Positions 1-64,000 of a DNA stretch of 64,000 nucleotides are shown here, piece after piece. Source of the stretch: Hylemonella gracilis ATCC 19624 (GTDB taxonomy: Bacteria > Pseudomonadota > Gammaproteobacteria > Burkholderiales > Burkholderiaceae_C). Made by a program: the position numbers and the translations under genes. The notes beneath the pieces are model-generated. The model saw only the letters and a list, made by a program, of their open reading frames with translations, did no database searches and had not been told where the DNA came from. Every line of letters starts with the position of its first letter. The stretch's first letter is position 1. The DNA lies in assembly GCF_000211835.1 (NCBI RefSeq), contig NZ_AEGR01000018.1, positions 1 to 64,000 on the forward strand. Reading direction: 5' to 3'.

Positions 1-863
1 GTGCCCGCCAGTGGCTGGCGTGACACGATGCGCCAGCTCCAAGGCATGCCGTCCTTGGCCGGGAGGTCCACCATGCTGGTCAGATAGTCCTGACCGTCGT
101 TCCAGCGCAGCACCTCGAAGGGCGCGGTGGGGTCCTGGCGCTGTGGCACTTGCAAGCTGCCGACGTGCTTGCGCGGGTAGACGATGTTGCCAGACAGGTC
201 GGCCAACAGCACCTCGGCCTGGCGCTGCGCCATGTTCTGCGTGACCATTGTCTCCAGAGCGCGCGTCGCTTGGCTCCAGTCCGCGGATGTGGCCAGAACG
301 CCTCGCACCCGGCCGCGTTCATCCAGGATGGGCATGGCCAGGTCCACGGAGTTCAGGTGTTCCTCGGGTTCGCGTCGTTCCGTCTGCTTGGCTCGCAGCA
401 CGGCCTTGTGCATGTCGCCAACGTAAGGGCCTTTGAGCGCGGCCTGGAACCAGGGTTGCTGAGCCACCTTGGCGCCCACCAGCATGCCCTGGCTGGCCTG
501 CCGCACCGTGCCACTGGGGTCGACCACGCCGACCCAGGCGTACTCATCGTAGGTTTGCTGGCGCAGCGTGAACAGCTCGCTCAGCGCCGGATTGTCCAGG
601 CCCCCGGGCATGGTGATCAGAATTCGCTGCAGCAGGTGTACTTCCTTGCCGCGTTCGGTCCCGTGGGTCATCAGCATGCCGGCCACCGAACGCGCATTGA
701 CCTGCAGGGCTTGGCCGCCGAAGTCGGCGATTTCCTGAGTGGCGATCCGGCCGATGTACAGGCCGACGCTCATGACCGTGGCCAGGGACAAGAGGCCGAA
801 CCAGAGAGTCAGGCGACCGCGAAAATTGCCGGGATGCAGGCGTCGGGTCCATGTTAACTTCAT
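1..863 (-). CDS. Membrane sensor protein, N-terminal part (Cache-like domain), truncated by window edge
   Basis: The reading frame is open from an ATG at 863 to the left edge, giving about 287 residues and no stop, so the C-terminal output domain is missing. Residues about 17-38 are hydrophobic and form a first membrane segment. What follows looks like a periplasmic double-Cache sensory domain: a long helix (about 40-75), then a stretch with DEYAWVGVVDPSGTV, a PWFQAALKGPYVGD segment, and a second lobe with VDLAMPILDERGRVRGVL; these are typical of dCache_1 sensors. Such domains bind small ligands and are fused to chemotaxis, histidine-kinase or diguanylate-cyclase outputs; which one applies here cannot be seen. 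It diverges from aroC, and the 143-base gap must hold both promoters. Confidence 0.6.
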   Translation of the reverse strand, partial: MKLTWTRRLHPGNFRGRLTLWFGLLSLATVMSVGLYIGRIATQEIADFGGQALQVNARSVAGMLMTHGTERGKEVHLLQRILITMPGGLDNPALSELFTLRQQTYDEYAWVGVVDPSGTVRQASQGMLVGAKVAQQPWFQAALKGPYVGDMHKAVLRAKQTERREPEEHLNSVDLAMPILDERGRVRGVLATSADWSQATRALETMVTQNMAQRQAEVLLADLSGNIVYPRKHVGSLQVPQRQDPTAPFEVLRWNDGQDYLTSMVDLPAKDGMPWSWRIVSRQPLAG

Positions 864-1006
864 GGTGCTCGTTCCTCATGAGATAGGAGACAGGTGTTTT
901 TCGAAGCGAGCAGTGTAGGTGCGAACCCAGCGCCGCATGCATCTGGCTGATGGAGTCCGCGCGGCATGCGGTCCTTGGGCGGCGGGCCTCGGGGATAATC
1001 GCGCCC

Positions 1007-2104
1007 ATGAGCGGCAATACCTTCGGTCTACTTTTCAGCGTCACCAACTTCGGTGAATCCCACGGTCCGGCCATCGGCTGTGTCATCGACGGTTGCCCGC
1101 CCGGCATGGACCTTTCGGTCGAGGACATCCAGCCCGAGCTGGACCGTCGCCGACCCGGCACGAGCAAGTTCGTCACCCAGCGCAACGAGGCCGATCAGGT
1201 CGAAATCCTGTCGGGCGTCTACGAAGGCAAGACCACGGGCACCCCCATCGCCTTGCTGATCCGCAACACCGACCAGCGCAGCAAGGACTATGGCGACATC
1301 CTGCAGACTTTTCGTCCCGGGCATGCGGACTACAGCTATTGGCGCAAGTACGGCCTGCGTGATCCGCGTGGGGGCGGGCGCTCTTCCGCGCGCCTCACTG
1401 CGCCCACCGTGGCGGCTGGCGCCGTGGCCCGGAAATGGCTGCGCGAAAAGTTCGGCATCGAATTCCGCGGCTGCATGACCCAGATCGGCGAGCTTGAGAT
1501 TCCCTTTGAGTCCTGGGAGCATGTGCCGAACAACCCCTTCTTCGCGCCCGTGGCCGACACGTCGGCGCTGGAGCGTTACATGGAAGCGCTGCGCAAATCG
1601 GGTGACTCCTGTGGCGCGCGTTTGCGCGTGACCGCCACCCACGTGCCCGCGGGTCTGGGCGAGCCGCTCTACGACAAGCTGGACGCGGATATTGCACACG
1701 CGATGATGGGGCTCAACGCCGTCAAGGGCGTGGAGATCGGGGCCGGGTTCGCGGCGGTGTCGGACAAGGGCAGCACGCATGGCGACACCTTGACGCCCGA
1801 GGGTTTCGTCGGCAACAAGGCGGGCGGCGTCCTGGGCGGCATCAGCACCGGGCAGGACATCGAGGTGTCCATCGCCATCAAGCCCACCAGTTCCATCCTG
1901 GTTCCGCGTGCGTCCATCGACACGGCCGGTCAAGCCACCGAGCTGATCACCAAGGGCCGGCACGACCCCTGCGTGGGCATCCGCGCCACGCCGATAGCCG
2001 AGGCCTTGTTGGCCCTGGTGCTGATGGACCACGCCCTGCGGCATCGCGCGCAATGCGGTGACGTGCACCTGTCCCAGCCGGCCATCCCCGGCCACGTCGC
2101 CTAG
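1007..2104 (+). CDS. aroC: Chorismate synthase
   Basis: Converts 5-enolpyruvylshikimate-3-phosphate to chorismate, the last step of the shikimate pathway, in the cytoplasm with reduced FMN. The 365-residue product has the family's usual length and begins [20 protein letters not shown]. Signature stretches are visible: [18 protein letters not shown] near the N-terminus, [14 protein letters not shown] and [15 protein letters not shown] in the middle, and [15 protein letters not shown] and [20 protein letters not shown] near the end. A longer in-frame start at 950 exists, but the ATG at 1007 gives the canonical N-terminus. The tautomerase gene follows 48 bases downstream on the same strand. Confidence 0.97.
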
Positions 2105-2152
2105 GCCCAGTGAGGGCCGACACCCTTCTTTGTTCCTCTGGAAGATTCCACC

Positions 2153-2341
2153 ATGCCCATCCTTCACGTTGAGATGCTCGCGGGCCGCACGCCCGAGCAG
2201 AAGAAGCAATACGCCCAGGCTCTGACCGAGGCGACGATCCGCACCCTGGGAGTTGCGCCCGAAGCGGTCGATGTGCTGATCACCGAAGTGCAGCGCCCGG
2301 ACTGGTTCGTGGGCGGCGTGCCCTTCAGCGAGAAGAAGTAA
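2153..2341 (+). CDS. 4-oxalocrotonate tautomerase family protein
   Basis: A 62-residue protein of the tautomerase superfamily. After removal of the initiator Met, the mature chain starts with Pro (MPILHVEML), the catalytic base of the family, and Arg/Lys-rich helix residues (GRTPEQKKQYAQALTEATIRTLG) follow as in 4-OT. Members keto-enol isomerise 2-hydroxymuconate-type intermediates of meta-cleavage of aromatics, but many small paralogues have unknown substrates. It sits between aroC and a convergent IclR gene (3-base gap), not inside a meta-cleavage operon, so its substrate is open. The family assignment is firm, the exact reaction is not. Confidence 0.85.
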   Translation: MPILHVEMLAGRTPEQKKQYAQALTEATIRTLGVAPEAVDVLITEVQRPDWFVGGVPFSEKK

Positions 2342-2344
2342 AGC

Positions 2345-3157
2345 TCAGATCAGGGTGCGCATGGCGCGCGCAGTGTCCTGCAACACCGGCAGCACGCGCG
2401 CCGCGGCGTCCTCGCCGCTTTCCTGGCCCATGGGCATGGTGACGTTGAGCGCGGCCACCAGATCGCCATGGTGGTCGATCAAGGGCACCGCGATGCCGCG
2501 GTAGTTCAGTTCGAGCTGCTGTTCCGAGAGGGCCCAGCCGCGTTGGCGGATGCGCGCCATTTCCTCGCGCAGGCTGTCTCGGCAGGTGATGGTGTGGGAG
2601 GTGTAGGCCTTCAGCTCCTGACGGGTCAGCCAATCTTCGGCCTCACCCTCATTGCCCAAGGCGAGCAACAGCATGCCCGCCGCCGTGACCTGCGCCTGCA
2701 CGCGCGCGCCCAGCACATAGCCCGTGTTCATGTTGCGGTTCGGGCCGTTGCGCGCGATGCACACGATCTCGTCGCCGTCCAGCACGCTGACGTAGGCCGT
2801 CTCGCCGATGCCCGCGGTGGCGCGTTGCAGGAAGGGCTGCACGATGCGCGGCAGCCGGGCCGATTCCAGGTAAGAGCGTCCGAGGCGCAGCACGCGCGGC
2901 GTCAGCCAGAAGAGCTTGCCGTCCGTGGCGACATAACCCAGGTGGACCAAGGTCAGCAGGTAACGACGCGTCGCCGTGCGCGTCATCCCGCAGCGCTCAC
3001 CGGCTTGTGTGCTGGTCAGGCGGGGATTGGCGTCATCGAACGCCTCGATGACCGCCAGGCCTTTTTCCAGGCCGGCGATCCAGTCGCGTTTGTCGAGCGG
3101 GGGAGGGGAGCTGTGGGCGCCGGGGATCACGGGCGGCATTGTGCGGAGCGGGCGCAT
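2345..3157 (-). CDS. IclR-family transcriptional regulator (PcaR/PobR-like)
   Basis: A 270-residue one-component regulator. An N-terminal winged helix-turn-helix (about residues 26-90, GLEKGLAVIEAFDD then RLTSTQAGERCGMTRTATRRYLLTL) is followed by an IclR effector domain (about 100-265) with YVSVLDGDEIVCIAR and a segment GWALSEQQLELNYRGIAVPL. The pattern matches the beta-ketoadipate/hydroxybenzoate branch of the family (PcaR, PcaU, PobR), which senses aromatic acids. It is divergent from the shikimate-dehydrogenase-like gene and the ABC importer starting at 3324, so it probably controls that operon, though the ligand is unknown. The ATG at 3157 is used; an internal Met 6 residues later is also possible. 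Confidence 0.85.
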   Translation of the reverse strand: MRPLRTMPPVIPGAHSSPPPLDKRDWIAGLEKGLAVIEAFDDANPRLTSTQAGERCGMTRTATRRYLLTLVHLGYVATDGKLFWLTPRVLRLGRSYLESARLPRIVQPFLQRATAGIGETAYVSVLDGDEIVCIARNGPNRNMNTGYVLGARVQAQVTAAGMLLLALGNEGEAEDWLTRQELKAYTSHTITCRDSLREEMARIRQRGWALSEQQLELNYRGIAVPLIDHHGDLVAALNVTMPMGQESGEDAAARVLPVLQDTARAMRTLI

Positions 3158-3198
3158 GGCGGACAGTTCAGGTGAAACCCTGGATGCGTTCGATCAGC

Positions 3199-3223
3199 GC
3201 GCAATTTTGATCGATATTCGCGC
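3199..3223. promoter_or_regulatory. Candidate IclR operator (interrupted inverted repeat)
   Basis: Within the 166-base divergent gap, GCGC ends flank an AT-rich centre in a partly palindromic 25-base stretch; the outer four bases of each arm are perfect and several inner bases also match. The octamer CGCGCAAT also occurs twice, 20 bases apart. The position, 42 bases upstream of the IclR start and about 100 bases upstream of 3324, suits a shared operator. This is an inference from symmetry and position only. Confidence 0.3.
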
Positions 3224-3323
3224 AATGCTCGGGGCGCTGTGGAACGAGGCGCCGCGGAATCCACTAAATTCGCGCCGATTCCCAATCTTCCACCCTTGAT
3301 GACCCCTTGGTGCCCGCATCCCC

Positions 3324-4289
3324 ATGAACCTGTCCCCTGCGCTTGTTCCCCCCGTGAGCGGGAGCACCGATCTGTTCCTGATACCGGGCGATCCGGTCGA
3401 GCAGGTCCGAGCGCCCGAAGTCTTCAACCGGGTGTTCGCCGCCTTGGGCATCAACGCGGTGCTGGTCCCGGTGCATGTGGCGCCGACGGACATCGAGTCG
3501 TTCGTGCGGGCAGTGTTCCTCGCGCGCAATGTGCGCGGTCTGTTCCTGGCCATCCCGCACAAGGCGCTGGTGATGGACCTGCTGGACGACTGTTCCCCCC
3601 TGGGCCGTCTGGCCGGTGCGGTCAACGGCATCCGGCGCACGGCGTCGGGCCGGCTGGAAGGCGGGCTCTTCGACGGGGAAGGCTTGCGGGCCTCGCTGGA
3701 CCATTTCGGCATGGCCTACGCCGGGCGGCGTGTGCTCATCCTCGGTGCGGGCGGCGGTGCCGCCGCCATCGGGGCGTCGCTGGCGGGGGTGGCGGCCGAG
3801 CTGGCGCTGTACGACCCGGTGCCCGGCAAGGCAGCGGGCGTGGCTGCCCGCCTCGCCGGGGCTCGTGGGCAAGGGCAGGGCGGTGCGGCACAGGTGCGGG
3901 CGGCTCAGGACAACGATCCCGCCGGGTTTGACCTCGTGATCCACGCCTCGCCGCTGGGTTTGAGGGCCGATGATCCGCTGCCGCTCGATGTCAGCCGCAT
4001 GGCGCCGCACGCGGCCCTGGTGGACATCCTGATGAAGAACCAGCCCACGCCCCTGGTGCGCGCGGCCCGCGCGCGCGGTCTGCATGCCCAGCCCGGGTTC
4101 GAGATGCTGATTCAACAAGCCCCGCTCTACCTCGATTTTTTCGGCTACCCCGAGGCGGCGCAGGCCGTGCGGCAGGACGCCACGTTCCTGCGCGAGCTGA
4201 TCTATCCGACCGTGCTGGCGCGGGAGATTCCGCGCCCCGGCGACTCGGCACAATCCTGGGTCGCGCAAGCGCGGCCCGTGGTCAACTGA
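3324..4289 (+). CDS. Shikimate dehydrogenase-like oxidoreductase (AroE/YdiB superfamily)
   Basis: A 321-residue protein with the AroE two-domain layout: N-terminal substrate domain (about 15-120) and an NAD(P)-binding Rossmann domain with GAGGGAAAIG at 141-150. Counterparts of the catalytic Lys (IPHK, K80), the Asn of AVN (N101) and the Asp of FDGEG (D117) are present. However, the Ser-x-Ser motif that binds the shikimate carboxylate in AroE is replaced (PGDPVEQVRAP), so the substrate probably differs from shikimate. The gene leads an ABC-importer operon and is divergent from an IclR regulator, which suggests a catabolic role on an imported hydroaromatic acid such as quinate or a relative. 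Housekeeping AroE seems unlikely. Confidence 0.75.
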   Translation: MNLSPALVPPVSGSTDLFLIPGDPVEQVRAPEVFNRVFAALGINAVLVPVHVAPTDIESFVRAVFLARNVRGLFLAIPHKALVMDLLDDCSPLGRLAGAVNGIRRTASGRLEGGLFDGEGLRASLDHFGMAYAGRRVLILGAGGGAAAIGASLAGVAAELALYDPVPGKAAGVAARLAGARGQGQGGAAQVRAAQDNDPAGFDLVIHASPLGLRADDPLPLDVSRMAPHAALVDILMKNQPTPLVRAARARGLHAQPGFEMLIQQAPLYLDFFGYPEAAQAVRQDATFLRELIYPTVLAREIPRPGDSAQSWVAQARPVVN

Positions 4290-4346
4290 CCGCTTGCCTC
4301 GATGCCCCACAGCGTTACCTCACCCTCAACAACTTAGGAGACATTC

Positions 4347-5486
4347 ATGCAAAAACGTCACGCCCTCCAACTGCTGGCGGCTTGCGCACTCGGCGCCGCC
4401 TGCGCCACCACCGCGCTGGCGCAGCAAGTCGTCAAGATCGCCAACATCGTGGAACTGTCCGGCGCGGGCGCCACGGCGGGCACCAACTTCAAGAACGGCG
4501 TTGAACTGGCCGTCAAGGAAATCAACGCCGCGGGCGGCATCCTGGGCCGCAAGATCCAGTCCGCGACCTACGACACGCAGAGCAACCCCGGCGTGGCCAA
4601 GGGCCTGACGCAGAAGGCGGTGGACGAGGAGGTGTTCGCCATCTTCGGGCCGGTGTTCTCGGGCTCCATCATGGTGAGCATGGCCGAGTCGCGCCGCGCC
4701 GAGGTTCCCAACTTCACGGGCGGTGAGGCGGCCTCCATCACGCAGCAGGGCAACCCCTATGTGTTCCGCACCAGCTTCGGCCAGTCCACGAGCTTTCCCA
4801 AGCTTGCGCGCTACATCAACGGCAAGGCCAAGACTTTGGCCGTGGTCTACGTGAACAATGACTTCGGCAAGGGCGGGCGTGACGCCATCGTCAAGCTGAT
4901 GGAAGGCAGCCCGACCAAGGTGGTGGCCGACATTTCCACCAACCAGGGCCAGATCGACTTCTCCGCCGCCGTGCTGGCGGTCAAGCAAAGCAACGCCGAC
5001 GCCGTGTTCGTCTACACGAACGAGGAAGAGTCGGCCCGCGCGCTGCGCGAGTTCCGCAAGCAGGGCTGGACCAAGCCCATCATCGGTGAAACCACGCTGA
5101 CCGGCCAGAAGGTGATCGAGCTGGCGGGTGAGGCCGCCAATGGCGCCGTGGCCCACGTGGGCCTGAGCGTTGATGCGCCGCCGACCCAGGCCTTCGGCGC
5201 CAAGTTCCAGAAGGAATACAACTACGTCTCGGACCACAACGGCATCAAGGGCTACACCGGCGTGTACGTGCTCAAGGCCGCGATCGAGAAGGCCGGCAAG
5301 TTCGACCGCGTCGCCGTGGCTCAGGCGCTGAAGAACGTCACCTTCACCGCCAAGCAGCATCCGGGCGTGCTGATGGACGTGAGCTTTGACGACAAGGGCG
5401 ACATCGACCGCGAGAGCTTCATGGTCGAGGTCAAGAACGGCAAGCAGGTCGTGGTGGCCACGCTGCCGCCGCTGGGCAAGAAGTAA
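4347..5486 (+). CDS. ABC transporter substrate-binding protein (branched-chain type), operon 1
   Basis: A 379-residue periplasmic binding protein of the LivK/type I fold. A Sec signal peptide is clear (MQKRHALQLLAACALGAACA, cleavage after TALA, residues about 1-26). The mature part shows the family's features: IVELSGAGATAGTNFKNGVELAVKEIN, AAGGILGRK, and FGPVFSGSIMVS. It begins 57 bases after the shikimate-dehydrogenase-like gene behind a good Shine-Dalgarno (taggag). Proteins of this family take amino acids, urea or, in betaproteobacteria, aromatic acids; context here favours an aromatic or hydroaromatic acid, but the ligand is inferred. Confidence 0.88.
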   Translation: MQKRHALQLLAACALGAACATTALAQQVVKIANIVELSGAGATAGTNFKNGVELAVKEINAAGGILGRKIQSATYDTQSNPGVAKGLTQKAVDEEVFAIFGPVFSGSIMVSMAESRRAEVPNFTGGEAASITQQGNPYVFRTSFGQSTSFPKLARYINGKAKTLAVVYVNNDFGKGGRDAIVKLMEGSPTKVVADISTNQGQIDFSAAVLAVKQSNADAVFVYTNEEESARALREFRKQGWTKPIIGETTLTGQKVIELAGEAANGAVAHVGLSVDAPPTQAFGAKFQKEYNYVSDHNGIKGYTGVYVLKAAIEKAGKFDRVAVAQALKNVTFTAKQHPGVLMDVSFDDKGDIDRESFMVEVKNGKQVVVATLPPLGKK

Positions 5487-5505
5487 TAAGTAGGAAGGAA
5501 TAAGT

Positions 5506-5580
5506 GGGGGATCGGTTCATGAAGACCACCGCGCGGACCGGCGTGGAGTGGGGTGGTTTTCAGACCCGATCTTTTCCCCC
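5506..5580 (+). promoter_or_regulatory. Long stem-loop between binding-protein and permease genes
   Basis: In the 150-base gap, 5520-5530 (TGAAGACCACC) pairs with 5552-5562 (GGTGGTTTTCA) over 11 base pairs including one G-U, and outside it 5510-5515 (GATCGG) pairs with 5566-5571 (CCGATC). A G run at 5506-5510 faces the C run at 5576-5580. A structure here may protect the abundant binding-protein mRNA or attenuate the permease genes downstream, as known for intergenic hairpins in other importer operons. The pairing is seen; the function is inferred. Confidence 0.5.
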
Positions 5581-5636
5581 GTGTTTGATCTTTCCGCGGA
5601 CCACCGAGTCGCGCGGTCGGCGGGAGCCGCAATCCC

Positions 5637-6512
5637 ATGACTGACTTTCTGCAATTACTGATCAGCGGCCTTGCCACGGGCGGCATCTATGCCCTCGCGG
5701 CCCTGGGCTTCACCCTGCTGTGGCAGGCCAGCGGCACCATCAATTTCGCCCAGGGCGAGTTCGTGATGCTGCCAGCCTTCGTGATGTTGGCTTTCATGGC
5801 CTTGGGCGCGCCGTTGTGGCTGGGCTTCGTGCTGGCCGCCAGTGTTTCGGTGCTGGTGCTGGGCTGGGCCTTCAAGCGCGGCGTGGTGGACCCGCTGTTC
5901 AAGTACGGGATGATGCCCATCGTGGTCGCGACCATTGGCCTGGCGATCACGATGAGCAACGGCATCCGCGCGGGGTACAGCGCCGAGGCGCATCCGTTCC
6001 CCAACCCCTTCGGCGACCATGTGTTCAACATCGCCGGCGTGACCATCACTTCCGGCGGCATCGGCACCCTGGTGACCGCGCTGGCCCTGGTGTTTGCGAC
6101 GCAGGCCTTCATGACCCGCACCGTCACGGGCCGCGCCATGCAGGCCGTGGCGCAGAACACCGAGAGCGCCACCGTGCTGGGCATCAATGTGCCGCGCATG
6201 ATCTTCTACGCCTTTGCCATCAACGCGCTGCTGGCCTGCGCGGCGGCCCTGCTGGTCACGCCGACCTACCTGGCCAAGTTCGACATGGGCGAGGGCCTGG
6301 GCACCAAGGCCTTCTTCGCCGCCATCATCGGCGGCTTCAACAACTCGCGCGGCGCCTTGCTGGGCGGCTTGATCGTGGGCGTCGCCGAGAACCTGGCGGC
6401 TGCTTATGTGTCCCCTGCCTACAAGGATGCCGTGGCCCTGTTGATCTTCATGGTGGTCATCCTGTTCAAGCCGCAGGGCCTGCTGGGTAAAAAAGAAGAG
6501 CGCAAAGTCTGA
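5637..6512 (+). CDS. Branched-chain-type ABC transporter permease (LivH-like), operon 1
   Basis: A 291-residue inner-membrane permease with about eight hydrophobic segments. Family hallmarks are seen: GLATGGIYALAALGFTLLWQASGTINFAQGEF at the N-terminus, the coupling-helix region with GRAMQAVAQN (about 166-175) that contacts the ATPases, and AIIGGFNNSRGALLGGLIVGVAENL. It pairs with the LivM-like protein encoded 10 bases downstream to form the translocation pore. Confidence 0.9.
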   Translation: MTDFLQLLISGLATGGIYALAALGFTLLWQASGTINFAQGEFVMLPAFVMLAFMALGAPLWLGFVLAASVSVLVLGWAFKRGVVDPLFKYGMMPIVVATIGLAITMSNGIRAGYSAEAHPFPNPFGDHVFNIAGVTITSGGIGTLVTALALVFATQAFMTRTVTGRAMQAVAQNTESATVLGINVPRMIFYAFAINALLACAAALLVTPTYLAKFDMGEGLGTKAFFAAIIGGFNNSRGALLGGLIVGVAENLAAAYVSPAYKDAVALLIFMVVILFKPQGLLGKKEERKV

Positions 6513-6522
6513 GGTCACCACC

Positions 6523-7509
6523 ATGAAACGCATTTCCATTGCCGTGGCGCTGATCGCCGCCCTGGGCCTGCTGATCGCGCCCCAGTTCCTCAAGAGCTAT
6601 GGCGTCTACCTGTTGACGTACTGGCTGATCTTCATCATCGCCATCATGGGCCTGAACCTGACGGTGGGTTACGCCGGCCAAAAATCGCTGGGCCACGCGG
6701 CCTTCTTCGGCATCGGCGCCTACGCCTCGGCCATCCTCATGAAGGCGGGCGTGAGCTTCTGGTTCAGCCTGCCAGCTGCCGCGCTGATCTGCTTCGGCGT
6801 GGGCTTGATCCTGGGCTTTCCGGCCCTGCGGGTGCAGACCATCTACCTGGCCTTCGCCACCCTGGGTTTCAACACCGCCGTCTGGCTGGTGATGCGCAAC
6901 GAGGAATGGCTGACCGGCGGCACTTTCGGCATCAACAACATCCCGCGGCCTGAACTGCTGGTCTGGTCGCTCGAGAACAACCGCTATTACTTCTATTTCA
7001 CGCTCGCCGTGACGCTGCTGCTGGCCTGGCTGCAGTGGCGCCTGCTGCGGTCGCCCTGGGGCAAGGCCTTCATGGCCCTGCGTGACAACCCCATCCGCGC
7101 CGAAAGCCTGGGCGTGCACATCCGCAACTACACGCTGCTGAGCTTCGCCATCGGCGCGGCCTTCGCGGGCGTGGCGGGCGTGCTGTTCGCGTCCCTGGTG
7201 CAGTTCATCGAACCCGCGCCGTTCACGGTCGGCGCCTCGATCATGATGTACCTCATGGTCGTCGTTGGTGGCCCCGGTTATTTCCTCGGGCCGGTGGTGG
7301 GCGCGGCGGTGGGCGTGCTGCTGCCGGAATGGCTGCGCTTCGCCCAGGCCTGGTACCTGTTCATCTTCGGCGCGGCGGTGGTGCTGATGATGATCTGGCT
7401 GCCCGATGGGCTGCTCAGCATCCCGGACCGCATACGCGCGCGGCGCCAGGCCCGTGCTGCCTCGGCCGCACGGTCCCGCGCCGCCGCCGCGCAAGGAGGC
7501 CAGGCGTGA
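6523..7509 (+). CDS. Branched-chain-type ABC transporter permease (LivM-like), operon 1
   Basis: A 328-residue inner-membrane permease. LivM traits are visible: IMGLNLTVGYAGQKSLGHAAFFGIGAYA (about 43-70), the cytoplasmic loop RSPWGKAFMALRDNPIRAESLGV, and the C-terminal VVGGPGYFLGPVVGAAVGVLLPEWL. The last 25 residues are Arg/Ala-rich (RIRARRQARAASAARSRAAA) and cytoplasmic. Its TGA overlaps the GTG start of the next gene by four bases (GTGA), indicating translational coupling. Confidence 0.9.
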   Translation: MKRISIAVALIAALGLLIAPQFLKSYGVYLLTYWLIFIIAIMGLNLTVGYAGQKSLGHAAFFGIGAYASAILMKAGVSFWFSLPAAALICFGVGLILGFPALRVQTIYLAFATLGFNTAVWLVMRNEEWLTGGTFGINNIPRPELLVWSLENNRYYFYFTLAVTLLLAWLQWRLLRSPWGKAFMALRDNPIRAESLGVHIRNYTLLSFAIGAAFAGVAGVLFASLVQFIEPAPFTVGASIMMYLMVVVGGPGYFLGPVVGAAVGVLLPEWLRFAQAWYLFIFGAAVVLMMIWLPDGLLSIPDRIRARRQARAASAARSRAAAAQGGQA

Positions 7510-8264
7510 GCGCCGTGGCTTCCCCTCCCGTGCTCAAGGTCCAGGGCCTGAAGAAGTCCTATGGCGCCATTCAGGCCGTGGACGGCGTGAGCTTCGAGGT
7601 TCGCCCCGGCGAGATCTTCGGCGTGATCGGCCCCAATGGCTCGGGCAAGACCACCATGTTCAACAGCGTGCTGGGGCAGATCAGCCCCGATGCCGGTTCG
7701 ATCGAGTTGAATGGCGAGTCCATCACCGGGCTGTCGCCGCTGGAACTGAACCGGCGCGGTGTCGGCCGCACCTTCCAGACCCTGCAGGTCTTCGGCAAGA
7801 TGTCGGTGCGTGACAACCTGCTCGTGGCCGCGCAGGAACACCAGGGCAGCCTCTTCAGCCGCCTGTTCGCGCCCGGCGACTCGGGCCTGGGCGGCCAGGC
7901 CGACGCGCTGATCGACCTGTTCCGCATCCGGCATGTGGCCGAGCAGCCGGCGGGCAGCCTGAGCTATGGCCAGCAAAAGCTGGTGGACATCGCCATGGCC
8001 TTCATGAGCGAGCCCGACCTGGTGCTGCTGGACGAACCCTGCGCGGGGGTCAACCCCAGCCTCGTGGGCGGCATCTCGGTGCTGCTCAAGCAACTCAACC
8101 GCGAGCGACGAAGCTCCTTCGTCGTGATCGAGCACAACATGGACTTCGTGATGGACCTGTGCCACCGCATCCTGGTGATGGTCGAGGGCCGCGTGCTGGC
8201 CATCGGCACGCCGGACGAGATCCGCGCCAACAAGCAGGTGCTCGACGCCTACCTGGGGAACTGA
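7506..8264 (+). CDS. Branched-chain-type ABC transporter ATP-binding protein (LivG-like), operon 1
   Basis: A 252-residue ATPase. Walker A GPNGSGKTT, Q-loop region GRTFQTLQVFGKMSVRDN, the ABC signature as LSYGQQKLVDIA, Walker B LVLLDEPCAGVNP and the H-loop VIEHNMDFVM are all present. The C-terminal extension IGTPDEIRANKQVLDAYLGN is typical of LivG. The GTG at 7506, overlapping the upstream stop, is preferred over upstream in-frame starts because it begins right before the conserved domain. Confidence 0.92.
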   Translation: MSAVASPPVLKVQGLKKSYGAIQAVDGVSFEVRPGEIFGVIGPNGSGKTTMFNSVLGQISPDAGSIELNGESITGLSPLELNRRGVGRTFQTLQVFGKMSVRDNLLVAAQEHQGSLFSRLFAPGDSGLGGQADALIDLFRIRHVAEQPAGSLSYGQQKLVDIAMAFMSEPDLVLLDEPCAGVNPSLVGGISVLLKQLNRERRSSFVVIEHNMDFVMDLCHRILVMVEGRVLAIGTPDEIRANKQVLDAYLGN

Positions 8265-8266
8265 CC

Positions 8267-9010
8267 ATGGCCACCACTTCGTGCATTGAATTCCAGGACG
8301 TGGTCGCGGGCTACAAGGATTTCATGATCCTCAACAAGCTGTCCTTGCAGGCGCGGCGCGGCGCGATCACGCTGCTGCTGGGCCCCAACGGGGCGGGCAA
8401 GTCCACCGTGCTCAAGACCCTGTTTGGATTGCTGAAGCCCCGCCAGGGCCGCATCCTGCTCGATGGCCAGGACATCACCGGCGCTAGCCCGAAGGAGCTG
8501 CTGGCGCGAGGCATTGCCTTCGTGCCCCAGGGGCGCAACCTCTTCGGCCAGCTCACGGTGCATCAAAACCTCGAACTCGGCGGCATCACCCTGGGCATGA
8601 AGACCACGCACGCGCGCATTCCCGAGGTGCTGGAGTTTTTCCCGCGCGTGCGGGAACGCCTGCACTCCCAGGCTTCGGCCCTGTCCGGCGGCGAGCAGAA
8701 GCAGCTCGAGATCGGCCGCGCGCTGTTGCTGCGCCCCCGCGTGCTGCTGATCGACGAACCGTCCATCGGCCTGTCGCCCCTGGTGGTGCAGGATGTTTTC
8801 AAGCTGCTGCGCCGCCTGGCGGAGCAGGGCACGACCGTGCTGATGGTCGAGCAGAACGTCAAGAGCGCGCTCAAGGTGTCGGACGAGGCCATCGCGCTCG
8901 AGTCCGGTCGCCGCGTGCTGCAGCGACCGGCGGCCGAACTGTTGGCCGATCCGCACATCGAGCGCCTCTTCCTCGGCGGTGCGCACGCGGCCACACCTGC
9001 CGCCGCCTGA
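8267..9010 (+). CDS. Branched-chain-type ABC transporter ATP-binding protein (LivF-like), operon 1
   Basis: A 247-residue ATPase, the partner of the LivG-like subunit; only two bases separate the genes. Walker A GPNGAGKST, signature LSGGEQKQLEIGRAL, Walker B VLLIDEPSIGLSP and H-loop LMVEQNV are visible. The typical LivF segment IAFVPQGRNLFGQLTVHQNLELG is present. It closes the five-gene importer; no clear terminator follows. Confidence 0.92.
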   Translation: MATTSCIEFQDVVAGYKDFMILNKLSLQARRGAITLLLGPNGAGKSTVLKTLFGLLKPRQGRILLDGQDITGASPKELLARGIAFVPQGRNLFGQLTVHQNLELGGITLGMKTTHARIPEVLEFFPRVRERLHSQASALSGGEQKQLEIGRALLLRPRVLLIDEPSIGLSPLVVQDVFKLLRRLAEQGTTVLMVEQNVKSALKVSDEAIALESGRRVLQRPAAELLADPHIERLFLGGAHAATPAAA

Positions 9011-9081
9011 GCGGGGAAACTGGGCGCGGCGACTCCCGCTGGAGGACAATGCGGGCCTCGGCACCTCAGCCGAGCCTGTCC

Positions 9082-9167
9082 GAATCTGAAGCGTCTGAAT
9101 TGCTTGAATTGTCTGCAGCGCCCGTATCGCTGGAATCGCCTTAAGCGCCGGAATCTTCAGAATCTCT
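9082..9167. repeat. Degenerate 9-bp tandem repeat
   Basis: GAATC or GAATT pentamers start at 9082, 9097, 9106, 9133, 9151 and 9160. Most spacings are 9, 18 or 27 bases, so the stretch reads as a decayed tandem repeat with a 9-base unit of the form NNGAATYNN. It is AT-richer than its surroundings and lies in the 196-base gap before the MFS gene. It could be a decayed minisatellite or an array of protein-binding sites; no coding function is apparent. Confidence 0.45.
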
Positions 9168-9206
9168 CCAAGCGATCGTGGCACCGCCACCCCGAACCCT
9201 GACCCC

Positions 9207-10406
9207 ATGCGCCTTGCCTTGCCCGGAGGGACCTTCACGGTCCTGCTTTTGTTGCTCCTGGGCGCGCAGCCCATTGCCACCGACCTGCACCTGCCGGCTT
9301 TGCCCGCGATCACGCGCGACCTCGGCCCGGCCAGCACCAGCCTGACCGTCTTCGCGCTGGCCTTCGGCATCAGCCAGCTCTTCAGTGGTCCGCTGGCCGA
9401 CCGTTGGGGCCGCCGCCCGTTGTTGCTTGCCGGACTGGCGCTGTACGCCCTGGGTGCGCTGGGGGCCACGTTCGCGGGCAGCATCACGGTGCTGGCCGGC
9501 TGGCGCGCCGTGCAGGGCGTGGCCATGGCGGCCATCCTGATTTGCGCGCGTGCCGCGGTGCGTGACCGCTACAGCGCCCTGGAAGGGCCGCGTGTGATGG
9601 CGCTGGGTTTGTCTGGCCTGGGCGTGGTGGCCTTGCTCGCGCCGCTGCTGGGCGCGGTGATGACGCAGTACGCCAGCTGGCGCTGGGCTCTGGCTTGCAT
9701 GACGGCTTACGCCTTGGGGGTGCTGGTCTGGTGTGCCTTGCGCTTCACCGAGACCCGCCCCGCCCGTGTCCCGGGCGGGCAGGGCAGCGCGCGCGAGGTG
9801 CTGCGCAACGCCAACTTCTGGGCCTGGAGCAGCCTCACGGCGGCCACCTATGGCGGCGTCTTCTGCTTTCTCTTGCTGTCGCCCATGGTCTACGTCGAGC
9901 GCCTGGGCCTCAGTCCACTCGCGTATGGCTGGATCCCCGCCAGCGGCTCCCTGGTCTACACCTTCAGCACGGCCTGGTGCCGCCACCGGCTGCACCGGCG
10001 CTCGGCGCTGGCCTGCGTGCAGCTCGGGGCTGGCTTCAGTCTGGCGGGCGCCGCGCTGCAAATCGTCGGGGCGATCTGGTGGCCCGACCGGGTGGCACCG
10101 CTGCTGTTGGGGCACTGGATTTTCGTGATCGGTCATGGCTTTCACCAGCCGTGCTCGCAGGCGGGCGCGGTGAGTGAGCTGCCCCAGGCGGCGGGCCGCG
10201 CGGTGGCCTGGTCGGGCTTCATCACCATGGCCGTGGCCTTTGTCCTGGGTCAGAGCGTGGCGCATTTTTCGCACGGGGCCGAGGGTGCGAACGGCCTGCA
10301 AGGTCCCTTGACCGGTACCTGGCCCGTGGCACTGCCCATGGCCTTGGCGGCCTTGGGCATAGGGCTCATCACACGCTGGTGGTTGCCGCGCGCTCAGTCC
10401 GCCTGA
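9207..10406 (+). CDS. MFS transporter, Bcr/CflA drug-resistance family
   Basis: A 399-residue inner-membrane protein with about twelve hydrophobic segments, the length of Bcr/CflA multidrug exporters. Motif A appears as GPLADRWGRRPLLLAGLALY (loop 2-3), and the family-typical PIATDLHLPALPAI and FALAFGISQLFSGPLADRWG are at the N-terminus. Motif C is less clear. These pumps export antibiotics, sulfonamides or small metabolites by proton antiport; the substrate here is unknown. The gene ends 78 bases from a convergent chemoreceptor gene. Confidence 0.85.
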   Translation: MRLALPGGTFTVLLLLLLGAQPIATDLHLPALPAITRDLGPASTSLTVFALAFGISQLFSGPLADRWGRRPLLLAGLALYALGALGATFAGSITVLAGWRAVQGVAMAAILICARAAVRDRYSALEGPRVMALGLSGLGVVALLAPLLGAVMTQYASWRWALACMTAYALGVLVWCALRFTETRPARVPGGQGSAREVLRNANFWAWSSLTAATYGGVFCFLLLSPMVYVERLGLSPLAYGWIPASGSLVYTFSTAWCRHRLHRRSALACVQLGAGFSLAGAALQIVGAIWWPDRVAPLLLGHWIFVIGHGFHQPCSQAGAVSELPQAAGRAVAWSGFITMAVAFVLGQSVAHFSHGAEGANGLQGPLTGTWPVALPMALAALGIGLITRWWLPRAQSA

Positions 10407-10484
10407 CAGGATAGCCCTGGGCCCCGGCGAGACCGCCGAGCCAGACATTGCCGCAGGCCATGCCACGGCTCGCGGGCGGATGCT

Positions 10485-12029
10485 TCAGCGGGAGAGCCGG
10501 AAGCTCGCGACCGTTTGCACCAGATCGTTGGCTTGCTCGCGCAGGCCCTGCGCGGCGGCGGCCGACTGCTCGACCAGCGCGGCGTTCTGCTGTGTCATCT
10601 GGTCCAGGTGCTGCACGGCCTGGCCGATTTCCCCCAGGGTGTGCGCCTGCGCGGCGCTGGAGCTGGAGATTTCGCTGATGATCTGCGTGACCTGGCTGAC
10701 GCTGCGCACCAGCTCGCCCATGGTCTCGCCGGTGTCGCTGACCAGGCGGCTGCCCCCATCCACGCGCTCGATGGAGGCGGAGATCAGCGACTTGATCTCG
10801 CGCGCCGCCTCGGCCGAGCGTTGGGCGAGGGAACGCACCTCGCCGGCCACCACCGCGAAGCCACGCCCCTGTTCGCCCGCGCGGGCGGCTTCCACGGCGG
10901 CGTTCAGGGCCAGGATGTTGGTCTGGAACGCGATGCCATCGATCACGCCGATGATGTTGCCAATCTGATTGGACGCATTCTGGATGTCGCGCATGGCGCG
11001 CACCACTTCCTCGACCATCGAGCCGCCCCGGTGGGCCACCTGGGAGGCCGCCTGCGCCAAGGTGTCGGCCTGGCGGGCCGCTTCCGCGTTCTGACGCACG
11101 CCGTCGCCCAGCTGGGCCATGGCCGCGCCGGTTTGCTCCAGGCTGCTGGCCGCTTGTTCGGTGCGGTTGGAGAGATCCTGGTTGCCCGAGGCGATCTCGC
11201 TGGACGCCAGCCGCACCTGTTCGGCCGAGTTGCGCACCGACGCGATGGTGAGGGCCAGCCGTTCTTGCATCTCGGTCAGGCTGCGGCTGAGTTCCGCCAG
11301 TTCGTCACTGCCTTGGGCGTCGATGCGCTGCGTCAGGTCACCCTCGGCGATGTGCGCTGTTTGCTGGCGCGCCATCTCCAGGGGTTGCGTGACGGAGCGC
11401 GTGATCATCAGCGCCACCGCCACGCCCAGCACCGAGGCCAGGCCCAGCAGCGCGATGACCATGGCGCGGGTCAGGTGGGCCTGGTCTTCCATCTCGGCGG
11501 TGGCCTTGGCGACGCTGTCGTGGGTGTAGTCCGCGTAGGCGTTGATGGCTTCCAGATAGCTTTCCATGGACGGGATCAGATCGGCTGAAATCCCCGCGAC
11601 CACGTTCTCACCGGCTTCCTTGCGTTTGATCAATCCTTCCCGCAGGTCCTGGTAGACCTTGCGCTTCTGATTGATGATCTCGACCAGGCGCAGGGCCTCG
11701 GGAGGCTGCTCGATGCCATTGAGTTCCTTCTGCACCGCGTCGATGCGGGCGGAGGTTTCCTTGGATTTGCGCGTGAAGGCCGTGACGAACACCGGGTCGT
11801 TCACGGCCATGCTGACCAGCCGACGCTGAATGCTGACCTCGGTCAGCCCGGCCCATTGCCGGGAAAGATCGAGCGCATGCATGTCCACCTCGACCAGGCG
11901 GTGGATGCGATCGTTGAGCTGGCCGACGCGCAGCACGCCGACGACCGAGGCGCCGATCAGCAGCACCATGACCAGCGTGAAACCCGCCAGCACGCGGTTG
12001 CGCAGCTTCCAATGATTCAGGAAATGCAT
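10485..12029 (-). CDS. Methyl-accepting chemotaxis protein
   Basis: A 514-residue transmembrane chemoreceptor. Membrane segment 1 lies near residues 13-33, a four-helix-bundle ligand domain (4HB_MCP type) fills about 35-185, membrane segment 2 about 190-210, then HAMP (about 211-265) and a signalling hairpin whose tip is [37 protein letters not shown]. No C-terminal NWETF-like pentapeptide for CheR/CheB tethering is present (ends VASFRLSR). It signals to CheA/CheW at the cell pole; the ligand is unknown. It is monocistronic, with a 288-base divergent gap to aroQ. Confidence 0.93.
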
Positions 12030-12168
12030 GGCATGCCCCTTTGATGTGTCGTGGGAGGTTGGGAGGACGGATTCAGGTAACCGGCCCTGAAACAGGCGGG
12101 TTCGCCGTGATCGAGAAAGATGGGTGAAAAGTGCACAAAAACGCAGTACCTGATCATAGAGGCCACGC

Positions 12169-12186
12169 TTGACATTTCAATGTCAA
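12169..12186. promoter_or_regulatory. Perfect 18-base palindrome in the MCP/aroQ divergent gap
   Basis: TTGACAT (12169-12175) and ATGTCAA (12180-12186) form a perfect inverted repeat separated by four bases. It lies 140 bases upstream of the chemoreceptor start and 131 bases upstream of aroQ. The half-site TTGACA also resembles a -35 hexamer. The remainder of the 288-base gap (12030-12317) shows no gene and no other clear element. It may be an operator for an unidentified regulator; the regulator is not known. Confidence 0.45.
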
Positions 12187-12317
12187 CAAAGTCTTGAACC
12201 TCCGGCACGGACGCTCCCCCTAACCAGGCCCGTGGTCCATGGGCCTGAGCCAGGTTAACCTCACCGCCGCCAGGCAACGGTGCCAAGTTGACGCTCGAAT
12301 CGCTTAGACTCAAACGC

Positions 12318-12851
12318 ATGAAAACCCTCTATGTCTTCAACGGTCCCAACCTCAACCTGCTGGGCACGCGCGAGCCGAGCATCTATGGCGCACAGACCCT
12401 GGCCGACGTGCAGGCCCTGTGCGAACGCGCGGCGGCCCAGCATGGGTTGAAGCTGGATTTTCGTCAAACCAACCACGAAGGCGCGCTGGTCGATTGGCTG
12501 CACGAAGCCGGCCGTGCCCAGGCCCAGGGCGCGGCCATTGGTGTGGTGTTCAACGCGGGGGCCTACACCCACACCAGCGTCGCCTTGCACGATGCGATCA
12601 AGGGTGCGGGTGTTCGTCTCATCGAACTGCACATCAGCAACGTCCACGCCCGTGAGGCTTTCCGCCACCACAGCTACATCAGCCCCGTCGCCTCGGCCGT
12701 CATGGCGGGCTTCGGCGTGGGCGGGTATGCCTTGGCCATCGACGGCTTGGTGATGCAGCATCGCGCCAGCGAGGGCGTGGTGCGCGACGGCCGCGCGCTC
12801 GAAGCCCCGGCCGCGTCGGAAGGCGTGGCCCGCCTGCCGTCCAAGGACTGA
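12318..12851 (+). CDS. aroQ: Type II 3-dehydroquinate dehydratase
   Basis: Dehydrates 3-dehydroquinate to 3-dehydroshikimate. The N-terminal signature NGPNLNLLGTREPSIYG (residues 8-24) includes the catalytic Tyr (Y23) and the flexible-lid Arg (R18). FNAGAYTHTSVAL, IELHISNVHAREAFRHHSYISP and GFGVGGYALAIDGL complete the active site and trimer contacts. The product is 177 residues, roughly 30 longer than most AroQ proteins because of a C-terminal tail after ALAIDGLVM. The ATG at 12318 gives the canonical MKTLYVFNGPN start. In many betaproteobacteria aroQ precedes accBC; here a regulator follows convergently instead. Confidence 0.95.
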   Translation: MKTLYVFNGPNLNLLGTREPSIYGAQTLADVQALCERAAAQHGLKLDFRQTNHEGALVDWLHEAGRAQAQGAAIGVVFNAGAYTHTSVALHDAIKGAGVRLIELHISNVHAREAFRHHSYISPVASAVMAGFGVGGYALAIDGLVMQHRASEGVVRDGRALEAPAASEGVARLPSKD

Positions 12852-12870
12852 GCGCACCGGCTCGCCCCGC

Positions 12871-13920
12871 TCAGCGCCGTGCCGCCAGCGTGACCGAAGG
12901 CGGCACGCCATAACGCCGGCGGTAGGCCTGAGCGAAACGCCCGAGGTGGGTGAAGCCGCAATCGAAGGCGATCGCGGCGACCGAGGCCGTCTCCACGGGG
13001 GACGCGCCGTCGGCTTCGCCGCGGGCGGCGCACAGCATCGCGTGAGCACGTTCCAGGCGCAGGGCCTGCAGGTGCTGCATGGGGCTGGTGTCGCGAAAGC
13101 GCTTGAAGGCTTCCAGCAGCGTGCGCGTGGAGGTTCCGGCTGCGGCGGCGATGTCGGCCAGGCGCAGCGCCTCGCCCGCGCGCTCGGCCATGCAACGTTC
13201 GGCGCGCAACACGCAGGCCGGCGCGATGCCCGTGGTCTGCAGGTTGGCGTCGTGCGTGTCCGTCCCCCAGCCTTGGCCCTCGTGCAGCAGGTGCACCAGC
13301 AAGCGCTCCATCTCGACGGCCACCAGGGGATGGCGCCGCGCCGTGTCCAGCAGGGCGGGGGACCCGGCGATCAGGCGCAGTTGTTCGAGCCAGGCCTGCA
13401 AGCCGGGGCGCCGCAAATCCAGCGCGCCATGAAAGCGGGCCGCTGCGCCTTCCAAACCCAGATGGGCCTCGACCATGTGGCGGTCCAGCCGCAGCACGAA
13501 CTGCTCGCAGTCGGGTGACAGGTCGGCGAGGAAGGAGTGACCCGGCGCGCAGACGACGCCGGTCCAGGGGCTGGCCGTGAAGGTGCGGCCCGCGCTGCGC
13601 ACCTCGGCGTGGCCGCGCAGACAGAACATCAGCAAGTGGTAATCCTCCACCGCCTCCACGTCCACTTGCGTGGGTTGGCCGAAGAAGGCGATGGTGCCCA
13701 GGCCCAGTTCGCCCAGGCGCACGTAGTCCATGTGCGAACGCGAGGGGCGGCCCGTGCCCGCGCCCAAGGGGCGCAGCCGGTGCGGCTGCATGACCCGCGA
13801 GATGCGCTCGCGGGCCTCGTCCAGGTCGTCGGATTCGAACAGCCGGTGCGCGCGCAAGGCCCGGGGTTCGAAGGGGCCGACATCGGTGGCGACGGCTGCG
13901 GGACGGGGGGCGAGTTGCAT
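12871..13920 (-). CDS. andR: AraC/XylS-family regulator, probable activator of the anthranilate dioxygenase genes
   Basis: A 349-residue regulator. Residues about 60-190 are an AraC-binding-like sensor domain (DYHLLMFCLRGHAEVR, WTGVVCAPGHSFLADL). The C-terminal double helix-turn-helix (about 240-345) contains LRLADIAAAAGTSTRTLLEAFKRFRDTSPMQHLQALRLERAHAML (read in segments) and FDCGFTHLGRFAQAYRRRYGVPPS. It is divergent from andAc with a 244-base gap, the arrangement known for AndR and andAcAdAbAa in Burkholderia cepacia DBO1. Regulator name is by synteny and family; the effector is presumed to be anthranilate. Confidence 0.8.
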   Translation of the reverse strand: MQLAPRPAAVATDVGPFEPRALRAHRLFESDDLDEARERISRVMQPHRLRPLGAGTGRPSRSHMDYVRLGELGLGTIAFFGQPTQVDVEAVEDYHLLMFCLRGHAEVRSAGRTFTASPWTGVVCAPGHSFLADLSPDCEQFVLRLDRHMVEAHLGLEGAAARFHGALDLRRPGLQAWLEQLRLIAGSPALLDTARRHPLVAVEMERLLVHLLHEGQGWGTDTHDANLQTTGIAPACVLRAERCMAERAGEALRLADIAAAAGTSTRTLLEAFKRFRDTSPMQHLQALRLERAHAMLCAARGEADGASPVETASVAAIAFDCGFTHLGRFAQAYRRRYGVPPSVTLAARR

Positions 13921-14029
13921 GGCCGGTTCGGTGTTCCAGGAAACAGTCCGGAAGCGGGCAGCAAAGTGCAAGAAGCGCGCCAGGCCTCGCGCACCCTGCT
14001 TCACGCAGGTCAAGTTCCCGCGTGAAAGC

Positions 14030-14074
14030 CGCGCTAAATGGACAGCGCGCTGTCCGGTCTGCGGCAAACGGATA
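14030..14074 (+). promoter_or_regulatory. Candidate AndR (XylS-like) direct half-sites upstream of andAc
   Basis: Two related boxes of the XylS half-site form TGCA-N6-GGNTA are present: CGCG-N6-GGACA at 14030-14044 and TGCG-N6-GGATA at 14060-14074. The overlapping 11-mers AAATGGACAGC and AAACGGATAGC match at nine positions and are spaced exactly 30 bases, close to three helical turns. They lie 91-135 bases before the andAc ATG, upstream of where a promoter would be. Binding by the neighbouring AraC-type protein is inferred. Confidence 0.45.
14040..14055. repeat. Perfect 16-base palindrome in the andR-andAc gap
   Basis: GGACAGCG at 14040-14047 is followed directly by its reverse complement CGCTGTCC at 14048-14055. 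It overlaps the first XylS-like half-site. It could be a second operator or a cruciform/hairpin in the andAc leader if transcription starts upstream. Confidence 0.45.
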
Positions 14075-14164
14075 GCCGCGTGCCGCGAGTGTTCCAACAA
14101 TGTGGCCATTCCCCGCCGCGCCGTCACGACGCGCACGGAGGGTTCAGTCACAAGGAGCACTTTG

Positions 14165-15484
14165 ATGAATGACGTCGTTGACGTGGGCGCACCGAAAACG
14201 GGCGCGAACCCAGGGGCAGGTGCCTCGGCCGCCGCCACGGCCCAAGAAGCCGTGGTGCATTTCCCCCGGGCGGATGGTTCGCGCACGCCCTACAAGGTGT
14301 TCAGCTCCCAGGAGGTCTACGAGCGCGAGCAGGAGCGCATTTACCGTGGCCCGGTCTGGAGCTTCGTGGCGCTGGAGTGTGAGATCCCGAACCCCGGCGA
14401 TTACAAGAGCACCTTCGTCGGCGACACGCCCGTGGTGGTGACGCGCACACCCGAGGGCGAGCTGGCCTGCTGGGTCAACCGCTGCGCGCACCGCGGCGCC
14501 ATGGTCTGTCGCAACGCGCGCGGCAATGCCAAGGAACACACCTGCGTCTACCACCAGTGGAGTTTCGATTGCAAGGGCAATCTGCAGGGCGTGCCTTTCC
14601 GTCGCGGCAAGGACGGCGCGCCGGGCATGCCGGCGGATTTCAAGCCGGCCGAGCACGGCCTGAAGCAACTGCGCGTGGACAGCTACAGGGGCATCGTCTT
14701 CGCCACCTTCAGCGCGGAAACGCCGCCGCTGCCCGACTACCTGGGTGCTGAAATGCGGCCCTGGGTGGACCGCATCATGCACAAGCCCATCGTCTACCTG
14801 GGCTGCACGCGGCAATTCGCCAAGAGCAATTGGAAGCTCTATTACGAGAACGTGAAGGACCCGTACCACGCCAGCCTGCTGCACCTCTTTCACACCACCT
14901 TCAACATCTTCCGCGTGGGCATGAAGGCGCGCTCGCTGCCCGACGCCACGCACGGCCTGCACAGCATCATCACCGCGACCAAGCCCAAGGAAGAGAAGGA
15001 AGACACGGCCGATGCGTACAAGCAGCAGGCCATCCGTTCCATGGACGAGGGCTTCCACCTCGAAGACGACTCGGTGCTGGGTTTCGTCTCCGAGTACGAG
15101 GAAGACTGCACCAACCACATCCAGACGATCTTTCCGCAGCTCGTGCTGCAGCAAATTCACAACACCTTGGTTTGCCGCCAAGTGCTGCCCAAGGGGCCCG
15201 ACCAGTTCGAGCTGGTGTTCCACTTCTTCGGCTACGCCGACGACACGCCCGAGCTGCGTGCCTTGCGCATCAAGCAGGCCAACCTCGTCGGGCCGGCGGG
15301 CTACATCTCGATGGAAGACACCGAAGCCACGGAACTGGTGCAGCGCGCCACCCTGCGCGATGGCGATGCCGCGTCCATCATGGCGCTGGGCTTGACGGAC
15401 GGCGAGCCCAGGCAGGACACCATGATCACCGAGAACCTGATCCGCAAGTTCTGGGCGGGGTACCAGAAGCTCATGGGCTATTGA
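14165..15484 (+). CDS. andAc: Anthranilate 1,2-dioxygenase, oxygenase large (alpha) subunit
   Basis: The 439-residue catalytic subunit of a Rieske non-heme iron dioxygenase that converts anthranilate to catechol with release of CO2 and ammonia. The Rieske [2Fe-2S] ligands are C107-x-H109 and C127-x2-H130. The mononuclear iron site is seen as D232-P-Y-H235-x4-H240, with a likely carboxylate ligand at D385 (SMEDTEATEL). The sequence closely follows what I recall of AndAc of B. cepacia DBO1 (HFPRADGSR, KVFSS, CVYHQWSFD, FHTTFNIFRVGMKARS, GYISMEDTEATELVQ). An N-terminal Ala/Gly-rich extension of about 25 residues is extra. A salicylate-type substrate cannot be fully excluded. Confidence 0.85.
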   Translation: MNDVVDVGAPKTGANPGAGASAAATAQEAVVHFPRADGSRTPYKVFSSQEVYEREQERIYRGPVWSFVALECEIPNPGDYKSTFVGDTPVVVTRTPEGELACWVNRCAHRGAMVCRNARGNAKEHTCVYHQWSFDCKGNLQGVPFRRGKDGAPGMPADFKPAEHGLKQLRVDSYRGIVFATFSAETPPLPDYLGAEMRPWVDRIMHKPIVYLGCTRQFAKSNWKLYYENVKDPYHASLLHLFHTTFNIFRVGMKARSLPDATHGLHSIITATKPKEEKEDTADAYKQQAIRSMDEGFHLEDDSVLGFVSEYEEDCTNHIQTIFPQLVLQQIHNTLVCRQVLPKGPDQFELVFHFFGYADDTPELRALRIKQANLVGPAGYISMEDTEATELVQRATLRDGDAASIMALGLTDGEPRQDTMITENLIRKFWAGYQKLMGY

Positions 15485-15509
15485 AGAGAACGGGAAGAGG
15501 AACACGACC

Positions 15510-16046
15510 ATGACCACCCTGACGCTCAACAAACCGGTGAGCCCGACCACAACCGCACCTGCCGCGGCGACGCTGGAGTCCATCACCCTTTGGTTCGAGA
15601 TCAGCCAGTTGCAGGAACGCTACTGCGCCGCGCTGGACAACAACCGCCTCGAAGACTGGGCGGCGATGTTCACGCCCGATTGCCTCTACGAGATCGTGCC
15701 CAAGGAAAACGCCGACCTGGGCTTGCCCATCGGCCTGATCTACTGCGACAACCAGAAGATGCTGCGCGACCGCGTGCTCTCGCTGCGCCACGCCAACATC
15801 TACGAAGACCACAGCAACCGCCACATGACCTCGGGCCTGACCATCCAGCCCGTCAGCGCGAACGAAGTGCAGGTCGAATCCAGTTACGTGGTCATCCAGA
15901 CCCGCACCAATGGTGAGTCCTTCGTCTACCAGGCAGGCCGTTATCTGGACCGCATCGTTCGCACGCCCGAGGGCTGGCGCTACAAGAGCAAACGGGTGAT
16001 CTACGACACCTCGCGTGTGATGACGCTGTTGGCTACGCCCATCTGA
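15510..16046 (+). CDS. andAd: Anthranilate 1,2-dioxygenase, oxygenase small (beta) subunit
   Basis: A 178-residue ring-hydroxylating dioxygenase beta subunit with the cone-like SnoaL/NTF2 fold. Typical stretches are YCAALDNNRLEDWAAMFTPDCLYEIVPKEN (read in two parts), a ridge with DRVLSLRHANIYEDHSNRH, and the C-terminal RYKSKRVIYDTSRV. It builds the alpha3beta3 hexamer with the upstream subunit and has no cofactor of its own. It starts 25 bases after andAc and ends 16 bases before andAb, so the three are co-transcribed. Confidence 0.85.
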   Translation: MTTLTLNKPVSPTTTAPAAATLESITLWFEISQLQERYCAALDNNRLEDWAAMFTPDCLYEIVPKENADLGLPIGLIYCDNQKMLRDRVLSLRHANIYEDHSNRHMTSGLTIQPVSANEVQVESSYVVIQTRTNGESFVYQAGRYLDRIVRTPEGWRYKSKRVIYDTSRVMTLLATPI

Positions 16047-16062
16047 TGCAGAGGCATTGACC

Positions 16063-16404
16063 ATGAATGAAACCGTTGCAGACCTCCAGTGGCATGACGT
16101 GGGCGAGCCGGACGACTTTCCCGATGGCGCGGTCTGGCCCGTGGTGGCCGCTGGCATGCCGATTGCTGTATTCCGCGCGGGCGAGGCACTGCATGCGCTG
16201 CACGATTTGTGCACGCACGGTGCGGCCAAGCTGTCGGACGGCTATGTGGAGAACGGCTGCGTCGAATGCCCGCTGCACCAGGGCCTGTTCGACATCGCCA
16301 CGGGCCAGCCCTGTGGCGGGCCGGTCACGCAGGCCGTGCGGAGTTTCCCGATCCGCGTCGTCACGAGGGACGGGGCAGGCCGGGTCGAGGTCGGAATCGG
16401 TTAA
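16063..16404 (+). CDS. andAb: Rieske ferredoxin component of anthranilate dioxygenase
   Basis: A 113-residue Rieske-type ferredoxin carrying electrons to the oxygenase. Cluster ligands are C50-x-H52 and C69-x2-H72 (DLCTHGAAKLSDG and CVECPLHQG). The ATG at 16063 is chosen over a TTG two codons upstream. In the DBO1 operon the next gene is the reductase andAa; here it is replaced by an ABC-importer binding protein 72 bases downstream, so the reductase must come from elsewhere in the genome. Confidence 0.88.
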   Translation: MNETVADLQWHDVGEPDDFPDGAVWPVVAAGMPIAVFRAGEALHALHDLCTHGAAKLSDGYVENGCVECPLHQGLFDIATGQPCGGPVTQAVRSFPIRVVTRDGAGRVEVGIG

Positions 16405-16476
16405 AACTCCGAGCTTTGTCGACGTTGGGTCGATGCCGGGTCGGATTTCCTTTGATTTTTCCAACATGGAGCATGC

Positions 16477-17649
16477 ATGAAATCTTCTTTCTTTCCCACC
16501 GCTCTGGCGGCTTTGGCCCTGAGCTTCGGCCTGAATGCGCAGGCCGCTGATCCGGTCAAGGTCGGCTTGGCCCTGGACTTGTCCGGCCCCTTCGCGGTCG
16601 GCGGTGCCGAGGCGCGCGACGCGATCAACCTGGCCATCAAGCTGCTGGACAACAAGCTGGGCGGCTACCCGGCGGAGTTCATCCAGGCCGACACGGCCGG
16701 CAGCCCCGACCAGGCGCGCCAGATCGTGCAGCGCTTCGTGCAGCGCGACAACATCGATTTCTTCACCGGCCCCGTGCCGTCCAACATCGCGCTGGCCGTG
16801 GGCCCCGTGCTGTTCGGCGCCAAAGTGCCCTACATCAGCAGCAACCCCGGCCCCAGCCAGTACGCGGGCGAGCAGTGCAACCCCTATTTCTTCGGCCTGA
16901 GCTACCAGAACGACACCTGGGACGAAGCCGCGGGCCAGTGGGCCAGCGACCAGAAGGTCAAGAGCGCCTTCCTGATCGCGCCGAACTACCCGGCGGGGCG
17001 TGATCACCTGGGTGGCTTCAAGCGCACCTACAAGGGCGAGATCGTCGCCGAGGTCTATGGCAAGGTCGGCCAGATCGACTACGCGGCCGAGCTGGCGCAG
17101 ATCCGCGCCGCCAAGCCGGCGGCCGTGTTCTTCTTCCTGCCCGGCGCCATGGGCATCAACTTCATCAAGCAGTTCGTCGCCGCCGGCCTGTCCAAGGACG
17201 TGCGCCTGATCACCGGCCCGGCCTCGGCCGAGGAGGACACCATCGCCGCCGTGGGCGAGCCCATCCTGGGCCTGTACTCCACCTCGCCCTGGTCGCATGA
17301 CTTGCCCAACGCCGCCAACCAGAAGTTCGTGAGCGAGTTCCGCAAGGCCTACGGCCGTTACCCCACCTTCTACGCCGCGCACGCCTACGAGGCCATCATG
17401 GCCATGGACGCCGCCGTCAAGGACGTGAAGGGCAAGGTCGACGACAAGGAAGCGGTGCTCAAGGCCCTCAAGGCGGCCAACTTCGCGTCCATCAAGGGCA
17501 GCTTCAAGTACGGCAACAACCAGTTCCCGATCCAGGACTACTACCTGCGCGTGATCGAGAAGAACAAGGACGGTGTGCTGACCAACAAGACGCTTTCCAC
17601 GCCGCTCAAGAGCTACCGCGACGCCTATTACTCGCAATGCAAGATGTGA
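16477..17649 (+). CDS. ABC transporter substrate-binding protein (branched-chain type), operon 2
   Basis: A 390-residue periplasmic protein with a Sec signal peptide (MKSSFFPTALAALALSFGLN, cleavage after AQA, about residue 23). The mature domain has VGLALDLSGPFAVGGAEARDAINLAIKLLDNKLGG (in segments) and a ligand cleft region with SSNPGPSQYAGEQCNPYFF. It follows andAb by 72 bases on the same strand, so it is probably part of the anthranilate operon and binds anthranilate or a related aromatic acid. That ligand is an inference from position. It is not closely similar to the operon 1 binding protein. Confidence 0.85.
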   Translation: MKSSFFPTALAALALSFGLNAQAADPVKVGLALDLSGPFAVGGAEARDAINLAIKLLDNKLGGYPAEFIQADTAGSPDQARQIVQRFVQRDNIDFFTGPVPSNIALAVGPVLFGAKVPYISSNPGPSQYAGEQCNPYFFGLSYQNDTWDEAAGQWASDQKVKSAFLIAPNYPAGRDHLGGFKRTYKGEIVAEVYGKVGQIDYAAELAQIRAAKPAAVFFFLPGAMGINFIKQFVAAGLSKDVRLITGPASAEEDTIAAVGEPILGLYSTSPWSHDLPNAANQKFVSEFRKAYGRYPTFYAAHAYEAIMAMDAAVKDVKGKVDDKEAVLKALKAANFASIKGSFKYGNNQFPIQDYYLRVIEKNKDGVLTNKTLSTPLKSYRDAYYSQCKM

Positions 17650-17664
17650 ATGTGCTCCCCCCCC

Positions 17665-17683
17665 GAGGCGCCTTCGGCGCCTC
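17665..17683 (+). promoter_or_regulatory. GC-rich stem-loop between binding-protein and permease genes, operon 2
   Basis: GAGGCGCC (17665-17672) and GGCGCCTC (17676-17683) make a perfect 8-bp stem closed by a UUC loop, flanked by C runs. It begins 15 bases after the binding-protein stop. The C-run plus hairpin layout resembles intergenic repeats common in Comamonadaceae genomes. It lies in a 145-base gap that has no gene, and may shield the upstream mRNA or attenuate the permease genes. There is no U-tract, so it is not a textbook terminator. Confidence 0.55.
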
Positions 17684-17794
17684 CCCCGGGCACGGCAGGG
17701 CCACTTGCGTGTCCGGGGCGCTCCCAGCGGCTCAGGCTTTGCCGGTTCCGCGGGAGCCCTGGGTTGGGTTTGTAGCGCGCGGACGTTGTTGGTT

Positions 17795-18715
17795 ATGACC
17801 CCCATACTTTTTGTCGAGCAGATGCTCAACGGCATCGGCTATGGCCTGATGTTGTTCCTGCTGGCCGCCGGTTTGACACTGGTCTTCGGCATCATGGACG
17901 TGATGAACCTGGCCCACGGCTCGCTCTTCATGGGCGGGGCCTATGTGGCGGCCCAGGTGCACACCAGCAGCGGCTCCTTCCTCGCAGGACTGCTGGCCGC
18001 CCTGGCCGTGGTGCTGCTGGTTGCCCTGGCGCTGGAAGCTTTGCTGGTGCGGCACCTCTACGGGCGTGACCACCTCGCCCAGGTGCTGGCGACCTTCGGC
18101 ATCATCCTGGTGGCCGACGACGCGGTGAAGATGATCTGGGGTCCGGCGCCGTTGATGGCGTCCTCGCCCACCGCCTTGGTCGAACCGATCGAGGTCCTGC
18201 CTGGCCTGCCTTACCCGTCCTACCGCTTGCTCATCCTGGGGGTGGGCCTGCTGGTCGCGCTGGGCCTGTACCTGCTGGTCAACCACACCCGCGTGGGCAT
18301 GCTGGTGCGCGCAGGGGCCTCCAATCGAGCGATGGCCGAGTTCATGGGCGTGCGCGTGGGCCGGGTGTTCTCTGGCGTCTTCCTGCTGGGCGCGGCGCTG
18401 GCCGCCTTGGCCGGTGCGTTGATGGGGCCGATCACGGCGGTGCAGGTCGGCATGGGCGAGGAGATCCTGATTCCCGCCCTGGTGGTGTTGGTGATTGGCG
18501 GCATCGGTTCGGTGCGTGGCGCTTTCATCGCGGCGCTGCTGGTGGGGCTGGTCGACACCTGCGGGCGTGCCTTCGTGCCCATGGCCTTGCGCGCGGTGCT
18601 GCCCCCCGCGGCCGTGTCCGATGTCGCGCCGCTCGTCGCGGGGCTGGCCATGTATGCCTTGATGGCGACGGTGCTGGCGTTCAAGCCTGCTGGTCTGTTC
18701 CCTGCGCGAGGCTGA
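17795..18715 (+). CDS. Branched-chain-type ABC transporter permease (LivH-like), operon 2
   Basis: A 306-residue inner-membrane permease. Visible family features are MLNGIGYGLMLFLLAAGLTLVFGIMDVMNLAHGS (in segments, about 9-42), the coupling loop HTRVGMLVRAGASNRAMAEFMGV, and LVVLVIGGIGSVRGAFIAALLVGLVDT. The ATG at 17795 is chosen since the longer in-frame extension upstream is the non-coding hairpin region. The LivM-like gene begins one base after its stop. Confidence 0.88.
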   Translation: MTPILFVEQMLNGIGYGLMLFLLAAGLTLVFGIMDVMNLAHGSLFMGGAYVAAQVHTSSGSFLAGLLAALAVVLLVALALEALLVRHLYGRDHLAQVLATFGIILVADDAVKMIWGPAPLMASSPTALVEPIEVLPGLPYPSYRLLILGVGLLVALGLYLLVNHTRVGMLVRAGASNRAMAEFMGVRVGRVFSGVFLLGAALAALAGALMGPITAVQVGMGEEILIPALVVLVIGGIGSVRGAFIAALLVGLVDTCGRAFVPMALRAVLPPAAVSDVAPLVAGLAMYALMATVLAFKPAGLFPARG

Positions 18716-18716
18716 A

Positions 18717-19694
18717 ATGAAACTGGCTCGTTGGCTGCCCTGGGTGGCGCTGTTGTTGCTGGCGGTGTTCCCGCTGGTGGCGCCCTCGCTGGGGCTGGAC
18801 TTTTACGTGGGCTTTGTGCGGCGCGTGCTGATCTTTGCACTGGCTGCCGCGGGCTTGAACTTCATCCTCGGTTTCGGCGGTCTGGCTGCGCTGGGGCACT
18901 GCGGCTTTCTGGGCGTGGGCGCCTACACGCTGGTCGCGCTGGCGCACTCGGGTGTGCACAGCGCCTGGCTGCTTTGGCCCGCGGCCCTTCTGGTGGCGGC
19001 GCTGGCTGCCGCCCTGATCGGCCTGGTGGCGCTGCGCACGCGCGGCGTGTACTTCATCATGATCACGCTGGCCTTCGCGCAGATGCTGTACTACGTGGCC
19101 GTCTCGCTGCGGCCCTATGGCGGGGACGACGGCTACAACCTGGTGACGCCCACTTCCTTCGGTGTCGGTCTGAACACCCTGAACGACAGCGTTTTCTACG
19201 GGGTGGTGCTGGCCTTGTTCACGGGTGCCATGCTGCTGTTCAACCGTGCCACGCGCTCACGCTTCGGCCATGCGCTCATGGGCGTGCGCGACAACGAGAC
19301 GCGCATGCGGGCGTTGGGCTTTCCGGTGGGGCGCATTCAACTCGCTGCCTTTGCCATCGCGGGGGGCGTGGCGGGTTTGGCCGGGGCCATGCTGGTCTCG
19401 CACAATAACTTCGCCAGCCCGTCCATGATGCACTGGACGCAATCGGCCACGCTGTTGGTGATGGTGGTCATCGGGGGCGTGGGGCAGCGCTGGGGCGGCC
19501 CGGTGGGTGCGGCGGTGTGGATCGGGCTCGAAGAAATCGTCAAGGCCTACACCGATTACTGGCATCTGCCGCTGGGCGTGCTGCTCGTCGCCATCGTCTT
19601 CCTCGCGCCGCGCGGCATCGCGGGCTTGCTGCAAGGCCGCGCGCGCACGACACGCGCCGCGACCAGCGCGGCAGCCCAGGAGGGTGCGGCATGA
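18717..19694 (+). CDS. Branched-chain-type ABC transporter permease (LivM-like), operon 2
   Basis: A 325-residue inner-membrane permease with LivM traits: FILGFGGLAALGHCGFLGVGAYT, GLVALRTRGVYFIMITLAFAQM, the coupling loop GHALMGVRDNETRMRALGF, and VVIGGVGQRWGGPVGAAVWIGLEE. The C-terminal tail after LLQGRARTTRAATSA is basic and short. Its TGA overlaps the ATG of the following ATPase gene (ATGA). Confidence 0.88.
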   Translation: MKLARWLPWVALLLLAVFPLVAPSLGLDFYVGFVRRVLIFALAAAGLNFILGFGGLAALGHCGFLGVGAYTLVALAHSGVHSAWLLWPAALLVAALAAALIGLVALRTRGVYFIMITLAFAQMLYYVAVSLRPYGGDDGYNLVTPTSFGVGLNTLNDSVFYGVVLALFTGAMLLFNRATRSRFGHALMGVRDNETRMRALGFPVGRIQLAAFAIAGGVAGLAGAMLVSHNNFASPSMMHWTQSATLLVMVVIGGVGQRWGGPVGAAVWIGLEEIVKAYTDYWHLPLGVLLVAIVFLAPRGIAGLLQGRARTTRAATSAAAQEGAA

Positions 19695-20493
19695 GCGCTA
19701 CGACAGCCACAACGGCCCTGTTCCAGGTCCAGGGCCTGGTCAAGCACTTCGGTGCGTTGCGCGCCACGGACGATGTTTCCCTCGCCGTCAACGCGGGCGA
19801 GATCCACGCGCTGATCGGTCCCAATGGCGCGGGCAAGTCCACGCTGGTCAACCTCATCTCCGGACTGCATGCGCCGGACGCGGGCCGCATCACGCTCGAT
19901 GGTGTGGACCTCACGCCCCTGCCCATGCATGCGCGCGTGCGCGCTGGCCTGTCGCGCTGCTTTCAGATCACCAGCATCTTTCCCAAGGTCACGGTGCTGG
20001 ACAACCTGCTGCTGGCCGTGCAGTCCTCGGGCGGTCGTCATCCGGGCGGCTCGGGGCGCGGCTTGCCGCGTGTGCTGCACACCTTGCTGGCTGACCGCGC
20101 GCGCGACGACGCCCTGCATGCACAGGCCGTGTCATTGGCCGAGCGCGTGGGCCTGGGAGGCAGGCTGGAGCGCTTGGCCGGCACCTTGCCGCACGGGGCG
20201 CAGCGCCAGTTGGACGTGGCCCTGGCCCTGGCGGCGGAACCGAAGCTGCTATTGCTCGACGAACCCATGGCCGGCATGGGGCCGGAGGACAGTGAACGCA
20301 TGACGGCATTGATCCAAACACTGAAGCAAGACATGGCCATCCTGCTGATCGAACACGACATGAAGGCCGTGTTCGCCTTGGCCGATCGCATCTCGGTGCT
20401 GGTCTACGGCAAGGTGCTCACCTCGGGCAGCGTGGACGAGATCCGCGGCAACCCGCAAGTGCAGGCGGTCTACCTGGGTACGGAGGATGTCGC

Positions 20494-20497
<4 letters not shown>
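19691..20497 (+). CDS. Branched-chain-type ABC transporter ATP-binding protein (LivG-like), operon 2
   Basis: A 268-residue ATPase. Walker A GPNGAGKST, Q-loop SRCFQITSIFPKVTVLDN, a signature that reads LPHGAQRQLDVALAL (H in place of the usual GG), Walker B LLLLDEPMAGMGP and H-loop LLIEHDMKAVF are seen. The altered signature LPHGAQRQL is common among LivG subunits of aromatic-acid importers. The start is the ATG at 19691 inside the ATGA overlap. Confidence 0.9.
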
Positions 20498-21264
<767 letters not shown>

Positions 21265-21308
21265 GTCGCCTCCAGGGCCGAGGCCCCAGCCCTCTCGCCG
21301 ATGGCGGG

Positions 21309-21542
21309 TCAGTGCGTGGCGGTCTCGCGCAGCAGCAAGCCGCTCAGCCGGTTGGCGATGGGCCAGATCAGCGTGGTCATGACAAAGGCGATGGGCCAGG
21401 CGCAGACGAATTGCCGGGCCCAGACCCCGAGCCAGACCGCACCCGGCCCGAGCGCGATCAGGGACATGATGCCCGACATCGTCGCGGCCATCATGCCGGT
21501 CATCAGCACTTGGGTGAGCAGAATGCGTTTCTTGTTGATCAT
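21309..21542 (-). CDS. DUF2798 small membrane protein
   Basis: A 77-residue protein with two hydrophobic segments (about 6-30 and 42-66) of the DUF2798 type, recognisable by LLTQVLMTGMMAATMSGIMSL and WARQFVCAWPIAFVMTTLIWPIANRL. Function of the family is unknown; it is often next to MarR or TetR regulators and efflux genes. The ATG at 21542 is chosen; an in-frame Met ten codons upstream would extend it. It is divergent from the MarR gene across an unusually AT-rich gap. Confidence 0.75.
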   Translation of the reverse strand: MINKKRILLTQVLMTGMMAATMSGIMSLIALGPGAVWLGVWARQFVCAWPIAFVMTTLIWPIANRLSGLLLRETATH

Positions 21543-21600
21543 CGGGTTCTCCAAAAGATTGATTGCGCGCACCGGGGACCGAGCTGTGCGCTGGCATGAG

Positions 21601-21640
21601 ATTTTTATTATATATTTATAATTATCAAAACATAATCATA
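21601..21640. promoter_or_regulatory. AT-rich divergent promoter/operator region
   Basis: Only three of these 40 bases are G or C, a strong contrast with the GC-rich surroundings. It includes the inverted repeat ATTAT-N6-ATAAT (21621-21636). It lies between the divergent DUF2798 and MarR genes and ends 14 bases before the MarR ATG. MarR proteins bind AT-rich palindromes at their own promoters, so this is the likely autoregulatory operator. Confidence 0.5.
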
Positions 21641-21653
21641 GAGTGGGCCCGCC

Positions 21654-22106
21654 ATGAGCAGCAAGAAGAAGGGGATCAGCGACGAACAGTTGGCCAGCCT
21701 GGCCGATGCCGTGCTCGAACTGGCGCGCAAGCTCGACATCCGTCATCCCGAATTGCACGGCCTGCCCCCTTTGACGGGGACTGAGGTGGCTGTAATCCGC
21801 GACGTGCATACCCGCCCGCATGCCACGCCCAGCCAGATTGCCGACGCGACGGGCCTGCAGCGCAGCAATGTCAGCACGGCCCTGCGCGCTCTGGAAACGC
21901 GGGGCCTGGTCCGGCGTGAGACGGTCGAGGGCAATGCACGCAGCGTCCAGGTCGTGCCGACCGACCTCGCGGTCGACGGCATCCGTCGCATCAAGGCCTA
22001 CTGGAGCTTGCGCCTGCGTCAAGCCGACGAGGCAGACTTGGCTGCCGCCCTGGCGGCGCTGGAGACGCTGGCGCGAATCGCCGACGCGATCGACGTGGAG
22101 CCTTGA
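21654..22106 (+). CDS. MarR-family transcriptional regulator
   Basis: A 150-residue winged-helix regulator. The DNA-binding core is PPLTGTEVAVIRDVHTRPHATPSQIADATGLQRSNVSTALRALETRGLVRRE (read in segments, about 40-95), followed by a wing with GNARSVQVVPTD. Helices at both ends would form the dimer. It most likely represses itself and the divergent DUF2798 gene through the AT-rich region between them; its ligand is unknown. Confidence 0.88.
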   Translation: MSSKKKGISDEQLASLADAVLELARKLDIRHPELHGLPPLTGTEVAVIRDVHTRPHATPSQIADATGLQRSNVSTALRALETRGLVRRETVEGNARSVQVVPTDLAVDGIRRIKAYWSLRLRQADEADLAAALAALETLARIADAIDVEP

Positions 22107-22158
22107 GTGCTGGGGCGCTGGATCCGGTCACCCAATCCCAGACACCATCACACTGAAC

Positions 22159-22707
22159 TCAAGGAACCAACCACTTCTGCATGAACAGCGCCTGCCCCGC
22201 CGCCGGGTCCAGCTGGTATTGCGCGAAGCCGAAGCGCTGGTAGCTGGCTTGGGCCACCGCGTTGCCCGAGAGCACTTCCAGCGTGAGCTTGCAGCAGCCC
22301 AACTGCCGTGCGTGCTGCTCGACGGCGGCCAGCAGGGCCTGGCCGACGCCCCGGCCGCGGTGGTCCGGGTGCACGGCCATGTCGTGGATGTTGAGCAGGG
22401 GGCGTGACTTGAAGGTCGAAAACCCCAGGAAGGAGTTCGCCAGGCCCACGGCTTCTTCCCTGCCTTGATCGGAGCGCGCCCAGGCGATGACGCTGAACGC
22501 ACCCGGCTGCGCCGCCAGGTCGCTGGGCAAGCGGCGTTTCACATCCTCGGGCAAGGGCTCGCCGCCGCCCATGGGGTCGCGTGCGTAGAGGTCCAGCAGG
22601 GCCACCAACGCGTCGGCATCACGCGCGTCGCGGTAGTTGACGTGACGGACTTGAAGGTGCGGGGTGGCGGGGCTGTGGCTCATGGGGTCGATCTTCGCCG
22701 TGGTCAT
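22159..22707 (-). CDS. GNAT-family N-acetyltransferase
   Basis: A 182-residue acetyltransferase. The acetyl-CoA pocket motif appears as VHPDHRGRGVGQALL (Q/R-x-x-G-x-G/A), preceded by the beta strand LLNIHDMAV and followed by KLTLEVLSGNAVAQASYQRFGF. The start at 22707 forms an ATGA overlap with the upstream MFS gene and is preferred for translational coupling; the Met eight codons later (22683) is an alternative. The substrate is unknown. Pairing with an MFS pump suggests a resistance or small-molecule-modification pair. Confidence 0.85.
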   Translation of the reverse strand: MTTAKIDPMSHSPATPHLQVRHVNYRDARDADALVALLDLYARDPMGGGEPLPEDVKRRLPSDLAAQPGAFSVIAWARSDQGREEAVGLANSFLGFSTFKSRPLLNIHDMAVHPDHRGRGVGQALLAAVEQHARQLGCCKLTLEVLSGNAVAQASYQRFGFAQYQLDPAAGQALFMQKWLVP

Positions 22708-24263
22708 TCGGGGGGTCGTGCGCTTCTGGGAGGTTGACGCAGCAGGCTGGCTGTGCCCGAGGCCAAGGCGAACATGGCGCCGATGGCCAGGGCCAAGGAG
22801 GGGCCGAAGGCGGTGTCTGCCGCGTCCGCGCCGCCGATCACGGTCAGAGGGTAGAAGCTGAAGACGGTGGCCAGCACCACGGCCCCCAGGGTCTGGCCGG
22901 TCAGGCGCGCGGTGCCCAGCATGCCGCCGGCCGCACCGGCGCGTTGCGCCGGCGGGGTGGTCAGGATGATGTGGTTGTTGGGCGACTGGAAGATGCCGAA
23001 GCCCGCGCCGCACAGCAGCAGACAGGCCACCACCCGGAGGTCGCTGGCGTGGGGCGGGAGCAGGGCCAGCAGGACCAGGCCCGTGGCCAGCAGCGCCATG
23101 CCCGCAGCACCCAGCCAGGCGCCGGGCACCTTGCCGATCACGCGGCCGACCAGGGGCGCGGCCACCACGATGGCCAGGGGCCAGGCGGTGAGCAGGGCAC
23201 CGGCCTGCAGCGGCGTGCGCCCCTGCACTTCCAGCAGCAGGAAGGGCAAGCCGGCGAAGGCGATCATCTGCGCGCAGAAGGCGCCGACCGAGGCGCACAT
23301 GGACAAGGCGAACACCGGTATGCGCAGCAGGTCCAGCGGCAACAGCGGGCGCGTCATGCGCCGCTGACGCGCCACGTACCAGACGCCCAGCAGCAGGCCC
23401 GCCAGCAACTGCAGCGCGGGCAGCAGCAGGTCAGGTGCGCCGAAGCCCGCCACACCCGTACCCTCCGCGTGGGCCGTGCCCGGCGCGGCGTCCAGGTGGG
23501 TGCCCAGCCCGTCCGCGCCCAGGAAGACCAGGGAAAAGACCAGCACGTTCAGCGCCGCGTCCAGCAGCGTCCATTCGGTGCGGTGCGTGGCCGGCGGGCT
23601 GTGCGGCAGCGAACGCCGCCCCAGCCACAGCGTGAGGAGGCCCAAGGGGATGTTGACAAGGAACAGCCAGGGCCAGGTGGCGATGGACAGGATGGCCGCG
23701 GCCACGGTCGGCCCGGCCACGGTGGAGGCGGCCACCACCATGGAATTGATGGCCAGGCCACGGCCCAGCAGGCGGCGCGGGTAGATCTGGCGCACCAGCG
23801 CGGCGTTCACGCTCATGATGCCGGCGGCACCCACGCCCTGGAGCGCGCGAGCGGCCGCGAGCTGGGGCAGGGTTTGCGCCAGGCCGCAGGCCAGCGAAGC
23901 CAGGGTGAAGATGGCCATGCCCACCAGGTAGACGCGGCGGTGGCCCAGTCGGTCACCCAGATTGGCCAGGGGCAGCAGCAGGCCCAGGGTGGTGAGCTGG
24001 TAGGCGTTGAGGATCCAGATCGAGCCGGCCGCGCTGGCGTTCAGGTCGCGCATGATCGGCGGCAGCGCCAGGTTGACGACGGAGGCGTCCAGCACCGAGA
24101 CCACCAGTCCCAGGATGATCACGGCCAGCGCTTGCAGGCGTTGTTTGAAGGGCAGGCCGTCGGGAAGACCGTCGTTGGCCGGGGCCGGGGTCAGCACGGG
24201 GGGCGTCTGTTGCGCTTGGTCACCGATGTGTGCATCGGCTTGACCGGGAGTTGGGGCCGTCAT
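22704..24263 (-). CDS. MFS drug exporter, DHA2 (EmrB/QacA-like, 14 TM) family
   Basis: A 519-residue inner-membrane protein with about fourteen hydrophobic segments. DHA2 hallmarks are seen: LVVSVLDASVVNLALPPIMRDL (motif D1), LLPLANLGDRLGHRRVYLVG (motif A), and ALQGVGAAGIMSVNAALV. The first ~45 residues are polar. The ATG at 24263 is chosen; three in-frame Met codons upstream overlap the DsbA promoter region. No membrane-fusion (EmrA) partner is adjacent, so it probably acts alone. Confidence 0.88.
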   Translation of the reverse strand: MTAPTPGQADAHIGDQAQQTPPVLTPAPANDGLPDGLPFKQRLQALAVIILGLVVSVLDASVVNLALPPIMRDLNASAAGSIWILNAYQLTTLGLLLPLANLGDRLGHRRVYLVGMAIFTLASLACGLAQTLPQLAAARALQGVGAAGIMSVNAALVRQIYPRRLLGRGLAINSMVVAASTVAGPTVAAAILSIATWPWLFLVNIPLGLLTLWLGRRSLPHSPPATHRTEWTLLDAALNVLVFSLVFLGADGLGTHLDAAPGTAHAEGTGVAGFGAPDLLLPALQLLAGLLLGVWYVARQRRMTRPLLPLDLLRIPVFALSMCASVGAFCAQMIAFAGLPFLLLEVQGRTPLQAGALLTAWPLAIVVAAPLVGRVIGKVPGAWLGAAGMALLATGLVLLALLPPHASDLRVVACLLLCGAGFGIFQSPNNHIILTTPPAQRAGAAGGMLGTARLTGQTLGAVVLATVFSFYPLTVIGGADAADTAFGPSLALAIGAMFALASGTASLLRQPPRSARPPE

Positions 24264-24334
24264 GGCTATGATTATCCCGTTCCGGGGCATTCGCCGTCCG
24301 GCTTTGCCGCGAATCCCGCGGCCGGAGTGCAGTC

Positions 24335-25021
24335 ATGAGCAGCAGCTTGCAGATCGATTTTGTGTCCGACGTGGCCTGCCCCTGGTGCGCCATCGGTCTG
24401 GGCGGACTGGAGCAAGCCTTGGACAAGCTGGTGGGTCGCGTGGATGCGCAGGTCACTTTCCAGCCCTTCGAGCTGAATCCGTCGATGGGCCCCGAGGGGC
24501 AGGACGTGGGTGAGCACTTGACGCAGAAGTACGGCTCCACCCCCGAGCAGCAGGCCGAGATCCGCGAGCGCATCCGGGAACGTGGCGCCGCGGTGGGCTT
24601 CGCCTTCAAGCCTGAAGGCCGAGGCCGCGTCTGGAACACCTTCGACGCCCACCGCCTGCTGGCCTGGGCGGCGGATGCCGAGGCCGGCAATGGCCCGGAC
24701 AAACAATGGGCGCTCAAGAAAGAACTCATGGCGGCCTACCACGGCCGGGCCGAGAACGTCGCGGATGTCGAGGTGCTGGCTCAGGCAGCGCAGGCCGCCG
24801 GTCTGGACGCGACGCGCGCGCGCGCCATCCTTGCCGGGGAGGACTATGCCCTGGCCGTGCGCGAGAGTGAGCGTGAATGGCAGCAAGCGGGCATCAGCGC
24901 CGTGCCCGCCGTGGTGGTCAACCGCCGCTACCTCATCTCGGGCGGGCAGCCCGCGGCCATGTACGAAGAGGCCCTGCAGCGCATCGCGGCCGAAGCCGCC
25001 GCCGAGTCGCCGTCGGCCTGA
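24335..25021 (+). CDS. DsbA-family oxidoreductase, FrnE-like
   Basis: A 228-residue cytoplasmic thioredoxin-fold protein with no signal peptide. The redox motif C15-P-W-C18 sits in DFVSDVACPWCAIGL, and the cis-Pro loop is ISAVPAVVVNRRYLISGGQP near the C-terminus. Between them is the all-helical insertion typical of FrnE/2-hydroxychromene isomerase relatives (NTFDAHRLLAWA). FrnE-like proteins act as thiol oxidoreductases in polyketide or stress pathways; here the partner is unknown. Confidence 0.85.
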   Translation: MSSSLQIDFVSDVACPWCAIGLGGLEQALDKLVGRVDAQVTFQPFELNPSMGPEGQDVGEHLTQKYGSTPEQQAEIRERIRERGAAVGFAFKPEGRGRVWNTFDAHRLLAWAADAEAGNGPDKQWALKKELMAAYHGRAENVADVEVLAQAAQAAGLDATRARAILAGEDYALAVRESEREWQQAGISAVPAVVVNRRYLISGGQPAAMYEEALQRIAAEAAAESPSA

Positions 25022-25105
25022 ATCCCCCGTCTTACTCGCTGCTCTTCACTGCGCGCCTGCCAGTCCACCGATACCGCTGCACCCTAAAAACGACAACGAG
25101 GTTCT

Positions 25106-25663
25106 ATGGTTTCCTTCCTGGTTCGCTACATCCTGATTGCCGTGGCTTGCGTGTTCATGCTCCTGGGCATGCAGTTGCCCAACCTGGCCGACCAATACGC
25201 CAAGCGTGTCGACGCCAGCCTGCGCGAGGTCACGCTGAATTTCGAGCCCTTCCAGCGCATCGCCAACCAGCACACGGGCGGCAACATCGATGCCCTCATC
25301 AAGCTGCACCGCGACAGCGCCATCGCGCCCTTTCAGGCCGAGGGTGAGGCCATCGACCGCATGAACAAGCGCCGCTTGCGGCTGCTGGCCCAGCACAAGG
25401 CCATGCAAGGGCCGCTGCACGAACGCCTCTGGCACTTGGCCATGTTCGCCGACCCCAATCTGCGCGAGCAGACCTTGCTGCAGTACACCCCCACCGCCCC
25501 GCTCACGCAGGAGGCGTTGGTCGCCGGCGGGGTGGTCGCCCTCACCGCGCTGTTGCTGCTGGAGTTCGCCATGGCCCTGGGCCGCTGGATCGCCGACCTG
25601 GTGGTGAGCCAAGTGCGCCAGCTCTTCCAGCGCAAGCCGAAGCCGGCCCGCGCGGCGGAGTGA
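25106..25663 (+). CDS. DUF2937 family membrane protein
   Basis: A 185-residue protein with an N-terminal hydrophobic segment (about 5-27), a long polar region (about 30-135) likely outside the cytoplasm, and a second hydrophobic segment (about 137-160), ending in a basic tail (QRKPKPARAAE). The N-terminal stretch MLLGMQLPNLADQYAKRVDA and WHLAMFADP fit DUF2937. The family has no known function. It stands alone between the DsbA-like gene and the convergent transglutaminase gene. Confidence 0.7.
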   Translation: MVSFLVRYILIAVACVFMLLGMQLPNLADQYAKRVDASLREVTLNFEPFQRIANQHTGGNIDALIKLHRDSAIAPFQAEGEAIDRMNKRRLRLLAQHKAMQGPLHERLWHLAMFADPNLREQTLLQYTPTAPLTQEALVAGGVVALTALLLLEFAMALGRWIADLVVSQVRQLFQRKPKPARAAE

Positions 25664-25721
25664 TCGCGCCGATCACTCGCGTTGTGAATCCGGGCTTTGT
25701 GCCCGGGCGCTCAAACCGCTC

Positions 25722-26738
25722 CTAGACCGCCGTCGCTTGGGCCGGGGATGTCAGCGCGGCCAGCTCATCTTGCGGCGCGACCGTCACCGCCACATGCAGG
25801 CCGTGCGTGCCGCCGCCGTGGATGACGCCGCGCAAGGGCGGCACATCAGCGTAGTCCCGCCCGGTGGCCAGCGTCACGTAGTCTTCGCCGGGCGTGCCCC
25901 AGCCATCGCGGGCGTTCGTGGGGTCCAGGTCGTACCAGCCGCCGCGGGCGCTTTCCTCGTTCGCCTTGCTCACCTGGTCGTCTTCCTCGGACCGCAGGTC
26001 CGGCAGCCACAGGGACACCCAGGCGTGCGAGGCATCGCTCCCTATCAGGCGCGGCCGGCCGGGTGGCGGCGTCGTCAGCAGGTAGCCGCTGACATAACGC
26101 GCGGCCAGGCCCACGCTGCGCAGGCAGGCCAGCATGATGTGGGCGAAGTCCTGGCACACCCCCTGGCGCATCTCCAGCGCCGTGAGCGCGGGGGTGTGCA
26201 CTTCGGTGCTGTGGGTCTGGTATTGAAAGTCCGCGTGGATGCGGGTCATCAGCTCACGCGCGGCCTGCAGGGCGGGCCTGCCTGGCGTGAAGCTGGGGCG
26301 CGCGTAGGCGGCAAAGGCCTCGTGGCGCGGCGCGCGCGGCGAGGAAAAACTGAACTCGGCGGCGGACTGCCAGGTCGCGCGGGCCTGGTAGCGGTACTGA
26401 TCACGCAGCGCCTCCCAGGTCACGGTGCTAAGGGTGGATGCGGTGGGGTGTGGCGCGCGCGTGATCAGGGCGCTGAGCGCTGTCACGCGCAACAAGTTGT
26501 GCGGACGGTCCAGGGCGAAAAATGCGCGGTGGTTGCCGTAAACATCGACCGACCAGGCGTCGGGGCCTGTGGGCGTGGGGCGAGGCGAGTCTTCGCCCAT
26601 CCCAGTCTCGACGGTCAATTGGTGCTCCAGCACGGTTTGCCAGGGTGTGTCGGGCGGACGCAGGTAGGCGATGTGCTGCGCGAGTTCAACCGTGCTGGCG
26701 TAGTCGTAGCGCGTTTCGTGGGTGATGTGCAGGTCCAT
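25722..26738 (-). CDS. Transglutaminase-like protein
   Basis: A 338-residue protein with an N-terminal beta domain (Bact_transglu_N, about 1-90, starting MDLHITHETRYDYASTVELA) and a papain-like transglutaminase core. The catalytic triad is visible: Cys in RQGVCQDFAHIMLACLRSVG, His in DASHAWVSLWLP, Asp in GWYDLDPTNA. It lies 69 bases downstream of the ATP-grasp/alpha-E gene and is transcribed with it. Clusters of this trio have been proposed in the literature to make or process a peptide; no substrate has been shown here. Confidence 0.88.
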   Translation of the reverse strand: MDLHITHETRYDYASTVELAQHIAYLRPPDTPWQTVLEHQLTVETGMGEDSPRPTPTGPDAWSVDVYGNHRAFFALDRPHNLLRVTALSALITRAPHPTASTLSTVTWEALRDQYRYQARATWQSAAEFSFSSPRAPRHEAFAAYARPSFTPGRPALQAARELMTRIHADFQYQTHSTEVHTPALTALEMRQGVCQDFAHIMLACLRSVGLAARYVSGYLLTTPPPGRPRLIGSDASHAWVSLWLPDLRSEEDDQVSKANEESARGGWYDLDPTNARDGWGTPGEDYVTLATGRDYADVPPLRGVIHGGGTHGLHVAVTVAPQDELAALTSPAQATAV

Positions 26739-26806
26739 GCCAGTCTTCGGTCTGAGGGGCGCGCTTGCCGTTGGGGACGTTCGGGTTCGTCGAGGGGCGA
26801 GACAGC

Positions 26807-29752
26807 TCAGAGCTCCAGGCTCTGGCTGGCCTGTCCGGCATGCGTGAAGTAGCGCTGGCTGATTTCATCGGAGATGCGCCAGGCCGCTTGTTCGCAATCG
26901 GCGAGCAGGGACTGCAGGGCCGTGGCGTTTTCGGCGGGCTCGCTCGTCGCTTCCTCGCTCGCCGCTGGGGTCCTCGGGCCCAGGGCCCAGGCTGGGTCAG
27001 CGGGCAGCAGGGCGGCCAGTGCGTCCTGGTCCACGGACAGGCCCGACAGGCGGGCCAGGTGCTTCTGCAGGTTCTGCACCACCCAGCGTAGGGAGCGCGG
27101 GTTCTCGGTGTCGCGCAGCAGCAGATCCAGCAGGGCCGTGGTGTCATGGCTGAGTTGGTGCTGAGCGCGGAAGGTGATGGTGCTGTCGAAGAGGGCGAGC
27201 AGGCTCTCGAACCCGCCGTCTTCTTCCTGCACCGCGCCACTGGCGAAGCTGCTGGACAACGCTGGCGCGAGGAAGCTCAGGCGCTCGATGTGCCGGCCGA
27301 TGGAGAGCAGGCGCCAGCCATCGTCGCGCGTCATGCGATCGGTCTGGCCGCCCGTGATGGCCGCCAGGTGAATGCTGGTGGCGTCCAGCAGGCGCAGGGC
27401 CTCGGTGACGGCGTAGTCGTTGTGCGCGGCCATGCCCAAGGCACCGCCCTGACTGCTCAGGCGCGCGCTGCGCTGGGTGAATTCGGTTTCGGCCTCGGTG
27501 ATGACCTTCCAGTGCTCCTGCGACAAACGCTCGCGCACGCCAAAGGCGGCGGTCTTGAGCGCGCGCAGGCTTTGGCCCACGCTGGCGGCGTGCTGGGTTC
27601 CGCCCAGGTTGGCGATCAAGGTGCGCGCGAAGACGCGCCGCGCCTGCGTCGCCGAGGGGGCACCCGGGGGTACCAGGCTGTTGCGCTGAGCCAGGTCGCT
27701 GAGCCAATCCAGCAGGGTGGTGGAGCGTGTTTCCTGTTCGCCAAAACCAGCTTGCAGGCCCATGCCCGCGCTCAGGCTGTCCAGGGCGAGCCGGGCCAGG
27801 CGCAAGGCGTTCTCGGCGCGCTCGGTGTAGCGGCCCAGCCAGTAGAGGTTTTCGCCCGCCCGGCTGGTGACGAGGCGCTTGCGCTTGTCGTGCGGCTCGT
27901 GCCGAGAGGCGGGCATGGCCGCGGGCGGCGCGCCAATCAGGGTGGTGCGGTCCACCTCACCCGAGGTCAGCACCCAGGTGTCGGCGCTGCTGCCGCCGCG
28001 CTGCATGGAGGCCATGCCGGCGCTGCCGTCGGACAGCCGCGTGGCCAGCCGGGTCAGGCCGCCGGGCAACACGCGCCAGCGGGGTTGTCCCGCGCGGGCG
28101 CCACTGGTTTCCAGGCCATCGCACATGGCGAAGACGCGCATCAGCGCTGGGCGCGGGGCGATGCGGTTGACGTGCCAGGTCGGCGTCTGCGACAGGGGCA
28201 GGTAGCTCTGCACCGTGTGCTTCTCGCCTTCGCGCAGCAGCCGGCCCATCCATTGGTCCAGCTCCTCGCGCTTCAATTGGCGGCACAGCACGGTCTCGGA
28301 CGCACCCGAAGGCGCGGGGTAGGTGGGCTTGATGACGCACTCGGCCAGGCTTTCCTGCACGTCTCGCACGCTGGCTTCTTCGCCGCACCACCAGGTGGGC
28401 AGCGCGGGCAGGGACAGGGTCTCGCCCAGCAGCTCCCGGGACAGCGCCGGCAGGAAACCCAGCAAGGCGCCGGACTCGAGGAAGGCCGAGCCGGGCGCGT
28501 TGGCCACGATCACGTTGCCCGCGCGGATGGCCTGCAGCAGGCCGGGCACGCCCAGGGTCGAATCGGGGCGCAGTTCCAGCGGGTCGAGGAATTCATCGTC
28601 CAGGCGCTTGAGCAGCACGTGCACGGGCTCCAGCCCGCGCAGGGTCTTGAGGTAGAGCTTCTGGTCGCGCACGGTCAGGTCGTGGCCTTCGACCAGGGTC
28701 AGGCCCAGGTAACGCGCCAGGTAGGCGTGCTCGAAATACGTTTCGTTGTACGGGCCGGGCGTTAGCAGGGCGATGTGCGCGTCTTGGCCCGGGCTGACGT
28801 GGGCCGCGCTCATGCGCTTGAAGCCTTCGATCAGCGCGCGGTAGGTGGCCGCGAGATGCTGCACGCGCATGCCTTCGAAGGCTTGCGGGAACTGGCGCGA
28901 GATGGCGAGGCGGTTTTCCAGCAGATAGCCCAGGCCCGAGGGAGCCTGGGTGCGCTGCGAGACGATCCACCAATGGCCGTCCGGGCCGCGCGCCAGGTCG
29001 AAGGCGGCGATGTGCAGGTGCACCCCGCCCACCGGGGCCACGCCGTGCATGGCGCGCAGGTAGCCGGAGTGTCCTTGCACCAGGGCCGGCGGCAGCAGAC
29101 CGTTCTTCAGCAGGCGTTGCGGGCCGTAGACGTCGGCCATCACCTGTTCCAGCAGCCGCGTGCGCTGCAGCACGCCAGCTTCGATGTGCTGCCATTGCTC
29201 GGGCGTGACGATGAAGGGGAAGAGGTCGAGTGACCAAGGCCGCTGCGGGCCGCTGGCGTCGGCGTAGACGTTGTAGCTGACCCCGTTGTCGCGGATCTGC
29301 CGCGCCAGGCTGGCCGCGCGGGGATTGAGGTCGGCGAAACCTTCCGCGCCCAGGTGTTCGAAAAATGCGGTCCAGTGGGGCGCAAGCGTGGGCCGGGGCG
29401 CACTGGATGCACTGGACGATGCGGGCGCCGCGGCGGTGGCCCGGGCGGTGGTCGGGTTGCCCGTGGACGGGGTGGTGCTCGCCGGCGGGATGTTCTGCGC
29501 GGCCGGATTGGCTTTGACGCCCGCGGCAAGGGAGAGGGCGGCAGGTCCCGCCGACGCGCCCGGGGCCGCGGCGGCTGGGCTGGCGGCCGGGGCCGTTGGC
29601 ACTGCGGCTGACGGAGGCGTCTGGCTGGGCGTCTGGCCGCGCAACTCGTCGAAGTGCTCCAGGCCGGGCGGCAAGGCCAAGCGCAACACCTGCTGCGTGG
29701 TGGAGGGCAGGGTGTCGTCGTCGAAAAGGTCAGGGCTGGCTCGGTCCACCAT
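26807..29752 (-). CDS. Circularly permuted ATP-grasp protein fused to alpha-E (DUF403) domain
   Basis: A 981-residue fusion. Residues about 1-125 are low-complexity and rich in Ala, Pro, Ser and Thr. A circularly permuted type 2 ATP-grasp domain follows (about 130-530), with GVSYNVYADASGPQRPWSLD, RLLKNGLLPPALVQGH, MRVQHLAATYRALIEGFKRM and the late KPTYPAPSGASETVL. After a linker, the alpha-E helical domain occupies about 620-980 (GENLYWLGRYTERAENALRLARLALD). In most genomes the two parts are separate genes. The ATG at 29752 is preferred over one 22 codons upstream. Predicted role is ATP-dependent peptide ligation with the transglutaminase; it is unproven. Confidence 0.87.
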   Translation of the reverse strand: MVDRASPDLFDDDTLPSTTQQVLRLALPPGLEHFDELRGQTPSQTPPSAAVPTAPAASPAAAAPGASAGPAALSLAAGVKANPAAQNIPPASTTPSTGNPTTARATAAAPASSSASSAPRPTLAPHWTAFFEHLGAEGFADLNPRAASLARQIRDNGVSYNVYADASGPQRPWSLDLFPFIVTPEQWQHIEAGVLQRTRLLEQVMADVYGPQRLLKNGLLPPALVQGHSGYLRAMHGVAPVGGVHLHIAAFDLARGPDGHWWIVSQRTQAPSGLGYLLENRLAISRQFPQAFEGMRVQHLAATYRALIEGFKRMSAAHVSPGQDAHIALLTPGPYNETYFEHAYLARYLGLTLVEGHDLTVRDQKLYLKTLRGLEPVHVLLKRLDDEFLDPLELRPDSTLGVPGLLQAIRAGNVIVANAPGSAFLESGALLGFLPALSRELLGETLSLPALPTWWCGEEASVRDVQESLAECVIKPTYPAPSGASETVLCRQLKREELDQWMGRLLREGEKHTVQSYLPLSQTPTWHVNRIAPRPALMRVFAMCDGLETSGARAGQPRWRVLPGGLTRLATRLSDGSAGMASMQRGGSSADTWVLTSGEVDRTTLIGAPPAAMPASRHEPHDKRKRLVTSRAGENLYWLGRYTERAENALRLARLALDSLSAGMGLQAGFGEQETRSTTLLDWLSDLAQRNSLVPPGAPSATQARRVFARTLIANLGGTQHAASVGQSLRALKTAAFGVRERLSQEHWKVITEAETEFTQRSARLSSQGGALGMAAHNDYAVTEALRLLDATSIHLAAITGGQTDRMTRDDGWRLLSIGRHIERLSFLAPALSSSFASGAVQEEDGGFESLLALFDSTITFRAQHQLSHDTTALLDLLLRDTENPRSLRWVVQNLQKHLARLSGLSVDQDALAALLPADPAWALGPRTPAASEEATSEPAENATALQSLLADCEQAAWRISDEISQRYFTHAGQASQSLEL

Positions 29753-29892
29753 GGCGCTATTGTGACATTGGCCCTCGCGGCCGGGACCGGAGTTCGGGGC
29801 GTGTCTCGGCGCCCCCACGCCGAGGCCCGGAGGCTTTACAGGAGCTGGCTACACTGACGGCCCTCCCGGGAGCTTCAAGAGTCTGTGTCGTC

Positions 29893-31512
29893 ATGAGTTT
29901 GTTCAAAGCCGCTTCCACGGTCTCGCTGCTGACCCTGGTGTCGCGCGTCACCGGCCTGGCGAGGGAATTGCTGATTGCCACCGCGTTTGGTGCCAGCGCC
30001 CTGACCGATGCCTTCAACGTCGCGTTTCGCATTCCCAATCTGTTTCGCCGCTTGTTCGCCGAGGGCGCTTTCAGCCAGGCCTTCGTGCCCGTGCTGGCGA
30101 CCGTCAAGGAGCGGGAAGGTGCGGATGCCGCGCGCCACCTGATCGACCGGGCAGCGACGGTGCTGGCCTGGGTGCTGCTGATCGTCAGCATTGCAGGCGT
30201 CTTGGCGGCGCCTGCCCTGGTCTGGCTGCTGGCCTCGGGCTTGCGTGAATCCACCGCCCTGGCAGCGGCAGGCTCAGGCGCGGTGACGGCCTACGACGCG
30301 GCGGTGTTCATGACGCGTTGGATGTTCCCCTACATCGCTTGCATGTCGCTGGTGGCCTTGGCCGCCGGCGTGTTGAACACCTGGCGGCGCTTTGCCGTGC
30401 CAGCGGCCACGCCGGTGCTGCTCAACGTCGCGATGATCGTGGCGGCGTTGTTCGGCGCTTACTGGGGCTCGCCCTGGTTGCTGGCGCATGGCATAGAGCC
30501 CATCTACACCTTAGCGGTCGGGGTGCTGGTGGGCGGACTGTTGCAATTGGGCGCGCAGGCCTGGGCCCTCAAGCGCATGCAACTGCTGCCCCGCATCGGA
30601 TTGACGCCCAAGTCGCTGCGTGCGGCCTGGAGCGACCCGGGCACGCGCCGCGTGCTCACGTTGATGGCACCCGCTTTGCTGGGTGTGGGCGTGGCCCAGC
30701 TGTCGCTGCTGATCAACACCCAAATCGCTTCTTACCTCGCGCCGGGCAGCGTCAGCTGGCTGAGTTACGCCGACCGCCTGATGGAGTTTCCCGTGGCCTT
30801 GCTGGGCGTGGCCCTGGGCGTGGTGCTCATGCCGCAGTTGGCGGCCGCCAAGTCCATGAGCGATGCGCAGCAGGGCGCGTCGCGCTACTCCGAGCTGCTC
30901 GATTGGGGATTGCGCTTGGTCGTGCTGCTGGCCGTTCCCTGCTCACTCGCCCTGTTGCTGTTCGCCCAGCCTTTGACTGCGGCGCTTTACCACTACGGCG
31001 CCTTCACCGCGCGCGATGTCCAGATGACGGCCGCGGCCCTGATGGGCTGGGGGGCAGGTTTGCTGGGCGTGGTCGCGGTCAAGGTGCTCGCACCGGGGTA
31101 TTACGCCAGCCAGGACATCCGGACGCCGGTGCGCATCGCCATCGTGGTGCTGGTGCTCACGCAGCTGCTCAACATCGTGCTGGTGCCGCTGTGGCAGCAC
31201 GCGGCGCTGTCGTTGTCCATCGGCATTGGGGCGCTCGTGAACGCGCTCTGGCTCTTGCTGGGCCTGCGCAAGCGCGGCAGCTACCGGCCCTCGCCAGGCT
31301 GGTGGGCGTTCCTGGCGCGGGTGGTTCTGGCCTCAACGCTGCTCGCGGCTTATCTGTACTGGGCTGCCGGGGCGTGGGACTGGACGGGTTTGCGGGCCCA
31401 GCCCGGCTTGCGCATAGGTCTCTTGTGCGCGGTCGTGGCCGGTGCGGGCGTCATTTACCTGGGGGCGGCCTGGATGTCCGGATTGCGCCTGCGGGCCTTG
31501 ATGCGACGTTGA
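29893..31512 (+). CDS. murJ: Lipid II flippase MurJ (MviN)
   Basis: A 539-residue inner-membrane protein of the MOP superfamily with about fourteen hydrophobic segments. It moves lipid II to the periplasmic face for peptidoglycan synthesis. Family motifs are FKAASTVSLLTLVSRVTGLARE, FGASALTDAFNVAFRIPNLFRRLFAEGAFSQAFVPV (in segments), and SWLSYADRLMEFPVALLGVALG. The ATG at 29893 gives the canonical MSLFKAA start, whereas longer in-frame starts run through the divergent ATP-grasp promoter region. The SirB1-like gene follows, as in other Burkholderiales. Confidence 0.95.
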   Translation: MSLFKAASTVSLLTLVSRVTGLARELLIATAFGASALTDAFNVAFRIPNLFRRLFAEGAFSQAFVPVLATVKEREGADAARHLIDRAATVLAWVLLIVSIAGVLAAPALVWLLASGLRESTALAAAGSGAVTAYDAAVFMTRWMFPYIACMSLVALAAGVLNTWRRFAVPAATPVLLNVAMIVAALFGAYWGSPWLLAHGIEPIYTLAVGVLVGGLLQLGAQAWALKRMQLLPRIGLTPKSLRAAWSDPGTRRVLTLMAPALLGVGVAQLSLLINTQIASYLAPGSVSWLSYADRLMEFPVALLGVALGVVLMPQLAAAKSMSDAQQGASRYSELLDWGLRLVVLLAVPCSLALLLFAQPLTAALYHYGAFTARDVQMTAAALMGWGAGLLGVVAVKVLAPGYYASQDIRTPVRIAIVVLVLTQLLNIVLVPLWQHAALSLSIGIGALVNALWLLLGLRKRGSYRPSPGWWAFLARVVLASTLLAAYLYWAAGAWDWTGLRAQPGLRIGLLCAVVAGAGVIYLGAAWMSGLRLRALMRR

Positions 31513-31602
31513 GCCCCACGGGGCGTTGTGGCCTGCTATAAACCGGTGCACGGCGTCGGGCCGCGGCCGACCGCATGAAGGATTGCACAGGGGCTGGAGT
31601 CC

Positions 31603-32598
31603 ATGAATTTCGTATTTCAAGCGCCCACACCGCTCGACTACTTTGCCGTGCTGGTGCAGGAGCACACCCAGGGCGCGAGCCCGTCCGGCCGGCTGCCCTT
31701 GCTGGAGGCCGCCGTGTGCCTGGGCCAGGACGAATACCCTCGGCTCGACGTGCAACAGGTGCTGGCGGAAGTCGACGCCTTGCTGGCCCGTGTGCGCGCA
31801 CGCTTGCCCGCTGATGCGTCGGCCCTGCACAAGCTGCGCATGCTCAACCACTTCTTTTTCGAGGAGCTGGGCTTCGCGGGCAATCGCAACCATTACCACG
31901 ACCCGGACAACAGCTACCTGCATCGCGTGCTGGAGCGCCGCCGGGGTATTCCCGTCTCGCTGGCCGTGCTATGGCTGGAACTGGCCCAGGGCCTGGGTCT
32001 GGAGGCCCAGGGCGTGGGATTTCCCGGTCACTTCCTGGTCAAGGTCCAGGTGCCAACGCCCGCTGGGCAAACCAGCCGTGAGGCCAAACCGCTCGCGCAG
32101 GTGGTCATCGATCCGTTCAGTGGTGAGTCTCTGAGCCGGGAAGAATTGCTGGAGCGGCTGGACACCTGGCGCTCCTCGGCGGCTGGTGATTTGCCTCACA
32201 GCCAGGTTGCGAATGATGCCGCCGCCGACTTCTCGCTCGCCTGGCACCTGCGCACCCTGCCACCGCGCGACATCCTGGCCCGCATGCTGCGCAACCTCAA
32301 GGAAATCCACCGGGGCCAGCGTGACTGGCAGCGCATGGTGGCCGTGGAGGACCGCTTGCTGGTGTTGTTGCCCGCGGCTTGGGAGGAGTACCGAGACCGC
32401 GGCCTCGCGCGTGCCGAACTGGGCCATGTGCCATCCGCCCTCAGCGATCTGGAAACCTATCTGGCGCGGGTGGAACACGGGGCGGGCGAAGACTGGGAGC
32501 AAAAGACCGGGGAGCGAAACCCGCCCAGCGCGGCGGCCCTGGCGGAGCGTCAAGCACTGACGGCACGCGTTGCTGCGCTGCGGCGTGCGATGGGCTGA
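31603..32598 (+). CDS. SirB1-family protein (transglutaminase-like domain plus helical repeats)
   Basis: A 331-residue cytoplasmic protein. Residues about 65-185 match the Transglut_core2 domain of SirB1: LRMLNHFFFEELGFAGNRNHYHDPDNSYLHRVLERRRGIPVSLAVLW (in segments) and GVGFPGHFLVKV. The position of the catalytic Cys is Ser (GIPVS), while His (PGHF) and Asp (VIDPFSG) are kept, so enzyme activity is doubtful. The C-terminal third (about 225-330) looks like a tetratricopeptide-type helical region (RDWQRMVAVEDRLLVLLP). It lies downstream of murJ on the same strand. Confidence 0.87.
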   Translation: MNFVFQAPTPLDYFAVLVQEHTQGASPSGRLPLLEAAVCLGQDEYPRLDVQQVLAEVDALLARVRARLPADASALHKLRMLNHFFFEELGFAGNRNHYHDPDNSYLHRVLERRRGIPVSLAVLWLELAQGLGLEAQGVGFPGHFLVKVQVPTPAGQTSREAKPLAQVVIDPFSGESLSREELLERLDTWRSSAAGDLPHSQVANDAAADFSLAWHLRTLPPRDILARMLRNLKEIHRGQRDWQRMVAVEDRLLVLLPAAWEEYRDRGLARAELGHVPSALSDLETYLARVEHGAGEDWEQKTGERNPPSAAALAERQALTARVAALRRAMG

Positions 32599-32634
32599 CT
32601 CCGCGCGGGCGGCGTCGGGCGTCGCGGTCTTCTG

Positions 32635-32656
32635 GCCTCGGACCGGCGGCCGAGGC
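32635..32656. terminator. Stem-loop between convergent SirB1 and ParA genes
   Basis: GCCTCGG (32635-32641) pairs with CCGAGGC (32650-32656) over seven bases, with an eight-base loop. It lies in the 66-base gap between two convergent genes, where a bidirectional terminator is expected, but no T-run follows on either strand. Confidence 0.35.
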
Positions 32657-32664
32657 GGTGGCTC

Positions 32665-33804
32665 TCAGGCCTTGACCAGTTTGAGGAAGGCGGGAATGTG
32701 CGCCAGATCGTCTTCCGCCGCGTCCTCGGCGCGCGCGACGTCATTCGCCTGGGGCGATGGAGCGGTAGCTTGTGCAGGCGTCGAGGGTGTTGCCGCCGAA
32801 CCGCCGCGCAGAACACCGCTGCCAGCCACACGATCCAGCACGCGCGGTGAGCCGATGCGCGTCACTGGCGCGGGCTGGCGTGAGTTCATGAGGCGAGACG
32901 CCAGATTTGCCCCCGCATTCGTCGCCGCGGCGAGGACTTGGCTGGTCACATTGGTGGGCATCGCTTCGACCGAGGCATTCACCGCGGGCTCACGCGCCAT
33001 TGAACCGGAAGAGCCCCCAGACTGCGGCGCTGCCGAGCGGGCTGGGGCCGTCGCGGCCGTTTGCGGCGCCAGATTGGGCGAACCATCGGCGGCGTCCATG
33101 CCCGCCACCGCAGGGCTCGCGCCCAAATAGGGTTGCAGCCAATCCAGGATGGGCCTCCACTGCTGCAGGTCGGTCTGCAGGTCATCGGTTTGGGCGTCGG
33201 CAATCTGGAAATGGCCGGCCTGCACGGCCGCGTTGGCCATGCTGTGGGCCATGTCGAACAGGGTCATCCCGCGCTCGGTGCTTTGCACGTACACGGCCGA
33301 TTCACGCAGCACGCCGAGGAAAGGCAGGTTGAGCTTGGCGGCCCACTGGGCCAGCACTTCGCCCGAATCTGAGTCTTCGTCCACGCGCATGCCGATGCTC
33401 ACCACCTTGCAGCGGCCCGAAATCACGCGCGGCAGGCTCATCAACTCGGCGTGGCAGGTGGCGGCGGATTCGCGGTCAAAGGCCGAGCTGCAGACCGGCA
33501 TGATGACGGCGTCGGCGAACATGATCATGCGAGCCAAATCGAAGCCATGCAGGCCGCCCGGGGTGTCCAGGATCACGTGCGTGATGCCCGCGGGCACGCG
33601 CAGCACGTTCTGGTTGATGGCCCAGGGGGCGATGGGCGGAAGTGAGGTGCTGCGCTTGTGCAGCCAATTGCGGGAAGACTGCTGGCGATCAACGTCGCCC
33701 AGCATGACGGCGTGGCCTTGATGTGCGCACCAAGCCGCCAAATGCGTGGCGAGCGTGCTTTTGCCGCTTCCCCCCTTGCGATTGACGATGGCGATGACAG
33801 GCAT
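32665..33804 (-). CDS. Orphan ParA-family ATPase with long disordered tail
   Basis: A 379-residue protein. The deviant Walker A motif is KGGSGKST (residues 10-17), with VMLGDVDRQQSSRNWL (switch-like, about 33-48), VILDTPGGLHGFDLARM (Walker B) and a C-terminal helix region ending near residue 225. Residues about 230-360 are rich in Ala, Pro, Ser and Thr and look disordered; the last 15 are an amphipathic stretch LAHIPAFLKLVKA. No parB or centromere-like repeat is adjacent, so it is an orphan that may position some cargo other than a chromosome or plasmid. Its role is unknown. Confidence 0.82.
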   Translation of the reverse strand: MPVIAIVNRKGGSGKSTLATHLAAWCAHQGHAVMLGDVDRQQSSRNWLHKRSTSLPPIAPWAINQNVLRVPAGITHVILDTPGGLHGFDLARMIMFADAVIMPVCSSAFDRESAATCHAELMSLPRVISGRCKVVSIGMRVDEDSDSGEVLAQWAAKLNLPFLGVLRESAVYVQSTERGMTLFDMAHSMANAAVQAGHFQIADAQTDDLQTDLQQWRPILDWLQPYLGASPAVAGMDAADGSPNLAPQTAATAPARSAAPQSGGSSGSMAREPAVNASVEAMPTNVTSQVLAAATNAGANLASRLMNSRQPAPVTRIGSPRVLDRVAGSGVLRGGSAATPSTPAQATAPSPQANDVARAEDAAEDDLAHIPAFLKLVKA

Positions 33805-34041
33805 GAATGCTCCAATAAGCTGTGCGCGCGAAGTCGGTCTGTCGCTCTTTTTGGCAGTTTGACCCTAAAGATGCGCAAAGTCCAGTGCTTTCAATGGACT
33901 TGGCTATGGATTTTGTAGCGAACAGCGTCTTTCGCGCCGGGAGAAACAGGAGTTTAGGGCTGTTTTTCGCGGTTTCGACTTCCCCTATTTCTTGTGGGTT
34001 TGCTCGGGCTGGGCCTGTCTTGCGATGGTGGCGCCGCTGGT

Positions 34042-34890
34042 TCAAGCCTCGCTCGCCAGCGCCAGCACCCCGGTGGCGGTGTTCGAAATGGGGATGTGGT
34101 AGTTGCCATGGACCTTGCGCACCGTCCCGCCGCCCGTGCTGAGCGCGCCGCGCATGGCGAGCCACATCAGCAGCTCCACGCCCTGGGTGCCGGTTTTCTC
34201 CACCAGTTCGTGGATGCTGAACTGCGTGGCCCACTCGGGATTGTTTTGCAGGCTGTCCATGAACTGGAGGTCGAAGGCCTTGTTGATGAAGCCCGCGCGT
34301 TCGCCGTCGAGTTGATGCGAGAGCCCACCCGTGCCGACCACCACGACCCGCTTGTCGCTGTCCCAACTCTGGATGGCCGCGCCGACCGCCTTGCCCAAGG
34401 CGTAAACCCGTTTGGCGCTGGGCAGGGGAAATTGCACGGTGTTGATGCAGATCGGGACCGTGGTGACGGGACAGTGCTCCTGAGGCCAGAGCAGCTTGAG
34501 CGGCACCGTGAAGGCATGGTCCACCAGCATCTCCTGGCACGTCACCAGGTCGAACTCGTGCTCGACCAGGTGGTTGATCAGGTGCCAGCTCAGATCCGGT
34601 TCGCCCACATGGGGCGGCAGCGTGGGAATGCCCCAGCCCTCGTCGGCGTTGCGGTACTCGGGGGCCGCGCCGATGGCGAAGGTGGGCATTTTGTCGAGGA
34701 AGAAGTTCAGGCCATGGTCGTTGTAGAAGACCACGGCCACGTCAGGCTTCTGCTCACCCAGCCATTGCCGGATCGGAGGGAAGCCGTCGAAGAAGGGCTT
34801 CCAGTACGGGTCTTGTTGCAAGCCCTTGGCAATCGCGTTGCCGATGGAGGGGATGTGGGAGGTGGCGACGCCGCCAATGAGTTGGGCCAT
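34042..34890 (-). CDS. pmdB: Protocatechuate 4,5-dioxygenase, beta (catalytic) subunit
   Basis: A 282-residue class III extradiol dioxygenase (LigB fold) that opens the protocatechuate ring at the 4,5 position. Iron ligands are expected at the first His (GVATSHIPSIG), at FYNDHGLNFF and at a Glu in the C-terminal half; the active-site stretch VVVGTGGLSHQLDGERAGFIN includes the base His. Length and sequence fit the PmdB/LigB group of Comamonas and Sphingobium. It follows pmdA by 33 bases. No hydratase, aldolase or dehydrogenase gene of the 4,5-cleavage pathway is nearby. Confidence 0.87.
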   Translation of the reverse strand: MAQLIGGVATSHIPSIGNAIAKGLQQDPYWKPFFDGFPPIRQWLGEQKPDVAVVFYNDHGLNFFLDKMPTFAIGAAPEYRNADEGWGIPTLPPHVGEPDLSWHLINHLVEHEFDLVTCQEMLVDHAFTVPLKLLWPQEHCPVTTVPICINTVQFPLPSAKRVYALGKAVGAAIQSWDSDKRVVVVGTGGLSHQLDGERAGFINKAFDLQFMDSLQNNPEWATQFSIHELVEKTGTQGVELLMWLAMRGALSTGGGTVRKVHGNYHIPISNTATGVLALASEA

Positions 34891-34923
34891 GGTGAGGTTC
34901 CTGAAATCGTGGTGGGCTGATGC

Positions 34924-35286
34924 TCATGGCAAGGCGGCGGCCCGCAGCTTGGCCTTGAAGGCTTCCTTGCTCATGCCGGTCTGCAAGGCACCCAGGTCCT
35001 GCACGTCGAGCTTGAGGATGCCGGCGAACTTGGCCAAGTAGTAGATGTTGCCGCCGGCCGCCAGCAGGCCCAGCACATCGCGCTCGCGGATCGCCTGAGT
35101 CTGCTGCGCGTTCAGGTCGTAGCGCTGCATGTAGCCGGTTTCATCGGCCTGGAAGGCCGCGCGGTTCTCGGCCGTGTTGAAGGAGTAGCACATCTTGTTC
35201 AGGGCGTAACCCTTGCGGGCCTGCTCGCCGTCGAACACGACGGTGCCGGGGATGGACGGCCGCGGCGTCGTGGTGTGGGTGCTCAT
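34924..35286 (-). CDS. pmdA: Protocatechuate 4,5-dioxygenase, alpha subunit
   Basis: A 120-residue helical LigA-type subunit that caps the active site of the catalytic subunit. Typical stretches are IPGTVVFDGEQARKGYALNKMCYSF and RDVLGLLAAGGNIYYLAKFAGI. The ATG at 35286 follows a clear AGGAG Shine-Dalgarno at 35293-35297; an in-frame ATG 19 codons upstream lacks one. Because alpha and beta are separate, this is a protocatechuate-type enzyme and not the single-chain gallate dioxygenase. Confidence 0.87.
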   Translation of the reverse strand: MSTHTTTPRPSIPGTVVFDGEQARKGYALNKMCYSFNTAENRAAFQADETGYMQRYDLNAQQTQAIRERDVLGLLAAGGNIYYLAKFAGILKLDVQDLGALQTGMSKEAFKAKLRAAALP

Positions 35287-35299
35287 GGTGGTCTCCTGC

Positions 35300-35313
35300 T
35301 TGATCAAGATCAA
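35300..35313. promoter_or_regulatory. FNR-type box upstream of pmdA
   Basis: TTGAT-CAAG-ATCAA matches the FNR consensus TTGAT-N4-ATCAA exactly. It sits two bases from the pmdA Shine-Dalgarno, a position suited to repression, and its centre is about 64 bases before the LysR start. No -10-like hexamer lies at the distance seen for the cco and hemN boxes. Repression of an oxygen-requiring enzyme under anoxia is a plausible role but is inferred. Confidence 0.45.
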
Positions 35314-35320
35314 AGGGGGT

Positions 35321-35341
35321 GCCTGCAAGTATTCCGCAGGC
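35321..35341. promoter_or_regulatory. Inverted repeat, candidate LysR operator
   Basis: GCCTGC (35321-35326) and GCAGGC (35336-35341) are perfect arms separated by nine bases. The repeat lies between the divergent pmdA and LysR genes, 29 bases before the first possible LysR ATG. Dyad sites of this size in divergent gaps are typical LysR-regulator targets. Confidence 0.4.
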
Positions 35342-35378
35342 ATTGACCGCGATAAATCGGGCGTTCAGCATGGAACCC

Positions 35379-36305
35379 ATGAGCAAATTCGATCATTTGG
35401 ACTTGGACGGCCGCTTGCTGCAACTCCTGCTCGCCGTGCTGGACAGCGGCTCGGTGACCGGCGCAGCCCAGCGTCTGGGCGTGACCCAGTCCGCCGTCAG
35501 CCATTTGCTGGACAAACTGCGTGCGGTCACCGGGGACCCGCTGTTCGTCAAGAGCGGACGCGGCATCGCGCCCACGGCGCGGGCCGAAGCCCTGGCCGCC
35601 CAAGCCCGGACCTTGCTGCGCCACATGGAGCACTTCGCCCGGGGGGATGACTTCGATCCTGCGCGCTGGCAGGCCACGGTGACCGTGGCGGCCAACGATT
35701 TCCAGCGAGACCTGCTGCTGCCAGCCCTGGCCTCGCGCCTTCGCGTGCAGGCGCCCGGGGTGGTGCTGCGCGTGATTCCCTCGACGATCCCCAGTCTGGA
35801 AATGCTGCGTGACGATGACTGCCAGCTCGTCCTCAGCCCGCGTCCGCCCGACGGCGCCGACATCGTGCAAAAGCGCCTGTTCGAGGACGCTTACCGTGTC
35901 TTCCACGACCCGGCCGTGCGCGCCGCGCCGCGCGACCTCGCCGACTACCTGGCCGCCGATCACGTCACCGTGGTCTATGAACCGCGTCGCGGCCTGGACC
36001 TCGACCAACACTTGGCGCAGCAGGGCGTGCTGCGCCGCTTCGCCGTCATGGTGCCCAGCCTGGGTGCCTTGCCCGCCTTTGTGCGCGGCACCCCTTTGCT
36101 GGCCACCGCGCCGGGGCTCATGGCCCACCAAGGTTTCCATGGCCTGGCCAGTGCCGTGCCGCCGCTGAGCTGCCCCAGCCTGCCCATGTACGCGATCTGG
36201 CATGTGCGCTACCAGCAGGATGCGGCCCACCGCTGGCTGCGAGCGGAGCTGGAGGCCGTGGTGCGTGCCTTACCTGATCTCAGCCGCGCGGCAGTCGCAC
36301 CGTGA
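35379..36305 (+). CDS. LysR-family transcriptional regulator
   Basis: A 308-residue regulator. The N-terminal winged helix is LLAVLDSGSVTGAAQRLGVTQSAVSHLLDKLRAVTGDPLFVKSGRG (in segments, about 13-60), followed by a periplasmic-binding-like effector domain (about 95-300). It is divergent from pmdAB and therefore the likely regulator of protocatechuate cleavage. The ATG at 35379 (MSKFDHLDLDG) is chosen, with one three codons upstream equally possible. Its 3' end overlaps the convergent histidine-kinase gene by 26 bases. Confidence 0.85.
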   Translation: MSKFDHLDLDGRLLQLLLAVLDSGSVTGAAQRLGVTQSAVSHLLDKLRAVTGDPLFVKSGRGIAPTARAEALAAQARTLLRHMEHFARGDDFDPARWQATVTVAANDFQRDLLLPALASRLRVQAPGVVLRVIPSTIPSLEMLRDDDCQLVLSPRPPDGADIVQKRLFEDAYRVFHDPAVRAAPRDLADYLAADHVTVVYEPRRGLDLDQHLAQQGVLRRFAVMVPSLGALPAFVRGTPLLATAPGLMAHQGFHGLASAVPPLSCPSLPMYAIWHVRYQQDAAHRWLRAELEAVVRALPDLSRAAVAP

Positions 36306-37692
36306 CGCGCAGGCCGGGTGCGGCGTTGTGCAGCGTCAGACTGCCGCCATGGGCCTGGGCGACCAGCCGGCACAGGTAGAGCCCCAGCCCGACCCCGCCA
36401 GTGCCCCGGCTGCGTGCGGCGTCGGGGCGAAAAAACGGTTGGGCCAGCAGCTTCAATTGGTCCTCGGGCACGCCCGGGCCGTGGTCACGGACGTCGAGGA
36501 CCAGATCCGGTCCTTCCTCCACGATGCGCAGTTCCGGGGGGCGCTGGGCTTGCGCGCCGTGGCGCAGCGCGTTGTCGAGCAGGTTGCGCAGCAAGAGGCG
36601 CAGGCGCACCGGGTCCAGCCGGCGCGGTGCCAAGCTTGCAGGAGCGTGCAACTCGATGTCGCGTGCACGGGGCTGCGTGAGCGCCAATTCATCGATCAAG
36701 GCGCGGGCCAACGCCACCACCTCGGTACTTTCCAGGTTCAGGGCCGCGTGGCGACTGGCCAGCCGTTCGCTCTCCAGCAGGTCGCTGATGAGACGGGCCA
36801 TCTCGCCCAGGTCGCGCAGCAGGGCCGCACGCTGCGGCTGCACCTCGCCGGTCTCGGGCAGCAACTCGGTGTGCAGGCGGGCCCGGGTCAGCGGGCTGCG
36901 CAGTTCGTGGCTGATGGCCAGCAGCAGGGCGCGCTGGGCTTCCAGCATGCGTGCGATGTCCTGGCCCATGGTGTTGATGGTCTGGGCCAAGTGGCCGAGC
37001 TCGTCCGGTTTGTCGGGGTGGCGCACCGGAATCGGCGCGCCGAAATCGCCCGCGCCGAAGCGCTGGGCGCCGCGCCGGATGTCGTCCAGCGGACGCAGCA
37101 GGCGGCGCACGTACAGGTAGGCCAGCAGGGTCAGCGTCAGCAGGATGACCAAGGTGTAGCCGATCATGTGAGGGCGGCGCTCCAGCGCGGCTTCATTGAG
37201 CCCGAAGCGGATCACATGACCGTCTGCGGTGCGACGCTCCAGCAGGGAGCGCCAACGCCTTTCCTCGTCCTCATGGTCTACATCCCCGTCCCCGTCCCCG
37301 TCCACACCCGCGTGCCGGGGCCGTCGCCGGGCGCCGTCCGCAGTCTGTTCCGGATGGGAGCGCCAGTTCAGTTCCGGGCCCTGGATGTCCACGGTCACGG
37401 GCAGTTGCTGCACGAGGGCCCGGGCGCGCGCCACGTCGGGATGGCCGTCGACCGTGATCTCGGCCGCGAGTCGGTCGATGTAGTCCGTGAGCAGAGGTCG
37501 TGCCGTGTCGCGCCAACCCAGTGTGAAAGCCTCCTGCGCCCCGCGTATGAAGGTCAAGACCACGGCCAGCGCCAGCACCAGGAACAGCACCACCAGCCGC
37601 AGCTTGAGCGAACCGCGCGGAATCGGCCACAGCCTGCGGTGCCCGCGTGAGGCCGGCGCGGTGAGGGGCGGGCTCGGGGTGTCGGGTTTCAT
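36280..37692 (-). CDS. Sensor histidine kinase (CpxA-like)
   Basis: A 470-residue inner-membrane kinase. Membrane segments are at about 32-50 and 177-195, enclosing a periplasmic domain that carries an acidic insert with three Asp-Gly units (131-136). A HAMP domain follows (about 196-250), then the phospho-acceptor helix with H262 in ISHELRSPLTRAR, the N box LLRNLLDNALRHG, the G1 box DHGPGVP and G2 box GGVGLGLYLC. Its start overlaps the stop of the response-regulator gene by four bases. With the upstream Spy-like gene the layout resembles cpxP-cpxR-cpxA, an envelope-stress circuit. Confidence 0.9.
   Translation of the reverse strand: MKPDTPSPPLTAPASRGHRRLWPIPRGSLKLRLVVLFLVLALAVVLTFIRGAQEAFTLGWRDTARPLLTDYIDRLAAEITVDGHPDVARARALVQQLPVTVDIQGPELNWRSHPEQTADGARRRPRHAGVDGDGDGDVDHEDEERRWRSLLERRTADGHVIRFGLNEAALERRPHMIGYTLVILLTLTLLAYLYVRRLLRPLDDIRRGAQRFGAGDFGAPIPVRHPDKPDELGHLAQTINTMGQDIARMLEAQRALLLAISHELRSPLTRARLHTELLPETGEVQPQRAALLRDLGEMARLISDLLESERLASRHAALNLESTEVVALARALIDELALTQPRARDIELHAPASLAPRRLDPVRLRLLLRNLLDNALRHGAQAQRPPELRIVEEGPDLVLDVRDHGPGVPEDQLKLLAQPFFRPDAARSRGTGGVGLGLYLCRLVAQAHGGSLTLHNAAPGLRVTVRLPRG
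37284..37301. repeat. Hexanucleotide tandem repeat (CCCCGT)x3 inside the kinase gene
   Basis: Three exact copies of CCCCGT occur in the coding region for the periplasmic sensor domain. On the coding strand they give alternating Asp and Gly. The 6-base unit preserves the frame, so slippage would add or remove Asp-Gly pairs without breaking the gene. Confidence 0.6.
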
Positions 37693-38393
37693 GGCGATAG
37701 ACGGCGCAACGCCAGCGTGTACCCAGCGTTGCGCAGCGTTTTGATGCAGTCCAGCGGTTCGAGCTTTTTGCGCAGGCGGCTCACCACGATGTCCACGGCG
37801 CGCGTGTAGAGCTCGGCGTCATGCCCGCGCAGCTGGGTGAGGATGTCGTCGCGGCTGAAGACCCGGCCACTCTCGCGCGCCAGCAGGTGCAGCAGCTCGA
37901 ATTCGGTACCGGTCAGCTCCACGGCCTGGCCCTGGCGCAGCACGCTGCGGCGGGCTGCGTCGAGGGTCAGCCCCTCGAAGCTCAACACACTCGGCTCGCC
38001 CGCCGTGACCATCACGGGCGGGCCGTTCTGGCCGTGGCGCCGGCGCAGCATCGTCTGCACGCGCGCCACCAACTCTCGGGGTTCGAAGGGCTTGGGCAGG
38101 TAATCGTCCGCGCCCAGTTCCAAGCCCACCACGCGGTCCATCACGTCGCCACGCGCGGTGAGCATGATGATGGGGATGTCGCTTTCCTTGCGCAGGGTGC
38201 GGCAGACTTCGAAGCCGTCCATGCCAGGCAGCATCACATCCAGGATCACGGCATCGAAATGCTCGGTGCGCAAGCGCGCCAGGCCCTCGTCCGGCCGCAG
38301 CGACTGAGCCAGCGCCAATTCGAAGCGCTGACAATAAACCGTCAGTGGCGGCCCCAGCTGTTCGTCGTCGTCAAGCAGCAGTACGCGGTGCAT
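37689..38393 (-). CDS. OmpR-family response regulator (CpxR-like)
   Basis: A 234-residue two-domain regulator. The receiver domain (about 1-115) has the acidic pair D9/D10, the phosphorylation site D52 (VILDVMLPGMDGFE) and the switch residues of IIMLTARG and K in DDYLPKPFEPREL. The C-terminal winged helix (about 140-230) contains LTGTEFELLHLLARESGRVFSRDDIL and YTRAVDIVVSRLRKKLEP. It is cognate to the overlapping kinase. It probably activates the Spy-like gene 104 bases upstream. Confidence 0.93.
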   Translation of the reverse strand: MHRVLLLDDDEQLGPPLTVYCQRFELALAQSLRPDEGLARLRTEHFDAVILDVMLPGMDGFEVCRTLRKESDIPIIMLTARGDVMDRVVGLELGADDYLPKPFEPRELVARVQTMLRRRHGQNGPPVMVTAGEPSVLSFEGLTLDAARRSVLRQGQAVELTGTEFELLHLLARESGRVFSRDDILTQLRGHDAELYTRAVDIVVSRLRKKLEPLDCIKTLRNAGYTLALRRLSP

Positions 38394-38497
38394 GCGGCAT
38401 TGTCACATCAGGGCGCCGACGCTCGGACTTCCGTCGCGTCGGCGCTGAACTCGGGCGGGGCTGACCTCGCCCTCGATCCGTTCCCCAAGCCGCGCGA

Positions 38498-38965
38498 TCA
38501 GTCGCGCGAGAACCAGCGCTTGCGCTCACCGAGGTGCTCGCGGACTTCGGCTTGCTGCTTGGCATTCAGGCTGTCGTAGAAATCCGCCAAGGCGGCGATC
38601 ACCTGCGGACCTTGGGCCTGCACAGCGCGGGTTTTTTCGTCGAGCAGACCCAGGGCACGGGCGCGGTCGAACTTTTCACCGGCCACCAGGGCTTGCATGT
38701 CGGCGCGCGGGTTCGTCGACTGGCCCATCAAGGCCCCATGCTGCGCTTGCAGCTTGTCCGCTAGCGCATTGAGCTTCTGTTGTTGCTCGATCGTGAGGTC
38801 CAGCTCGCGGGTGACGCGCTGAATCACCTTGGCGCGCATCTCGGTCATGCGCGCGGCGTCCATGGGGCCGTGCTCGTGGGCGTCGCGTGCGCAGGCCGTG
38901 AGGCCGCCGATGACCACGGCGATGCCCGCGAAGGCTGTGAGAGAGCGCTTGATCCAGGGTTTCAT
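38498..38965 (-). CDS. Spy/CpxP-like periplasmic protein (LTxxQ family), lipoprotein
   Basis: A 155-residue envelope protein. The N-terminus MKPWIKRSLTAFAGIAVVIG ends in a lipobox (GLTAC), so it is probably a lipoprotein. Two LTxxQ-like repeats are present (LDLTIEQQQKLNALA and SLNAKQQAEVREHL), the hallmark of Spy/CpxP chaperones that bind misfolded proteins or damp the Cpx kinase. It heads the operon with the response regulator and kinase. Phased repeats at 39040-39057 lie upstream. Confidence 0.82.
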   Translation of the reverse strand: MKPWIKRSLTAFAGIAVVIGGLTACARDAHEHGPMDAARMTEMRAKVIQRVTRELDLTIEQQQKLNALADKLQAQHGALMGQSTNPRADMQALVAGEKFDRARALGLLDEKTRAVQAQGPQVIAALADFYDSLNAKQQAEVREHLGERKRWFSRD

Positions 38966-39039
38966 GACATTTCCTTGTCGTCAGGGTTGAACATGACGGC
39001 ATGGTGCCCGCGCGGCGCTGCCGCGTGGTGTCGGCGCGG

Positions 39040-39057
39040 TTTCGGTTTTTTTCGGTT
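39040..39057 (-). promoter_or_regulatory. Phased direct repeats upstream of the Spy-like gene, candidate response-regulator site
   Basis: On the minus strand the octamer AACCGAAA occurs twice with a period of exactly 10 bases (39057-39050 and 39047-39040), followed by a third partial AACCG. OmpR-type regulators bind tandem half-sites one helical turn apart. The repeats end 75 bases upstream of the Spy-like start, a fitting position for activation by the neighbouring regulator. Confidence 0.45.
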
Positions 39058-39132
39058 TGTTTCAGCACTCGTCCGGCGCAGCGCGGCAGGTCTTCGCGCG
39101 TTCAATCGCCGCGCGGATCAAGGTCGGCTGGT

Positions 39133-39387
39133 TCAGCCGGCCGGCGCTGGCGCGCAGCCTTGCGGCTTGAACACCCGGGTGCTGGAGGGCGGGTTGTTGG
39201 CCAGTTTGGTCGCGGGGCGGCGCGGGCGCTGCACCAGTTCACCGCCGCAGTTGGGGCAGTGACCGCCCAGCCGTTCCTGGGCGCAGTCGGCGCAGAAGGT
39301 GCATTCGAAGGAGCAGATGCGTGCCTGGGTCGACTCCGGCGGCAGGTCCCGGTCACAGCATTCACAGTTGGGGCGCAGTTGCAACAT
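39133..39387 (-). CDS. DUF1272 zinc-ribbon-like protein
   Basis: An 84-residue protein with Cys pairs NCECCDRDLP, CSFECTFCADCA and CPNCGGELV, matching the DUF1272 family; these probably bind two zinc ions. The C-terminal 30 residues are basic and Pro-rich. The family is found widely in proteobacteria without known function. It lies between the Spy-like gene and the cysteine hydrolase, all on the minus strand. Confidence 0.85.
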   Translation of the reverse strand: MLQLRPNCECCDRDLPPESTQARICSFECTFCADCAQERLGGHCPNCGGELVQRPRRPATKLANNPPSSTRVFKPQGCAPAPAG

Positions 39388-39445
39388 GACGGGCTCCTTG
39401 AGACGTGTTGAGGTGGATGGTGCTGCTGCGTGCTTGCCGCGCCCT

Positions 39446-39994
39446 TTAGGCGCAGGCCTGTTTCACGTCGCAGATCTCGGCGAAGCGGTCCTTCAGCACG
39501 GTGGCGGTGCGCGCCTTGATCTGCGCCGCCGTCAAGGGTGTGCCGTCCGGCTGGGTCATGTCCCAGGTCAAGGTCGCGTCCAGCACATAGCGCACCTGAA
39601 AGCCCAGGTCGCTGGCATGACGCGCCGTGGTTTCGCAGCATTGCTCGGTGCGGATGCCGCTGATCAGCAGGCGCTGGATGCCGTTCTGGTGCAGCCAGAC
39701 TTCGAGCCCCGTGCCGACGAGCGCGCTGTGGCGTGATTTGTGGAAAGTCGCCGCCGCCTCGAAGTCGGCGAGGCCTTCGATGGGGCGCACGTAACCCGAT
39801 TCGAGCGCGAAGTGGTTGCTGCTTTGCTTCGGGCCATCGACATGGAAGACGCGCACGATGGGGATGTTGCGGGCCTGGGCCTCGGCGATCAGCGCGTTCT
39901 GCGCGGCCAGGTAAGCGGGCGTGTCTTGGGCAGTGTAGTAGGGGCGATGACGGAAGGATTCCTGGGCGTCGATCACGATCAGGCAGGTGTTCAT
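39446..39994 (-). CDS. Cysteine hydrolase, isochorismatase family
   Basis: A 182-residue hydrolase of the isochorismatase-like fold. The catalytic triad is visible as D9 (LIVIDAQESF), a Lys in ATFHKSRHSAL, and the Cys in SGIRTEQCCETTARHA. Members hydrolyse amides such as nicotinamide, carbamoyl compounds or aryl-formyl derivatives; the substrate cannot be told from sequence. It lies 34 bases downstream of purM on the same strand, so it may be co-transcribed. Confidence 0.85.
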   Translation of the reverse strand: MNTCLIVIDAQESFRHRPYYTAQDTPAYLAAQNALIAEAQARNIPIVRVFHVDGPKQSSNHFALESGYVRPIEGLADFEAAATFHKSRHSALVGTGLEVWLHQNGIQRLLISGIRTEQCCETTARHASDLGFQVRYVLDATLTWDMTQPDGTPLTAAQIKARTATVLKDRFAEICDVKQACA

Positions 39995-40028
39995 GCGGAT
40001 GTTCCCTGGAATGCTTAGGTCCGTCGTC

Positions 40029-41078
40029 TCAGCCCACGGTCACCTGCGCACCCGAACCCTGCGCTCCGATCACGCCGATCTCGTGCACCGTCTCACCCAG
40101 GCTGCGCAAGGTGGTGGCCACGGCCTGCGCGTCGGACGCCGCCGCGACCACCACCATGCCGATGCCGTTGTTGAAGGTGCGGTTCATCTCGTGGTCGTTG
40201 ATGCCCGCCGTGCGTTGCAGCCAGGCGAACAGCTCGGTTTGCGGCCAGCTGCCCTTCTTGAGGTGGGCCGCCAAGCCGGGGGGTAGCACGCGCGGGATGT
40301 TCTCCAGCAGACCACCGCCGGTGATGTGGGCCAAGGCCTTGATGCCACCGCTCGAGGACGCGGGGTGCTGGGCCAGCGCGGCCAGCACGTTCTTGACGTA
40401 CAGGCGCGTGGGCGTCATCAGGGCTTGCTTGAACAATTTGCCGTCCAGGGTCAGGGGCAGGTTCCAGCCCGCGCGGTCGATGCACTTGCGCACCAGGGAG
40501 TAGCCATTGGAGTGCACGCCGCTGGACGCCAGGCCCAGCACCACGTCGCCCGCCTGAACGTGCTGGCCCGCCAGGATCTTGGATTTCTCGACCGCGCCGA
40601 CGCAGAAACCCGCGAGGTCGTACTCGCCGTCGGCGTACATGCCGGGCATTTCCGCCGTTTCACCGCCGATCAGGGCGCAGCCGGAGTCCTCGCAGCCCTT
40701 GGCGATGCCGCCCACCACGGCGGCGGCGGTTTCCACGTCCAGCTTGCCGCAGGCGAAGTAGTCGAGGAAGAACAGGGGCTCGGCGCCTTGCACCAGCACA
40801 TCGTTGACGCTCATGGCCACGAGGTCGATGCCCACGGTGTCGTGCATGTTCCACTCAAACGCCAGCTTGAGCTTGGTGCCCACGCCATCGGTGCCGGAAA
40901 CCAGCACCGGCTCCTTGTACTTCTTCGAGACCTCGAACAGCGCGCCAAAGCCGCCAATGCCGGCCAGCACCCCTTCGCGCATCGTCCGCTTGGCCAGCGG
41001 CTTGATGCGTTCAACCAGCGCGTCACCCGCGTCGATGTCAACGCCGGCGTCTTTGTACGAGAGGGGAGTGGTGCTCAT
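40029..41078 (-). CDS. purM: Phosphoribosylformylglycinamidine cyclo-ligase (AIR synthetase)
   Basis: Fifth step of purine synthesis: ATP-dependent closure of FGAM to AIR. The 349-residue product has the family length. Signatures are [20 protein letters not shown] at the N-terminus, [26 protein letters not shown] (ATP/substrate loop), [33 protein letters not shown] (in segments) and [11 protein letters not shown]. The ATG at 41078 is canonical ([10 protein letters not shown]); the frame stays open far upstream because of high GC, but that part is non-coding. Confidence 0.96.
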
Positions 41079-41201
41079 GGGGGAGGGAAAAGGGTGAAAT
41101 CGGGGGGCGGGGTGAGGCGAATAAAATTCGCGTTTCGTTCCGGACGACAGGCCGGTCACACGCAATTCTAAAGGTGCGCTGTCGCGACTCCCGTTTTCTT
41201 C

Positions 41202-42320
41202 ATGCCGCTTTCCACCCCTGCCAAGAACACCCTGATCTGGGGCGCCATCGTGCTGGCTTTTGTCCTCGCGCTGTGGCTGCTGGGGCCGGTGCTCACGCCG
41301 TTCGCGTTGGCGGCGGTGCTGGCCTATGTGCTGGGGCCGGTGGTCGAGCGTCTCCATCGGGGCGCGCGCAAGCTGACGGGCCTGGACTTCCCGCGTTGGC
41401 TGCTGGTGCTGCTGGTCGAATTGCTGGCCTTGCTGCTGGTGCTGGGGCTGTTGCTGCTGCTCGTGCCGGTGCTCGTGCGGGAATGGCCCTTGCTGCGCGA
41501 GCAGCTGCCGGCGCTGCTGGACCGCCTCAATGTCGCGGTGCAACCCTGGCTCGGTCAACTCGGGGTGACGGTCTCCCTCGATCTGGCCGGGCTCAAATCC
41601 GTGCTGATGAAGCATCTGGGCGGCAACCTCGAGGATTCGATGGCCTCGCTGATGCGATCCCTGCAGATCGGGGGCAGCCTTGCGCTGACCCTGCTGGGCC
41701 ATCTGGTGCTGATCCCGGTCGCCTTGTACTACCTGCTGCTGGATTGGCAGCGCCTGCTGCGCCTGATGCGCGAATGGGTGCCGCCGCGCCTGCACGCGGC
41801 GTGCGACAGCTTCGTGCACGAGGCGGACGAAGTGCTGGGCCATTACCTGCGTGGGCAGCTTTTGGTCATGATCGTGCTGGCCGTGTACTACAGCATCGGA
41901 TTGTCCTTGTTCGGTCTGGACCTGGCGCTGCCCATCGGCATCTTCACCGGCCTGGCGGTGTGCATACCCTATGTGGGCTTCGGCGTGGGCTTGTTGTTGG
42001 CGCTGTTGGCGGGCCTGCTGGAGTTCGGTGGCATGGACGGCGGCTTGGGCCGGGTGACCTTGATGCTGACCGTGGTCTACGGCCTGGGGCAGTTGGTGGA
42101 GAGCTTCTACCTCACACCGCGTCTGGTGGGCGAGCGCATCGGCTTGCATCCGCTGGCGGTGATCTTCGCCCTGTTGGCATTTGGTCAGCTGTTTGGGTTC
42201 GTGGGCATCCTCGTGGCCTTGCCCGTCAGCGCCGTGCTGCTGGTGGCTGCGCGGCGCCTGCGGCGCAGTTACCACGGCAGCAGCCTGTACCGGGATGGGT
42301 CGGGCGCGGACAAGGCATGA
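41202..42320 (+). CDS. AI-2E family transporter / PerM-like permease
   Basis: A 372-residue inner-membrane protein with about eight hydrophobic segments and a soluble middle part (about 90-160), as in the PerM/TqsA family. Typical stretches are [53 protein letters not shown] (in segments), and [44 protein letters not shown] (in segments). Substrates vary across the family. It is translationally coupled to hda by an ATGA overlap, the usual order in betaproteobacteria. Confidence 0.9.
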
Positions 42321-43012
42321 AGCAAATCGCGCTGGACATCCGGGTGGCCGACGGGCCGACCTTCGCCAATTTCCTGCCCGGCCCCAACGAGGTGGTTCTG
42401 AGCCATCTGCGCGCGTGGGCCGAAAGCGCCGACGGCACGGAGGGGGCCCGCGCCGGCGCGCCCGTGCCCGACTACCTGTGGGGCCCAGCCGGCAGCGGCA
42501 AGACCCATTTGCTCAAGGCTGCTCGCGAGGCCCTGCAGGCTCGGGGTGCGGGCGTGGGCTGGCTGGACGCGGGCATGGAAGAGGCGCCGCCCTTTGACGA
42601 GGCGTGGTCGGCCGTGCTGATGGACGACGTGCACCTGTACACTGCGGGACTGCAGCATGTGGCCTTCAACTGGTTCGTGCATGCCCAGGCGTCCCGGATG
42701 GCGGTGCTGGCCGCGGGCGATGCGCCACCGGTCGGCCTGACGTTGCGCGAGGATTTGCGCACCCGCCTCGGATGGGGTCATGTGCACGGCTTGCAGCTGC
42801 TGGGCGAGGCCGAGTTGCGTGCCGTGCTGCGAGGGGCGGCGCAATGGCGCGGCTTGTCCCTGGGCGAGGAGGTCACCGATTTCATGCTGACGCGCTTTTC
42901 GCGCGACTTGGGCAGCTTGATGGAGCTGCTGAATCAGCTGGACGGCTATGCCTTGCGCGCCCAGCGCCCCATCACGATTCCCCTGTTGAAGGCCATGCTG
43001 GAAGAAACCTGA
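42317..43012 (+). CDS. hda: DnaA regulatory inactivator Hda
   Basis: A 231-residue AAA+ protein homologous to the DnaA ATPase core. It promotes ATP hydrolysis by DnaA when bound to the sliding clamp. The clamp-binding N-terminus appears as MKQIALDIR (QLxLxx-type motif). Walker [10 protein letters not shown] and Walker [10 protein letters not shown] are present, as is the Box VII-like [12 protein letters not shown]. The start overlaps the permease stop (ATGA). Confidence 0.92.
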
Positions 43013-43064
43013 TGGCTGCCCAAGCGGGCGGGCGCATGACCTTGGGCGCTGCCCGAAGAGAACC

Positions 43065-43754
43065 ATGACGATGAAAGACAAGAAACGACTGGCGGTGTTC
43101 GACCTCGACCACACGCTGCTGCCGCTGGACTCCGATTTTTCCTGGGGCCAGTTCACGACCCGCCTGGGCTGGACCGACCCGCACGAGTTCATCCGCCGCA
43201 ATGACGTCTTCTACGAGCAGTACAAGGCGGGCACGCTCAACATTCACGAGTACATCCGCTTCGCCACCGAGGCGGTCCGCCGGCAAGGACCCGCCCGCGC
43301 CTTGGCCGCGCGCGATCAGTACATGGAAGAAGTCATCGCCCCGGCCATCCTGCCGCAGGCCCTGGACTTGCTGCAGCGCCATCGGAGCGCCGGCGAGGAA
43401 TTGCTGATCATCACCGCCACCAATGAGTTCGTGACCGCGCCCATCGCCGAGCGCCTGGGGGTTCAGCATTTGATCGCCGTGGGACTGGAACGCGACTCGC
43501 AGGGGCCAGAGGGCTGGATCACTGGCGAGATCCGAGGCGTGCCATCCTTCCGAGAAGGCAAGGTCACCCGCTTCAACGACTGGCTGACCGAGCGCGGTCT
43601 GGCCCGCGAGGCGGTGGAGGTGACCTTCTACTCCGACTCCATCAATGACCTGCCCCTGATGGACAATGCCGACCATCCGGTGGCGACCAATCCCGACGAT
43701 CGGCTGCGCAATGTGGCGCGGACGCGGGGCTGGCCCATCCTTGAATTGTTCTGA
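43065..43754 (+). CDS. HAD-superfamily subfamily IB hydrolase (SerB-like phosphatase)
   Basis: A 229-residue phosphatase. Motif I is VFDLDHTLLPLDSD (nucleophile Asp plus Asp), motif II is in LLIITATNEF, motif III Lys in FREGKVTRFNDW and motif IV in FYSDSINDLPLMDNAD. Subfamily IB members include phosphoserine phosphatase and histidinol-phosphatase; in Burkholderiales a protein in this hda-pcnB setting is sometimes taken to supply histidinol-phosphatase, but that is uncertain. An internal ATG two codons later is an alternative start. Confidence 0.87.
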   Translation: MTMKDKKRLAVFDLDHTLLPLDSDFSWGQFTTRLGWTDPHEFIRRNDVFYEQYKAGTLNIHEYIRFATEAVRRQGPARALAARDQYMEEVIAPAILPQALDLLQRHRSAGEELLIITATNEFVTAPIAERLGVQHLIAVGLERDSQGPEGWITGEIRGVPSFREGKVTRFNDWLTERGLAREAVEVTFYSDSINDLPLMDNADHPVATNPDDRLRNVARTRGWPILELF

Positions 43755-43758
43755 CCGC

Positions 43759-45474
43759 ATGATCAAAAAACTCATCGACAAGCTCCTGGGCCGTGGCGAC
43801 GCCAAGTCCACGGTCCCCGCGGCTTCGAAAAAGGCGGCGGCCAAGGAGGCGCGTGGCGCCACGGGCGCGCCCAGGCCTGATTTCGGCAAGCGCCACGAGA
43901 TTCCCTATGCCAAGCACGGCATCGACCCCGACCTCGTCGACAAGCGCGCCCTGGACGTCGTGCGCACCCTGCAGGACGCGGGCCACGAGGCCTACATCGT
44001 GGGCGGCGCGGTGCGCGACCTGCTGCTGGGCCTGCGCCCGAAGGATTTCGATGTGGCCACCGATGCCACGCCCGAGCAGGTGAAAGCCTTGTTCCGTCGC
44101 GCCTTCATCATCGGGCGGCGCTTTCGCATCGTGCACGTGGTCTATGGCCGTGGGCGCCAGGACAAGGGCCTGAGCGAGGTGATCGAGGTCTCGACCTTCC
44201 GCGCCTACCTCGACAATGCCGCCGCCGAGCAGGTCAAGGGCAATGAGCGCACCAGCAAGAGTGAGCTCGCCGGCATGAAGCACGCGGTGGATTCCTCCGG
44301 CCGCGTGCTGCGCGACAACGTGTGGGGTCCGCAGGACGAGGACGCCACGCGGCGCGACTTCACCATCAACGCCATGTACTACGACCCCGAGACGGAGATC
44401 GTGGTGGACTACCACGGCGGTTTCAAGGACGCCAAGAAGCGCGTGCTGCGCATGATTGGCGACCCGGCCGCGCGTTACCGCGAAGACCCGGTACGCATCA
44501 TCCGGGCCGTGCGTTTCGCCGCCAAGCTTTCCGGGCTCGGCTTCAAGCTGGAGGCGGGCACCGGCCGGCCGCTGAAGGACATGCGCAGCCTGTTGGCCGA
44601 CGTGCCGCAAAGCCGCCTCTTCGACGAGATGCTCAAGCTGCTGCAGACCGGCCATGCGCTGGCCACGGTGGCGCAACTGGAAAAGCTGGGCCTGGCGCGC
44701 GGCATCTACCCCTTGCTGGACCTCGTCGTCGAGCGCGCGCAGCAGCCTTTCGTGCACGCTGCCCTGGAAGACACCGACCGCCGGGTGGGCGAGGGCAAAC
44801 CGGTGGCGCCGAGCTTCCTACTGGCGAGCGTGCTCTGGGCCGACGTGCACGACGGCTGGTCCGCGCGTCTGAAGCGTCAAGCCCCGCAGGCCGCCTTGCA
44901 AGACGCGATCGACGAGGTGTTCGACGCGCGCATCGGCGACGTGTCGGGCCGTGGCAAGTTGGGCGCGGACATGCGCGAAATTTGGTTGATGCAGCCGCGC
45001 TTCGACAAGCGCGTGGGCAGCAGTCCCTATGGACTGGTCGAGCAGCCGCGCTTTCGCGCCGGTTTCGATTTCATGCGCTTGCGCGCCGAAGTGGGCGAGG
45101 TGCCCGTCGAGTTGGCCGATTGGTGGGAAGCCTTCAGCACCGCCAGCGACGCCGAGCGCGACGACCTGATCGCGCAGGCCAGGTCGCAGCAGCAAAAGAA
45201 CTCCCAGGGCCGCGCCAGCGCCAAGTCGGCTGAGCCGCGCGGCGGCATGCGCCGCGCACCGCCGCCCGAAGGGACCTCGATCCCCGCGCGTCGGCACCCT
45301 GACGATGGGGACGACGACGAGGCGTCCGACGCAACGCCAGAAGGCGCTGCCTCCGACTTGGGGGATGCGGCCGACGCCACGGCTCCCGCGAAGAAGCGGC
45401 GCCGCCGCCGCAGGCGCCCCGCGGGTCGGCGCGAGGACGGCGGCCCTGATCCCGCCCCGGACGGCAGCGCGTGA
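43759..45474 (+). CDS. pcnB: Polynucleotide adenylyltransferase (poly(A) polymerase I)
   Basis: A 571-residue enzyme that adds 3' poly(A) tails to RNA and promotes decay. The nucleotidyltransferase core is visible ([32 protein letters not shown], in segments) with the DxD metal site DFDVATD, and [14 protein letters not shown] and [19 protein letters not shown]. Residues about 520-571 form a low-complexity tail: an acidic block ([10 protein letters not shown]) followed by a run of seven Arg ([16 protein letters not shown]). The ATG at 43759 lies four bases after the previous gene. The last codons overlap folK. Confidence 0.95.
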
Positions 45475-45944
45475 ACGCTGGGCCGGCGCACACCGCCTAC
45501 GTTGGCGTGGGCGCCAATCTGGGCGACGCCCGTCAGACAGTGCAAGAGGCCTTGGCCCAGCTGGATCAACTGCCCGCCACCCGCGTGGTGCGGGCTTCCT
45601 CCCTCTACCGCAGCGCTCCGGTCGACGCGCAGGGGCCGGATTTCTGGAACGCCGTGGCCCGGCTCGACACGGCCCTGGCGCCGCTAGAACTGCTGGCCGA
45701 GCTGCAGCGGCTGGAACAGGCCGCGGGCCGGCAGCGCCCCTACCGCAACGCACCGCGCACCTTGGACCTGGATCTGCTGATGTACGGCACGCTGCGGCAG
45801 GACGATCCGGTGCTGACCTTGCCGCACCCGCGCATGCACGAACGCGCCTTTGTGCTGCTGCCCTTGGCCGAAATCGCGCCCGAGAGGGTCGATGCCGGTC
45901 AACTGGCCCGGGTCGCGGACCAGCGCATCGAGCGCTGGGCCTGA
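45471..45944 (+). CDS. folK: HPPK, 2-amino-4-hydroxy-6-hydroxymethyldihydropteridine pyrophosphokinase
   Basis: A 157-residue folate-synthesis enzyme that transfers pyrophosphate from ATP to the pterin. Family motifs are [53 protein letters not shown] (metal-binding DLDLL) and [18 protein letters not shown]. It starts with GTG at 45471, overlapping the pcnB stop by four bases (GTGA), which indicates translational coupling. The pcnB-folK pair is usual in betaproteobacteria. Confidence 0.95.
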
Positions 45945-46112
45945 ACTTTCGCACACCGCAGGCGCCTGACACCCCGGTTTGTAACGGTTGCGATACACAT
46001 GCGGTGCAAAATTGGGACCATGGGGGGCGCTCTCGGCGCGCACATCACTATTTAGGATTGCCCAAGCCAGCGTGGCCTCATCGGAGGTCACGTTTCACGC
46101 AGGAGCTGTTGG

Positions 46113-47774
46113 ATGAATTTCAAGAACATGCAGGTCGCCACCAAACTCTGGGTCAGCGTGGCGGTGACAATCGTGACCTTGTTGGCCCTCGTGTCCTTCG
46201 CGGCGGTGCGCTCGGCGCGCCTGCAGGCCGAGAGCGATGCCATGCAAAAAGCGCTGAACGAGCGCGGACGCGCCGCCAGTGCCTGGGCCGGCTTGACCGA
46301 AGCCAATGCCGTGCGGACCGTGGCCATGATCCAGACCTTCGACCCCAGCGTGGAGGAGCGCCTCTCCAAGGAGATCAAGGCCACATCGGAGCGCATTTCC
46401 CAGATCGAGAAGGTCATCGAAAGCGCTTCCCTCAGCACCGAGGAGAAGGCGCAGACTGACAGGATCATGGCCTTGCGCGCAGCCGTGCTGAAGGCACGCG
46501 AGGCCACCTTCGCCGCCAAGACCGGCGGGGACAGCTACGGGGCGCAGACCCTGCTGGATCAGCAGTACGTGCCCGCCGTCCAGAGCTACGTGGCGGCCTT
46601 GCGGGAGATGGTTGACGTCGAGCAACGGGCCGAACTCGCTTATGCCGAGGAAGTGAGCGCGTCGCGCGCCCTGACCCTCAAGATCGCGGGCGGGTTCATC
46701 GTGCTCTTCATCGTGCTCGTGCTGGTCGGCGCGGCCTGGCTGATCCGCTCCATCCGCCAGCCGCTTGAGGAAGCCAATGCCTTGGCCGCGCGCATCGCCG
46801 AGGGCGACCTCAGCACGCACATCAACGTGACGCGGGGCGACGAGTTTGGCAAGCTGATGCGCTCGCTGGCGCGCATGAACGAATCGCTGGCCAACATGGT
46901 CAGGCAGGTGCGCCAGAGCAGCGAGAGCATCAGCAGCGCCAGCGCCGAGATCGCCAACGGCAACAACGACCTGTCCATGCGGACCGAGCAGACCTCGACC
47001 GATTTGCAATCCACGGCCTCGGCCATGGCCCAGCTCACCAGCAATGTCCAGCACAGCGCGGACAACGCGCGCCAGGCGTCCTCGCTGGCCGCGCGGGCCT
47101 CCACCGTCGCCGAAAAGGGCGGCGCCGTGGTGCATGAGGTGGTCAGCACCATGGACGAGATCAACGCCAGCAGCCGGCGCATCAACGACATCATTGGCGT
47201 CATTGACGGCATCGCCTTCCAGACCAACATCCTCGCGCTGAATGCCGCGGTGGAAGCCGCGCGGGCGGGCGAGCAGGGCCGGGGCTTCGCGGTGGTGGCC
47301 GGCGAAGTCCGCAGCCTGGCCGGGCGCAGCGCGGAAGCCGCCAAGGAGATCAAGGCGCTGATTGGTGCTTCCGTGGAGCGCGTCGACGCCGGCGCGCGCC
47401 TGGTGGCTCAGGCGGGCGACACCATGAACGAAATCGTGCAGTCGGTGCGCAGCGTGACGGACGTGATCGGCGAGATCACCGCGGCGGCCAACGACCAGAG
47501 CGCGGGCATCGCCCAGGTGAATTCGGCCATCACCAACCTCGACCAGATGACGCAGCAGAACGCCGCGCTGGTCGAGGAAAGCGCCGCCGCCGCCCACAGC
47601 ATGCACGAGCAAGCAGGGCAACTGGCCCGCGCGGTGGCGGTGTTCAAGTTGACGGGGGCGGGGTCAACCCAGGCCGCCCTGCCGGCGGTTGATCGCTCCG
47701 GCGGCCACCCAGGGGCGTTGCCTCCCGCGGCCAGACTGCCGGTGCTGCAAGCGCGCGTCGGGTCGTCTGTCTGA
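46113..47774 (+). CDS. Methyl-accepting chemotaxis protein
   Basis: A 553-residue transmembrane chemoreceptor: membrane segment 1 about 10-32, periplasmic four-helix domain about 33-190, membrane segment 2 about 190-214, HAMP about 215-268, and the signalling hairpin with tip [39 protein letters not shown]. The tail after [14 protein letters not shown] is about 40 residues of Pro/Ala-rich linker with no NWETF-like pentapeptide. It is similar in class to the receptor at 10485-12029 but differs in the ligand domain. It appears to be monocistronic. Confidence 0.93.
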
Positions 47775-47812
47775 GGGGCGGCTGAGCCGCCCGGGGGCTC
47801 AGGCCTCAGGCC

Positions 47813-48280
47813 TCAGGCCAGCTCGGCGATCAGCTCGATCTCCACGCAGGCGCCCAGCGGAATCTGCGCCACGCCGAAGGCGCTGCGTGCGTGCGCGCCC
47901 TGGCTGCCAAAAATCTCCACGAACAGCTCGCTCGCGCCGTTGGTCACCAGGTGCTGCTCGGTGAAGTCTGGCGTGGAGTTGACCAGGGACATCACCTTGA
48001 CGATGCGCGCGACGCGGCTCAGGTCGCCGCCGTTGGCCTGGCAGGCGGCCTGCAAGGTGCCCAGCAGGTCGATGGCGATGGCGCGCGCGGCGGCCTTGCC
48101 TTCCTCGGTGCCCATGGTCTTGCCCAGTTGCCCGACCCAGGGTTTGCCATCTTTCTTGGCGATGTGGCCGCTCAGGAAGACCAGCTTGCCGGTTTGCACA
48201 TACGGCAGGTAGGCGGCGGCGGGAATTGCCAGGGGAGGGAGGGTGATGCCGAGTTGCTGCAGTTTGGCGGTGATGCTCAT
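47813..48280 (-). CDS. RidA family protein (reactive enamine/imine deaminase-like)
   Basis: A 155-residue YjgF/YER057c/UK114 protein. The family's trimer-active-site stretch ARSAFGVAQIPLGACVEIELIAEL at the C-terminus contains the Arg and the Cys/Glu expected for imine hydrolysis; LVFLSGHIAKKDGKPWVGQLGKT fills the N-terminal half. The longer length (155 versus about 128) puts it in the RidA paralogue group often seen with aromatic or amino-acid catabolism, so its substrate is uncertain. Confidence 0.88.
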   Translation of the reverse strand: MSITAKLQQLGITLPPLAIPAAAYLPYVQTGKLVFLSGHIAKKDGKPWVGQLGKTMGTEEGKAAARAIAIDLLGTLQAACQANGGDLSRVARIVKVMSLVNSTPDFTEQHLVTNGASELFVEIFGSQGAHARSAFGVAQIPLGACVEIELIAELA

Positions 48281-48443
48281 GGGACAAATCCGTGGGTGAG
48301 AAAAGACGGCTTGGAAAGACGTCCGGGATGCGAGGCTGGATTGTGCAAGATGCCTGCGCGGTCCAGCGCCGCGCTGCTAAATTTGCCCTGGAGACTGGCG
48401 GTGCGGCCGATTCCCGTCGACAATCGGGGGCCGCCCGTTCGCA

Positions 48444-49823
48444 GTGTTTCTTTGCCCGCTTTCCCCGTTTTTCTCGTTGTCCGTGCCGCTGTTGTCGTTC
48501 CTGTCGTACTCCAGTTTGCCCCCCCGGCCTGTGACGCCGCCGTGGCGGCTGGCCATCGCTGCTTGCCTCTGCGCCGCTGGGACACTCCAGGCGCAGGGCG
48601 TGGCTGGGGGAACACAGAAGCAGACAACCTCCACCCCCACCCCTATCCCCACCTCGATTCCTAGCCCCCACACGGCCTCCGCCTCGGTCGCGGGCACGGT
48701 CAGTGCGCCGCGCATCGCGCCGACCGTGCCGCTGCGGCGTTTGCCCTCCTGGGTGGATGGCAGTGGTCCCAGTTACGCCAAGCGCGCGGACGCGATGAAG
48801 CTGGCCGATGAGATCGCCGCCCAACATGGCTTGGACAAGACCTGGGTGCGCCGCCAGATCGCCCGGGTGCGCCAAGTGCCGCAGGCCATGGAGCGGGTGC
48901 TGCCGCCTTCTCCCGGCAGTCGGGCGCGCGACTGGCAGCAGTACCGCGGCAACTACCTGCAGGCCGACCGCATTGGTGCCGGGGTGGAGTTCTGGCGCAA
49001 GCACGAAGCCTTGCTCGCGCGCGCGCAGGCCCAGTACGGAGTGCCGGCAGAAATCATCGTCGGCATCCTCGGCGTCGAGACCTTTTACGGGCGCAACACG
49101 GGCAACTACCGCGTCATCGAGGCGCTGACCACCTTGTCGCTGGACTTCCCCGCGGCGCACCCCCGCGCCGCCGCCCGAACGGCCTTCTTCCGCGACGAGC
49201 TGGCGGCGTTTCTCAAGAAGTGCCATGCCGCCAAGCTGGACCCTTTCCAACTGCGCGGCAGCTTCGCGGGCGCTTTGGGCATTCCCCAGTTCATGCCTTC
49301 CAACTGGGCGCGCTACGGCGTTGATTTCGATGGGGACGGTCGGGTGGACCTGAGTGGCAGCGTGGCCGACGCGATTGGTTCGGTGGCCAACTACTTCAAG
49401 TCCTTCAACTGGAAACCCGGCATGCCCACGCATTACGCCGTCAGTTTCGACTACGCCTTGCTGGACCTTCCGCTCTTGCTGGCGCCGGACATCAAGCCCA
49501 CCTTTGCCGTCGAGCAGTTCACCGCCATGGGGGTCTTGCTGGGGCACGACGCACGCCAGCACGAGGGGCCTTTGGCCTTGGTCGAACTGCAGAACGGCGA
49601 CTACTCGCCCAGCTATGTGGCGGGCACCGAGAATTTCTACGCCGTGACCCGCTACAACTGGAGCAGCTACTACGCGCTGGCTGTGATCGAGCTGGGCGAG
49701 GCCGTCGGCCAGGCCATGGCGTCGAACCGTGTGCGGGGCCGGGAAAGTCCGGCCAGGGAAAGTCCGCTGAGGGAAAACGCGGCCCGCGAAGCCGCCAGCG
49801 AGGACAAATCCACCCGAATGTAG
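48444..49823 (+). CDS. mltB: Lytic murein transglycosylase B
   Basis: A 459-residue (from GTG 48444) cell-wall hydrolase that cleaves the MurNAc-GlcNAc bond to leave 1,6-anhydro-muropeptides. The catalytic Glu lies in IVGILGVETFYGRNTGNYRV, followed by FLKKCHAAKLDPFQLRGSFAGALGIPQFMPSNWARYGVDFDGDG (in segments). The N-terminus has a signal sequence best read from a second GTG at 48531 (WRLAIAACLCAAGTLQA), and I regard that as a possible true start. A Thr/Pro-rich stretch follows the signal. Unlike E. coli MltB, no lipobox is evident, so the protein may be soluble in the periplasm. Confidence 0.88.
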   Translation: MFLCPLSPFFSLSVPLLSFLSYSSLPPRPVTPPWRLAIAACLCAAGTLQAQGVAGGTQKQTTSTPTPIPTSIPSPHTASASVAGTVSAPRIAPTVPLRRLPSWVDGSGPSYAKRADAMKLADEIAAQHGLDKTWVRRQIARVRQVPQAMERVLPPSPGSRARDWQQYRGNYLQADRIGAGVEFWRKHEALLARAQAQYGVPAEIIVGILGVETFYGRNTGNYRVIEALTTLSLDFPAAHPRAAARTAFFRDELAAFLKKCHAAKLDPFQLRGSFAGALGIPQFMPSNWARYGVDFDGDGRVDLSGSVADAIGSVANYFKSFNWKPGMPTHYAVSFDYALLDLPLLLAPDIKPTFAVEQFTAMGVLLGHDARQHEGPLALVELQNGDYSPSYVAGTENFYAVTRYNWSSYYALAVIELGEAVGQAMASNRVRGRESPARESPLRENAAREAASEDKSTRM

Positions 49824-49868
49824 ACGCAAGCGGGGCATACGAATCCCGCCAGGGCTTGCCATGAAGAT

Positions 49869-49882
49869 TTGATTTGCATCAA
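49869..49882 (+). promoter_or_regulatory. FNR box upstream of ccoI
   Basis: TTGAT-TTGC-ATCAA fits the FNR consensus exactly. A -10-like TACGCT at 49905-49910 is centred 32 bases downstream of the box, as expected for a class II FNR-activated promoter with transcription starting near 49917. Confidence 0.7.
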
Positions 49883-49918
49883 ATCACTTTCATGCCGCGC
49901 CCCTTACGCTTGCCGTCC

Positions 49919-52438
49919 ATGACGTCAGCCTTTGCCGCCGAAGCTTCGCCTGCCGCGGCCTGTCCCCTGGATGCGTTCAACGCTTCCCACGCCTCGGCCG
50001 CTGCCGATGCCCCGCGCATCCCCGCTTCCCTTGAAAGTGCCGAGGGCGCCAACGCCCGCACCTTGGTGGACGACCCGCAGTTCTGGCCTGCCTTCGGGCG
50101 TGTCGTGTCCGGTGTCGTGTCCGATCAGTCGGGGAGCCCGGCGTCGCCGCACGGAGCAACCGCGCCTTTGTGGGAGTCTCGGCTCGCGATCGAGGGCATG
50201 TACTGCGCGGCCTGCGCGCTCAATGTGGAAGACGCCTTGCGCCGCTTGCCCGGCGTGGAGTCGGTGAGCGTCAGCGTGGGCAGCCAACGCGCGCAACTGC
50301 GGTGGCGCGAGGGCCTGGCCCGCCCGTCCCAGTGGCTGGAGGCGGTGCAGGACGCGGGCTACCGGGCCGTGCCCGCGCAGGATCTGTTCGCCAGCGAGCG
50401 CAGACGCCATGAATCGCGCGGCGCCTTGTGGCGCTGGCTGGTCGCGGGCTTTTGCATGATGCAAGTCATGATGTACGCGTGGCCCGCCTACGTGGCGGGA
50501 CCGGGCGACGCCGCGGGAGGGCTCACCGGCGAGCAGGAGCAGCTGCTGCGCTGGGCCAGTTGGGTGCTCACCCTGCCGGTCATGCTGTTTTGCTGCGGCC
50601 CCTTTTTCTCCGCCGCCTGGCATGACTTGACCAGCGGCTTGCGCCAGGGCCGTCTCAGCGCGCGCATCGGCATGGACGTGCCCGTGGCCCTGGGCATGGC
50701 CATCACCTTCGTGGTCAGCACCCTGGGCACGTTCGAGCCTCAGGGCGTTTTCGGGCGGGAGGTTTATTTCGACTCGCTCACCATGTTCGTCTGTTTCCTG
50801 CTCACCGGGCGCTGGCTGGAGCTGCGCTTGCGCAACCGCACGGCCGGCGCCTTGGACGCGCTCATGAACCGCCTGCCCGAAAGCGTGTTGCGCCAGACGC
50901 CCGATGCGCTGCCCCCTGGCGGGCAGGCTCGCTACGAGCGCGTGGCCTTGCACCGCGTTCGAGTGGGCGATGTGCTGCGCGTGTTGCCGGGCGAGGCATT
51001 TCCCGCCGACGGCGTGTTGCTGGAGGGGCTGCCACGCAATGGCACGCAGGTGGACGAGGCCTTGCTGACGGGCGAGTCCCGCCCGCTCAAGCGTGGCGCG
51101 GGAGACGCCATCATCGCGGGCAGCCACAACCTCGCGGCGCCCGTGCTGATGCGGGTCGAGCGCCTGGGCCAGGACACCCGCTACGCGCAGATCGTGGCCC
51201 TGATGGAACAGGCCGAGGCCAGCCGACCGCGCATGGCCCAGCTGGTGGACCGTCTGGCGCGGCCCTTCCTGCTGATCGTGCTGCTCGCGGCCGCCGGGGC
51301 CGCCGCCTACTGGTGGCAGGCCGACGCGACGACGGGGCAGGGCGGCCCGGGGCATGCGCTGATGGTGGCCGTGGCCGTGCTCATCGTCACCTGCCCCTGC
51401 GCTCTCACCCTGGCCACGCCGGCCGCCTTGTTGGCGGCCGCGGGCAGGCTCGCGCGCCAGGGCGTGCTGGTGCGTCGCCTGTCCGCGCTGGAGGCATTGG
51501 CCAGTGTCGATACCGTCGTGTTCGACAAGACAGGCACCCTGACCAGCGATGCCCTGACCCTGCAGGCCGTGCGGACCCGAGAGGGCCTGACGCGCGGCCA
51601 GGCCTTGGCCTGGAGCGCGGCGCTGGCGCGCCAGTCCCTGCACCCGCTGTCGCGCGCTCTGGTGAAGGCCGCGGCCACGGTGGCCGGGGAGCCCTTGCAG
51701 GCCCAGAACGTGCAGGAGCTCAGCGGGCAAGGCCTCACGGCCACCGTGGACGGGCGGCCGCTGCGCCTGGGTTCACCCGCGCATTGCGGCGTGCCGGCCC
51801 AGGCCGTGTTCGGACCGCACGCCATGCTGGCGGACGAGCAGGGCTGGCTGGCCACTTTCGAATTCGGCGAGCAAATCCGCCCGGACGCGCGCACCACGAT
51901 CAACACGCTGCGCGCGCGGGGGCTGGAGGTGAGGGTGCTCTCCGGCGATGCGCCCGCGCCGGTGGCGCGGGTGGCGCACGAATTGGGCTTGGACCCCGCG
52001 CAGGCCCGGGGCGCCTGCGCACCGGACGACAAACTCGAGGTCTTGCGGCAGCTGCAGGCCCAGGGCCGCAAGGTCGCCGTGGTGGGGGATGGCCTGAACG
52101 ATGGCCCCGCGCTGGCGGGCGCGCAGGTGTCCTTCGCCTTCGGCCCTTCCGTGCCGCTGACCCGGGCCCGCGCTGACTTCGTCGTGCTCGGTGAACATTT
52201 GAGCAGCGTGGCCGAGGCCCAAGCCACCGCGCGGCGCACCTTGCGCGTCGTGCGGCAAAACATCGTCTGGGCCGTGGCCTACAACGCGGCCTGCATTCCC
52301 CTGGCCATCGCCGGACTGTTGCCGGCCTGGGCGGCGGGGTTGGGCATGGCGGCCAGTTCCCTGCTGGTGGTGCTCAACGCGCTGCGCCTCACGCGCCCGG
52401 CCCTGATCCCGCCTGCTCCCGCCTTGGAGGGCGTGTGA
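49919..52438 (+). CDS. ccoI: Cu(+)-exporting P-type ATPase of the cbb3 oxidase cluster
   Basis: An 839-residue P1B-type ATPase that pumps copper toward the periplasm for cbb3 oxidase assembly. The N-terminal metal-binding motif is C96-A-A-C99 (IEGMYCAACAL). The membrane CPC motif (TCPCALTLATPAAL), phosphorylation loop D536-K-T-G-T, TGES, HP (LHPLSRAL) and GDGLNDGP are all visible. Start choice is uncertain: 49892 is also in frame but lies upstream of the predicted FNR-dependent transcription start; neither has a Shine-Dalgarno. The gene overlaps ccoS by one base pair unit (TGATG). Confidence 0.9.
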   Translation: MTSAFAAEASPAAACPLDAFNASHASAAADAPRIPASLESAEGANARTLVDDPQFWPAFGRVVSGVVSDQSGSPASPHGATAPLWESRLAIEGMYCAACALNVEDALRRLPGVESVSVSVGSQRAQLRWREGLARPSQWLEAVQDAGYRAVPAQDLFASERRRHESRGALWRWLVAGFCMMQVMMYAWPAYVAGPGDAAGGLTGEQEQLLRWASWVLTLPVMLFCCGPFFSAAWHDLTSGLRQGRLSARIGMDVPVALGMAITFVVSTLGTFEPQGVFGREVYFDSLTMFVCFLLTGRWLELRLRNRTAGALDALMNRLPESVLRQTPDALPPGGQARYERVALHRVRVGDVLRVLPGEAFPADGVLLEGLPRNGTQVDEALLTGESRPLKRGAGDAIIAGSHNLAAPVLMRVERLGQDTRYAQIVALMEQAEASRPRMAQLVDRLARPFLLIVLLAAAGAAAYWWQADATTGQGGPGHALMVAVAVLIVTCPCALTLATPAALLAAAGRLARQGVLVRRLSALEALASVDTVVFDKTGTLTSDALTLQAVRTREGLTRGQALAWSAALARQSLHPLSRALVKAAATVAGEPLQAQNVQELSGQGLTATVDGRPLRLGSPAHCGVPAQAVFGPHAMLADEQGWLATFEFGEQIRPDARTTINTLRARGLEVRVLSGDAPAPVARVAHELGLDPAQARGACAPDDKLEVLRQLQAQGRKVAVVGDGLNDGPALAGAQVSFAFGPSVPLTRARADFVVLGEHLSSVAEAQATARRTLRVVRQNIVWAVAYNAACIPLAIAGLLPAWAAGLGMAASSLLVVLNALRLTRPALIPPAPALEGV

Positions 52439-52575
52439 TGGACATTCTTTATCTGTTGATTCCCCTGTCGGTCGCCTTGGTCTTTTTCATCCTGGGCGGC
52501 CTGTGGTGGGCGATCCAGCGCGGGCAGTTCGAGGATCTGGAAGCCGAGGGCGAGCGCATCTTGCGCGATGACTGA
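52438..52575 (+). CDS. ccoS: cbb3-type cytochrome oxidase assembly protein CcoS
   Basis: A 45-residue membrane protein starting MDILYLLIPLSVALVFF. One hydrophobic segment (about 4-25) is followed by the conserved WWAIQRGQFEDLEAEGERIL. CcoS is needed for heme and copper insertion into cbb3 oxidase. Its ATG overlaps the ccoI stop (TGATG), as in other cco clusters. Confidence 0.92.
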   Translation: MDILYLLIPLSVALVFFILGGLWWAIQRGQFEDLEAEGERILRDD

Positions 52576-52590
52576 CTGAATGCAGCCTGT

Positions 52591-52604
52591 TTGACATGCG
52601 TCAA
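52591..52604 (+). promoter_or_regulatory. FNR box upstream of ccoN
   Basis: TTGAC-ATGC-GTCAA differs from the FNR consensus by one base in each arm. A -10-like CAGACT sits at 52627-52632, the same distance from the box as in front of ccoI. The predicted transcript would begin just before the ccoN Shine-Dalgarno (GAGGTG at 52641-52646). Confidence 0.6.
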
Positions 52605-52650
52605 ACCGGCTGTTCGAGCAAGCAGGCAGACTGTGAAAAAGAGGTGAAAC

Positions 52651-54090
52651 ATGACAATACTCAAACAGGACGCCACGGTCTACAACGACACCGTGGTTCG
52701 GCAGTTCGCCATCATGACGGTGGTGTGGGGCGTGGTGGGCATGCTGGTGGGCGTCATCATCGCCGCCCAGCTGGCCTGGCCGGAACTGAACTTCGGCATA
52801 CCGTGGCTGAGCTACGGGCGCTTGCGTCCCTTGCACACCAATGCGGTGATCTTCGCCTTCGGCGGTTGCGGCTTGTTCGCCTCGGCCTACTACGTGGTGC
52901 AGCGCACCAGCCAGGTCCGCCTGTTCGCGGGGCCGCTGGCGTCCTTCACCTTCTGGGGCTGGCAGCTGGTCATCGTGCTGGCGGCGATCACCTTGCCCCT
53001 GGGCTACACCAGCGGCAAGGAATACGCTGAACTTGAGTGGCCCATCGACATCCTGATCGCCCTGGTCTGGGTGGCCTTCGCGGTGGTGTTCTTCGGCACG
53101 GTCGGCACGCGCAAGGTGCGGCACATCTACGTGGCCAACTGGTTCTTCGGCGCCTTCATCATCGCCGTGGCCCTGCTGCACATCGTCAACAGCGCGGCGA
53201 TCCCCGCGGGCCTGCTCAAGAGCTACTCGGCTTACGCCGGCGTGCAGGACGCCATGATCCAGTGGTGGTATGGCCACAACGCGGTGGGCTTCTTCCTGAC
53301 GGCCGGCTTCCTGGGCATGATGTACTACTTCATTCCCAAGCAGGCTGAGCGGCCGGTCTACAGCTACCGCCTCTCCATCGTCCACTTCTGGGCGCTGATC
53401 TTCACCTACATGTGGGCGGGTCCGCACCACCTGCACTACACGGCCTTGCCGGACTGGACGCAGTCGGTCGGCATGCTGTTCTCGCTGATCCTGTTGGCGC
53501 CGTCCTGGGGCGGCATGATCAACGGCATCATGACCCTCAGCGGTGCCTGGCACAAGCTGCGCGATGACCCCATCCTGCGCTTCCTGATCGTCAGCCTGTC
53601 GTTCTACGGCATGAGCACCTTCGAAGGTCCGATGATGTCCATCAAGACCGTCAATGCCCTGAGCCACTACACGGACTGGACCATCGGCCACGTGCACAGC
53701 GGCGCCCTGGGCTGGGTGGGCCTGGTGACCATGGGCAGCATGTACTACCTGATTCCGCGCCTCTTTGGCCAGAAGCAGATGTTCAGCGTCAAGGCCATCG
53801 AAGTCCATTTCTGGGTCTCCACGATCGGCATCGTGATCTACATCGCGGCCATGTGGATCGCGGGCGTGATGCAGGGCCTGATGTGGCGCTCGGTCGACGC
53901 CGATGGCACGCTGACCTACACCTTCGTCGAGTCGGTCAAGGCCACCTATCCCTTCTACGTGCTGCGCCTGTTCGGTGGTCTGCTGTACCTGGCGGGCATG
54001 GTGCTGATGCTCTGGAACGTGGTCAAGACGGCCCTGGCCGGACGCGTGGAGCCGGTGCGCATTCCGAACGTTGCCGCGGCCCACGCCTGA
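52651..54090 (+). CDS. ccoN: cbb3-type cytochrome c oxidase subunit I
   Basis: A 479-residue heme-copper oxidase core with about twelve membrane segments. It reduces oxygen at the heme b3-CuB site with high affinity. Heme and copper ligands lie in [55 protein letters not shown] and [16 protein letters not shown]. Length fits CcoN of betaproteobacteria. It is first in ccoNOQP. Confidence 0.97.
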
Positions 54091-54102
54091 GGAGAAAAGA
54101 AC

Positions 54103-54720
54103 ATGGCGCAACAGAAACCCACGGGTCACGAGAAGATCGAGACCAACAACTTCCTGATGATCGTGCTGATCCTGCTGGTGCTGCTGGTCGGCGGCCTGGT
54201 GGAAATCGTGCCGCTCTTCTTCCAGAAGTCCACCACCCAACCGCTGGAAGGCGTCAAGCCCTACACCGCGCTGCAGCTCGCCGGGCGCGATGTCTACATC
54301 CGCGAGGGTTGCTACAACTGCCACTCGCAGATGATTCGCCCCTTCCGCGCCGAGACGCTGCGCTACGGCCACTACTCGGTGGCGGGTGAGTCGGTTTACG
54401 ACCACCCCTTCCAGTGGGGCAGCAAGCGCACCGGCCCTGACCTTGCGCGCGTCGGTGGACGCTACAGCGACGAGTGGCACCGCATCCACCTGAACAACCC
54501 GCGCGACATGGTGCCGGAGTCGAACATGCCGGCCTATCCCTGGCTGGGTAAGAACTTGGTGGATGCCGAGTCCTTGCCGACGCACATGAAGGCGCTGCGC
54601 GTGGTGGGCGTGCCCTACACGGACGAACAGATTGCCCAGGCGCCTGCGGACGTCAAGGGCAAGACCGAGCTGGACGCGCTGATCGCTTTCCTGCAGGTGC
54701 TGGGCACCGCGCTGAAATAA
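54103..54720 (+). CDS. ccoO: cbb3-type cytochrome c oxidase subunit II (mono-heme c)
   Basis: A 205-residue membrane-anchored cytochrome c. A single hydrophobic anchor (about 17-40) precedes the heme site C70-Y-N-C73-H74 ([15 protein letters not shown]). [33 protein letters not shown] (in segments) is conserved and holds the axial Met. It passes electrons from CcoP to CcoN. Confidence 0.96.
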
Positions 54721-54731
54721 GGAGTACGGAC

Positions 54732-54866
54732 ATGGACATCAACACCCTGCGTTCCGTGGTCACCGTCGCGGGCCTGCTCTGCTTCATCGGCATCGTGGCC
54801 TGGGCCTGGTCCGCGCGCAAGCAACCGGACTTCGAGCAAGCCGCGCGCCTGCCCTTCGAAGAATGA
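54732..54866 (+). CDS. ccoQ: cbb3-type cytochrome oxidase subunit CcoQ
   Basis: A 44-residue protein starting MDINTLRSVVTVAG with one membrane segment (about 8-27) and the usual C-terminal acidic tail (QAARLPFEE). CcoQ stabilises the cbb3 complex. It lies 11 bases after ccoO behind a GGAG and ends 29 bases before ccoP. Confidence 0.9.
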   Translation: MDINTLRSVVTVAGLLCFIGIVAWAWSARKQPDFEQAARLPFEE

Positions 54867-54895
54867 AGACAAGACACTGAAGACGAGAACACATC

Positions 54896-55819
54896 ATGAG
54901 CGACTTCACGCACAACTTCTGGTCGATCTTCATTGGCGCCGTCACCCTCATCAGCATCATCGCCTGCCTGGTGTTGCTGTGGGTTTCCGGCAAGGTCAAG
55001 GTCAAGAACGCGACCGCCGACAACAGCACCGGGCATGTCTGGGACGAAGACTTGCGCGAGATGAACAACCCACTGCCGCGCTGGTGGGTGGGTCTCTTCA
55101 TCCTGACCATTGTTTTTGCCCTGGTCTACCTCTTCTTGTATCCGGGCCTGGGCAAGCACGCCGGCTCCCTGGGCTGGACGCAAAAGGGTGAATACGAGGC
55201 GGAGATGGCCAAGGGCGCGCAGCAGGTGGCGCCGCTGTACGCCAAGTTCTCCGGCATGAGCGTGCCCGATGCCGCCAAGGAGCCGCAGGCGATCACCGTG
55301 GGCGAAAAGCTCTTCTTGAACAACTGCGCCCAATGCCATGGCAGCGACGCGCGGGGCAGCAAGGGGTTCCCCAACCTGACGGACAGCGACTGGCTCTGGG
55401 GCGGCACGCCTGACGCCATCAAGACCACCATCACCCAGGGCCGCACGGGCGCGATGCCTCCCATGGCCGCGGCCCTCGGTGGCGCGGACGATGTGAAGAA
55501 CGTGGCGCAGTACGTGCTCAGCCTCTCCGGCAGCCCGCACGACAGTCTGCGCGCTCAACTGGGCAAGGCCAAGTTCGGTGTCTGCGCGGCTTGCCACGGG
55601 CAGGACGGCAAAGGCAACCCGCTGCTGGGCGCGCCCAATCTGACCGACGATGTCTGGCTGCATGGCTGGGGTGAGAACGCCATCATGGCCATGATCAACA
55701 ATGGCAAGACCAACCAGATGCCCGCGCAAGGCGCGGGACACGGCGGCAAGCTCACGGCCGAGCAGATTCACTTGCTGACGGCCTACGTCTGGAGTCGTGG
55801 CGGTGGCCAAGGCCAGTAG
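54896..55819 (+). CDS. ccoP: cbb3-type cytochrome c oxidase subunit III (di-heme c)
   Basis: A 307-residue membrane-anchored di-heme cytochrome c. Two hydrophobic segments (about 8-30 and 64-82) precede two heme domains: C144-A-Q-C147-H148 and C230-A-A-C233-H234. Axial Met candidates are in TGAMPPMAAAL and TNQMPAQG. WDEDLREMNNPLPRWW is the usual linker motif of CcoP. The end overlaps ccoG. Confidence 0.96.
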   Translation: MSDFTHNFWSIFIGAVTLISIIACLVLLWVSGKVKVKNATADNSTGHVWDEDLREMNNPLPRWWVGLFILTIVFALVYLFLYPGLGKHAGSLGWTQKGEYEAEMAKGAQQVAPLYAKFSGMSVPDAAKEPQAITVGEKLFLNNCAQCHGSDARGSKGFPNLTDSDWLWGGTPDAIKTTITQGRTGAMPPMAAALGGADDVKNVAQYVLSLSGSPHDSLRAQLGKAKFGVCAACHGQDGKGNPLLGAPNLTDDVWLHGWGENAIMAMINNGKTNQMPAQGAGHGGKLTAEQIHLLTAYVWSRGGGQGQ

Positions 55820-57290
55820 CACGGCCGACCAGGTCGGCAAGGTCATCCCGATCGCCGCCGTTGAAGCCGATGGCGGCGAGACCGTGGTCTCGCTCTACGA
55901 GGCCAGCAAGAAGATCTATCCTCGCAGCGTCAGCGGCTACTACGCGCGCTGGCGCTGGGTGCTGGTCTGGTTCACGCAGATCATTTTTTATGGTCTGCCC
56001 TGGCTGCAATGGGGCGAGCGTCAGGCCGTGCTCTTCGATCTGGGGGCACGGCGTTTTTATCTTTTCGGGTTGGTGCTCTACCCGCAGGACTTCATCTACC
56101 TGACCGGCCTGCTCGTCATCTCGGCGCTGTCGCTCTTTCTGTTCACCGCCGTGGCTGGGCGGCAGTGGTGCGGTTATGCGTGTCCGCAAACCGTCTACAC
56201 CGAGATCTTTCTCTGGATCGAACGCAAGATCGAGGGCGATCGCAGCGCGCGTTTGCGTCTCGACGCGGGCGCCTGGAACTTGAACAAGGTGCTGCGCAAG
56301 GGCGGCAAGCACCTGGTCTGGCTGGCCTTGGCGTTGTGGACGGGGTTCACCTTCGTCGGCTACTTCACCCCCGTGCGTGAGCTCTGGGCGGAGTCCTTCA
56401 CCTTCGGCTTCGGGCCCTGGGAATGGTTCTGGGTGAATTTCTACGCGCTGGCGACCTATGGCAACGCGGGTTTCATGCGCGAGCAGGTCTGCAAGTACAT
56501 GTGCCCTTACGCCCGTTTCCAGAGCGCCATGTTCGACAAGGACACGCTGATCGTCAGCTACGACGAGAAGCGCGGCGAATCGCGTGGCGCGCGTTCACGT
56601 CAGGCCGATGCGCGGGCGCTCAAGGCGCAGGGTCTGGGGGACTGCATCGATTGCACGATGTGCGTGCAGGTCTGCCCGACCGGCATCGACATCCGCAAGG
56701 GCTTGCAGTACGAATGCATCAGCTGCGGAGCCTGCGTGGACGTGTGCGACAACGTGATGGACAAGATGGGCTACGCACGCGGCTTGATCCGCTACACCAC
56801 GCAGAATGCCCTGCAAGGCGGCTGGAGCCGTCTGCAGACCTGGAAGCGCGTGTTCCGCCCGCGCGTGCTGGTCTACACCGCCATCCTCTGGGCCATCATC
56901 TTCGGCTTGCTCGCGAGCCTGGCCCTGCGGTCCTCCTTCAAGGTGGACGTGGTGCGCGACCGTGGCGTGCTCGCGCGCATCGTTGTCGGTCCCGATGGAC
57001 GCGGTTTGATCGAGAATGTCTACCGCCTGCAGATCATGAACGCCTCCGAAAACACGCAGCGCTTCCGGATCGCTGTCACCGGCTTGCAAGGCTTGGCGGT
57101 CGTCAGCGACGGCGCGGAGGGAGGCGAGGTGACCGTGGGGCCAGCGCAAGCCCGCTGGTTGGCGGTGCGCGCGCAGCTGCCTTACGAAGAAGGCGAGCGC
57201 ATGGGCACGGGCAGCCACCCCATGCGCTTTGAGATCAGCGCGGATGGCCAGGTGGTGAGGGAGAAATCCGTCTTCCTGGTTCCCCGCTGA
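55803..57290 (+). CDS. ccoG: cbb3 oxidase accessory iron-sulfur protein CcoG
   Basis: A 495-residue membrane protein with a polyferredoxin domain, which reduces copper for delivery to the oxidase. Cluster motifs are CIDCTMCVQVCPTG and CISCGACVDVC; additional Cys motifs (WCGYACPQT, CKYMCPYARF) lie between membrane segments. A C-terminal immunoglobulin-like periplasmic domain starts near residue 390 (RIVVGPDGRGLIENVYRLQ). The GTG at 55803 has a GGAG eight bases upstream and is preferred over the GTG two codons earlier; either start overlaps ccoP. Confidence 0.94.
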   Translation: MAKASSTADQVGKVIPIAAVEADGGETVVSLYEASKKIYPRSVSGYYARWRWVLVWFTQIIFYGLPWLQWGERQAVLFDLGARRFYLFGLVLYPQDFIYLTGLLVISALSLFLFTAVAGRQWCGYACPQTVYTEIFLWIERKIEGDRSARLRLDAGAWNLNKVLRKGGKHLVWLALALWTGFTFVGYFTPVRELWAESFTFGFGPWEWFWVNFYALATYGNAGFMREQVCKYMCPYARFQSAMFDKDTLIVSYDEKRGESRGARSRQADARALKAQGLGDCIDCTMCVQVCPTGIDIRKGLQYECISCGACVDVCDNVMDKMGYARGLIRYTTQNALQGGWSRLQTWKRVFRPRVLVYTAILWAIIFGLLASLALRSSFKVDVVRDRGVLARIVVGPDGRGLIENVYRLQIMNASENTQRFRIAVTGLQGLAVVSDGAEGGEVTVGPAQARWLAVRAQLPYEEGERMGTGSHPMRFEISADGQVVREKSVFLVPR

Positions 57291-57309
57291 GCAGACGGTT
57301 CGAAAGATC

Positions 57310-57582
57310 ATGGAGCAAGACATGCGAGACGCTAAACCTTGGTGGACTTTTGGCTATGTGTGGTTCGTGCTGGCGGGGCCCATCATCGTGGTGGTCGCCA
57401 GCCTGCACACCTTCTGGTTGGCCGCGAGCACGCCGGACCCGGTGCTGGACACCAGCGTGGTGAGCCAGAGCCAGGCGCCCGCGCAGCAGGCGCGCAACCA
57501 TGCGCAGACCGGCGCGCCCGTCGCGGGGCAGATGGACCTGCCAGCCCAAGGGCAGGCCGCGCGAGCCCCGTCGGCGCCCTAG
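57310..57582 (+). CDS. ccoH: Short FixH/CcoH-like membrane protein
   Basis: A 90-residue protein with one hydrophobic segment (about 15-40, VWFVLAGPIIVVVASLHTFW) that resembles the N-terminal membrane part of FixH/CcoH, including PWW at the start. The usual periplasmic domain of about 100 residues is missing; instead there is a short Ala/Gln/Pro-rich tail. It follows ccoG by 19 bases. Assignment rests mainly on position and the membrane segment; it may be a shortened lineage-specific form. Confidence 0.6.
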   Translation: MEQDMRDAKPWWTFGYVWFVLAGPIIVVVASLHTFWLAASTPDPVLDTSVVSQSQAPAQQARNHAQTGAPVAGQMDLPAQGQAARAPSAP

Positions 57583-57647
57583 CGCCCCACGACCCAGGTT
57601 CCGAGCGTCCGATCAAGAAGAAAACAGCCGCCTAGAGGAGTACAACC

Positions 57648-57872
57648 ATGAAGTGGCGCAAACTCATGTGGATCGCGTGGCCGGCATTTTTGGTCGCCGG
57701 ACTGATCGAAATGGTGGTCTTCGCCTTCGTGGATCCGCACGACCTGTATTGGTTTGGCCAGCCGCTGGAGCTGGCACGCGCCGGCGTCTACACGCTGGCC
57801 TTCTTCGTGTTCTGGGCCATGGCGGGCTTGGCCAGCGCGTTGACTCTGCTGCTGGCCAGCGAGCAAGACTGA
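57648..57872 (+). CDS. Small two-TM membrane protein downstream of ccoGH
   Basis: A 74-residue protein with two hydrophobic segments (about 8-30 and 45-69, linked by DPHDLYWFGQPLELARAG). I do not recognise a named family. It has a Shine-Dalgarno (GAGG) and lies 65 bases after the FixH-like gene on the same strand, suggesting it belongs to the cbb3 assembly operon. The 169-base gap behind it to the end of fnr shows no further gene or clear terminator. Confidence 0.6.
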   Translation: MKWRKLMWIAWPAFLVAGLIEMVVFAFVDPHDLYWFGQPLELARAGVYTLAFFVFWAMAGLASALTLLLASEQD

Positions 57873-58041
57873 ACGGTGTGCTCAGACGCCATGGTCAGCG
57901 GGCCAATTGGTTTGGCTTGGACTGGCCTGGCACTGGCAACATGCGCTCTCACCCAGGCACAGAGCCAGGGTGCCTTCGTGGGTTGGAGGTCTGGCGCAGG
58001 CTTGGAGCCAGCGTGGGAGCCGGGAACCCCTGGGCCCGCCT

Positions 58042-58800
58042 TCAATGGCAGGCGGGTTGGACGGCGTTGACGAGGCGGGTCAGTGCGTCGGTGTCGAGGA
58101 TGCGCACGTAGCGCTGCTTGACCTCGACGATGCCGTCTTCCGCGAAGCGCGAGAAAGTACGGCTCACGGTCTCGAGCTTGAGACCCAGGTAGCTGCCGAT
58201 TTCCTCGCGGGTCATGCGCAGGATCAGCTCGGATTGGGAGAAGCCGCGCGCGTGCAGGCGCTGCACCAGGTTCAGCAGGAAGGCGGCCAGCCGTTCCTCG
58301 GCCCGCATGCTGCCCAGCAGCAGCATCACACCCTGGTCGCGCACGATTTCGCGGCTCATGATGCGGTGCACGTGGCGCTGCAGGCCGTTGATCTCACGCG
58401 AAAGGTCTTCGATGCGGTCGTAGGGCATGACGCAGACTTCCGCGTCTTCCAGCGCGACGGCGTCGCAGCTGTGCAGGTCGTTGACGATGCCGTCCAGCCC
58501 GATGATCTCGCCCGCCATTTGGAAACCGGTGACCTGATCACGTCCATCCTCGGTGGTGACGCAGGTCTTGAAGAAGCCGGTGCGGATGGCGTAAAGCGAT
58601 TCGAATTTCTCGCCCGCGTGGAACAGCGCTTCGCCGCGCTTGACCTTGCGCCGCGTGGCGACCACGTCGTCCAGGCGCTCCATCTCCTCGCCGCTCAGGC
58701 CCACGGGCATGCAGAGCTCGCGCAGGTTGCAGTTGGAGCAGGCAACCTTGATCGTGTGCAGATCCATCGAGCGCACGTTGATGGCGGGGCGGTTCGACAT
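58042..58800 (-). CDS. fnr: FNR-type anaerobic regulator (CRP/FNR family)
   Basis: A 252-residue oxygen-sensing regulator. The [4Fe-4S] ligands are C21, C24 and C30 (ACSNCNLRELCM) plus C112 (NDLHSCDAV), matching the FNR spacing. A cyclic-nucleotide-like sensor domain (about 35-150) is followed by a dimer helix and a helix-turn-helix with MTREEIGSYLGLKLETVSRTFSRFAEDG, where E-x3-S-R makes contact with the TTGAT half-site. It is divergent from hemN with an FNR box between them, so it may be autoregulated. The Met at 58800 is chosen; a later Met at residue 12 is less likely. Confidence 0.95.
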   Translation of the reverse strand: MSNRPAINVRSMDLHTIKVACSNCNLRELCMPVGLSGEEMERLDDVVATRRKVKRGEALFHAGEKFESLYAIRTGFFKTCVTTEDGRDQVTGFQMAGEIIGLDGIVNDLHSCDAVALEDAEVCVMPYDRIEDLSREINGLQRHVHRIMSREIVRDQGVMLLLGSMRAEERLAAFLLNLVQRLHARGFSQSELILRMTREEIGSYLGLKLETVSRTFSRFAEDGIVEVKQRYVRILDTDALTRLVNAVQPACH

Positions 58801-58884
58801 GGCGGCTATTGTGACATGGTTGCGCGCGCTGACGGAAGCCCATCGGCCGTGGCTCAAGGGCGAGGGCGGCGATTCCGTCACCTT

Positions 58885-58898
58885 TTGATGCAAATCAA
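58885..58898. promoter_or_regulatory. FNR box between fnr and hemN
   Basis: TTGAT-GCAA-ATCAA is a perfect FNR consensus. It lies 56 bases before the hemN ATG and 85 bases before fnr. A -10-like CACAGT at 58921-58926 sits at the same distance as in the ccoI and ccoN promoters, predicting hemN transcription from about 58933. Confidence 0.7.
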
Positions 58899-58953
58899 CA
58901 TGGGCTCAGCGCCCTCGGTGCACAGTCGGGTACCAACCCGCCGGCATAAGTCC

Positions 58954-60402
58954 ATGCGCAAAGAAACTGACTCCGCCCTTGCCCCCGACGCGCCGTTCGC
59001 GCTCACGCCCGAGCTGCTGCGTCGCCACGACGTGAGCGGTCCGCGCTACACCTCCTACCCGACGGCGGACCGTTTCGTCGAGGCTTTCGGGCCGACGGAC
59101 TACGCCCAGGCCCTGGGGCAGCGGGGCGGAGCGGGGGCCGGTGCCTTGCCGCTGTCGCTCTACGTGCACGTGCCGTTCTGCGAGTCGCTGTGCTACTACT
59201 GCGCCTGCAACAAGATCATCACCAAGCACCATGAGCGTGCGACGGAATACCTGCGCTACCTGGCCCGGGAGGTGGACTTGCATCTGGAGGCCTTGGGGGC
59301 GACGGCCGCGTCGGGCCACGCCCCCGCGATCAGCCAGTTGCATCTTGGCGGCGGCACGCCGACCTTCCTGAATGACGAAGAATTGCGCTCGCTCATGCGC
59401 ATGCTGCAGCGTGCCTTTCACTTCACGCCCGGCGGCGAATACTCCATCGAGGTCGATCCGCGCACCATCGATCCCGCGCGTCTGGACGTTCTGGCCGAAC
59501 TGGGCTTCAACCGCCTGAGCTTTGGCGTGCAAGATTTCGACCCCGCCGTGCAGAAGGCCGTGCACCGTGTTCAGCCCGCGCGCCAGGTCTTTGATTTGGT
59601 GGCGGCGGCGCGCGAACGCGGCTTTGAATCCATCAACATCGATCTCATCTACGGCCTGCCGCTGCAGACGCCGGAGTCCTTCGCGCGCACCCTGGACCAG
59701 GTGGGCGAATTGCGGCCGGACCGCATCGCGCTCTACGCCTACGCCCATTTGCCCGAGCGTTTCAAGCCGCAGCGGCGCATCGATGGCGCCCAATTGCCCG
59801 GCGCTGCGGCCAAGCTTGCCATGCTGTCGGACGCCTTGGCGCGCCTGCAAGGCTTGGGCTATGTCTACGTCGGCATGGATCACTTTGCCTTGCCGGGCGA
59901 CGCCCTCGCAGTTGCGCAGCGCCAGGGCCGCCTGCACCGCAACTTCCAGGGTTACAGCACGCAGCCCGATTGCGACCTGATCGGGTTGGGCGTGTCCGCC
60001 ATCGGGCGCATCGGCGCGACTTACAGCCAGAACGCCAAGACGCTGGAGGAGTATTACGACGCGCTGGACCGCGGCAGCTTCCCCGTGCAGCGGGGCTTGG
60101 CGCTCTCGCGCGATGACCTGGTACGGCGTTCCGTGATCATGGCCTTGATGTGCCAGGGTGAGCTGATGTTCGAGTCCATCAACCTGGCCTGGCTGATCGA
60201 CTTCAAAACGTACTTCGCCGCCGAGTTGGCCATCCTGCGCGGCCTGGCCGAACAAGGGCTGGTCACGCTGGACCTCGACGAACGGCGCGGCGGCATTCAG
60301 GTCACGCCCTTGGGCTGGTACTTCGTGCGCGCCATCGCCATGGTGTTTGACCGCTACCTGCAAGCCGACCGCAACCGCGCGCGTTTCTCGAAGATCCTTT
60401 GA
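58954..60402 (+). CDS. hemN: Oxygen-independent coproporphyrinogen III oxidase
   Basis: A 482-residue radical-SAM enzyme that converts coproporphyrinogen III to protoporphyrinogen IX without oxygen. The [4Fe-4S]/SAM motif is C76-x3-C80-x2-C83 (PFCESLCYYCACNK), preceded by GPRYTSYPTADRF. GGGTPTFL and the C-terminal HemN domain (YSQNAKTLEEYYDALDRG, GWYFVRAIAMVFDRYL) are present. It supplies heme under low oxygen, in line with the neighbouring fnr and cco genes. The ATG at 58954 is chosen; in-frame upstream sequence is the fnr promoter. Confidence 0.96.
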   Translation: MRKETDSALAPDAPFALTPELLRRHDVSGPRYTSYPTADRFVEAFGPTDYAQALGQRGGAGAGALPLSLYVHVPFCESLCYYCACNKIITKHHERATEYLRYLAREVDLHLEALGATAASGHAPAISQLHLGGGTPTFLNDEELRSLMRMLQRAFHFTPGGEYSIEVDPRTIDPARLDVLAELGFNRLSFGVQDFDPAVQKAVHRVQPARQVFDLVAAARERGFESINIDLIYGLPLQTPESFARTLDQVGELRPDRIALYAYAHLPERFKPQRRIDGAQLPGAAAKLAMLSDALARLQGLGYVYVGMDHFALPGDALAVAQRQGRLHRNFQGYSTQPDCDLIGLGVSAIGRIGATYSQNAKTLEEYYDALDRGSFPVQRGLALSRDDLVRRSVIMALMCQGELMFESINLAWLIDFKTYFAAELAILRGLAEQGLVTLDLDERRGGIQVTPLGWYFVRAIAMVFDRYLQADRNRARFSKIL

Positions 60403-60416
60403 GCCAGAATGCCGGC

Positions 60417-61250
60417 ATGTCATCCACCCTGGCCTTGACGGCACTGTTGATGGGGCTGGCCGGTGGGCCGCATTGCGTGGCCATGTGCGGCGCCGCCTGC
60501 GCGGGATTGGCGCGTGCGGCGCGTGGTGCTGGTGCTGGTGCTGGTGCTGTTCAGACGGCGCAACAGCCGGTCCATTTCCAAGGCCGCACTTCGGGATCGC
60601 TGTCCGTCGTGGGTTCGTCAAGCACCGTCTTCTCCGATCTGCCCCTTGTGCTGTGGTTCCAACTGGGCCGGGTGCTGGGGTATGCGGCTCTGGGCGGACT
60701 CGCCGCAGCGTCGATGCAGGGCTTGGGCTGGTTGACGGTGCACTCCGCGGCCCTGCGCCCCGTGTGGTCGCTGCTGCATGTGGCGGCCATCGCCCTGGGG
60801 GTGGTCTTGTTCTGGCGCGCTGCTCAGCCGGTCTGGCTGGAGCAGGGCGCGCAGGCCTTGTGGCGGCGCGTTCAACGCCTGGTGCACCGCCGTTCATCCG
60901 ACCCCGCTGCTCGGGGCGGTGGGGGAGCGGGTGTTGGTCTCCTCCTGATCGGCAGCCTGTGGGCCTTGCTGCCCTGTGGCCTGCTGTACTCCGCTTTGCT
61001 GGTGGCCACCCTCACGGGCCAAGCTTGGCAGGGCGCGGCCGTGATGGCCTTGTTTGCGCTGGGGACGGCGGTGTCGATGAGCTTGGGGCCGTGGTTGTGG
61101 CTGCGCCTGGGGCAGGGCGCCGATGGGCGCAGCCCGTTCTGGCAGAACCTGGGCGTGCGCCTTGCCGGGCTGACCCTGGCCCTCAGCTCGGCCTGGGCGC
61201 TCTGGATGGGGCTGGCGCACGACACGGCGCCTTGGTGTTTGACTGTCTAG
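60417..61250 (+). CDS. SafE/TauE-like (DsbD_2-type) membrane protein of the cbb3 cluster
   Basis: A 277-residue protein with about six hydrophobic segments. It begins LTALLMGLAGGPHCVAMCGAACAG, the Cys-containing motif seen in the cytochrome-biogenesis/SafE-like proteins that accompany cco operons and are thought to help copper or heme handling. A Gly-Ala run at residues 37-44 is encoded by a hexanucleotide repeat. WALLPCGLLYSALLVA marks the second half-repeat. The ATG at 60417 lies 14 bases after the hemN stop; a TTG start within hemN is possible but weaker. Confidence 0.8.
   Translation: MSSTLALTALLMGLAGGPHCVAMCGAACAGLARAARGAGAGAGAVQTAQQPVHFQGRTSGSLSVVGSSSTVFSDLPLVLWFQLGRVLGYAALGGLAAASMQGLGWLTVHSAALRPVWSLLHVAAIALGVVLFWRAAQPVWLEQGAQALWRRVQRLVHRRSSDPAARGGGGAGVGLLLIGSLWALLPCGLLYSALLVATLTGQAWQGAAVMALFALGTAVSMSLGPWLWLRLGQGADGRSPFWQNLGVRLAGLTLALSSAWALWMGLAHDTAPWCLTV
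60525..60548 (+). repeat. Hexanucleotide tandem repeat (GGTGCT)x4
   Basis: Four exact head-to-tail copies of GGTGCT encode four Gly-Ala pairs within the SafE-like protein. Slippage would change length in steps of two residues without a frameshift. Confidence 0.75.
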
Positions 61251-61278
61251 GGCCTTGCCTTAATGCGCAGCGCCGTCT

Positions 61279-62004
61279 TCAAGGGTCCAGCGCGCGCGAT
61301 CGGATCGTCAGCCGATAGCCATCGCGCAGGTTCAGCAGCTCGGTGTAGGCCGGCACCGCCGGAGCGCCGGAGCCCGAGCTGCCCGGTGAGTCGCTTTGGT
61401 ACTGGATCCGCACCACGGTCTCTTGCGCGTTCCCCCAAGTCGCTTGCAGGAGCCGGACTTGGGCCTCCTCCTTGAGCGTCCAGCCGGCGGGCAAGGCCGC
61501 GCGGATGGACTCCGCGGGCCACAGAGCCAGCTGCAGCTCGGAGAGCACACGTTCGCTGCTCAGGCCGGAGGGCCACCAGATGGAGCGTTTCTCGCGTAAC
61601 TGCGTGCCATCCCAATCCAGCACCGCCGCGGTCTGGCCCATGTAGAGCACGACCACGTGCAATGTGCTCGCATCGGCTTCGAGCACGACTTCGATCTGCC
61701 GCTTCACCAGCTTCTGATTCTCGTCTCGGGCCTCGATGACGATGCGTTGTTCCAGCGCCAGGGTGCGTTGAAGTTCCGAAGGGGGCAAGCGCAGCAAGGG
61801 CATGACCGCCGACGCGTCTGCCCCCTGGAAGGCGGGGGGCAAGGAAGCCGCGGCTGTTGGGGCGTTGCCGGGCTCCGGTCGCGCGTCGGCCGGCACCGTC
61901 ACCGGTTGCAGCGTGCCGCAGCCGCCGAGTACAACCACAAGGAGCAGGAGTAGGGGCAGCACCGGGAGGCGCCATGCGGAATGACGTGGGTGAATCGCGA
62001 GCAT
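61279..62004 (-). CDS. DUF3261 lipoprotein
   Basis: A 241-residue predicted outer-membrane lipoprotein. The signal segment LPVLPLLLLLVVVLGGC ends in the lipobox LGGC, and a Pro/Ala-rich linker of about 45 residues follows. Residues about 85-235 match DUF3261 (LLRLPPSELQRTLALEQRIV, VVLYMGQTAAVLDWDGTQL). Such proteins are seen in polyketide/arylpolyene gene sets and elsewhere without known function. The Met at 62004 is used; 62016 is an alternative. The dusA gene diverges from it. Confidence 0.75.
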   Translation of the reverse strand: MLAIHPRHSAWRLPVLPLLLLLVVVLGGCGTLQPVTVPADARPEPGNAPTAAASLPPAFQGADASAVMPLLRLPPSELQRTLALEQRIVIEARDENQKLVKRQIEVVLEADASTLHVVVLYMGQTAAVLDWDGTQLREKRSIWWPSGLSSERVLSELQLALWPAESIRAALPAGWTLKEEAQVRLLQATWGNAQETVVRIQYQSDSPGSSGSGAPAVPAYTELLNLRDGYRLTIRSRALDP

Positions 62005-62027
62005 GTTATGGCGCATGATTCTAAAGA

Positions 62028-62046
62028 CCCGGGTTCCAGTCCCGGG
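62028..62046. other. Short stem-loop resembling a tRNA T-arm in the dusA leader
   Basis: CCCGGG (62028-62033) and CCCGGG (62041-62046) pair across a seven-base TTCCAGT loop, giving GGGTTCCAGTCCC, which looks like a T-psi-C arm. No acceptor, D or anticodon arms surround it, so it is not a tRNA gene. It lies 26 bases before the dusA ATG. Confidence 0.35.
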
Positions 62047-62071
62047 ATCGATTGCTCGGGATAATCCGCAC

Positions 62072-63169
62072 ATGTCGCAGACCTTATTGAGTGAAACCGA
62101 GCCTCTATTTCAGGGGGGCGCATCCCCTTGGCGCATGTCCGTCGCCCCCATGATCGACTGGACCGACCGGCATTGCCGCTATTTCCACCGCCTGCTGAGC
62201 CGGCGCGCGCGCCTGTACACGGAGATGATCACCACCGGCGCCTTGCTGCATGGCGATGTGGCGCGCCATCTGCGTTTCGATGACGCTGAGCACCCGGTGG
62301 CCCTTCAGCTGGGTGGCAGTGAGCCGGCGGACCTCGCCGCCTGCGCTCGGCTGGGCGAGCAATGGGGCTATGACGAAATCAACCTCAACTGCGGCTGCCC
62401 CAGCGAGCGCGTGCAGCGCGGTGCGTTTGGTGCCTGTCTGATGGCCGAACCCCAGCTCGTGGCCGATTGCGTCAAGGCCATGCGAGATGCCCTTCAGAAT
62501 CCAGAGCGCGTGCCCGTCACCGTGAAGCACCGCGTCGGCATCGACCGCGTCGAGCGTTACGACTTCGTGCGCGACTTCGTGGGCACCGTCGCCGAGGCGG
62601 GCTGCACCACCTTCATCGTCCACGCCCGCAACGCCTGGCTCCAAGGCCTGAGTCCGAAGGAAAACCGTGAGATTCCGCCGCTGCGCTACGAATTCGTGCA
62701 CCGGCTCAAGCGCGACTTTCCTTCGCTCAAAGTCGTGATCAACGGGGGCCTCACGAGCGACGCGCAGGTGCTGGAACAGTTGCAGGGTGCCGACTCGCCG
62801 CAGGCTGCGGCAGACCAGGCGGGTGGTGGGCCTGTTCCTTTGGACGGCGCGATGATCGGTCGCGAGGCGTACCACAACCCCTGGTGGCTGGCGTCCTGGG
62901 ATCGCCTCTATTTCGGCGAGCCTGGATCTGCCGCCACGCGCGAGGACATCGAGGAGCGCATGGTGGATTACATGCTGCGCATGCAGGCCGAGGAAGGCCT
63001 GGGCTGGTACGGCATCGCGCGGCACATGTTGGGTCTGCGCCATGGTTTGCCCGGCGCGCGACGCTGGCGGCAGGTGTGGAGCGACCATCGCCTCAAGGGC
63101 GAGGACCCGCGCCAAGTCATGGCCTTGGCGCACCAGGGCGTGGAGAGGGCCGAGCACGCAGGGGCGTGA
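62072..63169 (+). CDS. dusA: tRNA-dihydrouridine synthase A (U20/U20a)
   Basis: A 365-residue FMN enzyme that reduces uridine 20/20a in the tRNA D-loop. The N-terminus holds SVAPMIDWTDRHCRYFHRLL; the active-site Cys lies in NCGCPSERVQRGAFGACLM, and the FMN-phosphate loop and KHRVGIDR, VHARNAWLQGLSPKENR and INGGLTSDAQVL are DusA-typical. An insertion near residues 255-270 (GADSPQAAADQAGGGPVP) lengthens a surface loop. The ATG at 62072 gives the usual short leader before MSVAPM. No phage or island is integrated next to it, although dusA is a known integration target. Confidence 0.94.
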   Translation: MSQTLLSETEPLFQGGASPWRMSVAPMIDWTDRHCRYFHRLLSRRARLYTEMITTGALLHGDVARHLRFDDAEHPVALQLGGSEPADLAACARLGEQWGYDEINLNCGCPSERVQRGAFGACLMAEPQLVADCVKAMRDALQNPERVPVTVKHRVGIDRVERYDFVRDFVGTVAEAGCTTFIVHARNAWLQGLSPKENREIPPLRYEFVHRLKRDFPSLKVVINGGLTSDAQVLEQLQGADSPQAAADQAGGGPVPLDGAMIGREAYHNPWWLASWDRLYFGEPGSAATREDIEERMVDYMLRMQAEEGLGWYGIARHMLGLRHGLPGARRWRQVWSDHRLKGEDPRQVMALAHQGVERAEHAGA

Positions 63170-63216
63170 CGGCGACGGCGACGGCGACAGCGAAGGCAGC
63201 TGGCAGGGCAGGGCAG
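63168..63216. repeat. Tandem repeats between dusA and dnaE
   Basis: Three exact and one imperfect copy of GACGGC (63168-63191) start within the dusA stop codon, followed by three copies of GGCAG (63202-63216). They fill most of the 72-base gap between the convergent genes; nothing else is seen there. Confidence 0.6.
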
Positions 63217-63241
63217 GGGTCCGCCCTGCATCTCAGGCGGA

Positions 63242-64000
63242 CTACTCGTAGACCACCACCGCCTTGCCCTGATCGGCCTGCGCCATCCAGCCCGCGAGCG
63301 CCGCGTCGCTGGGGTAGAACTTGGTCTTCTCGTCTTCCGTCTTCAGCGCGGTCTGAAAGGTGCCGATGTTCGCGCTGCCCACTTTCAGCGTGAAACGCAC
63401 GGGCAGGCCGCGCAGCAGCTCGCCTTGCTCGGTCATCTCGCGTTGCGGCGGGTGATCGGCCAGCAGTCGGCGCACATCGGGGTAGCGCCCCGAATTCAGG
63501 TTCACGGCCACGCTCAGGTACTTGCCGAACCGGCAGCGTGCCGCTTCCAGGCTCCAGAGTTGGGTGACGTTGAGCTGCAGACCACCGGAGAAGCGGTCGG
63601 GCATGACCTTGGCCGTGACGACGATGAGTTCATCGTCCTTCAGTAGGTTCTTGTTCGCGTTCAGCAGGGCCTCGTCCACCCGGGCGTCCAGCACCGCGCT
63701 TTTGTCATCCAGCTTGAACAGGGCCAAGCGTCCGCGCTGCCCATTGATCACGCGCAAGTCGCTGACGATGCCGGCCAGCAGCTGGGGTTCGCGCGTGTCG
63801 ATCAGTTCGGCGAGTTCGCGCTTGGCGAAGCGCCGCACCTCGTGCGCGACTTCGTCGAACAGATGGCCCGAGAAATAGAAGCCCACGGCGGTCTTCTCGT
63901 GGCTCAGACGTTCCTTGACGCCCCAGGGCAGGGCCTCCACGAGTTCGGGCTCCTGCGTGCTCGATCCATGCGAGTCGCCGCCGTCGTCGGCCATGAGGTC
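63242..64000 (-). CDS. dnaE: DNA polymerase III alpha subunit, C-terminal part (truncated by window edge)
   Basis: The frame runs from the right edge to a stop at 63242, covering the last 253 residues of the replicative polymerase. The stretch LSHEKTAVGFYFSGHLFDEV is the conserved start of the region after the helix-hairpin-helix, and LLAGIVSDLRVINGQRGRLALFKLDD begins the OB-fold. The C-terminal tau-binding region follows (KTKFYPSDAALAGWMAQADQGKAVVVYE). The catalytic palm and PHP domain lie outside the window. Confidence 0.93.
   Translation of the reverse strand, partial: DLMADDGGDSHGSSTQEPELVEALPWGVKERLSHEKTAVGFYFSGHLFDEVAHEVRRFAKRELAELIDTREPQLLAGIVSDLRVINGQRGRLALFKLDDKSAVLDARVDEALLNANKNLLKDDELIVVTAKVMPDRFSGGLQLNVTQLWSLEAARCRFGKYLSVAVNLNSGRYPDVRRLLADHPPQREMTEQGELLRGLPVRFTLKVGSANIGTFQTALKTEDEKTKFYPSDAALAGWMAQADQGKAVVVYE

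Follow-up and report, generated by a model that had tools for sequence, protein, structure and literature searches.

The window analysed here, a stretch of 64,000 nucleotides from Hylemonella gracilis ATCC 19624, carries the genes of a cbb3 oxidase together with ccoI, ccoS and ccoG, the regulator gene fnr and hemN, with FNR boxes upstream of ccoI, ccoN and hemN (Table 1).

Table 1. Genes and promoter elements of the cco-fnr-hemN region of the window
Feature	Position	Strand	Remarks
FNR box of ccoI, TTGATTTGCATCAA	49869..49882	+	
-10 hexamer TACGCT, ccoI promoter	49905..49910	+	start 29.5 from box centre
Predicted start of transcription (49917) and ATG of ccoI (49919-49921)	49917..49921	+	predicted from class II geometry
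ccoI, copper-transporting P-type ATPase, 839 aa	49919..52438	+	
ccoS, 45-aa membrane protein	52438..52575	+	named from position and relatives, no family hit
FNR box of ccoN, TTGACATGCGTCAA	52591..52604	+	two mismatches to TTGATNNNNATCAA
-10 hexamer CAGACT, ccoN promoter	52627..52632	+	
Shine-Dalgarno GAGGT of ccoN	52641..52645	+	
ccoN, cbb3 oxidase subunit I	52651..54090	+	TIGR00780
ccoO (54103-54720), ccoQ (54732-54866), ccoP (54896-55819)	54103..55819	+	
ccoG	55797-57290	+	family hit
ccoH-like gene	57310-57582	+	no family hit, placed by synteny
Conserved 74-aa membrane ORF	57648-57872	+	no family hit, placed by synteny
fnr, oxygen-sensing regulator	58042..58800	-	PRK11161 subfamily
FNR box of hemN, TTGATGCAAATCAA	58885..58898	+	
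-10 hexamer CACAGT, hemN promoter	58921..58926	+	
hemN, oxygen-independent coproporphyrinogen III oxidase	58954..60402	+	TIGR00538

The preliminary description had placed three FNR boxes in this region, each with a -10-like hexamer beginning 29.5 bases from the box centre, and this was confirmed, the coordinates and the hexamer letters being exact. Two of the boxes match the consensus TTGATNNNNATCAA perfectly and the third departs from it at two positions. Each hexamer agrees with TATAAT at only 3/6 positions, an A at position 2 and a T at position 6 being common to all three (NANNNT). This pattern has a frequency of about 0.027 in the window, and the chance of finding it in 3/3 cases at one stated offset would be about 2e-5, for a criterion that was picked only after the hexamers had been seen.

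The same arrangement was found in relatives, which were compared in two sets, the first comprising the window and 48 loci and the second 80 loci, 129 loci overall. With a threshold of score 8 or more for the ccoI box, 86 ccoI promoters were analysed; a ccoI box of that score was not found in 18/129 loci. When the relatives of the first set were aligned on the box, the conserved columns were those of the box and the hexamer, and the spacer between them was near background. Counted over related loci, and hence not as independent events, NANNNT (A at -11, T at -7) stands at 29.5 in 66/86 ccoI, 108/126 ccoN and 55/78 hemN promoters of both sets, the mean at offsets outside 28.5-30.5 being 2.6, 5.7 and 4.5, respectively. 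Taken separately, the first set gave 24/30, 42/46 and 25/36 and the second 41/53, 66/79 and 31/42 for the three genes. The ccoI hexamer of a same-genus locus (L040) is identical in its letters to the TACGCT of the window, and the most frequent form of the hemN hexamer is CACAGT (33/68).

Under class II geometry, transcription would start near 49917, 52639 and 58933. The first of these positions lies 2 nt 5' of the ccoI ATG at 49919, which had been missed in the preliminary description; the ATG of the window stands 8 nt (not 6) from the hexamer, predicting a 2-nt leader (0-2 nt at ccoI of the window), and among relatives the predicted ccoI leader length peaks at 0. The first in-frame ATG or GTG follows the hexamer by 5-9 nt in 64/82 ccoI promoters (6 nt in 41, 7 in 15, 8 in 7 and 9 in 1), with a Shine-Dalgarno match (4 or more) in just 1/64. 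From box centre to ccoI start codon the distance is exactly 41.5 in 40/65, and the start codon is ATG in 58/65. In contrast, a start at 5-9 nt was found in only 2/121 ccoN promoters, where the starts lie farther off and a Shine-Dalgarno sequence is present in 82/116. The idea of a leaderless message arose from the first set (23/32), and the second set was used as a check: here the ccoI start was at 5-9 nt in 41/50, with a Shine-Dalgarno sequence in 0/41, against a background of 32 ATG/GTG per 1006 in-frame codons 12-72 nt downstream. Furthermore, an in-frame stop within the ccoI hexamer closes the upstream frame in 28/82. As counterexamples, 17/82 ccoI promoters have their start more than 9 nt from the hexamer, none of them with a Shine-Dalgarno match, and one has it at 3 nt; since the Shine-Dalgarno sequence is absent also from the distant-start genes, its absence alone cannot separate the two classes of ccoI. 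The conserved placement of the start codon at the predicted transcription start suggests that the ccoI mRNA is probably leaderless, without a ribosome-binding leader.

This placement was also observed in a second Burkholderiales family, where the start of "ccoI" lies 6-8 nt past the hexamer in 23/27. In that family the "CcoI" product is a membrane remnant of about 320 residues in 30/30 loci, which keeps the membrane helices and the CPC copper motif and has lost the metal-binding, actuator and ATPase domains, and the gene is nevertheless kept beside ccoN. No earlier description of such a short CcoI was found in a title-level literature search or in the available part of PMC13038864. Its position beside ccoN casts doubt on copper pumping as the constant role of the ccoI position.

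An alternative that leaves the class II FNR promoters in place would be that ATG 49919 is not real and that ccoI is translated from an in-frame start further downstream, behind an ordinary leader. The residues from the ATG to the conserved N-terminal motif number between 14 and 123, and their codons have only a small excess of G+C at third positions (0.706, 0.584 and 0.708 by codon position), and among the 61 leaderless-like ccoI genes with a recognised motif, 41 have at least one alternative in-frame ATG or GTG ahead of it. The remaining 20/61, however, offer no such candidate, and in the window no start between 49919 and the motif region is among those listed, the sole later one listed being ATG+8. 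Moreover, a Shine-Dalgarno match accompanies only 9 of the alternative starts, all loci taken together, and a downstream start would have no need for the peak of in-frame ATG/GTG codons 6 nt past the hexamer, which nevertheless accounts for 41/82. We regard a downstream start as unlikely.

It might also be considered that the boxes are used by another protein of the CRP/FNR family, such as a regulator of the Dnr or CRP type, and not by the adjacent Fnr. Half sites of the TTGAT type are common to this family, and one box elsewhere in the genome (L175) is adjoined by a further CRP/FNR-like ORF, as judged by its translation. On the other hand, of the 48 first-set loci with both genes mapped or nearly so, 37 have fnr adjacent to hemN, and the encoded Fnr is intact in all its cluster ligands and in its recognition helix: the cysteines C21, C24, C30 and C123 align with those of solved FNR, the helix ETxSR is kept as ETVSR, and the score against the PRK11161 subfamily model (255.5) is above the cut-off of 228. 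A different regulator appears rather improbable. The view that the boxes are functional, the hexamers are chance and transcription starts elsewhere could appeal to the match of each hexamer to TATAAT at no more than half of its positions; the conservation of columns precisely at 29.5 in two locus sets renders it highly implausible.

Taken together, the conserved box-hexamer geometry, the adjacent Fnr with its ligands and helix, and the gene content (ccoI, ccoS, ccoNOQP, ccoG, ccoH-like, fnr and hemN) strongly support class II FNR activation as predicted from the sequence, and class II FNR promoters at ccoI, ccoN and hemN are well supported. The wider proposal of a self-contained oxygen-response module that includes fnr itself was upheld in this part only. 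On the fnr side the box at 58885, whose centre lies 91.5 bases 5' of the fnr ATG, has no NANNNT at 29.5 +-1, and fnr was rejected as a fourth target, there being no hexamer toward it and no common arrangement among the fnr upstream regions of 87 loci. A leaderless-looking arrangement of CACAAT, 7 nt and ATG is seen ahead of fnr; among the loci listed, only the window and L088 have it in this exact form. Nor is a self-contained module supported: a genome scan gave 27 further TTGAYNNNNRTCAA sites outside it, most of them without a promoter-like appearance.

Across the whole genome there are 9 TTGATNNNNATCAA sites and 30 TTGAYNNNNRTCAA sites, compared with 0 and 1 for the respective reversed patterns, so that the boxes exceed chance. 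Around the 30 TTGAYNNNNRTCAA sites, NANNNT stands at 29.5 on 7 of 60 sides, with a mean of 2.03 elsewhere and a maximum of 6 at 31.5. Three of the seven sides are those of the ccoI, ccoN and hemN boxes and only 4/57 other sides carry the hexamer, so its signal is weak outside the cco cluster. The pattern is present at this distance at the genome boxes L001, L170, L175 and L002; no convincing gene was found directly downstream of L001 and L170. A rule that FNR promoters are leaderless throughout the genome or the order was dropped, the excess being modest and many matched ATGs not being gene starts. Order-wide, an ATG lies 6-8 nt from the hexamer in 88/300 genomes and 9-11 nt from it in 61/300 (some of the latter also with an ATG at 6-8 nt), and in 13 of the 30 loci inspected, with both strands read, the ORF after the ATG is shorter than 100 aa.

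We consider it likely that the region contains three class II FNR-dependent sigma70 promoters, with ccoI expressed from a leaderless message. The boxes and hexamers, their fixed distances, the placement of start codons, the missing Shine-Dalgarno sequences and the conservation were read from the DNA itself; from these we infer that FNR binds and activates, where transcription starts, that translation is leaderless and what physiological purpose there might be. Under low oxygen, Fnr would gain its iron-sulfur cluster, dimerise on a box centred at -41.5 and aid RNA polymerase in opening a weak -10 element with conserved A(-11) and T(-7). The messages of ccoN and of most hemN relatives would be ordinary leadered ones, whereas the ccoI start codon, at or no more than about 2 nt from the transcription start, would yield a leaderless message translated without a Shine-Dalgarno sequence. 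This might serve, for example, a low or stress-proof supply of the assembly factor relative to the oxidase. At even odds, in our judgement, stands a broader reading for at least two Burkholderiales families, in which the ccoI start codon and the class II FNR promoter belong together as a unit of constant spacing (start codon 41.5 from the box centre, i.e. at +1), kept even where CcoI is reduced to helices and CPC; low oxygen would then produce a leaderless message for the copper factor against a leadered one for the oxidase, and control would differ at translation by ribosome choice. If true, a start codon at +1 of an oxygen-controlled promoter in many genera would provide a natural example, easy to test, of leaderless translation under regulation in a Gram-negative setting, and the annotation of the ccoI start codon and leader would need correcting.

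That cbb3 oxidase genes should be under class II FNR control is no surprise, and this promoter type is already known; the variant with the start codon at the predicted transcription start appears to be new. Literature searches, which covered few subscription papers, found no paper whose title deals with leaderless cco genes under FNR control, and 'Fnr' was not found in the main text of PMC5343134. Leaderless messages have been mapped in Burkholderia cenocepacia (PMC4603805) and Cupriavidus metallidurans (PMC7563307). In the available parts of these reports they are described, as predicted here for ccoI, with a start codon no more than 10 nt from the mapped start and a TA-rich -10 element immediately 5', but with an emphasis on transcription regulators; FNR, cbb3 and hemN are absent from both main texts, FixI from the first and ccoI from the second. 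The cld promoter of Ideonella dechloratans, as far as the accessible part of PMC7349173 describes it, resembles those found here in its FNR box and in a -10 element at the same distance (GAAGAT at -12 to -7) that retains only A(-11) and T(-7). Its activity in a reporter strain depended on FNR, and the effects of mutating the box and of supplying fnr again were assayed in E. coli. Unlike the message predicted for ccoI, that of cld is leadered, with the box centre 105.5 bp 5' of the cld start codon, and no cco gene is involved. In Rhodobacter capsulatus, CcoI delivers copper to the oxidase, and ccoNOQP-ccoGHIS comprises the same set of functions in what could be seen of PMC8475189, whereas in the window ccoI and ccoS stand ahead of ccoN under their own promoter, and fnr and hemN come after. 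According to the part of PMC3688515 at hand, 19/23 FNR-activated promoters of E. coli with a known start have their site at -41.5 +-4, and the class II promoters of narG, dmsA, nirB and narK likewise have a single box at -41.5 and a -10 element at -12 to -7. Compared with these, the promoters described here have weaker, promoter-specific -10 hexamers (TAnnCT/TAGATT, GACACT and CACAGT), and at ccoI the start codon coincides with the predicted transcription start.

The boxes ahead of ccoI, ccoN and hemN, their hexamers and the spacing of 29.5 bases from box centre to hexamer start are exact at all three sites, so that the preliminary description of three boxes with -10-like hexamers at one fixed distance is borne out. 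No second plus-strand hexamer with at least three matches to TATAAT was found 20-33 bases from the box centre at these sites. All three hexamers carry A(-11) and T(-7) (NANNNT), reported as the positions most important for sigma70 (PMC7349173). Relatives were covered by a first set, the window plus 48 loci obtained by sampling 60 genomes within the family (CcoN match in 51; some loci are cut off, or fnr or hemN is missing from the stretch taken), and a second set of 80 named loci, which may overlap in species with the first, identical promoters alone having been removed. Among these 129 loci, 86 ccoI promoters were analysable (left out: 13 with the gene missing, away from ccoN or on the opposite strand, 18 without a box of score 8, 1 duplicate and 11 cut off), together with 126 of ccoN (2 without a box, 1 duplicate) and 78 of hemN (47 with the gene missing or on the other strand, 3 without a box, 1 duplicate). 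NANNNT stands at 29.5 in 66/86, 108/126 and 55/78 of them (second set alone: 41/53, 66/79 and 31/42), with runner-up offsets of 28.5 (16), 31.5 (25) and 19.5 (13), respectively. When the first set is aligned on the box, information is maximal at box and hexamer and close to background in the intervening stretch. The hexamer is specific to each promoter: TAGATT, TAGGCT, TAGCCT and similar at ccoI, GACACT (29/121) and its relatives at ccoN, and CACAGT (33/68) at hemN. Such conserved geometry gives good support to the class II FNR activation proposed earlier, and to predicted class II FNR promoters at ccoI, ccoN and hemN.

The window lies on contig C98 of a 3.6 Mb genome, whose nearest named relative judged by CcoN is Hylemonella gracilis (96%), and carries mltB, ccoI, ccoS, ccoNOQP, ccoG, a ccoH-like ORF, a 74-aa membrane ORF, hemN and a DsbD-like gene, with fnr on the strand opposite to the cco genes, between the 74-aa membrane ORF and hemN; this order is the rule among the 48 first-set loci. 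Fnr aligns with solved FNR structures over 229 residues (E 3e-61), its four cysteines and ETxSR helix in place. Genome-wide, NANNNT at 29.5 occurs on 7 of 60 box sides, three of them here; three locally grouped promoters are therefore a fair reading of the module proposed earlier, but a closed module is not supported. Nor is the inclusion of fnr itself supported, the hemN box having no class II arrangement towards fnr. The fnr gene looks leaderless in the window and in locus L088, and CATAAT lies 6-8 nt 5' of an fnr ATG in L068, L069, L071, L075 and L126. The palindrome listed below has NANNNT at 29.5 on neither side. On contig C35 of the same genome (locus L175), TTGACCGTGGTCAA with TATCAT at 29.5 precedes an oxalyl-CoA decarboxylase-like gene, opposite a CRP/FNR-like ORF (both judged from translation).

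Positions of the features discussed in the window
Feature	Position	Strand	Remarks
A+T-rich stretch	21603-21640		contains TTTATAATTATCAA; short, inside a ~70% G+C region; directly precedes a small MarR-type-looking regulator ORF (judged from sequence)
Perfect FNR-type palindrome	35300-35313		TTGATCAAGATCAA; between LigB-type dioxygenase gene (-) and LysR gene (+)
FNR box, ccoI	49869		predicted start 49917, 2 nt from ATG 49919
FNR box, ccoN	52591		
FNR box, hemN	58885		ATG 27 nt past hexamer (leadered), no Shine-Dalgarno match
fnr start	58798-58813	-	CACAAT, 7 nt, ATG

The new element is the conserved, predicted leaderless placement of ccoI. If the start is taken as the earliest in-frame ATG/GTG lying 3 nt or more past the hexamer, 64/82 ccoI starts fall 5-9 nt past it, and only 1/64 has a Shine-Dalgarno sequence. 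The distances peak sharply at 6 nt (41), a spacing that would make the A of ATG position +1. Box centre and start codon are exactly 41.5 bases apart in 40/65 cases, and an in-frame stop lies within the hexamer in 28/82. In the second set, in-frame ATG/GTG farther downstream occupies 32/1006 codons, from which we calculate about 5% for the 5-9 nt slot by chance, whereas 41/50 were observed. Another in-frame ATG/GTG precedes the conserved motif in 41/61 leaderless-like loci; G+C by codon position from ATG to motif is 0.706, 0.584 and 0.708, which alone is no proof of coding. None of the 17 promoters with a start beyond 9 nt has a Shine-Dalgarno match, and a CcoN tree (FastTree) requires at least five changes between the two states (65 vs 17 loci).

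At ccoN, starts 5-9 nt past the hexamer are rare (2/121), and 82/116 farther starts have a Shine-Dalgarno sequence. The corresponding values for hemN are 21/68 (L041, L043, L047, L057-L059, L068, L069, L072, L075, L076, L079, L081, L119, L122, L123, L126, L146, L148, L156 and L159) and 30/47. At least six changes on the same tree (21 vs 47 loci) point to several switches, and hemN seems to have moved repeatedly between leaderless and leadered messages.

Across the order, the pattern occurred in 88/300 genomes against 61/300 in a shifted control, a modest excess. CcoI-like proteins were found by BLAST in 11 of the 30 loci kept from this search, four of them just 321-326 aa long (L187-L190). In the second Burkholderiales family, to which these four belong, the short form was strongly matched in 32/51 genomes (E 7e-89 or better), from which 30 loci (L230-L259) were fetched. 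In all 30, short ccoI lies within 1 kb 5' of ccoN; 28 have a box and 27 also the hexamer, with the start 6-8 nt past it in 23/27 (others 10, 10, 11 and 205). That ccoI in at least two Burkholderiales families may begin at +1 of a class II FNR promoter, giving a leaderless ccoI but a leadered oxidase message, is to us an evenly balanced proposition, because its basis here is sequence.

The short reading frames are intact. Full-length copper-type ATPases are present elsewhere in the four genomes where the short form was first seen. With about 320 residues, short CcoI has membrane helices, and its HMA, actuator and phosphorylation/nucleotide domains are missing. CPC is kept and the HMA motif is missing in 30/30, and TGE occurs in 3/30. 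Compared with 20 full-length CcoI, the short proteins have no counterpart of window-protein residues 1-142, 327-435 and 521-765 but keep the membrane segments, and DKTG and GDGxND occur in 0/30 short as against 20/20 full-length proteins.
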